Source: Asticcacaulis sp. EMRT-3 (GTDB lineage Bacteria > Pseudomonadota > Alphaproteobacteria > Caulobacterales > Caulobacteraceae). Taken from it: a DNA stretch of 64,000 bases. Where the stretch lies: NCBI RefSeq assembly GCF_030027245.1, contig NZ_JASERT010000001.1:455001-519000 (forward strand). The letters run 5' to 3'. The notes beneath the pieces were generated by a model, which made no database searches, had not been told where the DNA came from, and worked only from the letters and a program-made list of their open reading frames with translations. Made by a program: the position numbers and the translations under genes. Positions 1-64,000 of this stretch are shown here, in pieces; position 1 is the first letter of the stretch, and each line of letters starts with the position of its first letter.

Positions 1-2884
<2,884 letters not shown>

Positions 2885-3102
2885 CTCAATAAAACTCATG
2901 ATAATACTCATCATCAAAGTCCTTCGCGCCGAGAAGCGTTGCTCTAACGCTTCGCTCTTTGAGAGCGGCGCTCAGTGTACTTTGATGATGGGCCATATCG
3001 ACATCTTTGATCTCGAAGCGGTTCTTCGATCAAAGATGACATGTCGTTCAGCGCGCTCATAGGCGCGCATGTCAGCTTTGTCTTCTCACTTCTTCTCTGT
3101 TG
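2885..3102 (+). other. 23S-5S internal transcribed spacer
   Basis: The spacer holds no tRNA. It contains long complementary arms expected for rRNA processing: CATCATCAAAGT (about 2909-2920) against ACTTTGATGATG (about 2978-2989), and a second hairpin CATCTTTGATC / GATCAAAGATG near 3002-3039. The last bases before 5S (TCTTCTCTGT, 3091-3100) pair with ACAGAGAAGA just after it (3221-3230), so the 5S is presented in a processing stem. Confidence 0.85.
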
Positions 3103-3219
3103 ACCTGGTGGCTATGCCGGAAGGTCCCCACCCGATCCCATTCCGAACTCGGTCGTTAAGCCTTCCTGGGCCGATGGTACTTCGTCTTAAGGCGCGGGAG
3201 AGTAGGTCGTCGCCAGGTC
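3103..3219 (+). rRNA. rrf: 5S ribosomal RNA
   Basis: About 117 bases beginning ACCTGGTGGC and ending CGCCAGGT, which pair to form helix I. The internal blocks CCCGATCCCATTCCGAACTC and GGGAGAGTAGG are diagnostic. It follows the 23S in the usual order and is flanked by a complementary processing stem (3091-3100 with 3221-3230). The ends are set by helix I and may be off by one or two bases. Confidence 0.97.
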
Positions 3220-3254
3220 TACAGAGAAGAAGAAAATACCCTTCAATTACATCA

Positions 3255-3296
3255 CAAAAAACCGGGCAGGCTCCCATTGCCCGCCCGGTTTTTTAG
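3255..3296 (+). terminator. Rho-independent terminator after 5S
   Basis: GC-rich inverted repeat ACCGGGC...GCCCGCCCGGT followed by a run of six T (3289-3294). It lies between 5S and the tRNA, so the tRNA is read either by read-through or from its own promoter. Confidence 0.85.
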
Positions 3297-3366
3297 TATC
3301 TGTATGTGACTTAAACACATGCAAAAACAATCCGGGCTGCGCTCATACGCCCGACATTCTTGGTGA

Positions 3367-3443
<77 letters not shown>

Positions 3444-3450
3444 AAATATC

Positions 3451-3476
3451 GCCGCCCATAATAGGGCGGCTTTTTT
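3451..3476 (+). terminator. Terminator after tRNA-fMet
   Basis: Perfect stem GCCGCCC / GGGCGGC with a short AT loop followed by TTTTTT, starting seven bases after the tRNA CCA. It closes the rRNA operon. Confidence 0.92.
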
Positions 3477-3568
3477 GTGCCGGAAAGGGGGGTACGCGCA
3501 TCAGTCCTCGACAGGCTGTTTCTGGCTGGTTGCTTCCGGCACCGTAAACCGGCCCGCTTCGACGGCGC

Positions 3569-3576
3569 TGATAAAG
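3569..3576. repeat. IS66 target site duplication, left copy
   Basis: TGATAAAG directly before the left inverted repeat at 3577. The same eight bases follow the right inverted repeat at 6028-6035. Eight bases is the usual duplication for IS66 elements. Removing the element and one copy restores the otsA reading frame. Confidence 0.95.
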
Positions 3577-3592
3577 GTAAGCGGTGTTTCGC

Positions 3593-5131
3593 TCACACCT
3601 TGACGGCGTAGTTGCAAGGGAGAAGGTGGTCGATCTGGCTTTGCTTATGTCCGCCCGCGATGGCCCTTAGGGTGTTGGTCAGGTAGGCATGGGGATCGAT
3701 GCCGTTCAGTTTGCACGTTTCGATCAGTGAGGCGATGATGGCCCAGTTCTGGGCGCCGGCGTCATGGCCTGCAAAGAGAGCGTTTTTCCGGTTCAGGGCG
3801 ATAGGCCGGATCGTGCGTTCAACAGTGTTGTTGTCCAGCTCGACGCAGCCGTCGTCGAGGAACTGGCAGAGGCCGCCCCAGTATTTGGCGATGTAATTCA
3901 ATGCCTCGCCAAGCGGCGATTTGGCGGCGACACGGCTGCGGTGATTGTTGAGCCATGCCTCTATATCGGCCACTACGGGGCCAGATCGTAATTGTCGTGC
4001 AGCCAGACGCACCGCCGGATCGCTACCGCGGATGTCCCCTTCGATCTTGTAGAGATCGGCGATGCGCCTGAGGCCCTCTTCGGCGATTGGCGCCGGACCG
4101 GCGCGGGTAATCTCAAACAGCTTACGACGGGCATGCGCCCAGCAATAGGCCAGCCGGATTGCCGGGCCGATACGGTCGGGTGCGATCAGGCGATTGTAAC
4201 CGGCATAGCCGTCGACCTGCAGAATGCCGGTGAAGCCCTGCAAGATATGTTCGGCATACTGCCCGCCACGCCCGGGCGCGTAGGTGAAGGCCACACCAGG
4301 CGGTGCCGCACCGTTCCACGGTCGGTCATCGCGGGCCAGGGCCCAGAAGTATCCGGTTTTTGTTTTACGTGCGCCGGGATCAAGTACCGGGGCGCGGGTT
4401 TCATCCATAAAGAGCTTGGTGGATTGCTTCAGATTGGCGATCAGGGCGCCCCACACCGGGCGCAACTCGAACGCGGCCCGGCCAACCCAGTCAGCCAGCG
4501 TAGACCGGTCAAGGTCAACGCCTTGGCGGCTATAAATCTGGGCCTGCCGATACAGGGGCAGATGGTCGGCATACTTACTGACCAGCACATGAGCCACAGT
4601 CGCCTCAGTCGGCAGGCCACCGGGAACGAGGCGCGCCGGAGCAGAGGCTTGAGTTATGCCATCCGTGCAGGCCCGGCAGGCATATTTGGGGCGGCGGGTG
4701 ACGATGACGCGGAACTGCGCCGGGATCACGTCCAGCCGCTCGCACCGGTCTTCACCAATGCAATGTAAGCCGTTGCCGCAGGCACAGAGCAGACTGTCAG
4801 GCTCAATAACCTCTTCGATGCGGGGCAGATGGCCGGGTAAGGCCCCGCGATTGCCAGCGCGAGACTTTGCAGCCCGTTTACCACAAGGCGCATCGGCCTC
4901 TTCCTCAGCATGGATCGCGGCGATAGCGGTTTCAAGGTCTTCCAGGGCCAGTTCAAACTGACCCGGCTCGGCCTTCTCGGATTTGCGCCCGAAGGCGGCC
5001 TGCCTGAAGGCGGCGACCAGCTTCTCCAATCGCTCGATCCGGTCATCCTTGCGCAGATTGCGGGCCTCAGAAGCCACCAGCATGGCTTTGAGAACCGCTA
5101 TATCATCAGGCAAATTGGCGGGGTTGAGCAT
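3593..5131 (-). CDS. tnpC: IS66 transposase TnpC
   Basis: The 512-residue DDE transposase that cuts and joins the element ends. In order it shows an N-terminal coiled-coil leader (about residues 10-60), an IS66 zinc-finger-like stretch with CACGNGLHCIGED and paired cysteines, then the catalytic core with acid residues in LFMDETRAPVL, LQVDGYAGYN and NNTVERTIRPIAL, and the IS66 C-terminal tail. Length matches a full-size family member. It lies 68 bp downstream of tnpB. No lesion was seen. Confidence 0.95.
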   Translation of the reverse strand: MLNPANLPDDIAVLKAMLVASEARNLRKDDRIERLEKLVAAFRQAAFGRKSEKAEPGQFELALEDLETAIAAIHAEEEADAPCGKRAAKSRAGNRGALPGHLPRIEEVIEPDSLLCACGNGLHCIGEDRCERLDVIPAQFRVIVTRRPKYACRACTDGITQASAPARLVPGGLPTEATVAHVLVSKYADHLPLYRQAQIYSRQGVDLDRSTLADWVGRAAFELRPVWGALIANLKQSTKLFMDETRAPVLDPGARKTKTGYFWALARDDRPWNGAAPPGVAFTYAPGRGGQYAEHILQGFTGILQVDGYAGYNRLIAPDRIGPAIRLAYCWAHARRKLFEITRAGPAPIAEEGLRRIADLYKIEGDIRGSDPAVRLAARQLRSGPVVADIEAWLNNHRSRVAAKSPLGEALNYIAKYWGGLCQFLDDGCVELDNNTVERTIRPIALNRKNALFAGHDAGAQNWAIIASLIETCKLNGIDPHAYLTNTLRAIAGGHKQSQIDHLLPCNYAVKV

Positions 5132-5199
5132 GACGGCAATCTAACAAAATCCGCTTTTACCTTCCTGCCTAAAATGCCCCCCGAGTCATCTTGTCGCAG

Positions 5200-5553
5200 C
5201 TATTCCACCGCCTCCGGTGCACGCGCCTCCAGGGCCCGGACTCGGCGCCAGTCCAGCCCCGAGAACAACGCCTCAAACTGAGCATGGCTAAGGCTCATAA
5301 GTCCGTCCTTGATCGCCGGCCAGGTGAACACATGCGCCTCCAGCCGTTTATAGGCCATCACCAGTCCGGTGCCGTCCCAATAGAGCAACTTCAGGCGGTC
5401 CGCCTTGCGCGACCGGAAGACGAAGACCGTGCCGGTGAAGGGGTCTTTGTGCAATTGGTTCTTCACCAGTGCGGCAAGACCATCATGCCCTTTACGGAAG
5501 TCGATTGGCTTGGTCGCCACCATGATCCGTACCCGGTTTGACGGGAAGATCAT
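5200..5553 (-). CDS. tnpB: IS66 accessory protein TnpB
   Basis: IS66 Orf2 family, 117 residues, needed for IS66 transposition although its biochemical role is not settled. The signature MIFPSNRVRIMVATKPIDFR is followed by KGHDGLAALV and the VFVFRSRKADRLKLLYWDG block. The start is ATG at 5553, which overlaps the tnpA stop as ATGA, so the two genes are translationally coupled. A longer version starting at 5574 is possible but lacks family support. Confidence 0.93.
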   Translation of the reverse strand: MIFPSNRVRIMVATKPIDFRKGHDGLAALVKNQLHKDPFTGTVFVFRSRKADRLKLLYWDGTGLVMAYKRLEAHVFTWPAIKDGLMSLSHAQFEALFSGLDWRRVRALEARAPEAVE

Positions 5554-5942
5554 ACCGACGCCATCATGGCACACGCAACTGCCGCAATACGATCTGCTGA
5601 AGCGTCGTCTTCAAGACGGATCGTCACATTCCCGACCACGATCTCAGGCCTGATAGCCGGATGCGTAGCCGCGACCGGGGCCGGTTCGCTGACCACCAGA
5701 GCGCTAAATTCAACGTCGTCCTCAGGCGCCGGCAAGATCAACTTGCCCCTCCGCGCCAAGGTGCGCCATGAAGACAGGTGGTTCGCCTTTACCCCGGCAC
5801 GGCGCGCCACTTCATTGACGCTTACCCCAGGCCGCAAGGTCTCTGCAACAAGCCGCGCCTTGACCTCATCCGGCCATCGGCGCGAACGCCGGGTCCCACT
5901 GCGGACCGCCCTTCCAGTGAGAATCTCCGGTGTAGTCTCCAT
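5550..5942 (-). CDS. tnpA: IS66 protein TnpA
   Basis: IS66 Orf1, 130 residues. The N-terminal half is a helix-turn-helix of the IS3/IS66 type (RRWPDEVKARLVAETLRPG, then SVNEVARRAGVKANHLSSWR), which likely binds the element ends. The C-terminal half ends with the conserved ADRIAAVACAMMASV. It is the first gene in the element, with about 85 bp to the right end where the promoter should lie. Confidence 0.93.
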   Translation of the reverse strand: METTPEILTGRAVRSGTRRSRRWPDEVKARLVAETLRPGVSVNEVARRAGVKANHLSSWRTLARRGKLILPAPEDDVEFSALVVSEPAPVAATHPAIRPEIVVGNVTIRLEDDASADRIAAVACAMMASV

Positions 5943-6027
5943 GGAGAAAGTCCCTCTCGTTCAACTCTGAACAAGCCATGCGCAGATCAATGCCGAAAAG
6001 GGAACGTGGGGGCAGAACACCGCTTAC

Positions 6028-6035
6028 TGATAAAG
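6028..6035. repeat. IS66 target site duplication, right copy
   Basis: TGATAAAG immediately after the right inverted repeat; identical to 3569-3576. In otsA it encodes part of GFIS. Confidence 0.95.
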
Positions 6036-6474
6036 CCATCGGCCCAGGCGCTGATGTCATATGGATTGGCGAGCAGCGCGCCGTGCAGTTCGGCGGCGGC
6101 GCCGGCGAATTCCGACAACAGCAGCACGCCCTTGCCATTCCAGGCCTCCTTGGCGATGACATATTCCTTGGCGACCAGATTAAGCCCGTCGCGCAAAGGG
6201 GAAATCCAGGCCACATCGGCGGCACCATAATAGGCCATCAGGTCTTCAAAGGGCAGGCTGCGGAAGAAGAAGCGCACCGGCGTCCAGTCCATGCGCCCGA
6301 AACGGCCATTGATACGTCCGATGGCAGCCTCGATGTCCTGCTGGATGGTTTGATAGACCGTCATGCCGGGGGCGGCCGGGGTGCAGATATTGATCAGACT
6401 GACCTGGTCGTGCATTTCCGGGTGGTCGCTGAGCAGTTGTTCGAAGGCCGCCAGTTTTTCGAGTTGGCCCTTAA

Positions 6475-6621
6475 TACCAACTTGCGCAGACCTGAACCTA
6501 TTTGGTTGCAAGTTGGTATTCGTTTTTTTGCAGCTCAAGCGCCGCATGGCTCGCCGCATACGCGGCGACGCGCAGTCGCGCTTGCCAAGCTGCGATGAGT
6601 CAAAGTCATCGCAGCTTGGTA
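6475..6621. mobile_element. 147-bp MITE-like palindromic element inside otsA
   Basis: The element begins TACCAACTTGC and ends GCAGCTTGGTA, an imperfect terminal inverted repeat. It is flanked by a TAA duplication (6472-6474 and 6622-6624). Each end is itself a hairpin: TACCAACTTGC...GCAAGTTGGTA on the left and CCAAGCTGCGATGA...TCATCGCAGCTTGG on the right. Element plus duplication is 150 bases, exactly 50 codons, and has no stop in the otsA frame. Removing it restores ERLDYVKGQLEKL, the expected OtsA motif, which proves insertion. It has no transposase and must have been moved in trans. A 3-bp TNA duplication would fit an IS5/IS1031-type enzyme, which is a guess. Confidence 0.88.
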
Positions 6622-6922
6622 TAACGTAATCGAGGCGCTCGACCGACAGGATGGTGGTCTTGCCGCGCATTTCCTCTTCGATGGCCGCTATGCGCTGGCG
6701 TGTTTCGGGCATGTCCATCAGCGAGCGGACGTGATCGACATGGATGCCGACGGGATGGGCTCCCAGGCGCAGGCGGCGATGTGCGGCCACAATTTCAGCC
6801 GGATACAGATTGCAGGCGACCGCCGCACCAAAGGCCATGAAGCGTGGCGCGCTGGCATAGGATTTGACGATTCGCGTTTCACAATGCGCCTCGACCGCAT
6901 CGACGAATGCAAACCGCGCTAA

Positions 6923-6972
6923 CAGGATGCTGAAGACGCCGGCTAGGGGGGGCGGCCTCTTCAACATCCTGT
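6923..6972. repeat. 50-bp palindromic repeat at the truncated otsA start
   Basis: Near-perfect inverted repeat CAGGATGCTGAAGACGCC ... GGCGGCCTCTTCAACATCCTG. The otsA homology ends exactly at its left edge, so the deletion of the otsA N-terminal half has a breakpoint here. Two shorter palindromes follow, TGTGCG/CGCACA near 6985-7000 and AAAAGTG/CACTTTT at 7011-7027, before the catalase stop. Confidence 0.75.
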
Positions 6973-7040
6973 CAGGCTTTTATTTGTGCGCATACGCACA
7001 TCTGGGGCCCAAAAGTGCGTCACACTTTTCGGGATGGGCT

Positions 7041-8531
7041 CTAATACGGGCCGGTGTCGCGCGTGGCCTCCACCGCCGCATCGCCGCCGGTTTTCAGCGC
7101 CTGACGAATGCCGGCACCATAGGCCGGATCGATCCGGTCAAAATGACCGAGTGCGCGTTCGATGATAAAGTCGGGGACTCCTTTCATCGAACCGGCAATA
7201 CTTGCGCAGGTGCGTTGTTTTTCACCGGCGTCGAACAGGTTGAACAGGGCGCGGATCTGACCGTAATCGTCATTGCCTGCGCGGTGATCATAGCGGTCGG
7301 CGTCGCCCGAAATTTTGAGCGGCGGTTCGCGGTATTCCGTGGCCTGAACCGGGCCGCCGAAGCTGTTGGGCTCATAATAGGCGTCCGGGTTCTTGAAGTT
7401 ATCGAAGAAGCGCATGGCGCCATCGGCATGGTAATTATGCACCGGACATTTCGGTGCATTGACAGGCAGGGCCTCATAATGGGTGCCCAGGCGATAGCGA
7501 TGGGCGTCGGCATAGGAGAAGATGCGCGCCTGCAACACCTTGTCGGGTGAGAAACCGATACCCGGCACGATATTCGACGGCGAATAGGCGGCTGATTCCA
7601 CCTCCTGAAAATAATTGTCAGGATTGCGGTTCAGTTCAAGCACACCGACCGGGATCAGCGGGTAATCCTTGTGCGTCCACACCTTGGTCAGGTCGAACGG
7701 ATTATAGGGCGTCTTTTCCGCATCGGTTTCGGGCATGATCTGCACCTGCAAATCCCATTTGGGATATTGGCCGCCCTCAATGGCGTTATACAGCGCCTCC
7801 TGGTAGCTTTCGCGGGTTTCGCCGATCAGCCGGGCGGCCTCGGCATTGCTGTGATTGACCTTGCCCTGACGGGTCTTGAAGTGGAACTTGACCCAGAAGC
7901 GCTCGCCATCATGATTGATAAAGCTGTAGGTGTGCGAGCCATAGCCGTTCATGTGCATCGGCGAAACCGGTATGCCGCGATCCGACATCAGTATGGTAAC
8001 CTGATGCAGGGATTCGGGGCTCAGGCTCCAGTAATCCCACATGGCGGTGGGCGAACGCAGATGGGTTCGCGGGTGGCGTTTTTGCGTGTGGATGAAGTCG
8101 GGGAACTTGTACGGATCGCGGATAAAGAAGACGGGCGTGTTGTTGCCAACCATATCCCAGTTGCCTTCCTCGGTATAGAATTTCACCGAAAAGCCGCGCA
8201 CATCGCGTTCGGCATCGGCTGCGCCCAGTTCACCGGCCACGGTGGAGAAGCGCGTGATCACCGGCGTCACCTTGCCGATGTCGGAGAACAGGCGGGCGCG
8301 CGTATAGCGCGAAATGTCGTGGGTGACGGTAAAGGTGCCGTGCGCGCCCCAGCCCTTGGCGTGAACCACGCGCTCAGGAATGCGTTCGCGGTTCTGGTGG
8401 GCCAGCTTTTCGATGAGCTGGTAATCCTGCATCAGAACAGGGCCGCGCGGTCCCGCCGTCAGCGCATTCTGATTATCGGCGATCGGCGCGCCGGCAGTGG
8501 TGGTATGGTAAGGGCATTTGGGTTCGGACAT
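7041..8531 (-). CDS. katA: Monofunctional haem catalase
   Basis: Breaks hydrogen peroxide into water and oxygen. The 496-residue length fits the small-subunit clade. The distal histidine is H57 in [11 protein letters not shown], the distal asparagine lies in [14 protein letters not shown] (near residue 130), and the proximal haem tyrosine lies in [14 protein letters not shown]. There is no signal peptide, so it is cytoplasmic. The start is ATG at 8531 with AGGAT seven bases upstream. It is a single gene convergent with nothing on its left except the otsA remnant. Regulation by OxyR is common for such genes, but no clear site was recognised in the 200 bp upstream. Confidence 0.96.
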
Positions 8532-8749
8532 GGTTTCGATCCTGTAATGGCAGCGAGACGGGCTTGCGTTTTTCTGAGAGGCTCAGGGTAAGAATGGGTG
8601 CTTAATAAGTCAAATTGATTGTTATTTACTTTTCAATAAGGTAAGCTTATATAAAGTCTCGACACGACCCCCGTTCCGGCGCGTTCGATTGTACTTGATG
8701 TATGATCAGACGGGCTGTAGGGCCGTTGTTTTTATAGATGGAGATGCAG
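8532..8749. other. Divergent intergenic region katA / phnA
   Basis: About 220 bp that must carry promoters for both divergent genes. It is AT-rich around 8600-8660 (repeated TTATT/AATAA tracts), as expected for promoters, but no convincing -35/-10 pair or OxyR box was identified. No coding potential seen. Confidence 0.5.
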
Positions 8750-8986
8750 ATGACCGAAGATGATGACGAGATCGTGGTAAAGGATGCCAATGGCACCCGC
8801 CTTAGTGACGGCGACAGTGTCACTTTGGTCAAGGATCTGAAGGTCAAGGGTTCGGGCGGCGTGACGCTGAAACGTGGCACATTGATCCGTCAGATACGCC
8901 TGACCGATGACGAGGCCGAGATTGAATGCAATCATGAAAAGGTGCGCGGACTGGTTTTGCGTACCGAGTTCGTCAAAAAAGCCTGA
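8750..8986 (+). CDS. PhnA-family protein, short form
   Basis: Small acidic protein of 78 residues matching the C-terminal domain of PhnA (YjdM): VVKDANGTRLSDGDSVTLVK, then DLKVKGSGGVTLKRGT, ending VRGLVLRTEFVKKA. The zinc-ribbon N-terminal part of longer PhnA proteins is absent. Despite the name, PhnA is not part of the C-P lyase pathway, and the function is unknown. The ATG at 8750 has GGAG six bases upstream and is preferred over the in-frame ATG at 8738. The next gene starts 41 bp downstream on the same strand. Confidence 0.85.
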   Translation: MTEDDDEIVVKDANGTRLSDGDSVTLVKDLKVKGSGGVTLKRGTLIRQIRLTDDEAEIECNHEKVRGLVLRTEFVKKA

Positions 8987-9027
8987 GCCCGCGGCGAAGC
9001 GTGGGTCATCAGCAGGAGAAACGACAT

Positions 9028-9483
9028 ATGCGGATCGTCATGGCGAAACAGGATGACAAAGCGGCGTGGTGGCCGCTGTGGCAGGCCTATCTCGCTTTTT
9101 ATGAAAACCCCTTGCCCGACGATCTCAGCGAACTGACCTTCGCGCGCTGCCTCGATCCGGCGTCGGGCATGGAATTGCGGCTGGCGAAGCAGGATGGCGA
9201 GACGGTGGGGTTCGCCCTGTGTGTCTATCATCCGTCATCTTGGTCGCGCAGCGGCTATTGCTATCTCGAAGACCTGTATGTGACGGAAGCTGCGCGCGGC
9301 CAGGGCGTGGGCCGGGCGCTGATCGAGGCGGTGGCGGCGGGCGCAAGCGAGCGCGGTGCGGAAAAGCTTTACTGGCAGACTCACGAACATAATGCCACGG
9401 CGCGCGCCCTATACGATCAAGTGGCCACAAAGACGGATTTTGTCAGCTATATGCGGCCATTGCTGGCTTCTGGGCCATCTTAG
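9028..9483 (+). CDS. GNAT-family N-acetyltransferase
   Basis: A 151-residue acetyl-CoA-dependent acetyltransferase with unknown substrate. The acetyl-CoA loop is LYVTEAARGQGVGRALIEAV (about residues 88-107), the preceding strand is GYCYLEDLYV, and the C-terminal motif is YWQTHEHNATARALYDQV. ATG at 9028 follows AGGAG by 10 bases; an upstream GTG at 9001 has no such site. Probably co-transcribed with the PhnA-like gene. Its stop overlaps the stop of the convergent XRE gene by four bases. Confidence 0.9.
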   Translation: MRIVMAKQDDKAAWWPLWQAYLAFYENPLPDDLSELTFARCLDPASGMELRLAKQDGETVGFALCVYHPSSWSRSGYCYLEDLYVTEAARGQGVGRALIEAVAAGASERGAEKLYWQTHEHNATARALYDQVATKTDFVSYMRPLLASGPS

Positions 9484-9692
9484 ACCGGCTGATCCGTGCG
9501 ATAGGGGTTGATAAAGATAGCCTCTACGGGCCTGTCGAAGACCGCAGCGATTTTGTAAGCCAGGTCGAGCGACGGGCTGTGCTTATCGGTTTCGAGTGCG
9601 ATAACGGCCTGACGTGACACACCCAAGCGGCTGGCGAGATCGGCCTGCGTCAGGCCTTTTTCGGTGCGTAGTTCGCGCAGGTTCTGCTTCAC
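9480..9692 (-). CDS. XRE-family helix-turn-helix regulator
   Basis: A 70-residue Cro/CI-type DNA-binding protein made of little more than the HTH: NLRELRTEKGLTQADLASRL, GVSRQAVIALETDKHSPSLD, AVFDRPVEAIF. The start is GTG at 9692, which overlaps the TGA of the upstream membrane protein (GTGA), so the pair is translationally coupled. Similar two-gene units of a small multi-pass membrane protein and a YozG-like XRE protein are widespread and of unknown role. It probably represses its own operon through the two operators at 10097 and 10155 (inference). Confidence 0.9.
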   Translation of the reverse strand: MKQNLRELRTEKGLTQADLASRLGVSRQAVIALETDKHSPSLDLAYKIAAVFDRPVEAIFINPYRTDQPV

Positions 9693-10078
9693 GAGGCTTG
9701 TCTCGACGCAATACGGGTCAGGCCGAACAGGCCCCAGAATAACAGATAGACGAGATAGAGCGAAAAATGACGGGCATTGGCGTTGCTTTCTATAAAGCCC
9801 CATGCCGAGCAGATGAACAGGGTCAGACCGGTGGCGGTAATGAAGCGCTTGACCAGCAGACCGCGCAGATATTCATCGACCCTGTCTATGTAGTTCATGA
9901 AAACAAGGATCGTGCCGCCAATGGGCAAGGCGGGCAAAACCGCCATGACGTAAAGCAGCGCTCCCGTTGGCTGTTGAGATTTGATGAACAGGACGGAAGC
10001 GAACAGAACGATGATATAGACGGCCACCCAGGCCAGGAACCAGATATTATACTGACAGGTCGGCGATTTGAGGTTCAT
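9689..10078 (-). CDS. Four-helix inner-membrane protein, partner of XRE regulator
   Basis: A 129-residue protein with four hydrophobic segments (about residues 13-33, 41-62, 78-95 and 105-122) and short charged loops. No enzyme motif is visible and the family was not recognised. It is the first gene of a two-gene operon with the XRE regulator, overlapping by four bases. ATG at 10078 is preceded by CCGGAGCAAATTC, with GGAG in a good place. The tight coupling suggests the regulator and the membrane protein act together, for instance as a sensor and its repressor, which is speculative. Confidence 0.75.
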   Translation of the reverse strand: MNLKSPTCQYNIWFLAWVAVYIIVLFASVLFIKSQQPTGALLYVMAVLPALPIGGTILVFMNYIDRVDEYLRGLLVKRFITATGLTLFICSAWGFIESNANARHFSLYLVYLLFWGLFGLTRIASRQAS

Positions 10079-10096
10079 GAATTTGCTCCGGAAAGT

Positions 10097-10114
10097 ATGT
10101 AAGGTAAGCTTTAC
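10097..10114. promoter_or_regulatory. Putative XRE operator 1
   Basis: ATGTAAGGTAAGCTTTAC, an imperfect palindrome 19 bp upstream of the membrane-protein start. It matches the reverse complement of operator 2 at 16 of 18 positions. Probably the binding site of the XRE regulator. Confidence 0.65.
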
Positions 10115-10154
10115 ATTTTAGGCAATGTCATGTCAACCTTACATTACAAAAAAA

Positions 10155-10172
10155 GTAAAGTTTGCCTTACAT
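10155..10172. promoter_or_regulatory. Putative XRE operator 2
   Basis: GTAAAGTTTGCCTTACAT, the inverted near-copy of operator 1. A half-site CCTTACATT lies between them near 10138. The pair sits in the divergent region and could affect both the membrane-protein/XRE operon and the NagX-like gene. Confidence 0.65.
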
Positions 10173-10175
10173 TTT

Positions 10176-10202
10176 ATTGGTATTGAAATGGTAGATACCA
10201 AT
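10176..10202. repeat. Small hairpin with MITE-like text
   Basis: ATTGGTAT and ATACCAAT form a perfect 8-bp inverted repeat with an 11-base loop. The text after it (TACCAATTTG, then GCTTGGCAAGCGC at 10207-10219) resembles the end and the interior of the 147-bp element in otsA, so this may be a decayed relative. Confidence 0.4.
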
Positions 10203-10260
10203 TTGGGCTTGGCAAGCGCCGCGCCATGTGGGATGAGTTGTGGCACAACAGGGGACGCAC

Positions 10261-11421
10261 ATGGCCACGGTGATTGATTTCAAGAAACGCGAAAAGACGT
10301 CCTCCGCACCGGCGAAGCCGCGTTTCGAGGCGCTCGATATATTGCGTGGCCTGTTCATCATCGGCATGTTGCTGGCCAATAATGCCGGTGACTGGGGCCA
10401 TATCTACACGCCGTTCGATCACGCCGAATGGCACGGCTTCACCATGACCGATATGGTGTTTCCGGGCTTTATGGTCTGCGTTGGCATCTCGATGACCCTG
10501 TCGCTGGGGCGGCGCATGAAGGCGGGCGGCAAACCCGCCATGGCGCTGCACGCCGGTCGCCGCGCCCTGATCCTGATCGCGCTCGGCATATTTCTCAATG
10601 CCCTGCCGTGGTTTGATCTGGCCCATCTGCGCTTTCCGGGCGTGCTGCAACGCATCGGCATCTGCTATGGTCTGGCCACGGCTCTGGTGCTGCTGCATTC
10701 GCATCAGGACAGTTCCGGTCGCCTGATCCTGCATCCGCGCGCCCTGGCCTTCTGGGCAGGCGGTCTGCTGGCGGCCTATGCCGTGCTGCTGCGCTTCGTG
10801 CCGGTGCCCGGTTTCGGGCCTAACCATTTCGACGCGGTGATGAGCTGGCCCGCCTATGTTGATCGCGCCGTCTTCGGCCCCAACCATATCTGGATGCAGG
10901 CCAAGACCTATGATCCAGAGGGCATTCTTTCCACCTTCCCGGCGATTTTCAACATATTGGCGGGCATATTGATCGGCCTGTTTATCAATGATCGCACGCC
11001 GCAAAAAGCGATTGGCGGCGTGGTGGCGGCAGGGCTGATGCTGGCTCTGGCCGGACTGGCGCTCGATCCCTCTCTCCCGATCATCAAGAAGTTATGGACG
11101 CCCAGCTTCGCCCTGCTGACCAGCGGCATCGCCTTTTTGCTGCTGGCTGCACTGATGCAAATCATGGACAAGATGGGCCATAAACGCTGGGCCATGCCGA
11201 TCCGCGTCTTTGGCACCAACGCCATACTGGCCTATGTTTTCGCCTGGCTGCTGGCGGTGGGCCTCGATGTCAGCGGACTGTACCGCATGATGACCGAATG
11301 GATGCTGGGCTGGATGCACGATCCCTATGCCATGTCGCTGGCCTTTGCCGTGCTGGTGCTGGTCGTCGTCTGGCTGGTGGTTTTGCCCTTTTACCTCAGG
11401 AAGATATTCCTGAAAATCTAA
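10261..11421 (+). CDS. NagX/HGSNAT-like multi-pass membrane protein
   Basis: A 386-residue membrane protein of the heparan-alpha-glucosaminide N-acetyltransferase-like family (DUF5009/NagX). The N-terminal block RFEALDILRGLFIIGMLLAN and the following TMTDMVFPGFMVCVGISM and FPGVLQRIGICYG are family signatures. About ten hydrophobic segments follow to the C-terminus. NagX in Xanthomonas sits in N-acetylglucosamine utilisation loci, and an acetyl-transfer role across the inner membrane is inferred. The start at 10261 follows AGGGGAC. An in-frame GTG at 10240 is less likely. It stands alone between regulatory genes and a rhodanese. Confidence 0.85.
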   Translation: MATVIDFKKREKTSSAPAKPRFEALDILRGLFIIGMLLANNAGDWGHIYTPFDHAEWHGFTMTDMVFPGFMVCVGISMTLSLGRRMKAGGKPAMALHAGRRALILIALGIFLNALPWFDLAHLRFPGVLQRIGICYGLATALVLLHSHQDSSGRLILHPRALAFWAGGLLAAYAVLLRFVPVPGFGPNHFDAVMSWPAYVDRAVFGPNHIWMQAKTYDPEGILSTFPAIFNILAGILIGLFINDRTPQKAIGGVVAAGLMLALAGLALDPSLPIIKKLWTPSFALLTSGIAFLLLAALMQIMDKMGHKRWAMPIRVFGTNAILAYVFAWLLAVGLDVSGLYRMMTEWMLGWMHDPYAMSLAFAVLVLVVVWLVVLPFYLRKIFLKI

Positions 11422-11426
11422 GCGCC

Positions 11427-11741
11427 TTACCGCTCGGTCGGCAGGCCAGCGCCCTTCCAGCCATAGAGGCCGCCCGCCAGATGATGGTCTATGTCCAGAC
11501 CCATCGCCTGAAAATACTCAGCCGCCTTGGCGGAGCGCACGCCACCGGCGCACGACAGCACGATCATCTTCTCCCCGGCATCGGGCAGGGCGGCGGGATC
11601 AATCACCGACAAGGGCAGGCTGACCGCCCCCTTGATGCGCTCGGCGTCAAATTCATGCGGTTCGCGCACATCGACCAGCACGATCTGCCCGGCTTCCAGA
11701 CCGGCGGCGACCTCTTCGGGGGACATATTGATGACGGGCAT
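11427..11741 (-). CDS. Single-domain rhodanese
   Basis: A 104-residue sulfurtransferase that can carry a persulfide on its active cysteine. The loop CAGGVRS (within VLSCAGGVRSAKAAEYF) holds the catalytic cysteine near residue 64. VLVDVREPHEFDAERIKGAV and the C-terminal GGLYGWKGAGLP are classical. It is cytoplasmic with no signal peptide. ATG at 11741 has GGAGA six bases upstream. It is convergent with the NagX-like gene (five-base gap). Confidence 0.93.
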   Translation of the reverse strand: MPVINMSPEEVAAGLEAGQIVLVDVREPHEFDAERIKGAVSLPLSVIDPAALPDAGEKMIVLSCAGGVRSAKAAEYFQAMGLDIDHHLAGGLYGWKGAGLPTER

Positions 11742-11804
11742 AGCAGTCTCCGGCAGACATGAAACGATACGCCGCGATACGCTTTTCGTCGCCTGACGGC
11801 AAGA

Positions 11805-11834
11805 TTGTCTGTGTATTTTTATATGTAGTATAAT
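11805..11834 (+). promoter_or_regulatory. Likely sigma-70 promoter of the GH74 gene
   Basis: TTGTCT (11805-11810) and a perfect TATAAT (11829-11834) separated by 18 bp, about 70 bp before the GH74 start. The surrounding stretch is clearly AT-rich against the local background. Confidence 0.6.
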
Positions 11835-11902
11835 TTTTTACTGGTGCTGGCTGCCTTGGCCGTGCCATTCTGGAGGCTATAAAAAAGCGGGAGTGAAAAG
11901 AC

Positions 11903-14104
11903 ATGCGTTCAGCGGTATCGGCTGCGGCCATCGCACTTGTTCTGGCGGGCCTTTGCGGTGGTCAGGCCGTGGCCGAATCCCGGCTTCCGGCCAGCACGGC
12001 CCAGCCCTATCAGTGGGCCAGCGTGCCGTGGCATGGCGGCGGTTTCGTTGATGGCTTCCTTTATCATCCCACCGAAAAAGGCCTGCTCTACGCCCGCACC
12101 GATGTCGGCGGCATGTATCGCTATGATGCGCAGGCACAGCGCTGGATTCCGCTGATGGACGGTTTCGGTCACGACGACTGGGATTGCTTCGGCGTGATGA
12201 GCATGGCGGTGGACCGCCACGATCCGAACCGGCTATACGCCACCTGCGGCCTGTATCTCAATCCGAACGTGCCCGATGGCGCGGTGGCCCGTTCCGATGA
12301 CCGGGGCGCCACCTGGAAGCTGACCCGGCTGCCGGTGAAGATGGGCGGCAATGCGATGGGGCGCGGCACGGGTGAGCGCTTGCAGGTCGATCCGGCCGAC
12401 AGCGATCATCTGTGGCTCGGCACGCCGCAGGACGGCCTGTGGGAATCGCATGATGGTGGCAAATCTTTCACGCGCAACACGGCCTTTACGCCCAAATCGG
12501 TCAGCGTGGTGCTGCTGTCGGGCGATGGCCAGACCGTGTGGGCCGGATCGGGCGAGACGGGCGAGGGGCTGTTCGTCAGCCATGACGGCGGTAAAAGCTT
12601 TACGGGCGTGGTCGGTTCGCCGCGCCTGATCCCGCACCAGATGGCTCTGGGCACGGACGGCACGCTCTACGCCACCTTCTCTGACGGTCTGGGGCCGTGG
12701 GCGGTGACGAACGGCGCGGTCTGGAAGCTGTCGCCGCAGGGCGTGTGGACGGACATATCGCCGATCCACCCCTCGAAAGCCGACAGTTTCGGTTTTTCCG
12801 GCCTCGATCTGCAACACGGCACGCTGGTCGTCTCGACCTCCGACCACTATCCGGGGCGCGACGATCTTTATGTCAGCCATGACGGCGGTGCATCGTGGAA
12901 ACCGGTCGGGCCGCAATCGCATCACGATATTTCGCAGGATCCGTGGCTGAAATCCTATATGGGCGACGCTGATCATCCCCAAAAAGACAAGGACGCGGCT
13001 AACCGTCGCAATATGGGCCATTGGATGGATGCGGTGAAACTCAACCCGTTCCATCCCGACGAACTGGTCTATGGCACCGGCTATGGCGTGTGGATGACCG
13101 ATGATCTCGGTCACCTCGATACGGGCGGCACGGTTGATTTCCAGTTCCGCGACGATAATTTCGAGGAAACCGTCATTCTCGGCCTCGAAAGCCCGCCGCA
13201 AGGCGCGCATGTGCTGGCGGCGATGGGTGATGTGTCGGGCGCGGGCTGGGACGATGTGACCAAGGGGCCGGACGCCTATCTGTTCGCACCGACGCACGAA
13301 ACCAACCAGTCGGTCGCCTTTGCCGCCCTGAAGCCGCAGGTGGTGGTGCGCGCTGCCGATAATAACCGTTCACACGGCTATATTTCGTACGATGGCGGCC
13401 AAAGCTGGCAGGGTTTCGCCTCGGCCCCGCCGCCTCTGGCCGGGCAGGAATGGCACGACCACCGCGCTGGCCGAATCGCCATTTCGGCGGATGCGTCGTC
13501 TATTGTGTGGATGCCGGAAAACGCCTCGACCTATGTCTCGCAGGATGGCGGCAAAAGCTGGATCGCCGCAAAAGGCTTTCCGGCGCCCGACCGCGGGCTG
13601 GATCCGATCGCCGACAAGCTATCGCCGCACACCTTCTATGTGTTTGATCGCAAGACCGCGACCATCTATGCCAGCCATGATGGCGGCCTGAACTTCGCAC
13701 CGTGGTTTGATAATCTGCCAGGTCTGACCCCCTGGCAAAACGGCCAGTTGCGCGCCGTGCCGGGGCGGGCGGGCGACCTGTGGCTGGCCTTGCCGCAGGG
13801 GCTTTATCACGTCCAGGACGGCAAGGCGCAGGCCGCCGCGCAGGTTACGCAAGCCTGGCAGGTGACGTTCGGCAAGTCCGCGCCGGGCCAGACCTATCCT
13901 GCTGTCTTCCTGTGGGGCCAGGTGGGCGGCGTCGAGGGCCTGTGGCGTTCGGACGACGAAGGTGCATCATGGGTGCGCATCAATGACGACGCCCACCGCT
14001 TCGGCAATATGCGCGCCATCGCCGGTGATCCACGCGACTATGGGGTTGTGTATATCGCACCGGACGGGCGCGGCGTGATGGTGGGCCGGATGGCGAAGCC
14101 TTAG
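11903..14104 (+). CDS. GH74 xyloglucanase, secreted
   Basis: A 733-residue glycoside hydrolase cleaving the beta-1,4-glucan backbone of xyloglucan. After a signal peptide (residues 1-25, ending AVA/ES) the mature enzyme starts with the GH74 block YARTDVGGMYRYD, whose aspartate is a conserved catalytic residue. GGNAMGRGTGERLQVDP follows, then repeated blade motifs such as SHDGGKSF, SHDGGASW, SYDGGQSW and SQDGGKSW, giving two seven-bladed propellers. ATG at 11903 has GGGAG upstream. It opens the hemicellulose cluster and reads toward the secreted jelly-roll protein and xylanase on the other strand. Other propeller hydrolases are possible, but the TDVGG region favours GH74. Confidence 0.88.
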   Translation: MRSAVSAAAIALVLAGLCGGQAVAESRLPASTAQPYQWASVPWHGGGFVDGFLYHPTEKGLLYARTDVGGMYRYDAQAQRWIPLMDGFGHDDWDCFGVMSMAVDRHDPNRLYATCGLYLNPNVPDGAVARSDDRGATWKLTRLPVKMGGNAMGRGTGERLQVDPADSDHLWLGTPQDGLWESHDGGKSFTRNTAFTPKSVSVVLLSGDGQTVWAGSGETGEGLFVSHDGGKSFTGVVGSPRLIPHQMALGTDGTLYATFSDGLGPWAVTNGAVWKLSPQGVWTDISPIHPSKADSFGFSGLDLQHGTLVVSTSDHYPGRDDLYVSHDGGASWKPVGPQSHHDISQDPWLKSYMGDADHPQKDKDAANRRNMGHWMDAVKLNPFHPDELVYGTGYGVWMTDDLGHLDTGGTVDFQFRDDNFEETVILGLESPPQGAHVLAAMGDVSGAGWDDVTKGPDAYLFAPTHETNQSVAFAALKPQVVVRAADNNRSHGYISYDGGQSWQGFASAPPPLAGQEWHDHRAGRIAISADASSIVWMPENASTYVSQDGGKSWIAAKGFPAPDRGLDPIADKLSPHTFYVFDRKTATIYASHDGGLNFAPWFDNLPGLTPWQNGQLRAVPGRAGDLWLALPQGLYHVQDGKAQAAAQVTQAWQVTFGKSAPGQTYPAVFLWGQVGGVEGLWRSDDEGASWVRINDDAHRFGNMRAIAGDPRDYGVVYIAPDGRGVMVGRMAKP

Positions 14105-14265
14105 GATGGATCGAAATTTAGCAACCCCTCCGTCATCTTCGCCCTGACGGGCTTGCTGCCACCTCCCCATCTTCGCTTCGCTCGACAAGGAGAAGGGATG
14201 TGCCGCCTGTCACCCTCCTCCCCATTCATGGGGAGGTGTCGATCCGGCTCAGGCCGTTTACGTCC
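14105..14265. repeat. Intergenic CCTCCCC palindrome cluster
   Basis: Between convergent genes. It contains CCACCTCCCCATC, CCTCCTCCCCATTC and ATGGGGAGGTG, with a hairpin CCTCCCCATTCATGGGGAGG near 14214-14235. The same type of repeat recurs at 22290-22360, 29157-29275, 29698-29749 and 51624-51745. No coding potential. Confidence 0.7.
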
Positions 14266-14814
14266 TCAGTAGGTTTCGCTGTTGTTGAACACAAAGGCCG
14301 GGCCAATATCGACCGTCTGTTTCGCGCTGTTGAGGTGAACCACGAAGACCAGCTTACCGGCGGCATAATCCTTATCGGCGGTCGTTTTCAGCGTGTAGAG
14401 CGCCCACTGGCCGGTGACGTTGAAATCGGCTTCGGCGCCGACATTGGTATAGGGGGCTTCGTTGATCTGCACGCGGCTGTGCAGCACGGCGGGCTGGCCG
14501 TCGTCGCGTTTCGCCTTCAGGAAGATGTCGCATTCGATCTGGTCGCCCGCCTTGATCGGCTTGTCGAGGCTTGTTTGTGCCGCAGCGGCGTAGGATTCGC
14601 CCACGCCCGTCGCCTTGACCTCGATGGCGGCTCCGCCCTGCACGCTGGCGTCCTTGATCTTCTTGTTGGTTTGCGGGCCATAGATGACCAGGCTTGCCGG
14701 ATTGGGGTTGTTGATCAGATGCTTCATCGGATCGTCATCGGCGCGGGCGGCGCTAAAAGCGAGCGGCATGGCGATCAGGGCGCAGACGGCCGCGGCGAAG
14801 AGGTGGCGTTGCAT
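14266..14814 (-). CDS. Secreted jelly-roll (carbohydrate-binding-like) protein
   Basis: A 182-residue exported protein with a signal peptide (MQRHLFAAAVCALIAMPLAF..., cleaved near ARA/DD). The rest alternates short strands typical of a galactose-binding-like or CBM fold, for example IEVKATGVGESYAAAAQTSL, GDQIECDIFLKAK and GQWALYTLKTTADKDY, ending near VDIGPAFVFNN. No catalytic motif is visible. It lies directly downstream of the GH10 xylanase on the same strand, 154 bp away behind a terminator, so a role in binding xylan or its products is inferred. The exact family was not recognised. Confidence 0.75.
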   Translation of the reverse strand: MQRHLFAAAVCALIAMPLAFSAARADDDPMKHLINNPNPASLVIYGPQTNKKIKDASVQGGAAIEVKATGVGESYAAAAQTSLDKPIKAGDQIECDIFLKAKRDDGQPAVLHSRVQINEAPYTNVGAEADFNVTGQWALYTLKTTADKDYAAGKLVFVVHLNSAKQTVDIGPAFVFNNSETY

Positions 14815-14891
14815 GGTCTATCCTTCCTGTTTCAGACGCTCCCTTCGGAGCTTTCTTATTTTTGAAAGAGGAAACTGGCATACAAATTTCA

Positions 14892-14911
14892 TTTTGACCA
14901 CACGGTCAAAA
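14892..14911. promoter_or_regulatory. Perfect TTGACC/GGTCAA operator-like palindrome
   Basis: TTTTGACC and GGTCAAAA separated by four bases, 78 bp upstream of the jelly-roll gene. The shape is typical of a TetR-family operator. No TetR gene is in the window, so the regulator would be elsewhere. Confidence 0.5.
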
Positions 14912-14941
14912 AGAACGGGCGAAACTTACGTCCCGCCCGTT
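14908..14941 (-). terminator. Terminator after GH10 xylanase
   Basis: On the minus strand, stem AACGGGCG / CGCCCGTT with a 12-base loop, followed by TTCTTTTT. It begins 28 bp after the xylanase stop and separates it from the jelly-roll gene. Confidence 0.75.
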
Positions 14942-14968
14942 GCTTTTAGGTATCAGTCGAAGCCGATA

Positions 14969-16108
14969 TTACCCCCGTGCCGGTGCCGTTTTGAAGGCGT
15001 CGGCGATGGCTTCGCGCAGCGGCTTGGGCTTGAAATTGTCGTCATAGGGGGTGGGGCGCAGGCGCACCCCGTCTTTGCGCGGCGTGAAATCCTGCAACCA
15101 GCTAAACTTGTCGTCCATACCCCAGCACAGAACGTCTTTCGTTTGCGTATAGCTGAGGATCTGGTCGAGATAGAGCCGCCCGACGGTCGCCACGATGGCG
15201 TCGCGCTTGTCGATGTCACTGGTCGGGATGGTGGCGTCATCGACGTCGAATTCAGTGACGAGCAGATCATAGCCCATGCCGGTCACCTCATCGAGGAAGT
15301 CCTTCCAGTCATTGACCTGCGCCGCCAGCAGATCAAAACCGTTGCCGATATGGCTCTGCACGCCCAGCGCATCGACCGGCACCTTGTTGTCGCGGAACCA
15401 GTGCAGCAGCTTGAGCACGCCCTTGCGGTGGGTTTCATTGCCGGTTTCCCAGCTCATATAGTCATTATAGACAAGCTGCATCTGCGGCAGGTTTTCGCGC
15501 GCAGCTTCAAAGGCGATGCGTAAGGAATCGATGCCGAGCACGCGCGTAAAGGCATTGGCGCGCACCTCGCCGGTTTTCGGGTCGATAGTTTCGTTGACCA
15601 CGTCCCATGAGGTCAGGCGCGTGCCGTAATGGCGGGTGACCCTGGCGATATAGTCGCGCAGCATTTTTTCGGCCTCGGCCTTGCCGGAGAACTTATAATC
15701 CTTCAGCCATTTCGGCGTGTATTCGTCGCGCGCCCAGATCAGGTTGTGGCCGCGCATGGCCATCTTGTGCTCTTCGGCGAAGTTAAGGATCGCGTCGCCC
15801 GGTGCGAAATTATAATCGGTCGGGTTGGTATTGTGCGTGACGTACATCTTCAGCTCGTTTTCGGGCACGATGATGTTGCATTCACGAATCACGATCGCCG
15901 TCACATCTGGGTTCAGAATGCCGGTTCGGCTGGCGCTGATCGCCGTGCCGAAGCGCAAGCCTTTGGCGGCGGCCAGCGCGCCAAGCGAGGGTGATGCGGT
16001 CTGCGCCAGGGCGAGGCCGGGCAGGGCGCTTGCGGCCAGGGCCGTCGCGCCCAGAGCGGTGATCGATTGGCGGCGGGTGAAATTCGCAGGTGCGAGATTT
16101 TGGCTCAT
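14969..16108 (-). CDS. GH10 endo-1,4-beta-xylanase, Tat-exported
   Basis: A 379-residue endoxylanase. The N-terminus has a twin-arginine signal (FTRRQSITALGATALAASAL, to about residue 36). The TIM barrel shows the GH10 acid/base E173 in SWDVVNETID and the nucleophile E286 in LLVTEFDVDD. NLIWARDEYTPKWL and VQSHIGNG complete the signature. The start is ATG at 16108 with AGGGAA eight bases upstream, which puts the RR motif at residues 12-13; an upstream in-frame start at 16174 would run through the regulatory region. It is divergent from the GH3 gene and likely co-regulated with it through the palindrome at 16135. Confidence 0.96.
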   Translation of the reverse strand: MSQNLAPANFTRRQSITALGATALAASALPGLALAQTASPSLGALAAAKGLRFGTAISASRTGILNPDVTAIVIRECNIIVPENELKMYVTHNTNPTDYNFAPGDAILNFAEEHKMAMRGHNLIWARDEYTPKWLKDYKFSGKAEAEKMLRDYIARVTRHYGTRLTSWDVVNETIDPKTGEVRANAFTRVLGIDSLRIAFEAARENLPQMQLVYNDYMSWETGNETHRKGVLKLLHWFRDNKVPVDALGVQSHIGNGFDLLAAQVNDWKDFLDEVTGMGYDLLVTEFDVDDATIPTSDIDKRDAIVATVGRLYLDQILSYTQTKDVLCWGMDDKFSWLQDFTPRKDGVRLRPTPYDDNFKPKPLREAIADAFKTAPARG

Positions 16109-16134
16109 GAAAGATTCCCTGTTGAATTTTTGTC

Positions 16135-16148
16135 TGTTAGCGGTAACA
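16135..16148. promoter_or_regulatory. LacI/XylR-type operator between xylanase and GH3 genes
   Basis: TGTTAGCGGTAACA, a palindrome with six of seven paired positions, 27 bp before the GH10 start in the divergent region. It resembles the Caulobacter xylose-operon motif recalled as TGTTAGCGCTACCA and other LacI-family operators. Xylose-responsive control of both genes is inferred. Confidence 0.6.
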
Positions 16149-16284
16149 GTGACAGCAACAAATTGCGCCGTCAACCGATATGCTCATGCCTGAAGTCAAG
16201 GCGCGGGAATCAGCTTAAAACGACGGGCACAATCCTTCAAAACCGGGCCATTACGTCCCGGCAAGCCGTTACAGGGAAAATATT

Positions 16285-18699
16285 ATGAGCCAGACCCGTC
16301 ACCCGACCCGCCGCGCCTTTACCGCAGGTGCGGGTATTTCCACCCTGGCCCTGACGATGGGCGCGGCTACGGGGGCTATGGCCAAGGCCAAGACCAAGGC
16401 CGCCGATACCCCGCTCTATAAGGACGCCAGCCAGCCCATCGATGCGCGCGTCGAGGATCTGCTGGGCCGCATGACGCTCGAAGAAAAGGTCATGCAGATG
16501 GAGTGCGTCTGGCAGGCCAAGGGCGCGATCATGGACGCCCAGGGCAATTTTGATCCCAAAAAAGCCGCCGCTGTTTATCCGAACGGCCTCGGCATGATGG
16601 CACGTCCTTCGGACCGTGTCGGCGTCCATGCCGTCACCGGCGCGGGCGATAACGGCACGACGCCGAATCGCAACGCTTTTGACACCGCCACCTATATCAA
16701 TGCCGTGCAAAAGTGGGCGGTCGAGCAGACGCGCCTCGGCATCCCGCTGATCATGCACGAAGAAGCGCTGCACGGCTATGTGGCGCGCGACGCCACCTCC
16801 TTCCCGCAGGCTATCGGACTGGCCTCGTCCTTCGATCCCGATATGGCGCAGCGCATCTTCTCGGTGGCGGCGCGCGAAATGCGCGCGCGCGGGGCCAATT
16901 TCGCCCTGGCCCCGGTGGTCGATGTGGCGCGTGATCCGCGCTGGGGCCGGATCGAGGAAACCTATGGCGAAGACCCGCACCTGTGCGGTGAAATAGGCAA
17001 GGCGGCTGTGCTGGGCTTCATGGGCGATACCCTGCCCCTGGCCAAGGACAAGGTGTTCGCCACGCTCAAGCACATGACTGGTCACGGTCAGCCCGAAAAC
17101 GGCACCAATGTCGGCCCCGCCGATCTCGGCGAGCACGAGTTGCGCGAGGATTTCTTTCCGCCGTTCGAGAAGATCATCAAGGAGACCAATGTCCGCGCCG
17201 TCATGCCCTCGTATAATGAGATCGACGGTGTGCCTTCCCATGCCAATAAGTGGCTGCTGACCACCATCCTGCGCGGCGAATGGGGCTTTAAGGGCGTGAC
17301 GGTGTCCGACTATTTCGCCATCAACGAACTGATTACGCGCCACCATCTGGTGTCCGATCTGACGGATGCGGCTTACCGCGCCATCAAGGCTGGTGTCGAC
17401 ATCGAAACCCCGGATGCCGCCGCCTATCCGAACCTGCCAGCCCTGATCAAGGCGGGTCGTGTGTCCGAAGACGAAATCAGTGAGCCGGTAAAGCGCATTC
17501 TGGAAATGAAGTTCCAGTCGGGCCTGTTTGAAAACCCCTATGTTGACGCCAAGATCGCCGACAGTCTGACCGCCGCACCCGACGCCGTGGCCCTGGCCCA
17601 TGAGGCGGCGACGAAGACGGTGGTGTTGCTGAAAAATAATGGCATTCTGCCGCTGCAACCGGCCAAGGTCGGCAAGCTGCTGGTGCTGGGCACTCATGCG
17701 CGCGACACGCCGATCGGCGGCTATTCCGATGTGCCGCGCCATGTCGTGTCGATCCTCGAAGGCATGCAGGCCGAGGGCAAAAAGTCGGGATTCGAGGTGG
17801 ATTATTCCGAGGCCGTGCGCATCACCGAAGGCCACATCTGGGGTCAGGACGAGGTGCATTTCACACCCGACTCGATCAATGACAAGCTGATTGCCGACGC
17901 CGTGGAAGCCGCCAAATCCGCCGACACCATCCTGATGGTGCTGGGCGGTAACGAACAGACTTCGCGCGAAGCCTGGGCCGACAACCATCTGGGCGACCGC
18001 GAGTCGCTCGACCTGATGGGCCGCCAGAACGATCTGGCAGAGCGGATTTTCGCGCTCGGCAAACCCACTGTGGTCTTCCTGCTCAACGGTCGCCCGCTGT
18101 CGGTCAACCGGATCAATGACAAGGCCGACGCGATTGTCGAGGGCTGGTATATGGGCCAGGAAACCGGCTGGGCCGCCGCCGATATTCTGTTTGGCCGCGT
18201 CAATCCGGGCGGCAAGCTGCCGGTGTCGATCGCTCACAATGTCGGCCAGTTGCCGATCTATTATAACTACAAGCCGACCGCGCGCCGTGGCTATCTCGAC
18301 GGCACCACCAAGCCCTTGTTCCCGTTCGGTTATGGCTTGAGCTATACCACTTTCGACATCTCGGCCCCGCGTCTGGCCAAGGCGACGATGGGAGTGGCCG
18401 ATTCCACCGAGGTCAGTATCGATGTGAAGAATACCGGCTCCGTGACCGGCGACGAGGTGGTGCAGCTCTATATTCGCGACGATGTCTCTTCGGTGACGCG
18501 CCCGGTACTCGAACTCAAGCATTTCAAGCGCATCACGCTCAAGCCGGGCGAAGTCCAGACCGTCACCTTCACCATCGCACCGCCCGACCTGTGGTTCTAT
18601 AACACCGATATGCAGCGCGTTGTCGAACCGGGCACCTTTACCATCTCGGCGGGAGCGAATAGTGTCGATCTGAAGACGGCGACCCTGACGGTCGCTTAA
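16285..18699 (+). CDS. GH3 beta-xylosidase/beta-glucosidase, Tat-exported
   Basis: An 804-residue glycosidase that removes terminal beta-linked sugars from oligosaccharides. A Tat-type signal (PTRRAFTAGAGISTLALTMG) covers about residues 8-34. The GH3 N-terminal barrel includes MTLEEKVMQM and the nucleophile D342 in GVTVSDYFAINEL. The C-terminal alpha/beta domain starts with TVVLLKNNGILPL, and a fibronectin-III-like end carries FPFGYGLSYTTF and LELKHFKRITLKPGE. Activity on xylo-oligosaccharides is favoured by the neighbours but sequence alone does not separate it from beta-glucosidase. It is followed by the SGNH and GH115 genes on the same strand. Confidence 0.93.
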   Translation: MSQTRHPTRRAFTAGAGISTLALTMGAATGAMAKAKTKAADTPLYKDASQPIDARVEDLLGRMTLEEKVMQMECVWQAKGAIMDAQGNFDPKKAAAVYPNGLGMMARPSDRVGVHAVTGAGDNGTTPNRNAFDTATYINAVQKWAVEQTRLGIPLIMHEEALHGYVARDATSFPQAIGLASSFDPDMAQRIFSVAAREMRARGANFALAPVVDVARDPRWGRIEETYGEDPHLCGEIGKAAVLGFMGDTLPLAKDKVFATLKHMTGHGQPENGTNVGPADLGEHELREDFFPPFEKIIKETNVRAVMPSYNEIDGVPSHANKWLLTTILRGEWGFKGVTVSDYFAINELITRHHLVSDLTDAAYRAIKAGVDIETPDAAAYPNLPALIKAGRVSEDEISEPVKRILEMKFQSGLFENPYVDAKIADSLTAAPDAVALAHEAATKTVVLLKNNGILPLQPAKVGKLLVLGTHARDTPIGGYSDVPRHVVSILEGMQAEGKKSGFEVDYSEAVRITEGHIWGQDEVHFTPDSINDKLIADAVEAAKSADTILMVLGGNEQTSREAWADNHLGDRESLDLMGRQNDLAERIFALGKPTVVFLLNGRPLSVNRINDKADAIVEGWYMGQETGWAAADILFGRVNPGGKLPVSIAHNVGQLPIYYNYKPTARRGYLDGTTKPLFPFGYGLSYTTFDISAPRLAKATMGVADSTEVSIDVKNTGSVTGDEVVQLYIRDDVSSVTRPVLELKHFKRITLKPGEVQTVTFTIAPPDLWFYNTDMQRVVEPGTFTISAGANSVDLKTATLTVA

Positions 18700-18771
18700 A
18701 AAGGGTGCGGCCTGGAACAGGCTGTTTTTCGGGCCGCACCGCCATCAGATGAATGACATGGGAGTGACATC

Positions 18772-19596
18772 ATGGACGATATGCGGCGCAAACTTCTGAC
18801 GGGCGCTATCGCCGGTGGAGCGGCGTTTTCACTGGCGGCCTCTTTGGCCACGGGGGCGCGGGCGCAGAATGCCGGACAGAACAATGCCGAATCGGAAAAG
18901 GTGCAAAGCCAGCTTCAGGATTTTAACGGGCCGGAGCTGAATGTCACGCCGGTGGGCGAGGACTGGGCGCAACTGCATCGCTATCATGACGCCAATACCG
19001 GTGTCGCCGCCCTGCCGCAGGATAAGCGCCGCGTCGTCATGATGGGCGATTCGATCACCGACAACTGGGCCAAGCCGGATTTTTCGGGCACCTTCTATGC
19101 CGATAACGGTCTGATCGGGCGCGGCATTTCCGGTCAGGTGTCGGCGCAGATGCTGGTGCGCTTTATGCCCGATGTGGTGGCCCTGCGGCCGCAGGTTGTG
19201 CATATCATGGCGGGCACCAATGATGTGGCCGAAAACAAGGATCCTTACGATCCGGTGGCCACCACCAATAATTTGCAAGCCATGATCAGCCTGGGGCGTC
19301 TGTTCGGCATGAAGGTGCTGCTGGCCAGCGTGCCGCCCGCCCTGAGCTTTTCCTGGCGTCCCGGCATCGTCAACCCGCATGAAAAAATTGTCGGCATCAA
19401 TACATGGCTGAAATCGGTGGCGGCGGCGCAGGGCTGTACCTATGTCGATTACTGGCCGGTTCTGGCCACGCCCGATGGCGGCCTCAAGCCCGAACTGGGC
19501 ATCAATGGCAACACCGTGCATCCCAATGTGCAGGGCTATGCCCTGATGCAGCCGATCCTGCTGGCGGCGGTCAATTCGGCACTGGCGGCTGGCTGA
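18772..19596 (+). CDS. SGNH/GDSL-family esterase, exported
   Basis: A 274-residue hydrolase likely removing acetyl groups from xylan. The N-terminus (MRRKLLTGAIAGGAAFSLAA) is a probable Tat signal. The four SGNH blocks are GDSITDNW (nucleophile S94), GRGISGQ, AGTNDVAENK and VHPNVQGY. The position three residues before the catalytic histidine, usually aspartate (DGVHPN type), is asparagine here (NTVHPN), so the enzyme may use a dyad. It starts 72 bp after the GH3 stop, and its TGA overlaps the ATG of the GH115 gene by one base, so these form an operon. Confidence 0.85.
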   Translation: MDDMRRKLLTGAIAGGAAFSLAASLATGARAQNAGQNNAESEKVQSQLQDFNGPELNVTPVGEDWAQLHRYHDANTGVAALPQDKRRVVMMGDSITDNWAKPDFSGTFYADNGLIGRGISGQVSAQMLVRFMPDVVALRPQVVHIMAGTNDVAENKDPYDPVATTNNLQAMISLGRLFGMKVLLASVPPALSFSWRPGIVNPHEKIVGINTWLKSVAAAQGCTYVDYWPVLATPDGGLKPELGINGNTVHPNVQGYALMQPILLAAVNSALAAG

Positions 19597-22208
19597 TGCG
19601 GTTGTGGCCCGGACTGATCGCAATGGTGGCTCTGGCCTGCGGGCCGGTTGCCTACGCCGCCTGCGAAGGCCCGGTCGCGGTTTGCGACGGAGCGGGCGAG
19701 GGCGTGGCCCTGATCAGCCATGATAAGCCGGTCAGTGTCTATGTCGATGCGGACGCCGAAAAGCCGGTGGCGCGCGTGGCCAGTGATTTCGCTGCCGATC
19801 TGGGCCGGGTGTCGGGCACGGACGCCACCATCATTCACAGCCTTGATGGCGTGAAGGGCGATGTGGTGGTGATCGGCGAGATCGGTCACTCAAAGCTGAT
19901 CGATGCGTGGATCAGGGCCGGTAAGCTCGATGTGTCGGCCATCAAGGGACAGTGGGAAGCCTATGGCCAGCAGGTGATCGGCTTGCCCGGCGGCGGCCAT
20001 GCGCTGGTGATCACCGGGGCCGACAAGCGCGGCGCCATCTATGGCACCTATGATATTTCGGCGAAGATGGGGGTGTCGCCCTGGTACTGGTGGGCCGATG
20101 TGCCGGTGGCGCACAAGGACGATCTGCACGTCACGGCGGGGATGCGCCACGATCAGCCGGTGGTGAAATATCGCGGCTTTTTCATCAATGACGAAGACCC
20201 GGCCTTTGGCGGCTGGGCGAAGGAGAAATTCGGCGGCGTCAATCATCTGGCCTATGAGAAGGTGTTCGAACTCGATCTGCGCCTGAAGGGCAATTTCCTG
20301 TGGCCCGCCATGTGGGGCAAATCGATTGCCGATGATGATCCGCAAAGCCTGAACACGGCTGATGATTACGGCATTGTGCTGGGCACGTCGCACCATGAAC
20401 CGATGATGCGCGCCCAGGAAGAATGGCACCGCCATCAGGATCAGGGCGTGACCGGCGGCGCGTGGGACTACACGAAGAACGCCGACAATCTCAATAAGTT
20501 CTGGCGTGGCGGCATTGAGCGCATGGTTGCGTGCTCAAGCAGCGGCAGCGTTAGCACAACGAAAAAGTGCGGTCATGAAGATGTTGTGACCATCGGGATG
20601 CGTGGCGATGGCGATGAGCCGATGACCGAAGGCAATGCCATCCCCCTGCTGGAAGAGATCGTCACCGACCAGCGTAAAATCATCGCCGATGTGACAGGCA
20701 AACCGGCCAGCGAGACACCGCAGGTCTGGGCCCTCTATAAAGAGGTGCAGGACTATTACGATCACGGCATGAAGGTGCCGGATGACGTGACCCTGCTGTT
20801 TTCCGACGATAATTGGGGGCAGATACGCCGCCTTCCCAAATATGGCGCGCCGCAACGCGCGGGCGGCTATGGCATCTATTATCATTTCGATTATGTCGGC
20901 GCGCCGCGTAACTATAAATGGATCAATACCAACCAGATCGAAAAGACCTGGCAGCAGATGGAACTGGCCGACGAGGCGGGGGCGGATCGCCTGTGGATCG
21001 TCAATGTCGGCGACATCAAGCCGATGGAATATCCGCTCAGCTTCTTCCTCGACATGGCGTGGAACCCGAAGGCGATGACGCCTGACGCGCTGGCTGCCTA
21101 TCCGGCGAAGTGGGCGGCGCAGCAGTTCGGGCCGGATCATGCGGCGGAGATCGGCGAAATTCTGACGCGCTACTCGCAGTACAATGCGCGCAAGAAGCCG
21201 GAATTGCTGGATGCCGACAGTCTTCCGGTGCAGGATCTGCAAAATATGACGACAGATTACCACAGGCTGGCGTCCGAAACCGACAGGATCGGGGCTCTCC
21301 TGCCGAAGTCGGACGCAGCCGCATGGTACGAGCTTGCCGAATATCCTGTTGCGGCCAGTGCCAATCTCTATGCGCTGTATAATGCGGTGGCCACGAACCG
21401 GCTGATCGCGGATAAGAATCCTGACATGGCAGATCAGTTTGCGAACAAGGCGGATGCGGCCTTCGCTACGGATGCAGCGATGGCGGCGCATTATAATGGC
21501 CTGCTTGACGGCAAGTGGGATCATATGATGGATCAGACCCATATCGGCTATGACAACTGGCAGGAACCCAAAACCAATATCATGCCGGCGCTGGTGCGAA
21601 GCTCGGGCCATGCCACGGCGACAGTCACGCAGCCCGAAGCCGTGCCGGCCAGCCCTCCGCTGCCAAAGGATGGCCCCGTCACGGATGCGGGCCAAGGTTA
21701 TATCGCTATCGAGGCCCCGCATTTCAGCCGCAAGACCGAGGCGCACGGTGTTCGCTGGCAGGTCATCCCCAATCTTGGCCGTACGCTCGGTGCGGTGATC
21801 TCCCTGCCGCAGATCGCGCCCGCCATCACTGATGGTTCGATGCAGCTCGATTACGACATCACCACCAGCAAAGATACGGACGCCACGCTGAACCTCTATC
21901 TGGCACCGACTCTGGACACCCAGGGGGCAAGTTCTGAAAAACCCGGCGGTCTGCGCATCGGCGTCAGTATTGATGATCGTCCCGTCCAGATTCTGAGCTA
22001 TGATCTTAAGCCTGATAAGCCCGACTGGAACCAGGCGGTAAAAGATAATATCGTTATTTTGCAAGCGGTTTTCCAGAGCCTGAAGCCGGGAGCGCATACG
22101 ATCCGGGTCTTCCGGATCGACGGCAATGTGGTGCTGGAGCGGCTGGTGCTGGACACGGGCGGGCTGAAACCGTCCTATCTCGGCCCGCCGGAAAGTCTGC
22201 AAAAATGA
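19596..22208 (+). CDS. GH115 xylan alpha-1,2-glucuronidase, exported
   Basis: An 870-residue enzyme that removes (4-O-methyl)glucuronic acid side groups from xylan. A signal peptide ([21 protein letters not shown]) precedes the N-terminal domain. The GH115 core has [49 protein letters not shown] and [15 protein letters not shown], then [19 protein letters not shown]-terminal beta-rich domain starts near residue 690 ([13 protein letters not shown]). Length is close to the family norm. The start overlaps the SGNH stop (TGATG), and the next gene downstream, a mannonate dehydratase, acts in uronate breakdown. Confidence 0.94.
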
Positions 22209-22398
22209 CCCCTTCGGGCCCTTCGGGCTCATGGCTTTGCAAAAGCTATACTTTTGCTTTGCCAAACCCCACGCTTGCGCGCAGGGAGGAGGGCGGGCGT
22301 CCTCCTCCTCCCTATCGAGCCTTTGGCGAGGATGGGGAGGTGCCGGCGAAGCTGGCGGAGGGGTAAAACCTAACGAACGAAAGTTTGAGAGACCTATT
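22209..22398. repeat. Palindromic repeats between GH115 and mannonate dehydratase genes
   Basis: Two nested hairpins, GACCCCTTCGGGCCCTTCGGG near 22206-22227 and GGGAGGAGGGCGGGCGTCCTCCTCCTCCC near 22285-22313 (arms only paired), then GGGGAGGTGCCGGCGAAGC. This is the dispersed CCTCCCC repeat family. It could weaken read-through from the GH115 operon. No gene seen. Confidence 0.65.
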
Positions 22399-23607
22399 AT
22401 GAAAATTACCGCAGCCCGCGTCATTGTCTGCTCGCCCGGACGCAATTTCGTCACGCTGAAGATCGAAACCGACCAGGGCGTCTATGGCATAGGCGACGCC
22501 ACCTTGAATGGCCGCGAAAAGTCGGTTGTGGCCTATCTCGAAGACCACGTCATCCCCACCCTGATCGGCCGCGATCCGCGCCGCATCGAAGACATCTGGC
22601 AATATCTCTATCGCGGGGCCTATTGGCGCAGGGGGCCGGTCACCATGCGCGCCATAGCCGCCGTCGATGTGGCTTTGTGGGACATCAAGGCCAAGATGGC
22701 GGGTATGCCGCTCTATGATCTGCTGGGCGGGCGTTCGCGCGATGGCGTGCTGGTCTATGGCCACGCCAATGGCACGGACATCGCCCATACTTCCGAACAG
22801 GTCGGCCATTACCGCGACCTCGGCTATAAGGCGATCCGCGCCCAGTCGGGCATTCCGGGCGTCAAGGGCGCTTATGGCGTCGGGCGCGGCGATATGTATT
22901 ACGAGCCCGCCGATGCGGCCCTGCCCACCGAAACCCTGTGGAATACGGCCTCCTATCTCAGATTCGCGCCCAAGCTGTTTGAACAATTGCGCGCCGATCA
23001 TGGCGACGACATCCACCTGCTGCACGATGTCCACCATCGCCTGACGCCCATTGAGGCGGGCAGGCTGGGCAAGGATCTGGAACCCTACCGCCTGTTCTGG
23101 ATGGAAGATGCCACGCCCGCTGAAAATCAGGAGGCCTTCCGCCTGATCCGTCAACATACCACCACGCCTCTGGCCGTCGGGGAAATCTTCAATACGCTGT
23201 GGGACGCCAAGGATTTGATCAGCGAACAACTGATAGATTATCTGCGCATGACGATTGTTGGCTCGGGCGGGGTGACGCACCTGCGCCGCGTGGCCGATTT
23301 CGCCGCTGTCTATCAGGTGCGCACCGGCAGCCACGGCGCTACCGATCTGTCGCCGGTGACGCTGGGCACGGCGGTGCATTTCGACACCTGGGTGCCCAAT
23401 TTCGGCATTCAGGAATATATGCGCCATTCGCCCGAAACCGACGCGGTCTTCCCGCACGATTACCGCTTCGCCGACGGTTACCTCTATGCCGGTGAGGCCC
23501 CTGGTCACGGCGTTGACATTGATGAAAAGCTGGCGGCCAAATACCCGTATGCGCCCAAGCAACTGCCGATTGCCCGCCTCGAAGACGGCAGCATGTGGAA
23601 CTGGTAG
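22399..23607 (+). CDS. manD: D-mannonate dehydratase, enolase superfamily
   Basis: A 402-residue enzyme converting D-mannonate to 2-keto-3-deoxygluconate. The length equals the characterised ManD family. Marks are the capping domain opening [71 protein letters not shown], metal ligands around [22 protein letters not shown] and VGEIFN, and the C-terminal WNW. ATG at 22399 was chosen; extension upstream would run through the palindromic repeats. It would process glucuronate released by the GH115 enzyme after isomerisation and reduction by enzymes outside this window. Confidence 0.94.
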
Positions 23608-23646
23608 ACGTACGCTTCGGATATAATAACAAGGTCACAAACCACC

Positions 23647-24906
23647 ATGCCACGCTCCGAAGACCATAGCTTACGCGCCAAGCTCAGCGAGCTGATGCAC
23701 GCGCGCACCATTCCGCTGTTCACGGCCCCCGCCGTGGTGCGAAGCTGGCTGTGCCTCGTCTCTGACGATGAACGGGCGGCTGAAACAGAATGGGTCAACA
23801 GCCTGGGCACACCCGTCGATGGCCGGCTGGCCGAGACAACGCCGAAAGGCGGCATGATCTGGGAGCGACACGGCGAATTTTCGACCTGGCTGCAATTCAG
23901 CCTCGCCCTCGATCCACGCGCCGCCCTGCGCGAAGGGCTTGGCTTTTGCAGTCTGCGCACCGAGGATTTCGCCTGGCTGGAAGGGGCGCCGGGGCAGGTG
24001 TTCCGCTCGGTCGAAATCGTGGTGATGGCCCATGAACCCAAGGCCGCCCAGTTCAGCGGCGTCATCGACCTCGCTCAGGCCGTCTGTTGCGATGTGTTCG
24101 ATCACAAGGCGCGCATCTGGAGCGACTTCCGCGCCCATGAAGGCGGTGCAGGGCGCATCTATGTGCAGGATAAGGGGCTGAAAAACGACGAACTTTCCCG
24201 TCTGCTGCAAGGCCTGATCGAGATCGGCCATTATCGCAAGCTGGCCCTGCTGGGCTTTCCGGTGGCGCGCGATCTGATGGGCTGGCTCAAAGACGCCGAG
24301 GCGCGGCTGGCGACGGTGACGGCCGATATGGCGGCGCAATCGGCCTCGCAGGAGGTTTTGCTGGAACGGCTGATGACGCTGTCGGCCGAGGTGGAAAGCC
24401 GCGCCAATGCCGTGCGCTTCCGGCAGGGGGCTACCGAAGCCTATGATCGCCTGACCTCCGACCGGTTGGTTTCGCTGCGCGAAAGCCGCGTCGAGGGCCA
24501 TTCCACCATGCAGGAATTTATCGAGCGCAGACTCCAGCCCGCCATGCGCACCTGTGAGGCGGCGTCGCGCCGGCTGGATGACCTGTCGGTGCGCTTAAGC
24601 CGGGCGTCCGATCTGCTGCGCGCCCGTATCTCGATCTCGCTGGAGGTGCAGAACCAGAGCCTGCTCAAAAGCATGGACCTGCGCGCCCGGCTGCAAATGA
24701 AACTGTCGGCTCTGGTCGAAGGCTTATCGGTCTTCGCCGTCAGCTATTATGTGTTCAACCTCGTCAAATATGCGCTTGATCCGCTGCTGGCCGGGCACGA
24801 AAAGCTGGCGCATTTTCTTTATGCGCCGCTGATCGTGGCCATCATCGCCCTGGCCTGGCTGTTCATCACGCGCCGCAAGAAAACGATCGAGGGCGCGGCG
24901 GAATAG
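23647..24906 (+). CDS. DUF3422 family inner-membrane protein
   Basis: A 419-residue protein of the DUF3422 family, function unknown. The N-terminal two-thirds are soluble, with WERHGEFSTWLQFSL and YVQDKGLKNDELSRLLQ. The middle (about 215-350) is rich in alpha-helix with heptad-like spacing. Two membrane helices lie at the C-terminus (about 362-382 and 394-411), followed by a basic tail RRKKTIEGAAE. It starts 39 bp after manD on the same strand and may be co-transcribed, though no functional link is obvious. Confidence 0.88.
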   Translation: MPRSEDHSLRAKLSELMHARTIPLFTAPAVVRSWLCLVSDDERAAETEWVNSLGTPVDGRLAETTPKGGMIWERHGEFSTWLQFSLALDPRAALREGLGFCSLRTEDFAWLEGAPGQVFRSVEIVVMAHEPKAAQFSGVIDLAQAVCCDVFDHKARIWSDFRAHEGGAGRIYVQDKGLKNDELSRLLQGLIEIGHYRKLALLGFPVARDLMGWLKDAEARLATVTADMAAQSASQEVLLERLMTLSAEVESRANAVRFRQGATEAYDRLTSDRLVSLRESRVEGHSTMQEFIERRLQPAMRTCEAASRRLDDLSVRLSRASDLLRARISISLEVQNQSLLKSMDLRARLQMKLSALVEGLSVFAVSYYVFNLVKYALDPLLAGHEKLAHFLYAPLIVAIIALAWLFITRRKKTIEGAAE

Positions 24907-24908
24907 GC

Positions 24909-25676
24909 CTATACCGCCTTCGCCCAGAACAGGCCCGTCTTCAGCGTGAACGAGCCGTCGGCCTGCACCTTCAGGGCGTCGCGCACCTCGGCGGGGGCCT
25001 CGTCGAGCAGGGTGCGGATCATGGCGGCGCGCTGGTCGGAGGTGCGCATCCGCGTCACCCAGGCGCTGAAATCGAGCGGCAGGGGCCAGTCGGCTTCCTC
25101 AACCATTTCGAAACCGGACGCAGCGATCAGATCGCGCCATTGCGACGCCTTGAGATTGCGCAGGTGCGAGCGGTCGCGCAGCACTTCGATGGCCTGTAAA
25201 TGGGTATCGACCAGATCATCCTCGTCGCCCAGCACATCGATCATCAGCAGATAGCCGCCGGTTTTGACCACACGGCGCATCGCCTTCAGCGCCACCGGCA
25301 GATTGCGCCAGTGGTGGGCCGAATAGCGCGAGGCGACGACGCAGAATTCGCCATCCGCAAAGGGCAGGGCGTCAGCGCTGGCCTGTACCGTTTCGATGGT
25401 CAGGCCGCGCAACTTAGCCGTTTGCGCCACCGTGGCCAGCATGGCCGGTGACGGATCGCAGGCCACGGTGCAGTTCAGGTGCGGGGCCAAAGCATAGGCC
25501 AGATGACCGGCGCCGCAGCCAATATCGAGCCCCTTGCCCTTATAGGCCGGGATGGCGGCGCTGACCGTCTCGGCGGCGCGCTTCAGATCGGGGCCTTCTG
25601 CGTGAACGCGGCTGGTCAGATAGGCGGCGGCCTGCGGATCGAACTGGTTGTGCACGGTCTGGGAATGGTCGGTCAT
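24909..25676 (-). CDS. Class I SAM-dependent methyltransferase
   Basis: A 255-residue methyltransferase of the UbiE/Methyltransf_11 type with unknown substrate. Motif I is GLDIGCGAGHLAYALAPH (residues 50-67), motif II CDPSPAML, and the later ADALPFADGEFCVVASRYSAHHW is typical of small-molecule methylases. ATG at 25676 has AGGAGC upstream. It is convergent with the DUF3422 gene (two-base gap) and divergent from the regulator at 25779, which may control it. Confidence 0.9.
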   Translation of the reverse strand: MTDHSQTVHNQFDPQAAAYLTSRVHAEGPDLKRAAETVSAAIPAYKGKGLDIGCGAGHLAYALAPHLNCTVACDPSPAMLATVAQTAKLRGLTIETVQASADALPFADGEFCVVASRYSAHHWRNLPVALKAMRRVVKTGGYLLMIDVLGDEDDLVDTHLQAIEVLRDRSHLRNLKASQWRDLIAASGFEMVEEADWPLPLDFSAWVTRMRTSDQRAAMIRTLLDEAPAEVRDALKVQADGSFTLKTGLFWAKAV

Positions 25677-25778
25677 TTGGAAAAGCTCCTTGCGATGGAG
25701 GCGAGCATATCCCGAATTTAAGGGGGTACAAGATGGTATCTTATGGTGGTATAAGAGGTGACAGTTCAGGAGTTATCC
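25677..25778. promoter_or_regulatory. Divergent promoter region with GGTAT repeats
   Basis: The stretch around 25728-25755 contains GATGGTATCTTATGG and GGTGGTATAAG, two similar direct repeats close to the start of the regulator gene. They could be binding sites for it. No further structure seen. Confidence 0.4.
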
Positions 25779-26567
25779 ATGTCCGCCAGCCATCCTGATA
25801 CCAGTGAACTGGGTGCCTTTATCCGCGCCGCCCGCGAACGGCTGACGCCCGAATCGTGCGGATTACCGCCGGGAAAGCGCCGCCGCGCCTCCGGTTTGCG
25901 CCGCGAAGAAGCCGCCGCCCTGTGCCATATCAGCCCGACCTGGTTCACCTGGATCGAACAGGGGCGCACCACGGCCATTTCCACCGCCACTTTGGGGGCC
26001 ATCGCCAGGGGGCTGAAACTGTCGCGCGCCGAACGCAGCTATCTGTTCATTCTGGCCGGTCGCGGCGAACCGGTGGTGGCCGCTGGGCAAATGTCCGATC
26101 CGCACCAGATTGCCCCGCTGGTGGAAGCCGTGACCGCACCGGCCTATGTGCTGGATCGCCACTGGGACGCGGTGGCATGGAATAAAGGGGCACAAAGCCT
26201 GTTTACGGGCTGGCTGGGCGGTGCGGAAAGAAATCTGCTGCGCTATGTCTTCCTTGATCCTGAAGCGCGCAGCTTTATCGCCGATTGGGAAACGCGCGCG
26301 GTGCGGCTGGTGGCGGAATTCCGCGCCGACACTGCCGATGCGCCCGCCGATCCGGTGCGCCGCGCGCTGGTCGAGGAACTGAGCCATGCCAGCGCCGATT
26401 TCAAGGCGGCCTGGGCCTCGCAGGCCGTTCTGGAACGCGAAGGCGGCCTGCGGGTGTTTCACACGGATCAGGGCGAGGCGCGCCACCGCCAATTCACCTT
26501 GCGTCCCTCAGGCTTTGCTGACCTGCGTCTGATCGTGTTGCTGGCGGAGGTTGCTGCGGGCGGATAG
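25779..26567 (+). CDS. MmyB-like XRE-family transcription regulator
   Basis: A 262-residue regulator. The N-terminal helix-turn-helix covers about residues 8-75 with GLRREEAAALCHISPTWFTW and IEQGRTTAISTATLGAIARG. The C-terminal MmyB-like ligand-binding domain includes APAYVLDRHWDAVAWNKGAQ and later FHTDQGEARHRQFTLRPSGF. Family members bind a small, often lipid-like ligand. ATG at 25779 follows AGGAG; an earlier GTG at 25758 is in frame but poorer. It is divergent from the methyltransferase, a common arrangement for regulator and target. Confidence 0.9.
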   Translation: MSASHPDTSELGAFIRAARERLTPESCGLPPGKRRRASGLRREEAAALCHISPTWFTWIEQGRTTAISTATLGAIARGLKLSRAERSYLFILAGRGEPVVAAGQMSDPHQIAPLVEAVTAPAYVLDRHWDAVAWNKGAQSLFTGWLGGAERNLLRYVFLDPEARSFIADWETRAVRLVAEFRADTADAPADPVRRALVEELSHASADFKAAWASQAVLEREGGLRVFHTDQGEARHRQFTLRPSGFADLRLIVLLAEVAAGG

Positions 26568-26584
26568 AGCCTCAGAAGCGGTTA

Positions 26585-27091
26585 TCAGCCTCCGATACAG
26601 GTCAGGCCGATCAGTTTCTGCGCCCGGGCGTGCAGTTCGCTGGTCTTGGGGTAGAGCGCCTTCAGCGGTGCCGTATCGGCCTTGTCGTCTTCGGCGATTT
26701 TGACCATAGAATCGACGGTGTCCTGCGCCTTGCCAAACTGGCTTTGCGCCGAACGGGCGCGCTGGCAGGCGATCAGCGGGCGCTGGGCTGTCCAGGCGAT
26801 ATGGGCATCGGTCAGGTCTTGCTGGCCGGTCTTGATCAGACTCACAAAGCTATCGGTCTGGTCGCGCAATTTGGCTTCGGTTTGAGCCGACTTGCTGGGC
26901 GTGGCGCGTCTGTGCGTGGCGTGGCGGGATTTTGCCGGATGGCGGGTTTTATGGGCCGTGGTTTTATGGGCTGCCGTTTTATGGCTTGGGGCCTTGTGGT
27001 GCGGCGCAGCTCTCGCGGCCAGGGCCGCAGGCGCGGGGGCCAGCGCCAAAAGGACGCTCGACATCATTAACAGAAACATGGACTTGCACAT
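26585..27091 (-). CDS. Exported His/Lys-rich small protein
   Basis: A 168-residue exported protein with no recognised family. A signal peptide runs from MCKSMFLLMMSS to about ALAA. A low-complexity basic linker follows with five-residue repeats (HKTAAHKTTAHKT and neighbours, about residues 28-62). The C-terminal part is helical with two cysteines (CQRARSAQSQ and LTCIGG) that might pair. ATG at 27091 is chosen because it puts the hydrophobic core directly after the start; an in-frame start at 27133 is possible. The histidines could bind metal, which is speculation. Confidence 0.65.
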   Translation of the reverse strand: MCKSMFLLMMSSVLLALAPAPAALAARAAPHHKAPSHKTAAHKTTAHKTRHPAKSRHATHRRATPSKSAQTEAKLRDQTDSFVSLIKTGQQDLTDAHIAWTAQRPLIACQRARSAQSQFGKAQDTVDSMVKIAEDDKADTAPLKALYPKTSELHARAQKLIGLTCIGG

Positions 27092-27160
27092 TTTCACGGG
27101 GCCGAACCTATAGAGGGCTTTCGGGCCTTGCAAGTCTATGTCCTTAAAAAAGGGAGTGAA

Positions 27161-27484
27161 TTACGTCCGCAGGCGCTTCGCGTTCGCCTGAGCGCGGCGG
27201 CTGACCGGCTTTAGCCCGGCATGGGCGATTTTCAGCGCCGAACTGGCGTTGAAAGGCAAGGCCATCGACGCCATGCCCATCGCCATCAGGCTTTCAAACG
27301 CGGCCTCGCCCTTTTCGGCGCTCATTTTGGTAAATTCGCGCTGATCACGCGCTGACAAAGGCAGGCTGGCCGTCGCCATGCGTGTTGTGCGCTGGGCGAT
27401 GACTTCGGCGGAGGCTGTCAGCATGGCAGCGGCCTCCATATTGAAATCGAACCACAGCATGAAGGGGTTGGTATTACGCGCCAT
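27161..27484 (-). CDS. Small phasin-like protein
   Basis: A 107-residue protein, mostly helical and alanine-rich, starting MARNTNPFMLWFDFNMEAAA. The size, amphipathic helices (residues 14-45 and 55-90) and basic end VSRRAQANAKRLRT resemble small polyhydroxyalkanoate-granule phasin-like proteins, but the match is weak. ATG at 27484 has GGAGTCCCCCCT upstream. A second, clearer phasin lies at 61405. Not firmly identified. Confidence 0.6.
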   Translation of the reverse strand: MARNTNPFMLWFDFNMEAAAMLTASAEVIAQRTTRMATASLPLSARDQREFTKMSAEKGEAAFESLMAMGMASMALPFNASSALKIAHAGLKPVSRRAQANAKRLRT

Positions 27485-27547
27485 AGGGGGGACTCCTTTG
27501 TCCACAACCTGACAGCATGATCATCAGGAAGCGATAAGCTTGCGGGA

Positions 27548-27694
27548 TCAGCCGATTTGTTCGGCCACCAGACGGCGCAGTTCACGGCGCGAGAAACCCA
27601 TAAAGACGGGGGTGGCGCGTTCGGTGCGGGCCGTTATGAGGCGCAGATCGGTGTGCGGGTGGTGGGAGGTGGTCTTGTTGTGTTGAACTTGCAT
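27548..27694 (-). CDS. Small basic protein of unknown function
   Basis: A 48-residue reading frame starting MQVQHNKTTSHHPHTDLRLI and ending RRELRRLVAEQIG. AAGGA sits eight bases before ATG, and the end of the protein (VFMGFSRRELRRLVAEQ) looks like a folded amphipathic helix rather than random text. It lies alone between two minus-strand genes. No family recognised. Confidence 0.5.
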   Translation of the reverse strand: MQVQHNKTTSHHPHTDLRLITARTERATPVFMGFSRRELRRLVAEQIG

Positions 27695-27934
27695 AAGAAT
27701 AATCCTTAGCCGCCGGTTTTACCCTGACGGTCTTTTTTATAATGAAGGCGATTGGAATCAAAAGCCGGAACAGCCACGCAAAATCTCGCGGCGATCAAAC
27801 GGAAATGACGTGAAAAACATGAGGCTCGCGGCGCGTTTGCGCAATCTGGAACCTATGCCCTCTGGGGGACATATCGTCGTTGATGTCACCTATATAGGGC
27901 ATAGGCGGCTGTGATGCAAGTCAGTCAGGGTTCA
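27695..27934. other. Intergenic region with a 10-bp inverted repeat
   Basis: It contains CCTATGCCCT (27855-27864 approx.) and AGGGCATAGG (27895-27904 approx.), a perfect 10-bp inverted repeat with a loop of about 30 bases, upstream of the 48-residue gene. It may be a regulatory hairpin or an operator. No other gene seen. Confidence 0.45.
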
Positions 27935-28678
27935 TCAGGCGGGCATGACCAGCACCCAGACGGCCATGACGATCATCATCAGGTTTTCGGTCAGGGACAC
28001 AAAACCGAGCGGCACATTGGAATCACCGCCGACGCAGGCGCATTTCAGTTCGCGTTTGTCGATATAGACGGCCTTGAACACCGATATGGCCCCGACCGTG
28101 CCGATGAACAGGGCCACCGGTGCCGACAGCCAGTGCAGCGCGCCCGCCGCCATCAGCAGGCCCGCCGCGCATTCGGCGAACGGATAGATATAGCCATAGG
28201 GCACCCATTTTTTGGCCAGCAAATCGTAGTTCAGGAACATGGTCGAGAACTTTTCCAGGTTTTGCAGCTTGAGAATGGCCAGCACCACCATGCTGAAGGC
28301 AATGAACAGGCCGGGCGTGCGCAGGCTGAACAGCGTGCCGGACACGGCATAGCTGACCGCCAGGGCCAGCAGGGCGGTGACGGCGAAGATAGCGATGACC
28401 GGCTTATAGCTGGTGGCTTTGGGATCGGCGACTTTCTGGCCGAAATAGCGGCGCAGATCATCATAACCGCCGATGCGCGCGCCGTCGATAAAGGTCTGGG
28501 GCGTGGTTTTGACATCATGCTGCGCCTTGAAGGCATCGGTGTCTTCGCGCGTCTTCAGCCAGCGATCCTCGACGGTGAAGCCCTTGCTTTTCAGCAGATG
28601 CAACGCCTTCAGCCCATAGGGGCAGGTGTGGCTGGGCATCACCATGCGATAAAGGGTGGCAGTTTTTGGCGCGGTCAT
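27935..28678 (-). CDS. Glutaredoxin-MauE/DoxX fusion membrane protein
   Basis: A 247-residue fusion. Residues 1-80 are a glutaredoxin with the redox motif CPYG (in MPSHTCPYGLKALHLL) and the cis-proline stretch TTPQTFIDGARIGGYDD. From about residue 92 four membrane helices follow, matching the MauE/DoxX redox-associated family, with the conserved FKAVYIDKRELKCACVGGDS containing two cysteines. A thiol relay between the cytoplasm and the membrane is inferred. It is divergent from a MerR regulator across a mer-like operator (28709-28740), which suggests metal- or thiol-stress induction. Confidence 0.85.
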   Translation of the reverse strand: MTAPKTATLYRMVMPSHTCPYGLKALHLLKSKGFTVEDRWLKTREDTDAFKAQHDVKTTPQTFIDGARIGGYDDLRRYFGQKVADPKATSYKPVIAIFAVTALLALAVSYAVSGTLFSLRTPGLFIAFSMVVLAILKLQNLEKFSTMFLNYDLLAKKWVPYGYIYPFAECAAGLLMAAGALHWLSAPVALFIGTVGAISVFKAVYIDKRELKCACVGGDSNVPLGFVSLTENLMMIVMAVWVLVMPA

Positions 28679-28708
28679 ATCCGTCTCGCTTGAAAGCTGA
28701 TGGCGAGG

Positions 28709-28740
28709 AGCTTACCTTCTGTACTATGGTACGGAGTCAA
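28709..28740 (-). promoter_or_regulatory. mer-type promoter/operator
   Basis: On the minus strand TTGACT (28740-28735) and TAAGCT (28714-28709) are separated by 20 bp, longer than the sigma-70 optimum and typical for MerR control. The spacer holds the dyad CCGTAC...GTACAGAAG, close to the Tn501 mer operator (CCGTACATGAGTACGGAAG). It directs the glutaredoxin-MauE gene; the regulator is read the other way. Confidence 0.8.
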
Positions 28741-28745
28741 GCGTA

Positions 28746-29129
28746 ATGACGATGCGGATTGCAGACCTGGCGCGTAAGGGCGGTGTCGGCGTGGAAACGG
28801 TGCGCTATTATCAGAGGCGGGGCCTGCTGCCGGTGCCGCCGCGCACGGCGGGCGGGCGGCGCTACGGCGAGGACGCCGTGCGGCGGCTCGGTTTTATCCG
28901 TCAGGCCAAGGCGGCGGGCTTTACGCTGGAAGAGATTAGCGACTTGCTGGCGCTGGACGCGACCGAAGACCGCGATCAGGCGCGCGCTTTGGCGCGGACG
29001 CGGATTGCGGCGCTTGATGCGCAGATTGCCGCGATGGTGGCGGCGCGCACGGCGCTGGAGCGGCTGGCCGACGCCTGCGCCCATTCCAGCGGGCCGTGCC
29101 CGATCTTGACAGCCTTTGACGGCGGGTGA
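28746..29129 (+). CDS. MerR-family regulator, mercury-type subgroup
   Basis: A 127-residue activator-repressor. The winged HTH is MRIADLARKGGVGVETVRYY...GGRRYGEDAVRRLGFIRQAK, followed by the long dimerisation helix and a C-terminal metal loop CAHSSGPCPIL. Mercury MerR uses three cysteines: one at the start of the dimer helix (HCEEA type) and two in the C-terminal loop. Here the first is replaced (DATEDRDQAR), while the last two remain. It therefore probably senses something other than mercury, or uses a two-cysteine site. It is divergent from the glutaredoxin-MauE fusion. Confidence 0.9.
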   Translation: MTMRIADLARKGGVGVETVRYYQRRGLLPVPPRTAGGRRYGEDAVRRLGFIRQAKAAGFTLEEISDLLALDATEDRDQARALARTRIAALDAQIAAMVAARTALERLADACAHSSGPCPILTAFDGG

Positions 29130-29156
29130 GGCGAGGTTCGGGTGGGCCGTTAGGAT

Positions 29157-29275
29157 AATCCTCCTCCCCCTTGGGGGAGGGGAACCGCGAAGCGGTGGTG
29201 GGGGGTAAGGCGGGCAGCACCCCCACCGTCATTTCGTAAGAACGAAATGCCACCTCCCCCAGGGGGGAGGAGGGT
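29157..29275. repeat. Paired CCTCCCCC palindromes, left of DUF559 gene
   Basis: Two related units in inverted orientation: CCTCCTCCCCCTTGGGGGAG then GGAACCGCGAAGCGGTGGTG, and CCCCCACCGTCATTTCG then CCACCTCCCCCAGGGGGGAG. Together they form a structure of about 115 bp with nested hairpins, ending four bases before the DUF559 stop. A single related unit lies on the other side of that gene. Confidence 0.85.
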
Positions 29276-29278
29276 GTT

Positions 29279-29653
29279 TCATGGTCTTTGGATTAGGCGC
29301 TCGTGGATTTGTATGAGGACGTATTCGGCGGCGGCGTCCGGATCCTGCATGATGTAAACGGCGGGGATACGCAGGGTTTCAATGCCTTGCTTTAATAGCC
29401 AGCTATCACGGCGCGCGTCATAGGCGATAGCTTCATCAAAGGTGTGTTGCGCGCCATCGACCTCAATGGCCAGCATGGCGTCCGGGCAAAAGAAATCGAG
29501 AATGTAGGGCCCAACCGGATGCTGGCGGCGGATGGTCAGGCCGGTGTTTTTACGTGAGCGCAGGCGCAGCCACAGGCGAACCTCCGGCGGCGACATGGCT
29601 TTACGCAAGGCGCGGGCCTGTTTGTGTTTCGGTTTTGCGAGTTCGGAGGCCAT
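29279..29653 (-). CDS. DUF559 endonuclease-like protein
   Basis: A 124-residue protein of the DUF559 family, related in fold to very-short-patch repair endonucleases. The core is ALRKAMSPPEVRLWLRLRSR, GLTIRRQHPVGPYILDFFCP, AMLAIEVDGAQHTFDEAIAYD, with a putative PD-(D/E)xK site formed by E (SPPEVRLW), D (YILDFFCP) and EVD (AIEVDG). ATG at 29653 is chosen; an upstream TTG extension to 29695 is possible. It is bracketed by palindromic repeats at 29157-29275 and 29698-29749, a frequent setting for this family and suggestive of a small mobile unit. Confidence 0.85.
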   Translation of the reverse strand: MASELAKPKHKQARALRKAMSPPEVRLWLRLRSRKNTGLTIRRQHPVGPYILDFFCPDAMLAIEVDGAQHTFDEAIAYDARRDSWLLKQGIETLRIPAVYIMQDPDAAAEYVLIQIHERLIQRP

Positions 29654-29697
29654 TTCAAGGAAGGTATGATACCACCGTCTTTTTGGCAAGGCCAAAC

Positions 29698-29749
29698 ACC
29701 CTCCTCCCCCCTGGGGGAGGTGGCGGCGCAGCCGACGGTGGGGGTAAGC
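29698..29749. repeat. CCTCCCCC palindrome, right of DUF559 gene
   Basis: CCCTCCTCCCCCCTGGGGGAG followed by GTGGCGGCGCAGCCGACGG and TGGGGGT. It matches one unit of the left cluster. It also lies just beyond the thiC stop at 29755. Confidence 0.8.
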
Positions 29750-29754
29750 TCAAC

Positions 29755-31852
<2,098 letters not shown>

Positions 31853-31977
31853 TACGTGGGACAATAGGCGCATGGCAGCGGCGGAGCAAGCGAAGAAAGG
31901 CCGGTTACGCATTGTTGTTGCAGGGGGCGGCGGGCATGGTTAAGGCTGTGCTTTTTGCCCGATTTGTAAAGTTTCAC

Positions 31978-33294
31978 ATGGCTGCCGAACCTTCCTCCCT
32001 GTCCGATCACGACGCCTATGACCCGCTGACCCCGGTGCCGCCGGACAAGCGCACCTTGAGCGGACGTGATGCGTTTTCCCTGTGGTTTTCGCTGGGGATC
32101 GGCCTTTTGGTCTTGCAGGGCGGGGCGCTGCTGGTGCCTGGGCTTTCGCTGGCGCAGGCCTTTGCCGCCATCCTGATCGGCAGCGCGGTGGGGGCGGTTC
32201 TGCTGGCGCTGGCCGGTGTCGTCGGGGCCGATACGGGGCTGGCCACCATTGCCGCCTTGCGTCCGGCCTTGGGCGTGCGCGGCGCTCATGCGGCGGCTGT
32301 GCTCAATGTGGTGCAACTGATCGGCTGGGGCGCGTTCGAGATCATCGTGATGCGTGACGCCGCCAATACCCTGTCTGGCAAGGTGTTTGGCGTGTCGCTG
32401 CCCGTGGTCTGGACGCTGTTGTTTGGCGCGGCGGCCACAGGGCTGGCGGTGATGGGGCCGTTGAGTTTCGTGCGGCGGTTTCTGCGCCACTGGGGCTTGT
32501 GGATTTTGCTGCTCGGCGCGGCGTGGATGACGGTGACCCTGCTGCGCGGTCATGACTGGGTGGCGATGTGGCACAGGGCGGGCACGGGGGCCTTATCCCT
32601 GCCGGGCGGCATCGATCTGGTGGTGGCCATGCCTTTGTCATGGCTGCCGCTGATCGCCGACTATGCGCGCTTCGGCAAAACGGCGAAAGGCGTGTTTCGC
32701 GGCTCGGCCTCAGGCTATGTGCTGGCCAATATCTGGTTTTACGCGCTGGGGGCCGCCTATGGGCTGACGGCGTCCGACATGCAGGGGCAATTGCTGTCGG
32801 CGCTGGCGCTGGCGGGCGGCGGACTGGCGCTGCTGCTGGTGCTGATCGACGAAACCGACAATGTGTTTGCCGACATCTTTTCCGCCGCGACCTCAACCGC
32901 CACGGTGGTCAAGGTGAAGATCAAGCACCTCGCCATCGGCTTTGGTATCTTATGCACCGGCATCGCGCTGTTCGTGGCGATGGATCAGTTTATGAGCTTC
33001 CTCTATATGATCGGTTCGGTGTTCACCCCGCTTTACGGGGTTTTGCTGGTCGATCATTTCATCATCCGCCGCCGCCGTATCGAGGCTGATATTTTCACGA
33101 TTTCCGGGCCCTATGGCTTTACGCAGGGCTTTCATGTCGCGGCGTTTGCGGCCTGGATCAGCGGCATCGCCACCTATTATTACGTGCTGAGCTATCTGCC
33201 TGCTCTGGGCGCTACCCTGCCGGCTTTTGCGGCTTCGGCCTTTATCTACTGGGCCTTGCGCATGGTTTTCACCCGCCCGGTGATTGCGCCTTAA
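31978..33294 (+). CDS. cytX: CytX-type NCS1 transporter, putative HMP permease
   Basis: A 438-residue cytosine/purine permease-family protein with about 12 membrane segments. It opens with the characteristic LTPVPPDKRTLSGRDAFSLWFSLGIGLLVLQGG and includes WLPLIADYARF and IDETDNVFADIFSAATS, as in the CytX group linked to thiamine. It probably imports hydroxymethylpyrimidine. It is divergent from thiC, which supports this. Start uncertain: ATG at 31978 gives a typical N-terminus, ATG at 31936 has a better GGGGGCGG site. No riboswitch is seen on this strand. Confidence 0.85.
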   Translation: MAAEPSSLSDHDAYDPLTPVPPDKRTLSGRDAFSLWFSLGIGLLVLQGGALLVPGLSLAQAFAAILIGSAVGAVLLALAGVVGADTGLATIAALRPALGVRGAHAAAVLNVVQLIGWGAFEIIVMRDAANTLSGKVFGVSLPVVWTLLFGAAATGLAVMGPLSFVRRFLRHWGLWILLLGAAWMTVTLLRGHDWVAMWHRAGTGALSLPGGIDLVVAMPLSWLPLIADYARFGKTAKGVFRGSASGYVLANIWFYALGAAYGLTASDMQGQLLSALALAGGGLALLLVLIDETDNVFADIFSAATSTATVVKVKIKHLAIGFGILCTGIALFVAMDQFMSFLYMIGSVFTPLYGVLLVDHFIIRRRRIEADIFTISGPYGFTQGFHVAAFAAWISGIATYYYVLSYLPALGATLPAFAASAFIYWALRMVFTRPVIAP

Positions 33295-33383
33295 TCTTTC
33301 GGAAATGTCACGCAGATAAAATTATCCACAGACGATTGGGCGCTCAGGACTCATGGCTGATCAGAGGCCACAGGATAACAACA

Positions 33384-33824
33384 ATGCCGGATACGGCTGA
33401 ACCGCACCATGTGCCGCATGGCTACAAGCATCCGGCAGAGCATCATCACTGGTGGTGGTATGCCGGGCTGGCGGCCATCTGTCTCGTTATCGCCCTGATC
33501 GTTTTCGTGTTTCGTCAGTTCGATCAGGCGGCGTCGCCTTTGTGCAACCGGGAAACCGGTCAGGTGCTGAATTCGCCTAATGGCACAATGGAGCTGTCGA
33601 TCGCCACCACCTCCTGTCTGGGCGGCAAGCCGCAGATTCGGCTGATGATGCGCCGCATCGACAGAGGTTCCGGCGATCCGCATACGGTGGTCAGCTTTGA
33701 CGACAAGGCCAGTGTGCGCGCCGGGTGGGTTTCCGACCATGAGGTGCTGGTCAGCCAGAAGGGCGGGCAGATCACCACTTTCGAGCCGATCTGGCACGAT
33801 GTGCGCATTCATTACAAAAAATAG
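33384..33824 (+). CDS. Single-span membrane protein of unknown function
   Basis: A 146-residue protein. A His-rich N-terminus (EPHHVPHGYKHPAEHHHWWW) leads into one membrane helix (about residues 26-44), then an outer soluble domain with NSPNGTMELSIATTSCLGGK and two cysteines (LCNRETG, TSCLGG), ending IHYKK. ATG at 33384 has AGGA upstream. The family was not recognised; the extracytoplasmic domain resembles DUF5412-like proteins only loosely. It follows the transporter by 89 bp. Confidence 0.7.
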   Translation: MPDTAEPHHVPHGYKHPAEHHHWWWYAGLAAICLVIALIVFVFRQFDQAASPLCNRETGQVLNSPNGTMELSIATTSCLGGKPQIRLMMRRIDRGSGDPHTVVSFDDKASVRAGWVSDHEVLVSQKGGQITTFEPIWHDVRIHYKK

Positions 33825-34017
33825 AGTTCCGAACACGCCTGGCCGGGGCACCAAATGGGCGAAACTGTGTTCGCTTTGCGGCGCAACAGTGAATTAATCA
33901 TTTGTAATCTATAATGCGCACGGTCTCGCATTCCGCAGGCCGGTCAGGTCTGGTGGCGCCCCGGCGGCGCGATACGGCTGCTGAGTATAACTCCTTACCC
34001 CCCGATGGAGTCGCGTC
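33825..34017. other. Promoter region of the TonB-dependent receptor
   Basis: It contains TATAAT at 33910-33915 with no obvious -35, and GAGTATAACTCC around 33982. ATGGAGTCGCGTC directly before 34018 supplies the ribosome binding site. No coding potential. Confidence 0.45.
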
Positions 34018-37000
34018 ATGTTTCTTTCGCCCTGCCAGACCCGCTTGTGGCTGCTGAGTGGCACTGTTCTGGGTTCGGTTGTCGCCGTTCCGGCCCTGGC
34101 CCAGACTCAAGTCCAGACTCAGAGCCAGACTCAGACTCAGAGTAAGGCTCCGACAGCCTCCGGCGATGATCCCGCCACCGAGGTGATCGTCACCGGTTCG
34201 CGCCTCCATCACACCGAATATGAGTCCGACGCGCCGGTGCAGATTATCAGCGCCGAAAAATCGAGTCTGTCGGGCATGATCAGCGCCGCCGGTGTGCTGC
34301 AATCGGCCTCGGTGGCCGCCACATCGGGCCAGATCGACAACACCTTCACCGCCAAGGTGCCGCTGGGCGGGGCCGGGATCAATACGATCAGCCTGCGGGG
34401 CCTGGGCGCGCAACGCACGCTCGTTTTGCTCAATGGTCACCGGATGCCGCCTGCGGGTGTGGGCGGCACGGTTGGGCCGGTCGATCTCAGCTTCATTCCG
34501 CAATCTCTGGTGGCGCGCTATGAAATCCTGAAAGACGGCGCATCGTCCATCTATGGCTCGGACGCCGTGGCGGGCGTGGTCAATATCATCACCAGGGACA
34601 AGGTGAATGGGGCCACTGTCAGCGCCGATGCGCGCGTCACGCAAAAGGGCGGCGGTGACCAGTACGACACCAGCCTTTTGTTCGGCAAGACCTATGATAA
34701 GGGCGATTTCCTCGTTTCAGCCGACTATTACACCCAGACGGCGCTGCGTTATTCGGATCGGTCGGAATTTGCCTGTCCGCAGGATAACTATACCGACGCC
34801 AGCGGCAAGCGCGCCGATATTATCGATCCCAATACCGGCACCTATAAATGCTTCGGCCCGGCGGGTTTTTCCGGCTATGTCGGCACCTATTTACCGCTTA
34901 ATTCCTATTACTACTATTATGGCAGCCTCTATACCAATATCGGCGGCAGCCTGCATGGCAGCCGCGCCCCCACAAAGGACGGCTCCGGCGTTTCCCCCGA
35001 AGGCGTGGCGGGCTATCTGTTCACCCCCTATGCTGAACGTAATTTCAATTCCAAACAGGGTCTGGCCGCCACGGTGGTTTCGCCGGTGAAGCGCCTGTCG
35101 CTGTTTGCATCGGGCCATTATCGCCCCGATTGGGCGGGTGGTGCCGAGCTTTACGGCGAGCTGATGTATGGCCAGCGCACGTCCGAACAGGATTTCACGC
35201 GCGTCCTGTCACCCTATATCAGCGGCGATAATCCGACCAATCCGTTTAATAATGTCAGCCTGGCCCTGCCTGTGCCCGGCTATCCGAACTTCTATATTTC
35301 CGATGAAACCGGCGCGCCACAAACCAAGCTGACGATTGTGCCGTTTCTGCTGGCCCCGGCCAATTCGGTGCAGACCGTTGATTATCTGCGTGCACTTGGC
35401 GGGGTGCGCGGTGATATGGGCAGGTGGCACTGGGACGCCTATGTATCGGCTTCGAAAAGCCACGGCACCTACACCACGGACGTGATCCCGACCGACCGGC
35501 TGGAGGCCGTCACCGGTACGGAGCAGACACCGGCGGCCACCTATATCGGCACCTGTAATGCCGATGCTCCGGCTGGCTGCGTGCCGCTGGTGCTCAATTA
35601 CGATCTGCTGGTGAACAACGACCTGCCGAAAGCGCTTACCGACTATCTGTTCCAGCAGGATAAGGGCAAGACCGACTATACGCAGCTTATCGCCGAGGCC
35701 ACAATGACCGGCGACCTGCTGCAACTGCCCGCAGGCCCGCTCGGCTCAGTCTTTGGCGTCAATTTCCGCCACGATGAGATCAATGATGTGCCGGGACAAT
35801 ATGCCATCAGTGGTGATTCCTGGCGGCAGTCGGCGGCGGGCCAGACCAAGGGCCAGGACACGCTGTCGGAAGCTTTTTTCGAACTGAATGCGCCGCTGGT
35901 GCGCGACCAGTTTGCCATGAAAAACCTCAGCGTCAGCCTGTCGGGGCGTTTCTCCAACTATGACAGTGTGGGCAGCGCCTGGACCTACAAGACGGGCTTC
36001 AACTGGGCGCTTGATAACCGTGTGCGTCTGCGCGGCACCTATGGCACCTCGTTCCGCGCACCTGCATTGTATGAACTGTATCTCAACGACCAGACGACCT
36101 TTTATAATCAGAATCAGGTCGATCCGTGCATCAATTACAATCTGACGGGGCCGGACGGCAGCCAGAACCAGAGCGCCACCGTGCGCGCCAATTGCGCCGC
36201 CGATGGCATTCCCGGCAATTATAACGGCTCTTATAACGGCGTCAGCGCTGGCGCGGCTGTCACGACGGGCGGCGGCAAGGATCTGAAGCCCGAACATTCG
36301 GCTTCGGCCACCTTCGGCTTTGTGGTTACCCCGCCGCTGAGCGGCTTCCAGTTGGCGGTCGATTTCTGGCGCATCAGCGTAGCCGACCAGATTACCAGTT
36401 CGGCCAGCGGCATTGTCGGGGCCTGTTATGCCAGCACGACCTTCCGCTCGCAGCCCGGCTTTTGTGACCTGTTCAGCCGCGATCCGGTGACGCACCTGAT
36501 CAGTACGGTCGATGCCAGCTATCGCAATATTCCGCTGGAGCAGAGCGGCGGCGTCGATTTCACCACCAGCTATGAACACAGTTTCCCGTTTGGCGAACTG
36601 CATATCGACTCACAGGTTTCGAACATCAAATACCATCGCAAGCAATTGTTCCCCGGCGCCGATAATTACGACTATGCCGGTACGATCGGCGACCCGAAAT
36701 GGGCGGGTAATGTACAGACCCGGTTCAGCCATCATGCCTGGACCCTGGCCTGGACGGTCAACTATACCGGCGCCAGCAGCAATATCGGCCTGTACGGCGA
36801 AACCGGCAGCGCCAGCATCGCCGACGGCACGCTGGGCTCAGGTTTCGGTTATAATGCCAATACGGTCTATTACCGCGCCTTCACCAAGGATTTCTTCACC
36901 CACGACCTGACCGTGCGTTATGCCGCCAAAGACTGGACGGTCATCGCCGGCGTGGTCAATCTGGCCAATACCAAGGCGCCGCTCTTAGGCAAGGGCGTCT

Positions 37001-37104
37001 ATGCCGGTTCGGCCGACCGGTTGGGCAATGTGGTCGATTCCAGCCAATATAATGACGGCTATCTGGGCCGAACCTTCTACCTGCACATGGATAAGAGCTT
37101 TTAG
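34018..37104 (+). CDS. TonB-dependent outer-membrane receptor
   Basis: A 1028-residue receptor importing a bound substrate with TonB energy. Signal peptide to about residue 29 (PALAQ), then a Gln/Thr-rich repeat (QTQVQTQSQTQTQS, residues 30-43), TonB box-like EVIVTGSRL, a plug with INTISLRGLGAQRTLVLLNG and RYEILKDGASSIYGSDAVAG, and a 22-stranded barrel ending in the sorting signal FYLHMDKSF. Substrate unknown; the long plug and many loops, and the carbohydrate-degrading neighbours, would suit a sugar or siderophore. Tandem CAGACTCAG units in the DNA make the Q/T tract. Confidence 0.95.
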   Translation: MFLSPCQTRLWLLSGTVLGSVVAVPALAQTQVQTQSQTQTQSKAPTASGDDPATEVIVTGSRLHHTEYESDAPVQIISAEKSSLSGMISAAGVLQSASVAATSGQIDNTFTAKVPLGGAGINTISLRGLGAQRTLVLLNGHRMPPAGVGGTVGPVDLSFIPQSLVARYEILKDGASSIYGSDAVAGVVNIITRDKVNGATVSADARVTQKGGGDQYDTSLLFGKTYDKGDFLVSADYYTQTALRYSDRSEFACPQDNYTDASGKRADIIDPNTGTYKCFGPAGFSGYVGTYLPLNSYYYYYGSLYTNIGGSLHGSRAPTKDGSGVSPEGVAGYLFTPYAERNFNSKQGLAATVVSPVKRLSLFASGHYRPDWAGGAELYGELMYGQRTSEQDFTRVLSPYISGDNPTNPFNNVSLALPVPGYPNFYISDETGAPQTKLTIVPFLLAPANSVQTVDYLRALGGVRGDMGRWHWDAYVSASKSHGTYTTDVIPTDRLEAVTGTEQTPAATYIGTCNADAPAGCVPLVLNYDLLVNNDLPKALTDYLFQQDKGKTDYTQLIAEATMTGDLLQLPAGPLGSVFGVNFRHDEINDVPGQYAISGDSWRQSAAGQTKGQDTLSEAFFELNAPLVRDQFAMKNLSVSLSGRFSNYDSVGSAWTYKTGFNWALDNRVRLRGTYGTSFRAPALYELYLNDQTTFYNQNQVDPCINYNLTGPDGSQNQSATVRANCAADGIPGNYNGSYNGVSAGAAVTTGGGKDLKPEHSASATFGFVVTPPLSGFQLAVDFWRISVADQITSSASGIVGACYASTTFRSQPGFCDLFSRDPVTHLISTVDASYRNIPLEQSGGVDFTTSYEHSFPFGELHIDSQVSNIKYHRKQLFPGADNYDYAGTIGDPKWAGNVQTRFSHHAWTLAWTVNYTGASSNIGLYGETGSASIADGTLGSGFGYNANTVYYRAFTKDFFTHDLTVRYAAKDWTVIAGVVNLANTKAPLLGKGVYAGSADRLGNVVDSSQYNDGYLGRTFYLHMDKSF

Positions 37105-37143
37105 AGGGTCCAGATGCGTGTAGAAACAAAAGCTTAGAGTGCA

Positions 37144-37176
37144 TAAAAAAACGGCGGGCCACAAAGCCCGCCGTTT
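37144..37176 (-). terminator. Terminator between receptor and phoH
   Basis: Stem AACGGCGGGC/GCCCGCCGTT with loop CACAAA, and a run of seven T on the minus strand. It ends phoH transcription and lies in the convergent gap, so it may also stop the receptor transcript. Confidence 0.85.
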
Positions 37177-37197
37177 CCGGTTTTAAAGCTGGCGCGC

Positions 37198-37971
37198 TTA
37201 CAAAACGCCGAGCATCTGGGCCACCAGCGGATGGCGCACAATGTCCTTGTCCTTCAGGCGCACCACGGCGATGGTTTCGACCGCCTCGAACTTGTCGGCG
37301 ACATCGGCCAGACCCGACAGGCCGGTCAGCAGGTCGGACTGGTTGGGGTCGCCGGTCACGATCATGGTCGAGTTCCAGCCGAGCCGCGTCAGCAGCATTT
37401 TGAGCTGGGTGTAGGTGCAGTTCTGCGCTTCGTCGATCACCACAAAGGCGTTGTTGAGCGTGCGTCCGCGCATATAGCCGACAGGCGCAATCTCGATCAG
37501 GCCCTCGCTGATCAGCGCCTTGACGCGCTTCATGCTGAGACGGTCGGTCAGGGCGTCGTACAGCGGGCGCAGGTAGGGGGCCAGCTTGTCTTCCATATCG
37601 CCGGGCAGGTAACCGATCGATTCCCCGGCCTCGACCGCCGGGCGCGACAGGACGATGCGGCCTACCTTGCCGGCTTCGAGCGCCTCGACCGCTTTCGCAA
37701 TAGCCAGATAGGTCTTGCCGGTGCCGGCGGGGCCCAGGGCCAGGACGAGGTTTTTCTCATCAATGGCGGAAAGCAGGGCGGTCTGGCCCTCGGATTTCGC
37801 CTTGATGGTTTTGACATAGGACTGATCACGATCCTCATTAGCATGACCAAGCGGCGACCAGGTCGAGCCACCGCTGTGCACATTCAGACGGCGCACCTTG
37901 GGGTCGTTCTGATACTGTTCGGCGTCGAGCGTGCCTTCGCGCATGAAGCGTTTGACGGTTCGCTTGGTCAT
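37198..37971 (-). CDS. PhoH-family ATPase
   Basis: A 257-residue P-loop ATPase of the PhoH family, associated with RNA metabolism and stress. Walker A is GPAGTGKT (residues 80-87), Walker B VVIDEAQNC, and the arginine-rich sensor region is TRLGWNSTMIVTGDPNQSDL. No PIN domain is fused. ATG at 37971 has AAGGAGC upstream; a longer reading frame runs upstream but has no site. A terminator-like hairpin lies just before the ribosome binding site (37993-38020), so the leader may be regulated. Confidence 0.92.
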   Translation of the reverse strand: MTKRTVKRFMREGTLDAEQYQNDPKVRRLNVHSGGSTWSPLGHANEDRDQSYVKTIKAKSEGQTALLSAIDEKNLVLALGPAGTGKTYLAIAKAVEALEAGKVGRIVLSRPAVEAGESIGYLPGDMEDKLAPYLRPLYDALTDRLSMKRVKALISEGLIEIAPVGYMRGRTLNNAFVVIDEAQNCTYTQLKMLLTRLGWNSTMIVTGDPNQSDLLTGLSGLADVADKFEAVETIAVVRLKDKDIVRHPLVAQMLGVL

Positions 37972-37992
37972 TGGATGCTCCTTATGGCAATA

Positions 37993-38020
37993 AAAAAGGC
38001 GAGGCCATGAGAGGCTCGCC
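37993..38020 (-). terminator. Terminator-like hairpin in the phoH leader
   Basis: On the minus strand GGCGAG...CTCGCC followed by TTTTTTATT, ending about 20 bases before the phoH start. It either ends an unrecognised upstream transcript or acts as an attenuator for phoH. Confidence 0.65.
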
Positions 38021-38294
38021 TTCGGATACGGATACAGGATTTGGGGAGGACAGGGCATGGCCACATGAGTCAGGGCCATCGCCCGATGGGGGCGGAGGAT
38101 AGGCGTGGGGGGATGAGTCAATCACTCGTCGTACCACTGAAAACTCCAGGTTACACCTTGAAGCGATAGTCTTGTCAGGGACTATAGGGGAGAACTGATT
38201 CCCTTAAGTCCGACGCTAACAGATTCGTTGACTATGGTTAGCAGGGTCTTAATAAAAAATCGTGTTATGCACATTTCACATAAGGTTCATGCAA
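38021..38294. other. Intergenic region phoH / gamma-carbonic anhydrase
   Basis: About 270 bp between divergent genes, with a hairpin ATAGTC...GGACTAT near 38167-38186. It is long enough to hold a small RNA ending at the hairpin 37993-38020, but no known RNA family was recognised. AT-rich text at 38250-38280 probably contains the plus-strand promoter. Confidence 0.4.
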
Positions 38295-38825
38295 ATGGCT
38301 ACTTATCGCCTGGGCGACAAAACCCCGGTCTTACCGGCAGGTGAGCGCTACTGGATCGCGCCCTCGGCTGAGGTAATCGGCGATGTCCATCTGGGCGAGG
38401 ACGCCAGTATCTGGTTCGGCGCGGTGGCGCGGGCCGATAATGAACCGATGATCATCGGCGCGCGCAGCAATATCCAGGACGGGGCGGTGCTGCATTCCGA
38501 TCCCGGCTCGCCACTGGTGATCGGCTGTGACGTGACCGTCGGCCACAAGGCTGTGCTGCACGGCTGCACGGTCGGTGATGGCAGTCTGATCGGCATCGGC
38601 GCGGTGGTGCTCAATGGGGCGGTGATCGGCGCGGATTCCATTGTGGGGGCAGGCGCGCTGGTGCCGGAAGGCAAGGTCTTCCCCGACGGCGTTTTGCTGT
38701 TGGGCCAGCCCGCCCGCGTAGCGCGCGACCTGACGCCGGAACAGATTGGCCAGCTCAGGCACTCCGCCGCCCACTATGTGCGCAATGGAAGGCGCTTCAG
38801 ACGCGATCTGGTAGTCAGTAAATGA
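38295..38825 (+). CDS. Gamma-carbonic anhydrase-like protein
   Basis: A 176-residue left-handed beta-helix protein (YrdA/PaaY group). Hexapeptide repeats run from about residue 20 to 130. The three metal histidines are expected in NIQDGAVLHSD, VGHKAVLHG and its neighbour, and all are present; N and Q of the active site are in RSNIQDG. C-terminal helix LTPEQIGQLRHSAAHYVRNG. May bind zinc and hydrate carbon dioxide, though many members are inactive. ATG at 38295 follows AAGG by nine bases. Confidence 0.92.
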   Translation: MATYRLGDKTPVLPAGERYWIAPSAEVIGDVHLGEDASIWFGAVARADNEPMIIGARSNIQDGAVLHSDPGSPLVIGCDVTVGHKAVLHGCTVGDGSLIGIGAVVLNGAVIGADSIVGAGALVPEGKVFPDGVLLLGQPARVARDLTPEQIGQLRHSAAHYVRNGRRFRRDLVVSK

Positions 38826-38897
38826 GCGTTTCCGGGCGCGGGAAATCATGATAGCGCGATCAGCATAAATAAAAATTGCCACGGTATGGAGACAGTC

Positions 38898-40385
38898 ATG
38901 AAACTTTTTAAAGCGGCGAAACCGGGCCTGATGACATCCGCCATGCTGGCAGCCCTCATCCTGAGCGCCGTCTCACCTGACGCTTATGCCCAAAACGTTG
39001 CGCACGCGCCGATCACGGCCCCCGCCGACAAGCAGCGTCTGATCGTTCTGACCGACATCGGCGGTGAGCCGGATGACAGCGAATCGATGGTCAGGCTGAT
39101 GGTCTATTCCAGCGAGATCGACATCGAAGGCATCATCGCCACGACCTCGGTCTGGATGAAGAACGACACCCACCCCGAAGATATTCGCCGCGCCATCCAT
39201 GCCTATGGCCAGGCGCGCTCCTATCTGCTGCTGAACGAAACCGGCTATCCGACCGCCGAAAGCCTGCTGGCCAGGGTGGCCGTGGGCCAGCCCGGATACG
39301 GCATGGGGGCCACGGGCAGGGGCAAGGCCTCGCCCGGTTCCGAGCTGATCGTCAGGGCGCTCGAATCCAATGATCCGCGCCCGCTATGGGTGACGGCCTG
39401 GGGTGGCGTGAACACGCTGGCGCAGGCGCTGATCACTTTGCAGAACACCAAAAGTCCTGCCGAGATGAAGCGTCTGGTCGCCAAGTTGCGCGTCTATACG
39501 ATTTCGGATCAGGACGATGCAGGCCCGTGGCTGCGCAAGACCTTCCCCGGCCTGTTTTACATCACCAGTGTCGGCCCGTACAGCAACGCCACCTGGACGG
39601 CCAATAACACCGTCATCGACGGGATCGACAACAGCCATATCAGCAATGGCTGGCTGGCGAAGAACATCCAGCAGGGCCACGGGCCGCTGGGCGCGGCTTA
39701 CCCCGATGTCGGCTATGGCATGGAAGGCGACACGCCGTCGTTCCTCGGGCTGATCCCGAACGGTTTGAATGTGCCTGACCGCCCTGATTTCGGCGGCTGG
39801 GGCGGGCGTTATGAATTGCAGACGCCTTCGGTGACCGGGCTGGGCGATGAAGTGACAGGCGGGATTCCGATCACGCCCGAAACGCGCCCGATCTGGTCGA
39901 ATGCGGTTGACAGCTACACCCCTTACGAAGCCTCCGACTATGGTCGCGTGATCAAACCGGGCGCGAAAACCTTCAAGGATTTCCGCGTTACCCTGTGGCG
40001 CTGGCGTGACGATTATCAGAACGACTTCGCCGCCCGCATGAACTGGGCCGTCAAGCCGTTTGCGCAGACCAATCATGCGCCTGAGATCAGGCTGGCCACG
40101 CCCGATCATCTCACCGTGCATTCCGGCGACTATGTGGGGCTGAGCGCCGCAGGCACCACTGACCCCGATGGCGACAGCCTGACCTATCTGTGGTTCAACT
40201 ACCCCGAAGCCGGAAGCTGGAAAACGCCGATCGCCATCGACGGCGCGGAGGATGTGGTTCATGCCGGGTTTACGGCCACCGTGGTCACCAAACCGGAAAC
40301 GGCGCATTTCATCCTGAAGGTGACCGACAAGGGCACGCCGCCGCTCAGCAGCTATAAGCGCATTATCGTCACCATATTGCCGTGA
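38898..40385 (+). CDS. DUF1593 nucleoside-hydrolase-like exported protein
   Basis: A 495-residue exported protein. Signal peptide ends near PDAYAQ (residue 32). The nucleoside-hydrolase-like domain carries VLTDIGGEPDDSESMVRLM, equal to the calcium-binding DxDxxxDD region of that fold, and TAWGGVNTLAQAL. A C-terminal Ig-like domain begins near residue 395 (NHAPEIRL... AAGTTDPDGDSLTYLWFNYP). DUF1593 proteins are common in plant-polysaccharide loci; a role on glycan or glycoside substrates is inferred. ATG at 38898 has GGAGA upstream. Confidence 0.9.
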   Translation: MKLFKAAKPGLMTSAMLAALILSAVSPDAYAQNVAHAPITAPADKQRLIVLTDIGGEPDDSESMVRLMVYSSEIDIEGIIATTSVWMKNDTHPEDIRRAIHAYGQARSYLLLNETGYPTAESLLARVAVGQPGYGMGATGRGKASPGSELIVRALESNDPRPLWVTAWGGVNTLAQALITLQNTKSPAEMKRLVAKLRVYTISDQDDAGPWLRKTFPGLFYITSVGPYSNATWTANNTVIDGIDNSHISNGWLAKNIQQGHGPLGAAYPDVGYGMEGDTPSFLGLIPNGLNVPDRPDFGGWGGRYELQTPSVTGLGDEVTGGIPITPETRPIWSNAVDSYTPYEASDYGRVIKPGAKTFKDFRVTLWRWRDDYQNDFAARMNWAVKPFAQTNHAPEIRLATPDHLTVHSGDYVGLSAAGTTDPDGDSLTYLWFNYPEAGSWKTPIAIDGAEDVVHAGFTATVVTKPETAHFILKVTDKGTPPLSSYKRIIVTILP

Positions 40386-40585
40386 TTTATTGCCGAACTA
40401 AAATCTTCGATTGACTTATCCAGCAAAGTAAAATAGAAGAGTTTTGCCCGACTATATATATTGTCTGTAGATTTGTTTTGGCGTCTTACAAGCGCATCTG
40501 GCGAACCTTCCATTCAAAATTTAATCGAGAGGTATTCGTGCATTTGCGCGAATACGTATAATACTTACCATTGAAAGGGTTCATC
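40386..40585 (+). promoter_or_regulatory. Long cspA-type 5' region
   Basis: About 200 AT-rich bases before the cold-shock gene. A possible promoter is TTGACT (near 40412) with TAGAAG 17 bp later, and a second one may lie at the TATATATATT tract near 40453. Long leaders that refold with temperature are known for cspA genes; such a role here is inferred. Confidence 0.5.
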
Positions 40586-40795
40586 ATGAGCGCAGGTACA
40601 GTTAAGTGGTTTAATTCCACAAAAGGTTTTGGTTTCATCGCGCCTTCGGACGGCGGCCAGGACGTGTTCGTTCATATCAGCGCGGTCGAACGCGCAGGCA
40701 TGAGCGGCCTGAATGAAGGCCAGCAGGTCAGCTATGAGCTGCAACGCGACGCCAAGTCGGGCAAGATGTCCGCTGAGCGTCTCGAAGTCGCCTAA
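40586..40795 (+). CDS. CspA-family cold-shock protein
   Basis: A 69-residue OB-fold RNA/DNA-binding protein acting as an RNA chaperone. RNP1 is KGFGFI and RNP2 VFVHIS; the start is [23 protein letters not shown] at 40586 follows GAAAGGG. Single gene with a long AT-rich leader and its own terminator at 40825. Confidence 0.97.
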
Positions 40796-40824
40796 AGCGT
40801 TTTCGAGCGAAAGCTTGAGATGAA

Positions 40825-40856
40825 AAGGTCGGGCCTCGCGATCCGGCCTTTTTCTT
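40825..40856 (+). terminator. Terminator after cold-shock gene
   Basis: Stem AAGGTCGG/CCGGCCTT with a 10-base loop followed by TTTTTCTTT, 30 bp after the stop. Confidence 0.85.
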
Positions 40857-40901
40857 TGTCTGCCATACGGATTCATAGGCTTGCCAAAAGGTTTTGGTTT
40901 A

Positions 40902-40919
40902 TATATACCGCGTTATATA
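40902..40919. promoter_or_regulatory. Operator-like palindrome before MarR-GNAT gene
   Basis: TATATACCGCGTTATATA, eight of nine pairs complementary, 28 bp before the chosen start. Likely autoregulatory MarR site; this also argues against an upstream start at 40881. Confidence 0.6.
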
Positions 40920-40946
40920 ACTGAGCATATAGATGTGAGTCCTGAG

Positions 40947-41918
40947 ATGGATATTGTCAGTGAAATGGGGGCCGTTTTTCTGGGCAGCCGGTTGAAGCGG
41001 CTGGCCGAACGGTTGCAGGCCGACGCGGCGCGCATTGTCAACGAGGCCGGACTGCCTGTGCAGCCAGCGCACATGCCCGTGCTGATGGCGCTGGATCGCC
41101 AGCCCCTGACCATCGGCCAACTGGTGGAAGTGGTGGGCGTCAGCCAGCCGGGCATGACGCGCGGCATCGGCCAACTGGTCGAGCTGGGGCTGGTGCAGTC
41201 CGAAAAAGGCGAGGATCAGCGCATCCGCACCATCCACCTGACCTCCGATGGTCAGGCGGCGATGGCGCGTGCGAAACACATGGCGGTGCCGCGTATCGAA
41301 GCTGCGGTGCAGAGTCTGTTCGCCACGCTCGATCATGATTTTCTGGCCCAGATCGCCCGGGTGGAGGCGGCGCTGGATGAGCGCTCCCTGTATGCGCGGG
41401 CGGGCGAAGCGGCTTTGCCGGGGTTGAAGATTCGTGAATATACACCTGATCTGGCACAGGATTTCCATGAGATCAATGCCGAATGGATCAGCGGCATGTT
41501 CCGCCTGGAAGCCACCGACATTGAGGTTTTACGCCACCCCGACGAAAAGATCATCAAGCCCGGCGGCACCATCCTGTTTGTTGAGGCGGCCGGTCTTGGC
41601 ATTGTGGGGACGTGCGCCCTGCAAAAGACCGGGCCGGGCGCGTTCGAACTGACCAAGATGGGTGTGCGCTCAGTGGCGCGCGGCATGAAGGCGGGCGAAT
41701 TTCTGCTGGCGGCCATGATCGAACGGGCGCAGGCTATGCAGGCGGAAACCCTGTATCTGCTGACCAATTCGAAATGCGCCGCCGCCATCCATCTGTATGA
41801 AAAGCTGGGCTTCCGCCACGATGCCGCTATCATGGCCACCTATGGCGCGCGTTACGCAAGGTGCGACGTCGCCATGCGGTTCGGGCAGGATGGCGTATTC
41901 CATCAGGTGGCTTCCTGA
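40947..41918 (+). CDS. MarR regulator fused to GNAT acetyltransferase
   Basis: A 323-residue fusion. Residues 1-150 are a MarR winged helix (LTIGQLVEVVGVSQPGMTRGIGQLVELGLVQ, EKGEDQRIRTIHLTSDGQAA). Residues 165-315 are a GNAT domain with MGVRSVARGMKAGEFLLAAM (acetyl-CoA loop) and LYLLTNSKCAAAIHLYEKLGFRH (positions 268-290 approx.). It may couple sensing of a small molecule to its acetylation. Start ATG at 40947 is supported by the palindrome upstream. The RibD-C gene follows in 30 bp and is probably in the same operon. Confidence 0.88.
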   Translation: MDIVSEMGAVFLGSRLKRLAERLQADAARIVNEAGLPVQPAHMPVLMALDRQPLTIGQLVEVVGVSQPGMTRGIGQLVELGLVQSEKGEDQRIRTIHLTSDGQAAMARAKHMAVPRIEAAVQSLFATLDHDFLAQIARVEAALDERSLYARAGEAALPGLKIREYTPDLAQDFHEINAEWISGMFRLEATDIEVLRHPDEKIIKPGGTILFVEAAGLGIVGTCALQKTGPGAFELTKMGVRSVARGMKAGEFLLAAMIERAQAMQAETLYLLTNSKCAAAIHLYEKLGFRHDAAIMATYGARYARCDVAMRFGQDGVFHQVAS

Positions 41919-41948
41919 TATAAAATCTCAAGGCACAGGGAGACATCA

Positions 41949-42590
41949 ATGACGAAAGTAAGGGTGGCCGGGTTCAGCGTTTCGCTTGACGGCTTTGCGG
42001 CGGGTACGGATCAGAGCCTTGATCATCCGCTAGGTCTGCGGGGGCAGGACCTTTTTCAGTGGATTTTCCCGACGCGGATGTTTCATCAGATGATGGGAAA
42101 AGAGGGTGGTGAAACCGGCCCTGATAACCGGTTCGCGCAAAGCTCGATGGACGGTTTCGGCGCCTTCATCCTGGGCCGTAACATGTTCGGGCCGTCGCGC
42201 GGCGAATGGCCGGACGATCAGTGGAAAGGCTGGTGGGGCGACAATCCGCCCTATCACGCGCCCACCTTTGTGCTGACCCATTATCCGCGACCGCCCATCG
42301 AGATGCTGGGCGGAACGACATTTCACTTTGTCACGCAAGGCATCGAAGCTGCGCTGGAAATGGCGCGCGAAGCGGCGGGCGCGAAGGACATCAAGATCGG
42401 CGGCGGCACCCGGACGGTCAGGCAATATATTGAGGCGGGCCATGTTGATGAGATTCACCTCGCTGTTGCGCCCGTTGTGCTGGGGCAGGGCGAGGCGCTT
42501 TTCAGCGGGCTGGATCTGCGCGCTCTGGGCTACCGAACCGTCGAGCACGTAGCGACCGAGCGCGCCACCCATATTGTTCTGGCCAGATAG
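41949..42590 (+). CDS. RibD C-terminal / dihydrofolate-reductase-like protein
   Basis: A 213-residue NADPH-dependent reductase-like protein of the RibD-C family, not a true folate enzyme. It shows VSLDGFAAG, AFILGRNMFGP, TFVLTHYPRPP, DIKIGGGTRTVRQYIEAGHV and DEIHLAVAPVVLGQGEALF. Substrate unknown. It lies 30 bp after the MarR-GNAT gene. ATG at 41949 has GGGAGACATC upstream. Confidence 0.9.
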   Translation: MTKVRVAGFSVSLDGFAAGTDQSLDHPLGLRGQDLFQWIFPTRMFHQMMGKEGGETGPDNRFAQSSMDGFGAFILGRNMFGPSRGEWPDDQWKGWWGDNPPYHAPTFVLTHYPRPPIEMLGGTTFHFVTQGIEAALEMAREAAGAKDIKIGGGTRTVRQYIEAGHVDEIHLAVAPVVLGQGEALFSGLDLRALGYRTVEHVATERATHIVLAR

Positions 42591-42676
42591 AGCGATAGCC
42601 CGCGCCTTTCTGCTTTACGCAGCCGGGCTGCGGCCCTATGTGGGCGGAAAGATTGGGTCAGAGGAGACAGGCGATC

Positions 42677-42988
42677 ATGGTGGCGAAGGCGAAGCGGGCG
42701 ATGAGCGATATTGCCGTCATCGATGGCGTCACCTATTGCTGGCATGTGCATCGTGAGCCGCAATGGGCCACGGTTGATGGCGCCAAGGGCCTGTGCATCG
42801 CGGTCGAACCCCAGGAAGACCCTCAGAAAATCCTGCTGATGGAATATCCGTTTCCGCCACCGAACCGGCACCAGCAACGCCCGAAAATATCGAAAAGCGA
42901 CGTTGCCCTGCGCATCCGGGAAGCGATGGAGGCTGGCTGGAACCCGGAATCGCGCGGCAAGCCGTTTACCTATATCATCGGGAAGTAG
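42677..42988 (+). CDS. Small hypothetical protein
   Basis: A 103-residue soluble protein with no recognised family. Features: DGVTYCWHVHREPQWATVDG, LLMEYPFPPPNRHQQRP, and a C-terminal helix DVALRIREAMEAGWNPESRG followed by KPFTYIIGK. AGGAG lies ten bases before ATG at 42677. Codon use is like the neighbours. Confidence 0.7.
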   Translation: MVAKAKRAMSDIAVIDGVTYCWHVHREPQWATVDGAKGLCIAVEPQEDPQKILLMEYPFPPPNRHQQRPKISKSDVALRIREAMEAGWNPESRGKPFTYIIGK

Positions 42989-43324
42989 GGGGCTCGTCTG
43001 CGGTGGTTGGCTGTGGATGGAGCTGCCGCGTGGGGTGCGGGGCCGAAGTCGGTTATTGGCCCATAAGAGACATCAACGCACTTTTATAAAGAGAAAAAGC
43101 GGAAGTAGTTGGGCAACGTAACGCCAGCCGATGTCTACTTGGTAGGGCCTACTGGCCAGTCTCAACCAAAGGCAGAAGATCAAACGCAAGACTCTCGAAT
43201 GCCGCCGCTTGCAACACCCAAATAAGCGGCCTAATTTCATGCCAACTGGAGATCAATCCCGCCGTTATTTTGAGAGCCAGCTTGTCCCATCAACCTTGAA
43301 GACGGACAAATTATAAAACCGTAA
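42989..43324. other. Gene-free stretch at the edge of the AT-rich patch
   Basis: No reading frame of interest. The composition drops in GC from about 43060 onward. It may hold decayed coding sequence, but nothing was recognised. Confidence 0.5.
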
Positions 43325-43951
43325 CTAGGCATCACCCTGCTCTCGTTTCTCAGTCATTTTTGCAATCAAACAAATAAAGAAAAAGCCCCAAATGAATATA
43401 TCTTTTATAAAGAAAAACGTGATGTCCCAATAATTCAAATATTCTCTTTTGGCATACCTAACGTATTTTCCACTATTTACATAGGTATGTCTTATTTCTG
43501 ACAATCTCTCACTATAGCTAGTCAAAATATTATGGCCACTAGATATTGACATGATAATTTTATCAACGCTACGATTCAAAAGCTTTTTTATTTCTACATA
43601 TTGAACTCGAACAGGCTTTGTCGGGGACCCTAGGCTTGCCAGAGCAGATGCCTGGACACACATGTTGAGGGGAGGGCTAGGTTCGCAATTCATCTCCAAT
43701 ATTTCGCCTGATGTCGTTTGAAATTTAATGGGTGGCGGAACACAGCTAATTGAAGCACACCTAGGCACAGTCGTCGGGACAAAAAAACCAACGGCTGTCA
43801 CAAATGCACTTCCTTTGGGAGGGCTCCAAAAGTATGTGTTTATGCCTGGGTTACTGTTAAATTCCAAGCCGATTAGAATTATAAAAACCAAACAAAATAA
43901 CCAGTATGGAGCTTTCTGAAACGTCTTTATATAATCATTCATGGCGTTCAT
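43325..43951 (-). CDS. Orphan two-span membrane protein in AT-rich patch
   Basis: A 208-residue protein with one membrane helix near the N-terminus (about residues 16-33, YWLFCLVFIILIGLEF) and one at the C-terminus (about 178-200, WDITFFFIKDIFIWGFFFIC), ending EKREQGDA. The loop between has cysteines (RCASISCVPP, LEMNCEPS, LNMCVQ). The DNA is clearly more AT-rich than the rest of the window and uses different codons, so recent transfer is likely. No family recognised. Start ATG at 43951 or 43942. Confidence 0.7.
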   Translation of the reverse strand: MNAMNDYIKTFQKAPYWLFCLVFIILIGLEFNSNPGINTYFWSPPKGSAFVTAVGFFVPTTVPRCASISCVPPPIKFQTTSGEILEMNCEPSPPLNMCVQASALASLGSPTKPVRVQYVEIKKLLNRSVDKIIMSISSGHNILTSYSERLSEIRHTYVNSGKYVRYAKREYLNYWDITFFFIKDIFIWGFFFICLIAKMTEKREQGDA

Positions 43952-44141
43952 TATTTTACGTTCTTTATAATTACTGACCTGCACTGGATTTTGTGGAGGC
44001 TCGAACTTCCGAGGAAATGATTTCTTTAGTTTGGATATTTGCGACCGCGTCAACAATGTCCGTTTCTGGCTCGTCGCGCAACCTGTGATATGGTGTCGCC
44101 TTTGGGCGCAAAGCGGAACACCATACGCCTACGCCCCCGTC

Positions 44142-44594
44142 TTACACCCTCTTCCGGGCCTCGATAATGCCTTTGTTGGCCAACTGGTCGGCGCGTTCGT
44201 TCATTTCGTGACCGGCATGGCCCTTGACCCAGTGCCATTTGATCCTGTGCGGCTGGCAGGCGGCGTCGAGCCGTTTCCACAGGTCGTCATTCTTCACCGG
44301 CTTCTTGTCGGCGGTTTTCCAGCCGCGCGCCTTCCAGCCCTTGATCCATTCCGACATGCCCTTCAGCACATACTGGCTGTCGATATACAGCGCCACGTCG
44401 CACGGCTTTTTCAGCGCCTCCAGCCCCTGAATAGCGGCCATCAGCTCCATGCGGTTATTGGTGGTGACGGGATCATAGCCGTACAGCTCTTTTTCATTGA
44501 GGCCGGACACGAGGATGCAGCCCCAGCCGCCGGGGCCGGGATTGCCCTTGCAGGCGCCGTCTGTGTAGAGCTGGACTTTCGGGCGGTCGGTCAT
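44142..44594 (-). CDS. rnhA: Ribonuclease HI
   Basis: Cuts the RNA strand of RNA-DNA hybrids. 150 residues with the catalytic set D12 ([16 protein letters not shown]), E50 ([11 protein letters not shown]), D72 (LYIDSQYV) and the C-terminal aspartate (NERADQLAN), plus H in [10 protein letters not shown]. Cytoplasmic. It starts nine bases after the ispH stop, so both are in one operon. Confidence 0.97.
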
Positions 44595-44603
44595 GGATCA
44601 GTT

Positions 44604-45557
44604 TTACGCCACGGCCCTGGGCAGTTTGAAGGTGACGGTTTCGCGCACCCCGGCATTTTCGATCACCTTGGCATCGAAGCGCGCCGCCACCGCCGCCACA
44701 AGGTCTTCGATCAGGTTTTCCGGTGCCGAAGCGCCCGCCGAAATGCCAAGCGTTTTCACATCCTCAAACCACGCCCAATCGACATGGCTGGCGTCATCGA
44801 CCAGATGCGCGGCCTTCGCGCCGGCACGTAAGGCCACCTCGACCAGACGCTGCGAATTGGACGACTTGGCCGAGCCGATTACCAGCACCAGTTCGCAAGC
44901 GCCGCTGATCGATTTCACCGCCTCCTGACGATTGGTGGTGGCGTAGCAGATGTCTTCCTTGTGCGGCACGCTGATGGCCGGAAAGCGCGCTTTCAAAGCG
45001 GCCACGATCTCGGCGGTATCGTCCACCGACAGGGTGGTCTGGGTGACGAAGGCGAGATTGTCGGGGTCTTGCGGGATAAATGCGCGCGCCTGTTCCACCG
45101 TTTCGATCAGCTTCACCGTGCCTGCGGGCAATTGGCCCATCGTGCCGATCACTTCGGGATGACCGGCATGGCCGATCAGGATGATTTCGCGGCCCTCGGC
45201 ATGGTGGCGCTCGGCCTCGACATGCACCTTGGAGACCAGCGGGCAGGTGGCGTCGAGATAGAACATCTGGCGCGACTCAGCCGTGGCCGGCACTGATTTC
45301 GGCACGCCATGCGCCGAAAACACCACCGGGCGGTCAGGCGGGCACTGGTCCAGTTCCTTGACGAAGATGGCGCCCAGGCCTTTCAGTCGATCCACCACAT
45401 GCTTGTTGTGGACGATTTCGTGGCGGACGTAAACCGGCGCGCCATAGCGCTCCAGCGCGCGTTCGACGATCTGGATGGCGCGATCCACCCCGGCGCAAAA
45501 GCCGCGTGGCGTGGCGAGATAGACGGTGAGCGGTTTTTTGACGGAGACTTGCGACAT
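44604..45557 (-). CDS. ispH: 4-hydroxy-3-methylbut-2-enyl diphosphate reductase
   Basis: Last step of the MEP isoprenoid pathway, making IPP and DMAPP. 317 residues; three cysteines for the iron-sulfur cluster occur in [13 protein letters not shown] (C21), [12 protein letters not shown] and [20 protein letters not shown] and [15 protein letters not shown] support the call. ATG at 45557 gives the usual length; an upstream extension to 45617 is unlikely. Operon with rnhA. Confidence 0.97.
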
Positions 45558-45745
45558 AGGGCTCACATAATCGCTTTCGCAGGCTTGCGCCAGACCCTGT
45601 GGCACCCGGTCTGACACATCTTCCGCCGCACTTTGGCCGCAACTGCTCCATAAAACCCTTTGAAAAGCGGTTTCGAGGCGCTACACATCCTGCCGAAGCG
45701 CCGTTTATTCGGCCATCATTGTCCAGATCAGGGGATCAACAGTCT

Positions 45746-46444
45746 ATGTCAGTTGTCATGCGTCGTATTCTGACGGGGGTTTGCCTTGGTCTGCTAATCA
45801 ATATTGGCGGTGTTATGGTGGCGCACGCCCAGATGGGCGGCGGCCCCGGTGGCGGTCAGGGCGGACAGGATAACAGCCGGGCCGAGCAGGACAAGAAGGA
45901 CAAGGAGTGGGGCAATACCAACCTGCACCTGAAGGCGGTCAAGGCCGAAGGGCCGTGCCCTTACGTCAAGGTATTGTACGATGCCGCCCGCTATGAGGAA
46001 TTCCAGGATAATAAGGAATCGACCACCACGGCGAAATGGACCGGCCAGATCAATGGCGTCAATTCCGATTGCGCCTATAAGGGCACCGATCCGATTCTGG
46101 TCGGCATGGACATTTCCTTCTCGCTGGGCCGCGGCCCGATGGCCGATGGCGACACCAAGATCTATCATTACTGGGTGGCGGTGACCGAGCGCGACAAGAC
46201 GGTGCTGGCCAAGAAGGAATTCGACCTGCCGGTGACCTTCGCTCCCGGCCAGAAGGCGCAGGACGTCAATACGCGAATCGAGGATATTGTGATCCCGCGC
46301 GCCGACCTGACCGTTTCCGGCGCCAATTTTGAAGTGCTGGTCGGGTTTGATGTGACGCCGCAAATGGCCGACTTCAACCGTCAGGGCAAGCATTTCCGTT
46401 ACGTCACCCCTGAGGAAAACAAGAGCGACGACGCGGGGCAATAG
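45746..46444 (+). CDS. Exported protein of unknown function
   Basis: A 232-residue exported protein. Signal peptide to about AHAQ (residue 28), then a Gly/Gln-rich linker ([15 protein letters not shown]), then a beta-rich domain with [18 protein letters not shown] and [42 protein letters not shown] and [18 protein letters not shown]. Two cysteines could pair. No family recognised, but it looks like a conserved cell-envelope protein. ATG at 45746 follows AGGGG. It precedes argS in the same direction. Confidence 0.75.
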
Positions 46445-46491
46445 GCCGCTTTTTCCTTGTCACGGCGAGGGTGGGTGCTTATGACGGCGGG

Positions 46492-48306
46492 ATGTCACTG
46501 ACCCCGCCGGATGGCCCGATGTTTACCGAATCGTTCGACAACTCCCATGATTTTCGTCACGGCCTGAGCGCGCTGACCGGCAAGGCTTTTGCTGCTAAGG
46601 GTTTTGATGCCGCAGCCGGGCGCGTCAGGGCTTCGGATCGGCCTGATCTGGCCGATTTTCAGTGCAATGGTGCGCTGGCGGTGGCCAAGCAGGCCAAGGC
46701 CAATCCGCGCGAGGTGGCTACGCGCATTCTGGCCCATATCCAGCATGATTCCCGTCTGAAATCGGCGGACATTGCCGGGCCGGGCTTTCTCAATCTGATC
46801 CTGTCGGAATCCGCCTTAAGCCAGCGCGCCAACACCCTTGTCGTCGATGAACGGCTGGGCGCGCCGGTGGTGAGCCATCCGCGCAAGGTGATCATCGATT
46901 TCGGCGGGCCCAATGTCGCCAAGGAAATGCACATCGGCCACCTGCGCACGGCGGTGATCGGCGAAAGCCTGAAGCGCGTTTTCCGCTTTATGGGCGACAC
47001 GGTGGTGGGCGATGCCCATTTCGGCGACTGGGGCTATCAGATGGGCCTGCTGATCGTGGCCCTGTCGGATGAACAGCCCGATCTGCCCTATTTTGACGCA
47101 GGGTTTGAGGGGGAGTATCCGGCCGAGCCGCCGGTGAGCCTCGATGATCTCGGCCGCCTCTATCCGCTGGCGTCCAATAAGGGCAAGGCCGATCCTGATT
47201 ACCGCGATCGGGCGCGCAAGGCCACGAAAGAGCTACAGACCGGGCGGCGCGGCTATCTGGCCCTGTGGCGGCATTTCGTGACCGTATCACGCGAAGCCCT
47301 GCAACGTGACTATGCGGCTTTGGGCGTCAGCTTCGATCTGTGGAACGGCGAATCCGATGCCGACCCCTATATCGAGCCGATGGTGGCTGACCTGAAGGAA
47401 AAGGGCCTGCTGGTGCCCAGTCAGGGGGCGCAGATTATCCAGGTGGCGCGCCCGGACGACAAGAAGGAGATGCCGCCCTTGCTGGTCGTCTCGTCGGAAG
47501 GTTCGTCCATGTATGGCACGACCGATCTGGCTACCATCGTGCAGCGCAAACAGGAATTCGGCCCGGATCTGGCGCTTTATGTCGTCGATCAGCGACAGGC
47601 CGGCCATTTCGAACAGGTCTTCCGCGCCGCCTATCTGGCCGGTTATGCGAAGGTCGGCGAACTGGAACACGCCGCCAATGGCACGGTCAACGGGCCGGAC
47701 GGCACACCGTTTAAAACGCGCGACGGCGGCACGCTGAAGCTGCACGATCTGCTGTCACAGGCGCTGGCGAAGGCGACAGAACGCCTGCATGAGGCCGGGC
47801 TGGGCGAGGGGCTGTCTGAGGCTGAGTTCGCCGATACGGCGCATCAGGTGGCGGTGGCGGCGCTGAAATTCGCCGAGCTTTCCAACCACCGCACCACCAA
47901 TTACATCTTTGATCTCGACCGCTTCACCAGCTTCGAGGGCAAGACCGGGCCGTACCTGCTTTATCAGGCGGTGCGGATGAAATCGATCCTGCGCAAGGCG
48001 CGCGATCAGCAGGTGTTTGAAGGCGAGATCACGGTGGCCGAACCTGCCGAGCGCGAACTGGTCTTGCTGCTCGATGCTTTTGATGGTGCGCTGAAAGAAA
48101 CCTATCTCAAGCGCGCCCCTAATATCCTGGCCGATCATGTCTATCGTCTGGCGCAGGGTTTCTCGAAATTCTATGCCGCCTGTCCGGTGCTGGCCGGTGA
48201 GGATGTGGCGTTGAAGGGCTCGCGTCTGGCGCTGGTGTCGCTATGCTTGCGTCAGCTTGTGCTGGGGCTTGATCTCATGGGCCTGACCGCGCCGGAACAG
48301 ATGTAA
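46492..48306 (+). CDS. argS: Arginyl-tRNA synthetase
   Basis: Charges tRNA-Arg. 604 residues with the class I signature [20 protein letters not shown] (HIGH), [40 protein letters not shown] in the region of the KMSK loop, which lacks a canonical KMSK as in many ArgS, and a DALR anticodon domain to the end ([18 protein letters not shown]). Start not certain; ATG at 46492 or 46519. Confidence 0.95.
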
Positions 48307-48617
48307 GATTTTTGACCACGGATAACACGGATGATGGCCTATTGCCATCTACACGGATAAGGTCTTTGATTTCAGGGTAACCGCAGTCTTCGACGACAAG
48401 GCCGTCATGATCAGAATGATTTGCGGGCTCAAATATTGTGTTTTTACCATGAAGTCCGCGCCCTTATCCGTGTCGCCGTGCAGCGGCATCCGTGTCGATG
48501 GCCATCGGCTGTCGATCCGTGGTGAAATCCTTCCCTTCCTATCCCGCCACAAAATATGCTGACAAATCCTCGGGCTTAAGCTTAACTGTTACCCAAAGCT
48601 TAACGGATCAGGGCGAT
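48307..48617. other. Intergenic region with inverted CACGGATAA repeats
   Basis: About 310 bp without a gene. ACACGGATAAGG (48352-48363 approx.) and CCTTATCCGTGT (48463-48474 approx.) are perfectly inverted, and further copies of ACACGGATGATGG and GCATCCGTGT occur, so this may be a decayed repeat element. TTAAGCTTAACTGTTACC near 48578 may belong to a promoter. Confidence 0.5.
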
Positions 48618-49364
48618 ATGTCGGGCGCGGCGGGGAAAAATTCGCAAGACGGATGGCGTCTGCCCATCTTCCGCAAGCGCGCGGCCTTTTATTATGACGG
48701 CTTCAACCTCTATCAGGCGGTCGATGCCTATAAGCGCCCCTATCTGAAATGGCTCAATCTGAAGGCCCTGAGCCGGGCGCTTGCGCCAAAATCAGAGGCC
48801 GTCAAGCGCGTGGTCTGGTGTTCGGCTTTCCGGCCGGCGCAGAAATTCAAGCTGAAGCGCCACGAAGACTATATGAAGGCGCTGCAAGGGCAGGGGGTGA
48901 TCTGCCGCATGGGCCATTTCATCCACGCCACAGACACCTGCAAGGCGTGCGGGCACGGCTGGCAGATCGCGGTGGAAAAACAGGGCGATGTCAATCTGGC
49001 CCTGTCCATCGCTGCCGATGCCGAGGATAATCTGTTCGATATTTGCTATCTGGTGACGGCGGATGGCGATCACGCTGCCACGGCGCGCTATCTGAAGGAG
49101 CGGTTCCCGAAAAAAAAGCTGGTGCTGGTGACTCCGCCTGGCCGTTATCCCAATCGCCATATCGAACGGCTGGCCGATGCCTGCCTCGACATTGAAACCC
49201 GTCATCTCGAAGCGGCCCTGTTGCCGCAGATGGCGAAATATAAGGCTCGTTTTTTGCGTTCATCCGAAAAAATCGCCCGCCCGGACATCTATAATCCGCC
49301 GCAAGTGCTCCAGAAAAAGCACCTGACTCTGGTGGTCAATAATGGGGCGGCCCATCATGGCTGA
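48618..49364 (+). CDS. NYN-domain (LabA/PIN-like) protein
   Basis: A 248-residue protein with a NYN/PIN-like nuclease fold. Acidic residues expected at the active site appear in AAFYYDGFNLYQAVD, EKQGDVNLALSIAADAEDN and YLVTADGDHAATARYL. An inserted knuckle HATDTCKACGHGWQ looks like a zinc site with C and H. It might cut or bind RNA; the target is unknown. ATG at 48618. The next gene overlaps its 3' end by eight bases. Confidence 0.85.
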   Translation: MSGAAGKNSQDGWRLPIFRKRAAFYYDGFNLYQAVDAYKRPYLKWLNLKALSRALAPKSEAVKRVVWCSAFRPAQKFKLKRHEDYMKALQGQGVICRMGHFIHATDTCKACGHGWQIAVEKQGDVNLALSIAADAEDNLFDICYLVTADGDHAATARYLKERFPKKKLVLVTPPGRYPNRHIERLADACLDIETRHLEAALLPQMAKYKARFLRSSEKIARPDIYNPPQVLQKKHLTLVVNNGAAHHG

Positions 49365-49797
49365 ACCGTTTGAACAACGCCTCTATGCCCTGATCGAGCG
49401 CCATCAGCATTGTTCGCCCGAAGCGCTGGAAAATTTCCGGGCGCTGGGTGACGACGCCTTCGTGGTCGGCGATCTTGGCGGCGAGCACCAGATCGGCTTC
49501 TATCTCGATGACGTGCAGCGCTTGCTGAAAAGCTATGGCGTCGAGCCGCCCATCGAACAGAAGGCCTCACCCTTTTGGTGGCTGTGGCCCGATAAATGCC
49601 TGGTGTACCGCGATTTCACGATAGGCGAACTGAAGGCGCTGATTCGCACCGGCATCTGGCCCGATGACGCCTATGAATGGGAAGAGGTCAGTCTCGGCCA
49701 GAAGCTGGCCAGTCTGAGCGTGATGCTGGTTCTGCTGGTGCTGGTTCTGGGCCTGCTGGGCCTGGGCGTGTGGTGGATCGCGCACTGGATCGGTTAG
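49357..49797 (+). CDS. Small membrane protein next to NYN gene
   Basis: A 146-residue protein. The soluble N-terminal part (residues 1-110) carries EPFEQRLYALIERHQHCSPE and FWWLWPDKCLVYRDFTIG; one or two membrane helices end the protein (about 117-144). It overlaps the NYN gene stop, so the two are coupled. No family recognised. Confidence 0.65.
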   Translation: MAEPFEQRLYALIERHQHCSPEALENFRALGDDAFVVGDLGGEHQIGFYLDDVQRLLKSYGVEPPIEQKASPFWWLWPDKCLVYRDFTIGELKALIRTGIWPDDAYEWEEVSLGQKLASLSVMLVLLVLVLGLLGLGVWWIAHWIG

Positions 49798-49871
49798 GCG
49801 AGGTGTTGATTTTCACCGACACGATTCATCGGCTTGACTCTTATCGCGCCGTATCGCACAAGCGAAAGACC

Positions 49872-50060
49872 TTACGGGAGAGTGCGTGACCTAAAGTCCA
49901 CGCCGCCGAAGGCGCAACCGCCCCGGAAACGCTCAGGCCAACGGACCGTAAGTCATCTAAAACGCTGGAAAGTGATGCTGTCATGGCATCCGCCGACGGA
50001 GCGAAGGCGTTTTACAGACGCTGAAATCTCTCAGGCCACAAAGGACAGCGGGGGCAGACC
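49872..50060 (+). promoter_or_regulatory. Tandem glycine riboswitch
   Basis: Aptamer 1 (about 49872-49951) has TTACGGGAGAG, GCCGCCGAAGGCGCAAC, CGGAAACGCTCAGG and closing GGACCGTAA. Aptamer 2 (about 49962-50051) has CATCCGCCGACGGAGCGAAG, GAAATCTCTCAGGCC and AAAGGACAG. The spacing of ten bases between aptamers and the position 28 bases before gcvT are typical. Glycine binding turns on the glycine-cleavage operon in known cases. Confidence 0.94.
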
Positions 50061-50087
50061 GAACCTTAAAACCGTCTGCGAGCCCTC

Positions 50088-51233
50088 ATGTCAGAAGAAA
50101 TCCTCAAATCGACGCCCCTCGAAGACCGCCATATCGCGCTGGGTGCGCGCATGGTGCCGTTTGCCGGTTACAACATGCCCGTGCAATATGAGGGCGTGCT
50201 GGCCGAACACAAATGGACGCGAGCCTCCGCCGGTCTGTTCGATGTGTCGCATATGGGACAGGCGCGCATTACGGGCGAGGGGGCTATCGCCACGCTGGAA
50301 GCCCTGACCCCGACCGATTTCGCCGCCCTGAAAGCGGGCCGCCAGAAATATGCGCTGTTGCTGGCTGAAGACGGCGGCATTCTCGACGACTGGATGGTGT
50401 CGCGCCCTGAGGCCGAGGGCTTCTTTCTGGTGGTCAATGCCGCCTGCAAGGATCAGGATTTCGAGATCATCGCCGACGCCATCGCCGACGACGAAAATGG
50501 CCCCCCAGACGAACTTGAAGATGTCGAGTTTGAAGTGCTGACCGAGCGGGCGCTTCTGGCCCTGCAAGGGCCGAAGGCCAAGGACGTGATGCGCGAACTG
50601 TGCCCGGCGGCCTGTGACATGTATTTCATGGACTGCGGCACGTTTGAGCTGCTGGGCGAAACGGCGTTTATTTCGCGCTCCGGCTATACGGGCGAGGATG
50701 GCTTTGAGATCAGCTTCCCGGCGGAGCGCGTCGGCGATCTGTGGGACGAACTGCTCTCCAGCCCTCTGGTGAAGCCGATCGGGCTGGGCGCGCGCGACAG
50801 TTTGCGCCTGGAGGCCGGAATGCCGCTCTACGGGCATGAGATGGATGCAGGCTATACGCTGGTTGAGGCTAATCTTGGCTTCGCCATGCAAAAATCAAGA
50901 CTTGAGCGCGGCGACATCAGGGGCATTGACAGGATCCGCGCCCAGCTTGGCGGCGATCTGGCGCGGGTGCGCGTCGCTATCCGCGTGCTGGCAGGCCCGC
51001 CCGCCCGCGAAGGTGCGAAAATTCTAGACGGCGACGGCGAGGAACTGGGCGTTGTGACGTCCGGCGTGCCGTCGCCCAGCCTTGGGGTTTCCATCGCTAT
51101 GGGCTATGTGCCGCCCGCCTTTTCCGCCATCGGCACGGCTGTCCAACTGGAAGTGCGCGGCAAACCCTATGCCGCCGAAATCGTCAGCCTGCCGTTTGTG
51201 GCCAATGGCTATCATCGCCAACCGAAATCCTGA
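50088..51233 (+). CDS. gcvT: Glycine cleavage T protein
   Basis: Aminomethyltransferase (381 residues) moving the methylene group of glycine to tetrahydrofolate. PFAGYNMPVQYEGV, GLFDVSHMGQARI, ALQGPKAKDVM, SRSGYTGEDGFEIS (folate-binding aspartate region) and GLGARDSLRLEAGMPLYGHE are present. First gene after the glycine riboswitch; gcvH follows in 15 bp. Confidence 0.97.
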   Translation: MSEEILKSTPLEDRHIALGARMVPFAGYNMPVQYEGVLAEHKWTRASAGLFDVSHMGQARITGEGAIATLEALTPTDFAALKAGRQKYALLLAEDGGILDDWMVSRPEAEGFFLVVNAACKDQDFEIIADAIADDENGPPDELEDVEFEVLTERALLALQGPKAKDVMRELCPAACDMYFMDCGTFELLGETAFISRSGYTGEDGFEISFPAERVGDLWDELLSSPLVKPIGLGARDSLRLEAGMPLYGHEMDAGYTLVEANLGFAMQKSRLERGDIRGIDRIRAQLGGDLARVRVAIRVLAGPPAREGAKILDGDGEELGVVTSGVPSPSLGVSIAMGYVPPAFSAIGTAVQLEVRGKPYAAEIVSLPFVANGYHRQPKS

Positions 51234-51248
51234 GCAAAGGACAATCTC

Positions 51249-51614
51249 ATGAAATTCACCAAGGATCACGAATGGGTGCGCGTCGAGGGCGCGGAAGCCT
51301 TTGTGGGCATTTCGCTCTATGCCGCCAATGCGCTCGGCGATGTTGTGTTCGTCGAGCTGCCCGAAATGGGTAAGACCGTGAAGCAGGGCGACGCCTTTGC
51401 TGTCGTCGAAAGCGTCAAGGCCGCGTCGGATGTCTATGCGCCGGTGTCGGGCGAGGTGGTTGCGGTCAATGACGACCTGCCGAATGCGCCCGAAACCATC
51501 AATGCCGTGCCCGAAGCGGGCGGCTGGATCGCCAAGATCAAGCTGTCCGATCTGTCGGAGCTGGACGGGCTGATGGATCAGGTGGCTTACGACGCCTATC
51601 TGGACACCTTGTAA
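51249..51614 (+). CDS. gcvH: Glycine cleavage H protein
   Basis: Lipoyl carrier of the glycine cleavage system, 121 residues. The lipoyl lysine is K57 in [33 protein letters not shown] and [12 protein letters not shown] complete the family signature. Full length, in operon with gcvT and gcvP. Confidence 0.97.
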
Positions 51615-51766
51615 TAAAAGAACCTCCCCTGATTTCAGGGGAGGGGGACCGCGCAGCTTGCTGCGGGGTGGTGGGGTTAAATGACCGTCGGAATTAACCC
51701 CCTCCGACGCTTCGCGCCACCTCCCCCTGAAATCAGGGGGAGTTCTTTGGTAGGAATTGTGAGCCT
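51615..51766. repeat. CCTCCCC palindrome pair inside gcv operon
   Basis: GAACCTCCCCTGATTTCAGG (from 51621) and CCTCCCCCTGAAATCAGGGG (to about 51741) are long inverted arms about 70 bp apart; each is itself a hairpin around TGATTTCA or TGAAATCA. Internal text GGACCGCGCAGC...GGTGGTGGGG equals the unit beside the DUF559 gene. It sits between gcvH and gcvPA and could set the relative amounts of the proteins. Confidence 0.85.
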
Positions 51767-53107
51767 ATGAGATACCTCCCTTTAAGCGCCCATGACCGGG
51801 CCGACATGCTGGACAAGATCGGTGTGGCCACTATCGACGATCTGTTCGTTGATGTGCCGCAGCCCGCGCGCCGCGCAGGCACGGTTGACCTGCCGACGGT
51901 GGCGGGCGAAATGGAGGTCGAGGCGCAGCTTCAGAGCCTTGCCGCGCAGAATGTGTCGCCGGCGAATGTGCCGTTTTTCATTGGGGCAGGGGCCTATCGC
52001 CACCACATTCCATCAACGGTTGATCATATCATCCAGCGCTCGGAATTCCTGACCAGCTATACGCCTTATCAGCCGGAAATCGCCCAGGGCACGCTGCAAG
52101 TCTTGTTTGAGTTTCAAAGCCAGGTGGCGCGTCTGACGGGGATGCCGGTGGCCAATGCCTCGCTCTATGACGGCTCGACCGCCGCCGCCGAAGGCGTGCT
52201 GATGGCGACGCGCGTCACGCGCCGCAACAAGGCCGTGCTGTCGGGCGGCCTGCATCCGCATTACCGCGAAACGGTCGAAACCCTGGCCCATGCGGTCGGG
52301 ATCAAAACCGAGGCCTGCGCTGTGGCGGTCGATCACGAAGCCGATGTGCTGCAACATATTGACGCCGATACGGCCTGTGTGGTGGTGCAGACGCCGAATG
52401 TCTTCGGCACGGCCACGGATGTGAGGAAGATCGCCGAGGCGGCGCAGGCCGCGGGCGCGCTGCTGATCGTGGTGGTGACCGAGGCCATGTCGCTGGGTCT
52501 GCTGAAATCGCCCGGTGAAATGGGCGCCGATGTGGTGGCGGTCGAAGGCCAGTCGATCGGCGTACCGCTGTCCTACGGCGGGCCCTATGTCGGGCTGTTC
52601 GCGGCGAAGGAAAAATACCTGCGCCAGATGCCGGGGCGTCTGTGCGGCGAGACGGTCGATGCCGATGGCGAGCGCGGCTTCGTGCTGACGCTTTCGACGC
52701 GCGAACAGCATATCCGCCGCGACAAGGCGACATCAAATATTTGCACCAATTCAGGGCTTTGCGCGCTGGCCTTCAGTGTTCACATGAGCTTGCTCGGCGA
52801 AACCGGCTTAAAGCGTGTGGCGAAAATCAACTATGCCAAGGCGCATCAACTGAAGGATCAACTGGTTAGCGCAGGGTTTGAAATCGTTACGCCGCGCTTT
52901 TTCAACGAATTCACGGTAAAATTGCCGAAACCTGCCACGCCGGTGGTGGAAGCGATGGCGGCCAGGGGCGTGCTGGGCGGGGTGCCGTTCGCGCGCCTGC
53001 AAAACGAACCAGGTTTTGAGAATGATCTGATTCTCGCCGTCACGGAAACCGTATCCGAGGCCGATATGGCCGCCCTTGTCATAGCCCTGAAGGAAGCCGT
53101 GCAATGA
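51767..53107 (+). CDS. gcvPA: Glycine dehydrogenase subunit 1 (P protein, N half)
   Basis: 446 residues, one half of the split PLP-dependent glycine decarboxylase. [69 protein letters not shown] and [25 protein letters not shown] are typical. ATG at 51767 has AGGA upstream. Its stop overlaps the gcvPB start (ATGA). Confidence 0.97.
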
Positions 53108-54675
53108 GTATGAACAGCGTTGGCCGCCCGACGGCGCCGGAAATGACACCAGACATCGACGTTACAGCCGCCTCGTTCAGGACGCTGCTGGGCGGGCGCG
53201 GCCTGCTGCAGAATGAAAAGCTGATCTTCGAGAAGGACGATTACAGTCGTACCGGCGTCGATTTCGCCGATGTCGAGATCGACGCCTCCGACCTCGACGG
53301 CCTGTTGCGCGGCGATGATCTGGGCCTGCCGGGCCTGACCGAGCCGGAAGCCATGCGCCACTATGTCCGCCTGAGCCAGAAGAACCACGCCATCGACCTG
53401 GCGCTCTATCCGCTCGGCTCCTGCACCATGAAGCACAATCCGCGTCTCAATGAGAAGATGGCGCGCCTGCCGGGGCTGGGCGACATCCACCCCTTGCAGC
53501 CTGTCTCGACTGTGCAGGGCGCGCTGGCCCTGATGGACACGCTCAGCCACTGGCTGAAAACCCTGACCGGTATGCCCGCCGTCGCCATTACGCCCAAGGC
53601 GGGCGCGCATGGCGAGCTGTGCGGGCTGCTGGCCATCAAGGCGGCGCACGAGGCGAAGGGGCAGGGCCATCGCCGCACGGTTCTGGTGCCGACCTCGGCG
53701 CACGGCACCAATCCGGCCACAGCCGCCTTTGTCGGCTATCAGGTGCGCGAAGTGGCCCAGACCGAAGACGGCCGCGTCGATGTGGCCGATCTAGCCGCCA
53801 AGCTGGGGCCCGATGTGGCCGCCATCATGGTCACCAACCCCAATACCTGCGGGCTTTTTGAACGCGACATCATCGAAATTGCCCGCCTGACCCACGCGGC
53901 GGGGGCCTATTTTTACTGTGACGGCGCTAATTTCAACGCCATTGTCGGGCGGGTGCGTCCGGGCGATCTTGGCGTCGATGCCATGCATATCAATCTGCAC
54001 AAGACCTTCTCGACACCACACGGCGGCGGTGGGCCGGGTGCCGGGCCGGTGGTGCTGTCCGAGGCGCTGGCGCCTTTCGCGCCCAAGCCGTGGGTGGTCT
54101 CCCACGGTTCCGGCTTCGATCTGATCGAGCATGACGAAGGGATCAGCGCTGAAAATTTTGGCCGCCAAAAGCCTTTTGGAAGAATGTGCGCCTTTCACGG
54201 CCAGATGGGCATGTTTATCCGTGCGCTCACCTATATGCTCAGTCATGGCGCTGACGGGCTGAAGCAGGTGGCCGAGGACGCGGTTCTCAATGCCAACTAT
54301 ATTAAGGCCAGCTTGCAGGATCTGATGAGCGTGCCTTTCCCGGACGGCCCGTGCATGCACGAGGCGCTTTTCGACGACGAATGGCTGAAGGATACCGGCG
54401 TCACCACGCTCGATTTCGCCAAGGCGATGATCGACGAGGGCTTCCATCCGATGACCATGTATTTCCCGCTGGTCGTGCATGGCGCCATGCTGATCGAGCC
54501 GACCGAAACCGAATCGAAGGACGAACTCGACCGCTTTATCGCCACCTTGCGCGCCCTGGCCGGTGCTGCCAGGGCCGGTGAGGTGGCACGTTTCAAGGGT
54601 GCGCCCTATCTGGCCCCGGCCAAACGGCTTGATGAAACGCGCGCTGCCCGCCAGCCCCGGCTGAGCTACAGCTAG
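53104..54675 (+). CDS. gcvPB: Glycine dehydrogenase subunit 2 (P protein, C half)
   Basis: 523 residues, partner of gcvPA. The PLP lysine is in [61 protein letters not shown] and [13 protein letters not shown] are family marks. Overlaps gcvPA by four bases, so subunits are coupled. Last gene of the operon. Confidence 0.97.
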
Positions 54676-54753
54676 TCCGCGGCACTCCATCTTGTTTCCT
54701 TATGCGGCGGGCCCATATCCTGATCATGGGAAACCCTTCGTGGAGTCTTGGTC

Positions 54754-55131
54754 ATGGCGATTCTGGCAAAGCTGTTGATGACGTTTGGCGGTGCATGTCT
54801 GATGCTGCTGGGCATGGTGATCGCCCCCTTGCCGGGCCCCTTCGGTGTGCCGGTCATGCTGATCGGCCTGATCATCATCTTGCGCGGCTCTACATGGATG
54901 AAACGGCTGTTCGTGCGCCTGCTGCATAAATATCCCAGGGTGATGCGGCCCATTCGTGCCCTGTTGCGTCCGGGCGCCAAGGTGGTGGCTCTGCTCTGGC
55001 TGACCAGCCTGCGTATCGAGCGGCGCGTCCTGCCCAAGCGCTATCGCTATCTGTATCGCTGCCGCCGCGATCTGAGGGGGATTCTCCATCAACGCCGCCC
55101 GCGTCGTGGGCTGGTAGCGGTTACGATGTAA
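54754..55131 (+). CDS. PGPGW-like small membrane protein A
   Basis: 125 residues with two membrane helices (about 5-22 and 29-47) around a PLPGPFGVP turn, then a basic tail rich in Arg (YRYLYRCRRDLRGILHQRRP). It resembles the putative PGPGW transmembrane family. GGAG precedes ATG at 54754. A related gene follows at 55360. Confidence 0.75.
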   Translation: MAILAKLLMTFGGACLMLLGMVIAPLPGPFGVPVMLIGLIIILRGSTWMKRLFVRLLHKYPRVMRPIRALLRPGAKVVALLWLTSLRIERRVLPKRYRYLYRCRRDLRGILHQRRPRRGLVAVTM

Positions 55132-55359
55132 AATATTGTTGCAAATCACAGAATGTGCAGCCGAAAACATGAACAAATACAAGCTTTGTCATCACGAAGT
55201 TTTCCTTACAGATACGAAACTTTCGACATCTTCACTTCGTCTTCAGGCTGAGCCTTTACAATGCCATGATGTCTCTCCATATGGGGCTTGTGTCGCTATG
55301 TTGCGGTGCGAAAAAATTTAGAGTTTTTTGGGGACGATAAGGCGTCCGAATTGATCAGC
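55132..55359. other. Spacer between the two PGPGW-like genes
   Basis: About 230 bp with lower GC than the flanks and no gene. It separates the paralogues, so the second gene probably has its own promoter here. No clear motif found. Confidence 0.45.
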
Positions 55360-55794
55360 ATGTCGAGTGAACACGGCGCTGTCGCGCCCATTGAAGAGAT
55401 GGTTCCTTCCCGCACCCGTTGCCGGATCCGCGCTGCCAAGCGTGCGATCAAGCGCTTTAGCCGACGTGTGCTCGGCTGGCTGCTGATCGCCCTTGGCTTG
55501 TCGCTGATCGCAGCGGGTTTTGTGCTGATCATTATTCCGGGCCATTATTTCCTGATCGTGTTTGGTCTGGTGCTGGTGCTCGGCAATTCCTTCTGGGCGC
55601 GTCGCCAGTTTGTGCATCTGAAGCGTCGCCACCCCAACTGGGTCATGCCGATCCGCAAGCTTTTGCGCCGTAATCCGCCGGTGGTTTCGGTGTTCTGGCA
55701 ACAGGTTCTGAAGGCCGAACGCTTTATCCTGCGCGGTCGTGGTATGCTGGTGGGTATGCGTCGCCGATTTCTCAGGCGCGCGCGCCCGGTCTAA
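55360..55794 (+). CDS. PGPGW-like small membrane protein B
   Basis: 144 residues, same layout as its neighbour: basic N-terminal helix (RCRIRAAKRAIKRFSRRVL), two membrane helices (about 47-67 and 69-87) with the turn IIPGHYFLIVFGL, then a basic tail (RRRFLRRARPV). The shared order and the W/R-rich middle suggest an old duplication. Start uncertain; ATG at 55360 has no strong ribosome binding site. A bidirectional terminator follows. Confidence 0.72.
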   Translation: MSSEHGAVAPIEEMVPSRTRCRIRAAKRAIKRFSRRVLGWLLIALGLSLIAAGFVLIIIPGHYFLIVFGLVLVLGNSFWARRQFVHLKRRHPNWVMPIRKLLRRNPPVVSVFWQQVLKAERFILRGRGMLVGMRRRFLRRARPV

Positions 55795-55826
55795 AAGCAC
55801 CCGGTCTAAAGCCGACAGACATTGAC

Positions 55827-55864
55827 AAAAAAAGCCCCTTCGGTTTCGCCGGAGGGGCTTTTTC
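55827..55864. terminator. Bidirectional terminator
   Basis: AAAAAAAGCCCCTTCGG and CCGGAGGGGCTTTTTC form a stem with A- and T-runs on both sides, serving the PGPGW-like gene on one strand and radC on the other. Confidence 0.92.
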
Positions 55865-55880
55865 TTGTTGCGCTGCCCGT

Positions 55881-56615
55881 TTACATAGCCCCGATCTGTT
55901 TCAGGCTGGCCACGCCTTCGCGACCGACGATCAGATGATCATGGACGCCGATCTTGAGCGGCTTGCCGGCGGCGACGATCTGTTTTGTCATGTCGATGTC
56001 GCCCTGACTCGGCATGGGATCGCCACTGGGGTGGTTATGCACGAGAATGACGTTGCTGGAAGAAAGCTCCAGCGCGCGACGCATGATTTCGCGCGGATAG
56101 GCCGGCGCATGATCGACCGTGCCGTGGCCCATGATTTCGTCGGCGATCAACTGATTTTTCTTGTCGAGAAACAGGATGCGAAACTGTTCGCGCGGCTCGT
56201 GGGCCAGGGTCACCTTGAGGTACGACACCAAAGCCGACCATGAGGCGATCACCGTGGTGCGGCGTAAGGGATCGGCCACCAGACGACGCGTGGCCTCGAA
56301 CATCAGTTGCAGATCAAGCGCGATGTCGGCGGTCATTTTCAGCGCCTTGCCGTGATTATCGAGCGCCGACACCTGTAGCATGTCATCGAGCGGGGCGGAG
56401 AGGGCGGCGGCCAGTGAGCCGAAGCGCGCCAGCAGGGCCTTGGCCAGCGGCTTGACATCGCGTTGCGGGATCGAGCGGAACAGGAACAGTTCGAGCAGTT
56501 CGTAATCGGGCAGGGCCGATACGCCGCCGATGCGTGCCCGGTCACGCAGACGCTGGCGATGGCCGCCATGTTGCGGGAGAAGGGGCTCAGCCGCCGGATG
56601 ATCGTTTGCGTCCAT
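55881..56615 (-). CDS. radC: RadC/JAB-domain protein
   Basis: 244 residues. The helix-hairpin-helix-like N-terminal part (GGVSALPDYELLELFLFRSI) is followed by a JAMM metalloprotease-type domain with HNHPSGDPMPSQGD. True function unresolved; the old link to DNA repair is not supported. ATG at 56615 with GGGGAGG close by. It lies 23 bp after the map stop on the same strand. Confidence 0.94.
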   Translation of the reverse strand: MDANDHPAAEPLLPQHGGHRQRLRDRARIGGVSALPDYELLELFLFRSIPQRDVKPLAKALLARFGSLAAALSAPLDDMLQVSALDNHGKALKMTADIALDLQLMFEATRRLVADPLRRTTVIASWSALVSYLKVTLAHEPREQFRILFLDKKNQLIADEIMGHGTVDHAPAYPREIMRRALELSSSNVILVHNHPSGDPMPSQGDIDMTKQIVAAGKPLKIGVHDHLIVGREGVASLKQIGAM

Positions 56616-56638
56616 GCCTCCCCCCAAAAATAAACGGC

Positions 56639-57457
56639 CTAGCCGGCGACTGCGCCCGGCCGGAACTGACCCGTTGGCGAGGCGGTGAACAGCTCGACGC
56701 CATTGTCCGTCACGCCGCAGCTATGTTCACACTGGGCGCTCAGCGTCTTGTCGCGCGTCACGGCGGTCCAGCCGTCGTTCAGTACTTTCACCTCATGACG
56801 ACCGAGATTGATCATCGGCTCGACGGTAAAGAACATGCCTTTTTCGAGCACGGGCCCGGTGCCCGCCTTGCCGAAATGCAGCACATTGGGGGCATCGTGG
56901 AAGATACGCCCGACGCCATGACCGCAGAAGTCGCGCACCACTGAGCAGCGCTGGCCCTCGGCATATTTCTGGATAGCGGCGGCGATGTCGCCAAAGGTGT
57001 TGCCCGGTTTGATCTGGGCCAGGCCGAGCGCCATCGCCTCATAGGTGACGTCGATCAAACGCTTTGCTTTCGGCGATACGTCGCCAACCTCGTACATGCG
57101 CGAAGTGTCGCCATGCCAGCCATCGATAATGCAGGTGACATCGATATTGACGATGTCGCCTTCACGCACGGTTTTTTCCGAAGGCATACCGTGGCAGACC
57201 ACATGATTGGCCGAGATACACACCGTATTCTGGTAGCCGCGATAAAAGACGCAGGCTGGCAAACCGCCATGATCAAAGATAAACTGGCGCGCCAGATCAT
57301 CGAGAAAGCTTGTGGCCACGCCGGGTTTGACGTGCGGGATCAGCATGTCGAGGCATTCGGCGGCCACACGGCCCGCCTTACGCATACCAGCGAAATCCTC
57401 ATCCGTGTGAATGCGGATGGTGTCGGAGCGGGTCATATAGTCGGAATCTGTCGTCAT
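56639..57457 (-). CDS. map: Type I methionine aminopeptidase
   Basis: Removes the first methionine from new proteins. 272 residues; metal ligands are in VNIDVTCIIDGWHGDTSRMY (two Asp), CGHGVGRIFHDAPN (His), FFTVEPMINLG (Glu) and QCEHSCGV (Glu). Starts at ATG 57457, or at 57436 in a shorter version. Operon with radC. Confidence 0.96.
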   Translation of the reverse strand: MTTDSDYMTRSDTIRIHTDEDFAGMRKAGRVAAECLDMLIPHVKPGVATSFLDDLARQFIFDHGGLPACVFYRGYQNTVCISANHVVCHGMPSEKTVREGDIVNIDVTCIIDGWHGDTSRMYEVGDVSPKAKRLIDVTYEAMALGLAQIKPGNTFGDIAAAIQKYAEGQRCSVVRDFCGHGVGRIFHDAPNVLHFGKAGTGPVLEKGMFFTVEPMINLGRHEVKVLNDGWTAVTRDKTLSAQCEHSCGVTDNGVELFTASPTGQFRPGAVAG

Positions 57458-57527
57458 GGCGGCAATATAGACCGCAGCGGCTCTCATTTCCAGAGGGGGC
57501 GCGGCCTATATTGTGTCGGTCGTTCCG

Positions 57528-57716
57528 TCAGAGCGTTTCCGAAAAAGCGGTCGGTGCCTGCCAGCCCATATTGTCGTGCCGCAGCGATCCGTCATCATAT
57601 CCGGCAGCGCCCGGTTGCGGCGCACAATGCGGACATTCTTCGAGGGCTTCTTCAACGGTGAGGCCATGATCAATAGCCTCCATCATGCACTTTAAACGTT
57701 CGGCAGCAGCGTCCAT
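57528..57716 (-). CDS. Small CxxC protein of unknown function
   Basis: 62 residues, starting MDAAAERLKCMMEAIDHGLT, with CPHC in LEECPHCAPQPG and no other known motif. GGAGATC precedes the ATG at a good distance. It reads toward map with a gap of 70 bp. The CPHC pair may bind zinc or be redox-active. Confidence 0.65.
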   Translation of the reverse strand: MDAAAERLKCMMEAIDHGLTVEEALEECPHCAPQPGAAGYDDGSLRHDNMGWQAPTAFSETL

Positions 57717-58042
57717 CAAAGGATCTCCATAAACTCCCCAAGGGTAACCAAAGGCAGTCTGCGCCCGCTTTTTTGAATTGTTAAATCAATTTTATTTGCA
57801 CTTGCGAAGGTTTGCATACGGACAATTTATTGCAACGCACAATGTCCGGGTTCGGATTAGCCTCCGGCTCAGACATGACTTACCCACGCCCAAAATCGCC
57901 GATAGTCTTAACGAAAGCCGAAAATCTTAACGAAGGGTTGACGGCCTCTGGCGGCCAGCGGCATGAAGGCCTAAGTGATGGGGACTTGGGCCTTCGGGCA
58001 TGAGTCGCGGTGAGAGCGTAGGTTCAGGGCGGAGTTCAAGGC
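57717..58042. other. Divergent region upstream of mipZ
   Basis: About 325 bp. TTAAATCAATTTTAT near 57781 resembles a CtrA-type TTAA-N7-TTAA box with one mismatch in the second half. CTTAACGAA occurs twice (57907 and 57928 approx.). A hairpin AAGGCC...GGCCTT lies around 57966-57993. No gene seen. Confidence 0.45.
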
Positions 58043-58891
58043 ATGTCGCAGGCGCGTATTCTGGTTTTCGGCAATGAAAAGGGCGGTGCGGGCAAGTCCA
58101 CCGTGGCCATGCACGTGGCGGTGCATCTGCTGCATCAGGGCAAGCGCGTGGCCTTTATTGACCTCGATCTGCGTCAGCGTTCGCTGGCCCGCTTCTTTTC
58201 CAACCGCGCCAGATGGGCGGCGGCCAATGAAAAGACTCTGTTGCAGGCGTTTGAACCCTTTCTGGCCGACAAGCCGGCCAGCCTGCTCACCGCGCCGGAA
58301 AATGAGGCGAAGGCGGCGTTTGACCGCGCGCTTGATCAGGCGCTGGATGCAGCCGATTATGTAATCATCGATACGCCGGGCGGCGATCATGCCCTGTCGC
58401 GCCGCGCCCACGCCGTGGCCCACCTGATCATTACGCCGATGAATGACAGCTTCATCGATTTCGACCTGCTGGGCGAGGTCGATCCGGTGACGCTTGAGGT
58501 CAAGCGTCCGTCCATCTATGCGGAAACCGTGTGGAATTCGCGCAAAACACGCGCCGCCTGGGATGGTAAGTCGATCGGCTGGATCGTGCTGCGCAACCGT
58601 CTGGCCCAGCTTGAGGCGCGCAACCGCCGTCGGGTGGATGAGCGGGTGACGGCGCTGGGCAAGCGGGTCGGGTTTGAGGTTCTGGCGGGCCTGCGCGACC
58701 GGGTGATTTATCGTGAGTTGTTTCCGTTCGGCCTGACTGTGGCCGATCTTTCGGAGGACATCAATCCGGTGGCCATGTCGCTCAGCCATGTGTCGGCGCG
58801 GCAGGAATTGCGCGCCCTGATGGCCTCGCTGGGGCTGGAGGCCGGAAGCGATACCCAGGCCGAGCCTGAATTTGAAACGGCGGAGACGTAA
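58043..58891 (+). CDS. mipZ: MipZ, division-site positioning ATPase
   Basis: 282-residue ParA/MinD-like ATPase that forms a gradient from the poles and keeps FtsZ from assembling away from midcell. Deviant Walker A is KGGAGKST (residues 13-20), then FIDLDLRQRSLARFF, IDTPGGDHALSRRAH, TPMNDSFIDFDLLGEVDPVT and RDRVIYRELFPFGLTVADLS, all close to Caulobacter MipZ. GGAG lies before the ATG. A DnaJ-domain protein follows in five bases. Confidence 0.96.
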   Translation: MSQARILVFGNEKGGAGKSTVAMHVAVHLLHQGKRVAFIDLDLRQRSLARFFSNRARWAAANEKTLLQAFEPFLADKPASLLTAPENEAKAAFDRALDQALDAADYVIIDTPGGDHALSRRAHAVAHLIITPMNDSFIDFDLLGEVDPVTLEVKRPSIYAETVWNSRKTRAAWDGKSIGWIVLRNRLAQLEARNRRRVDERVTALGKRVGFEVLAGLRDRVIYRELFPFGLTVADLSEDINPVAMSLSHVSARQELRALMASLGLEAGSDTQAEPEFETAET

Positions 58892-58896
58892 AATCT

Positions 58897-59358
58897 ATGT
58901 GGCTGGCCCTGATCGCGGTGGCGTTTCTGATCTTTGTCTATATCGGGCGGCAGGCCCGCCTTGGCCGCCTGAAACCTGCGCCGTGGATCAGGCAGTTCCG
59001 CGCCGTGCGCAGCGTCATCGGCGTCGGCTTAAGCGTGTTCGGTATCACGCTTCTGGTGCGCGGCCTGTTGTGGGAAGGCGTGATCGCCATACTGATCGGC
59101 ATGGGCATGATGGGCACAGTGCGCTTTCAGGCGGCGTTTCGCAGGCCGCAAGGCCCGCCCGTGGCCGCCGCCTACAGTCAGGACGAAATCCGTGCCTATG
59201 CCGTGCTCGACCTGGCGGTGGGGGCAGATCGCAAGGCGATACGCGAGGCGTGGAAGCGCAAGATGAAGACGGCGCATCCCGATCAGGGCGGCTCCGGCGA
59301 ACGCGCTCAGGCGCTCAATGCGGCGCGCGACATCCTGCTCCGGCGCAGAGGCGTGTGA
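58897..59358 (+). CDS. Membrane-anchored DnaJ-domain protein
   Basis: 153 residues. N-terminal helices (about 3-18 and 40-72) anchor it; the C-terminal J domain has LDLAVGADRKAIREAWKRKM, the HPD motif in KTAHPDQGGS, and NAARDILLRRR. It could recruit DnaK to the membrane. It starts five bases after mipZ, so it is co-transcribed. Confidence 0.9.
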   Translation: MWLALIAVAFLIFVYIGRQARLGRLKPAPWIRQFRAVRSVIGVGLSVFGITLLVRGLLWEGVIAILIGMGMMGTVRFQAAFRRPQGPPVAAAYSQDEIRAYAVLDLAVGADRKAIREAWKRKMKTAHPDQGGSGERAQALNAARDILLRRRGV

Positions 59359-59402
59359 CATTGGCGGAGGGGGGGGCTTTAAGGCCGCTAAATACCGGTT
59401 CG

Positions 59403-60941
59403 TTATGCGTCCGGCTTGATGACCATGCAGTCGAGATGCTTGGCGCTCATGCTCTTGCAGGCTCCTTGCGCCTCTTCCTTGGTGAGGGCGGCGAAGCGCG
59501 TACGATACCAGCCCGCATCGGATTTGGTGACCTGTGAACGGCCCTCGGCCAGGGCGTCGTCGAAGCGGTGCTGAATCTTCTTCACCCAGTCGGCGGCCAG
59601 TTCCTTGTCGCGGAAAGCGCCGACCTGAATCGACCAGACGGCGTCACGCTTCTTCTTACGGCTTTTCGACGCCTTGCTGTCGGCGGCGGCGAGGCGCGTA
59701 TGCACACGAATCTTTTCAGCGGTTCTGGTAACCGGCGCGGGGGTGGCCTTCTGAACCGGAGCGGGCGTCAGATCGGCTGCCTTGGGCGTTTGATTAAGCG
59801 CGGCCACCACGTCCGGGGCCTTGATGACGGCGCTGGCTTTTTCGACATCGCTATCGGTGGCATTGGCCTGTTCGCTACCCTCAAGCGTAGCGCGTAACTG
59901 CTGGTCGCTCAAAGGCTTGCTGTTGGCGGCCAGCACCGTATAGGGCACGGGGCCTTGCGGCATGACCTGATAGGGCGTGGTGGACGATGGCATGATGCCC
60001 GTATCGAAGGCCTTGGTGAATTCGTTCTGCGCCACGGTGATGACTTCGCCGTGGTCGCGGCGGTTTTCGACATCAAAGCCGATATTCAGCAGTTCGGTGG
60101 CGTGTTCGCGGCGCTGTCGGCTATTGGTAGCGCCCAGCATGACGGCGATCAGACGGTGACCGTACTTGACCTGCGACACGACAATGGTTTCGCCGGCGGC
60201 ATTGGTGAAGCCGGTCTTCATGCCATCGACGCCCGGCATACCGTGCAGCGGATTGTGGTTGTAATAGGTGCGGCCGCGAAAGGTGACACTGGGCAGGTTG
60301 AAATAGCCGTAATATTGCGGGTAATCGCGCATCACCGCGCGCGCCAGAATGGCCAGGTCGCGCGCCGAGGTCACCTGACGCGAATCGGGCAGGCCGTTGG
60401 CATTGACGAAGCGTGTTTCGGTCATGCCCAGTTCCTGCGCCTTGATCGTCATCATGGCGGCGAAGCGTTCCTCGGTGCCGCCCACCTTTTCGGCCAGCGC
60501 CACGGCCATGTCATTGGCCGAATAGGTCGAGGCCAGGCGCATGGCCGTATCGACATCGATCGTGTCGCCCGCCTTCATATAGACCTTGACCGGCGCCTGC
60601 GAAGCGGCGTGCTGGCTGATGGTGATCTGGTCGGTGGGCTTGATCTGGCCGTGGGCCAGGGCGTCGAACACCATATAGAGGGTCATGATCTTGGTCAGCG
60701 AGGCCGGATAACGCTCGGCGTCGGCGCGCATTCCGTACAGCACTTCACCGGTCTGGGCATCGACCACGATACCGGCATATTTGGCATTGTCGGTCAGATC
60801 CTGCGCGACGGCGGCGTTAGGGATCAGGGTGGGCAGGGCCATCATCACCGCCGTTGTCAGCAGCAAAGCCTTGCCGCCGCGCGCACCTGAAAGTGTTGCC
60901 ATCCGCCGGAATGAAATAATTGCCTGCCCGATCCTGCCCAT
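59403..60941 (-). CDS. D-alanyl-D-alanine carboxypeptidase with SPOR domain
   Basis: 512 residues, PBP5-type enzyme trimming cell-wall pentapeptides in the periplasm. Export signal to about residue 47 (AVAQ). Active-site motifs are SLTK (S81, K84), SAN (141-143) and KTG (242-244). A linker rich in Thr/Ala/Pro is followed by a SPOR domain (about 435-512, WSIQVGAFRDKELAADWVKK), which targets septal glycan. AAGGA lies before ATG at 60941. It is convergent with the DnaJ-domain gene. Confidence 0.95.
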   Translation of the reverse strand: MGRIGQAIISFRRMATLSGARGGKALLLTTAVMMALPTLIPNAAVAQDLTDNAKYAGIVVDAQTGEVLYGMRADAERYPASLTKIMTLYMVFDALAHGQIKPTDQITISQHAASQAPVKVYMKAGDTIDVDTAMRLASTYSANDMAVALAEKVGGTEERFAAMMTIKAQELGMTETRFVNANGLPDSRQVTSARDLAILARAVMRDYPQYYGYFNLPSVTFRGRTYYNHNPLHGMPGVDGMKTGFTNAAGETIVVSQVKYGHRLIAVMLGATNSRQRREHATELLNIGFDVENRRDHGEVITVAQNEFTKAFDTGIMPSSTTPYQVMPQGPVPYTVLAANSKPLSDQQLRATLEGSEQANATDSDVEKASAVIKAPDVVAALNQTPKAADLTPAPVQKATPAPVTRTAEKIRVHTRLAAADSKASKSRKKKRDAVWSIQVGAFRDKELAADWVKKIQHRFDDALAEGRSQVTKSDAGWYRTRFAALTKEEAQGACKSMSAKHLDCMVIKPDA

Positions 60942-61280
60942 CAAAGCTGTCCTTAAAACTCTTTTACAACGCTAACCTTCGCCTCGGCGGGCAGAATAAG
61001 GAAGCAATGTGTTCCTATTATGCGCCGCAGCCAGCAACCCGAACCACAAGTGTGTTACGGCATTTCCTTAAGCAAGTTTTAAGGACACCGTTTCGTGACC
61101 GGGAAATCCCGCCTTGCGACTGCCCGGATCACATCAGGGGCCCTGACACTGGATCAGGACAAGCCCGATGCGACAAGCGCAGACAACCACTGTCTGCACG
61201 GCTTGACTAAAAATCTCCCATGTGGCGGGAAATGTCGCATCACGATTGCGTTAATTGCGTTGTGCAGCGCAACATAATCC
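60942..61280. other. Intergenic region upstream of phasin promoter
   Basis: About 340 bp without a gene between divergent transcripts. GCAGACAACCACTGTCTGC (61179-61197) is a near-perfect palindrome. Nothing else recognised. Confidence 0.45.
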
Positions 61281-61309
61281 TTGACCTGTTATCGCGCCTG
61301 CGATATAAC
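61281..61309 (+). promoter_or_regulatory. Strong sigma-70-like promoter of the phasin gene
   Basis: TTGACC (61281-61286) and TATAAC (61304-61309) with exactly 17 bp between, about 95 bp before the phasin start. Confidence 0.75.
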
Positions 61310-61404
61310 ACTGTTCATCCGGGCAGGACGTCCGGGTTTCCGGCGCTTAAAACGGCGTCTCAACTCGGGTCAGTCCCAACTTAATCCCTTATAGGAGTTC
61401 TCTC

Positions 61405-61842
61405 ATGGTAGAAGCTGCTGAAACCATCAAGTCGACTGTCGAAAAAATGTCGGTCGCCGGCAACCAGGCCTTCAAGGACTCGGTTGAAAAGACCCTCGGC
61501 GCGCTCAATGAAGCCAGCGCCCTGTCAAAAAGCAATGTCGAAGCTGTCGTCGAAAGCATGACCGCCGCCACCAAGGGCGCGGAAACCGTCGGGGCTCAGG
61601 CCCTGGCCTATTCGAAGAAGAGCTGGGACGACGCCGTGGCCGCCGCCAAGACCTTGTCCGGTGCCAAGAGCGCTCAGGAAGTCATCGAGCTGCAATCGAA
61701 ATTCGCCAAGTCTTCGATGGAAGCCTATGTGGCCGAAATGAATGCGATCAGCCAGACCCTGTCGGCCTCGTTCAAAGACACCTTCAAGCCGATCAATGCC
61801 CGCATGACCGCGGCCGTCGAGAAGTTCCAAAGCTACCGTTAA
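61405..61842 (+). CDS. Phasin-family protein
   Basis: 145 residues, helical and Ala/Ser/Lys-rich. The phasin-2 pattern is seen in NQAFKDSVEKTLGALNEASA, SKSNVEAVVESMTAATKGAE and SKFAKSSMEAYVAEMNAISQ. It coats polyhydroxyalkanoate granules. AGGAG lies before the ATG; a promoter and terminator flank it, so it is a single-gene unit. Confidence 0.92.
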   Translation: MVEAAETIKSTVEKMSVAGNQAFKDSVEKTLGALNEASALSKSNVEAVVESMTAATKGAETVGAQALAYSKKSWDDAVAAAKTLSGAKSAQEVIELQSKFAKSSMEAYVAEMNAISQTLSASFKDTFKPINARMTAAVEKFQSYR

Positions 61843-61864
61843 GCTTTATAGCTGACCAGTTTTG

Positions 61865-61896
61865 AAGCCCCGTGCGGTAACGCGCGGGGCTTTTTC
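61865..61896 (+). terminator. Terminator after phasin gene
   Basis: AAGCCCCGTGCG and CGCGCGGGGCTT around a GTAA loop, followed by TTTTT. Confidence 0.92.
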
Positions 61897-62076
61897 GTGT
61901 GCTTTATTACACCGGAAAAGAATCTGTGATCGGGTGTGAACGACAAACTGCATTTAACCTCTTAACAGGGAAGCGGTTTGGACTATCTTGTCTTTTACCG
62001 ACTCCGACATATCTATGTAGGACGGCGGCAGGGCGGTAAGGCCAGCCCAAACCGGAAGCGATTAAAGAGGTTGATT

Positions 62077-62439
62077 TTGCGTAAGGACGGATACAAGCGC
62101 GCCATTACGGCAGCGGAAAAGGGCCTGACGGGCACGCGCCCGGCTGGTGCGCCGCTGGTGGTGGTGGATACCAAGCCCAAGCCGCAGAAACCATCGCTTT
62201 ATCGCGTACTGATTCTCAATGACGACTACACGCCGATGGAATTCGTCGTTTATGTGCTGGAGCGCTTTTTCAACAAATCGCGCGAAGAGGCCACGCTGAT
62301 TATGCTGCATGTCCACCAAACCGGTGTGGGGGTATGCGGCGTATATACGTATGAGGTGGCGGAAACGAAGGTGGCGCATGTGGTCGATATGGCCCGGCGT
62401 CATCAGCATCCGCTGCAATGTACGATGGAGAAGGAATAG
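62077..62439 (+). CDS. clpS: ClpS, ClpAP adaptor for N-end rule substrates
   Basis: About 120 residues. It binds N-terminal destabilising residues and hands them to ClpA. Core: [60 protein letters not shown], ending [11 protein letters not shown]. No ATG fits; TTG at 62077 with AGAGG six bases upstream is the best choice, while TTG at 61978 would add 33 residues without family support. Its 3' end is repeated downstream. clpA follows. Confidence 0.93.
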
Positions 62440-62610
62440 TTGGTCTGATGACGACGATCTTAAGGCAAGAATGTCGGCATCAGCATCCGCTGCAATGTAC
62501 GATGGAGAAGGAATAGTTGGTCTGATGACGACGATCTTAAGGCAAGACTGGCTTTAGGCAAGAATGGCGTCATCAGCATCCGCTGCAATGTAAGATGGAG
62601 AAGGAATAGG
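62401..62610. repeat. Threefold tandem repeat of the clpS 3' end
   Basis: CATCAGCATCCGCTGCAATG occurs at 62401, 62478 and 62571. Copy 1 (77 bp) includes the clpS stop and 38 bp beyond it. Copy 2 (93 bp) matches copy 1 for about 71 bp and then has an inner duplication of AGGCAAGA. Copy 3 ends after GGAATAGG and has one change. Each copy still spells the last clpS codons and stop. The gap before clpA is lengthened by this. Confidence 0.95.
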
Positions 62611-62780
62611 AGGGCGCGGACAAAAAGCAGACGACCAGGCCCGGTGCGCGGTTCAGATCGCGTTCAGGTCAGTATGGTAAATTCGTCTAAACCTTAAATT
62701 TAGAGGTTTGGTCGCAAGATTTTCAAGAGTGCCGCTTTTCCCCAAAAGCGTTTTGAGTTTTCAGGTTTCAGGAGGTCGTC
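62611..62780. other. Leader of clpA
   Basis: 170 bp between repeat copy 3 and clpA. AT-rich text (CCTTAAATTTAGAGG, 62691-62705) may be part of a promoter. AGGAGG at 62770-62775 is a perfect ribosome binding site. Confidence 0.5.
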
Positions 62781-64000
62781 ATGCCGTCATTTTCCAGCGC
62801 TTTAGAGGAAACCCTGCACCGCGCCGTCGGGCACGCCAATGGGCACCACCACGAATATGCGACGCTTGAGCACCTGCTGCTGGCGCTGATCGACGATGTC
62901 GATGCCGCCGCCGTCATGAGCGCCTGCAATGTCGATCTGGCCAAGCTGCGCACCGCGCTTGACGCCTATATCGAAACCGACCTGAAATCCCTGGTCGAGC
63001 CCAGTTCGGAGGAGGCCAAGCCCACGGCGGGTTTCCAGCGCGTGATCCAGCGCGCCGTCATCCATGTCCAGTCGTCCGGGCGCGACGAGGTGACCGGTGC
63101 CAATGTGCTGGTGGCCATCTTCTCCGAGCGCGAATCGCACGCCGCCTTCTTCTTGCAGGAGCAGGAGATGACGCGCTACGACGCAGTCAACTATATCGCC
63201 CACGGCATTGCCAAGAAGCCGGGTGCTTCGGAACCGCGCGTCGTGCGCGGCGGCAATGAGGACGGCGCACAGAGCGACGACAAGGCCAAGAGCGGTTCTA
63301 CCGATGCGCTGGCCGCCTATTGCGTCGATCTCAACGAAAAGTCACGCCACGGCAAGGTCGATCCGCTGATCGGGCGTTCGGCTGAGGTGGAACGCTGTAT
63401 CCAGATCCTGTGCCGCCGCACCAAGAATAATCCGCTGCTGGTCGGCGATCCGGGCGTCGGCAAGACGGCCATCGCCGAAGGTCTGGCCAAGAAGATCGTT
63501 GATGGCGATGTGCCGGAAGTTCTGGCCGGGGCCACCATCTATTCACTCGATATGGGTACGCTGCTGGCCGGCACCCGCTATCGCGGCGATTTCGAGGAGC
63601 GCGTCAAGCAGGTGGTCAAGGAACTGGAGGCGCATCCCAATGCCGTCCTGTTCATCGACGAAATCCATACGGTGATCGGCGCGGGCGCGACCTCTGGCGG
63701 CGCGATGGATGCTTCCAACCTGCTCAAGCCCGCTTTGGCTGCCGGTTCGCTGCGCTGCATGGGTTCGACCACCTATAAGGAATATCGCCAGCACTTCGAG
63801 AAGGATCGGGCGCTTGTCCGCCGCTTCCAGAAGATCGACGTCAACGAGCCGACGCTCGACGACACGATCAAGATTCTGAAAGGCCTCAAGCCCTATTACG
63901 AGACCTTCCACCATCTGAAATATACCGACGCCGCCATCAAGACGGCGGTGGAGCTGTCGGCGCGCTATATCACCGACCGCAAGCTGCCCGACAAGGCGAT
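62781..64000 (+). CDS. clpA: ClpA, ATPase subunit of ClpAP (partial, runs off window)
   Basis: First 406 codons of the AAA+ unfoldase that feeds ClpP. The start is [20 protein letters not shown], with the Clp N-domain ([18 protein letters not shown]) where ClpS docks. The first ATPase module shows [20 protein letters not shown], Walker [10 protein letters not shown] near residue 222, Walker [13 protein letters not shown] near 290 and [18 protein letters not shown]. No stop before the right edge. ATG at 62781 follows a perfect AGGAGG by five bases. Located 341 bp after clpS in the usual order. Confidence 0.97.

Follow-up and report, generated by a model that had tools for sequence, protein, structure and literature searches.

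DUF559 nuclease genes lie between matching palindromic repeat units that move with them

We find that a gene for a small nuclease of the DUF559 family in Asticcacaulis sp. EMRT-3 is bracketed by matching palindromic repeat units, and that this arrangement is genuine and specific, occurs widely and is mobile. The units flank DUF559 genes specifically, gene and repeats co-occur in the same genomes, the unit-gene-unit block has moved and been inverted, and the active-site residues of the nuclease are conserved. The simplest account is an element run by DUF559, with the scattered units as its offspring. The gene and two units would thus probably constitute a minimal mobile element of ~500 bp, whose DUF559 protein spreads the element together with gene-less units and unit pairs.

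The window, meaning the whole stretch of 64,000 nucleotides that was analysed, contains the following features.

29160..29206, forward strand: outer left unit, forming an inverted pair with 29219..29279
29219..29279, reverse strand: inner left unit, tail outward, with inverted repeats (tail 29219-29230; head palindrome ~29250-29273)
29279..29653, reverse strand: DUF559 gene, a single-domain PD-(D/E)XK nuclease (PF04480, core residues kept)
29694..29745, forward strand: right unit (head palindrome 29700-29720, then mini-hairpin, then tail 29734-29745)
14150..14245, no strand assigned: related unit with its head at ~14214-14236, plus a degenerate unit near 14162
22300..22363, forward strand: single diverged unit (head loop longer, tail GGCGGAGGGG)
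51620..51745, no strand assigned: related units as a gene-less inverted pair, a REPIN-like dimer whose tails face each other

The gene ends in a stop codon at 29279-29281 and likely starts with an ATG at ~29653, an open TTG at 29695 being a possible alternative upstream start. In a profile search its product matched PF04480 (E=5.1e-25, 87.9 bits, curated cut-off 20.6) instead of the Y1 family, for which there was no match, and it has a solved relative, 3hrl (E=4.4e-14). In each unit a head hairpin (CCTCCCC...GGGGAGG) is followed by a short stretch, often a mini-hairpin, and then by a G-rich tail, which reads GGTGGGG, GGAGGGG or, in other places, GGGTGAGGG. The inner left and right units form a 31-nt inverted repeat that is 100% complementary (29249-29279 / 29694-29724) and continues past the variable mini-hairpin into 12-nt perfect arms (29219-29230 / 29734-29745). 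A previous reading of the sequence alone had described the gene as enclosed by mirrored palindromic units, one on the right and an inverted pair on the left, and this perfect repeat bears it out. The same reading placed gene-less copies of the repeat near 14105, 22290 and 51615; relatives are indeed present there, but they are diverged and not identical copies.

Across the genus, a gene was counted as bracketed if the 300 nt to either side of it held inverted arms with a score of 18 or more. In 25 Asticcacaulis genomes, matching arms were found around 62 of 95 distinct DUF559 domains as compared with 3 of 513 control genes, which were greedy long ORFs of the same loci rather than annotated genes. 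One of the three control passes (L057:7790-8282) is itself a DUF559 copy. The other 33/95 domains were without arms at this threshold; the genus has 113 DUF559 matches, ~15 of which, some near contig ends, were left out of the locus set. The arms match gene by gene and can be identical or nearly so over 55 to 89 nt, and after right flanks were swapped between loci 6/95 domains still passed.

Arms of this kind are found far beyond the genus. A multi-phylum set of 57 loci was collected by a search seeded with the window protein; it includes one Asticcacaulis locus (L108), and 7 loci were dropped for short flanks. Here 24 of 50 DUF559 genes passed the arm test, and none of 52 control genes did. 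A phylum-wide set gave 14/30, with a control of one gene only. DUF559 lies between 57-nt perfect arms in Polymorphobacter (L122), between 48-nt arms with 1 mismatch in Pirellula, and between GGGAGAGGG...GGGTGAGGG arms in Verrucomicrobia and Archangium; inverted arms bracket it in Chloroflexi too. At one locus of the phylum sample the arms reach 101 nt with one mismatch (L173:1380-1480 and its mirror), and they have a long head-to-tail stretch, unlike the usual mini-hairpin.

A check suggested together with the sequence-only reading, whether the repeat flanks DUF559 genes in preference to other genes, thus has a clear answer in both sets (62/95 vs 3/513, 24/50 vs 0/52). The same counts bear on a simpler explanation, in which dense intergenic terminators of an ordinary kind, or REPs moved by RAYTs, make up the repeats and bracket the gene by chance. 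The units are palindromic, as this explanation expects, and bracketing of RAYT genes by REPs has been described (PMC3733652). Chance bracketing is nevertheless ruled out by the control genes, counts of reversed patterns are low and the Y1 family is not positively associated with the repeats (see below); we consider this explanation hardly credible.

The window genome (3.3 Mb) has 7 PF04480 matches; five are genes, and the other two are pieces of one broken copy. Its four other intact genes have arm scores of 25, 25, 46 and 14 (L001 to L004, in that order), and the two pieces of the broken copy score 12 and 9. The gene is multicopy throughout the genus, with 1-10 matches in 23/25 genomes. Two or three close copies stand in tandem at L024 and L057 (contig 29 of G012), at L025 (contig 52 of G019) and at L033/L087 (contig 12 of G011); the closest of these copies are 90-95% identical in amino acids, and the G012 group includes one fragment. 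At L001:1483-2559 no stop codon separates DUF559 from a PF00383 cytidine/deoxycytidylate deaminase domain, the reading frame continuing across the right-hand unit. L015:1471-2550 and L047:6968-8032 are organized likewise; the three frames were checked by Pfam, and in our own reading their deaminase domain is RibD-like. Such long frames, with DUF559 first, are found at 11 genus loci. They look as if the element had been inserted in front of a gene, which may have created a fused protein with a repeat-encoded linker.

Tail orientation was followed at the 42 genus loci with strict heads, a strict head being missing on one or both sides in 53/95. Both tails point toward the gene at 27 loci, out/in at 5, in/out at 1 and both out at 4, with 5 uncalled. 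The two inner units of the window, whose tails point outward, belong to the 4 loci of that class and are atypical of the genus majority (both in at 27/37 orientation-called loci). Away from DUF559, 54 of 102 heads in the genus loci are paired at a distance of <200 nt, as compared with 2.6% expected, and tail-to-tail is the commonest oriented class of gene-free pairs (11/21). Because of these tail orientations and of the gene-free tail-to-tail pairs, the element that carries the gene resembles two paired units enclosing it. RAYT elements are likewise a REP pair with the gene between.

The sequence-only reading had compared the layout to REP/RAYT systems, in which many short palindromic units, often inverted pairs, surround one small enzyme gene. 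The likeness holds for the arrangement and for the dispersed paired units, but does not extend to membership. The REP/RAYT enzyme is a Y1 HUH transposase (PF01797), whereas the enzyme here is DUF559, of the PD-(D/E)XK type; the DUF559 units have an A'-A-A'' architecture (described below); and the DUF559 gene is itself multicopy, unlike in the REP/RAYT layout. The GTAG foot, a RAYT mark, stands beside 8/127 genus heads near DUF559 and beside 0 of the three window units. The DUF559 system therefore resembles REP/RAYT in its working yet falls outside it, the Y1 enzyme being absent.

A second point of comparison is given by the CGTC REPs, including dRS3. These are palindromic dimers, common in alphaproteobacteria, whose mobiliser is unassigned, and the 2013 REP survey assigns no enzyme of their own to them (PMC3733652). 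The mini-hairpin of the inner left unit (29227-29248) consists of CGTC and an AT-starting stem and is followed by GCCACC, which is the CGTC REP layout; a CGTC mini-hairpin with an AT-stem occurs at 7/95 genus loci, the window's included. The pattern used for the ATTCCC-stem form of these REPs had 0 matches in the window genome and no association with DUF559 in 249 genomes (OR 0.98). The CGTC hairpin is a minor variant inside the larger DUF559-linked unit, and there may be a kinship between CGTC REPs and the units described here, a minority of which may belong to that class.

Repeat number was compared with gene presence in 249 Pseudomonadota genomes that were at least 90% complete, DUF559 presence being defined as a PF04480 match with E<=1e-10 and the repeat patterns counting only perfect arms of the written sequence. 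At least 10 repeats were found in 63 of 74 genomes with DUF559 vs 12 of 175 without (OR 78, p=6e-35), and the median number per genome was 64.5 vs 0. The reversed-pattern control gave at most 4 matches per genus genome, and in the 249 genomes mostly 0-5 and at most 26. With a laxer cut-off of E<=1e-3 for DUF559, 64/98 vs 11/151 genomes had at least 10 repeats (OR 24). Exceptions on either side are few: 11/74 DUF559-bearing genomes have <10 repeats, and 12 of the 75 repeat-rich genomes (at least 10) have no strong DUF559 match. The link also holds within families, as median repeat numbers are higher with DUF559 in 12 of the 13 families holding both states, with 1 tie. In family-stratified shuffling, the observed 63 was never reached in 20,000 rounds (mean 51.4, maximum 59, p=5e-5).

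The expectation that repeat number would follow the presence of the gene is therefore upheld across Pseudomonadota (OR 78; 12/13 families, 1 tie), and only weakly so inside Asticcacaulis, where the number of DUF559 genes and that of repeats were weakly related (rho 0.28, p 0.17, n=25). The window genome has 102 matches to the repeat pattern, and two genus genomes without DUF559 still carry 38 and 63 repeats. Other candidate families were examined in the same 249 genomes. The Y1 transposase family, which includes the RAYTs, has an OR of 0.50 with the repeats and was rejected as their mover. A general link of Vsr-type nucleases to the repeats (raw OR 2.65, p=0.002) vanishes on family stratification (p=0.44). 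One genome, G270, has 160 repeats and a weak PF04480 match (E=1.3e-5), and G250 of the same genus has 222 repeats and a strong DUF559 match; DUF559 gene loss is possible in G270.

Comparing loci shows that the bracket and its gene move together. Two loci of one genome (L084 and L076, both G009) are alike between the outer unit ends and have nothing visible in common beyond, and the likeness of L061 and L063 (both G008) again ends at the outer unit ends. We compiled 13 such pairs, of which 11 are dispersal pairs, from 4 locus contrasts, and two are in-place inversions. Homology in the dispersal pairs ends <=5 nt from the outer arm ends in 34 of 36 cases; terminal inverted repeats thus delimit the moved block, as they do in insertion sequences. 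These pairs are 74-81% identical, and the moves are therefore not recent. The whole element has been flipped in place at two orthologous loci (L031/L061 and L060/L056).

Occupied and empty sites can be compared in the gap between two genes that we read as dihydroorotase-like and plsY-like. Unit-gene-unit is found there in three species, neither unit nor gene in two, and unit-like sequence alone in one; the species-level empty sites are too diverged for a target-site duplication to be read. No target-site duplication was found, and in an E. coli empty site, of one motif pair, ~12-15 nt are replaced. The window site itself is the 3' end of thiC. A full DUF559 gene is found at this site in 4 of 25 species (G000, the window genome, G009, G012 and G015). 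A broken copy lies ~1 kb off in G019, and in G018 a DUF559 gene that is cut by the end of the stretch lies ~1.4 kb off. Five species (G004, G006, G007, G016, G021) have unit heads without the gene, two (G002, G011) have heads of different sequence, and the remaining 12 have neither head nor gene. In G015 the gene adjoins a dimer that is found alone in G004 and G007, with the tail duplicated at the junction. Relatives of the window protein occur in 49 of 72,556 plasmid records and 3 of 50,697 phage records, and recent plasmid or phage carriage is therefore no explanation for this distribution. Unit-gene-unit behaves as a mobile element of ~500 bp.

Core residues D45, E56, D58 and H62 of the domain are each kept in at least 99% of 90 genus DUF559 domains; across phyla, D and ExD are invariant and H nearly so. 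An AF2 model of the protein (mean pLDDT 88.9) was used for a structure search, in which three chains, from 3hrl and 3r3p, had E<0.001: NGO0050 (E=2e-5) and two of the homing endonuclease I-Bth0305I (E=2e-4). The next matches were T. gondii mitoribosome chains and PvuRts1I, with Vsr (1vsr) at rank 12 (E=0.06). DUF559 thus has its nuclease fold in common with I-Bth0305I, an EDxHD enzyme, and a weak fold likeness to Vsr, a family with no family-stratified tie to the repeats. We know of no case in which either of these is bracketed by palindromic repeats or moves them. Beyond close pairs, no co-diversification of enzyme and repeat was seen among the 90 genus domains, because arm type was not correlated with protein relatedness (Mantel rho 0.07, p=0.17). 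For the E. coli DUF559 protein YcjD, membership of the PD-(D/E)XK superfamily and a profile match to Vsr have been published (PMC1189080). In C. crescentus cells that lack a cytosine methylase, the DUF559 protein VsrA triggers the SOS response, and its authors give it a mismatch-repair role (PMC12907096). A DUF559 protein can therefore provoke DNA damage signalling in vivo.

The fold match to I-Bth0305I, the second best, leads to the main rival of a DUF559-run element. The repeats might be spread by another agent, with DUF559 as a selfish gene that targets them in the manner of a homing endonuclease and copies itself by break repair. The G015 site, with the gene next to a pre-existing dimer and a duplicated tail, would fit such a passenger, and DUF559 genomes without many repeats would be expected to be as uncommon as they are (11/74) if the repeats were its target. 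However, repeat-rich genomes without the gene are rare as well (12/75), the one other mobiliser family tested, Y1, fails to track the repeats, and the moved blocks have complete units at both ends. We therefore regard a homing passenger as unlikely, although it deserves more weight than the other alternatives.

An enzyme of repeat maintenance is less probable still. SbcCD handles palindromes, and DUF559 might similarly resolve or repair hairpin or triplex trouble arising from the repeats, so that repeat-rich genomes keep it. The distant Vsr similarity, the mismatch-repair role given to VsrA (PMC12907096) and the reported link of triplex motifs to instability (PMC4666352) are in line with this idea. 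It leaves unexplained, however, why the gene is bracketed, moves with the units and is flipped with them, and why genomes of the genus have 1-10 DUF559 matches.

Returning to the DUF559-run element, the following course of events can be proposed. A unit may be read as a C-rich A', a G-rich A, a short stretch that is variable or forms a mini-hairpin, and a second G-rich A''. A' would pair with A as a hairpin, and A'' would be free to form a triplex or to compete for A'. The unit would fold in single-stranded or supercoiled DNA; DUF559, being akin to homing endonucleases and Vsr, would then nick or cut at the folded unit. Repair would finally copy unit-gene-unit or unit pairs elsewhere, sometimes into a site already holding a unit, or flip the element in place. 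The sequence-only reading had put forward DUF559 as the mover of this repeat family, and specific flanking, co-occurrence and block mobility support it; the role of the protein as the agent of cutting and movement, through folding, cutting and repair copying, is the part that we infer.

The units have the architecture of a known class of bacterial repeats, BoxC, later described as PIT and TM_ECO, which is an intrastrand triplex motif (PMC4666352). There are 23 TM_ECO copies in E. coli K-12, and 262 proteobacterial genomes hold 3610. The motif is reported to form a triplex as a single strand in vitro and belongs to a type linked to instability; this 2015 study found no transposases or integrases near it and proposed no definite mechanism of spread (PMC4666352). 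BoxC/PIT/TM_ECO and the DUF559-flanking units have in common the order of C-rich arm, G-rich arm and second G-rich arm, as well as the inverted pairs and the intergenic position. The window units differ from the TM_ECO consensus (CCCTCNCCCN3-6GGGNGAGGGN3GGGNGAGGG) in their CCTCCCCC heads and in a longer stretch before the tail. TM_ECO-like arms do surround DUF559 in other genomes (L141, L159, L194).

In E. coli K-12 the two are neighbours. TM_ECO motif no. 9 lies at 1351204-1351239 in the fabI-ycjD gap (PMC4666352), and the DUF559 gene ycjD, at 1351407-1351760, adjoins it; neither ycjD nor DUF559 is named in the main text of that paper. By our own reading a second, degenerate unit lies at the 3' end of ycjD, and there is none on the 5' side. 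The chance of a motif so near ycjD is roughly 0.3 to 1%, the second figure assuming 3,500 gaps. Of 5426 E. coli genomes, 3365 carry ycjD. The gene is present in strain 55989, for which 29 motifs are listed, and in IHE3034, with 1 motif (PMC4666352), an efflux cluster takes its place; these are two strains and no test, and the motif places, listed for 60 E. coli records, are confounded by phylogroup. The replacement of the eef operon by ycjD has been described in a paper whose main text does not contain the word 'repeat' (PMC12817139). Between fabI and sapF, some E. coli have ycjD and a repeat (L165:6200-6440) where others hold an RND efflux cluster (L210:8208-16226). The hrpB-mrcB gap of E. 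coli holds a BoxC pair that is full, contracted or empty (L211, L216, L215, L217); in the contracted form a deletion from head to head has left one hairpin.

These parallels raise the possibility, to which we give about even chances, that DUF559 is the missing mobiliser of a BoxC/PIT/triplex-motif superfamily across phyla. The superfamily would then be driven by a ~500 bp element in which a single-domain PD-(D/E)XK nuclease acts on folded DNA, and the dispersed motifs, those of E. coli included, would be its non-autonomous offspring. Our search of an open-access collection of papers found none joining DUF559 with these repeats.

Two questions meet here, that of what the widespread protein family DUF559 does and that of where the widespread BoxC/PIT/TM repeats come from. 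The origin of BoxC-type repeats has been a puzzle since the 1990s, and the DUF559 nuclease is a strong candidate for their spreader. E. coli K-12 has gene and repeat side by side, and direct testing is therefore possible. If the pairing is causal, it would reveal a compact new type of nuclease element, provide an explanation for the instability of triplex motifs, and give YcjD and the VsrA of C. crescentus a testable function.
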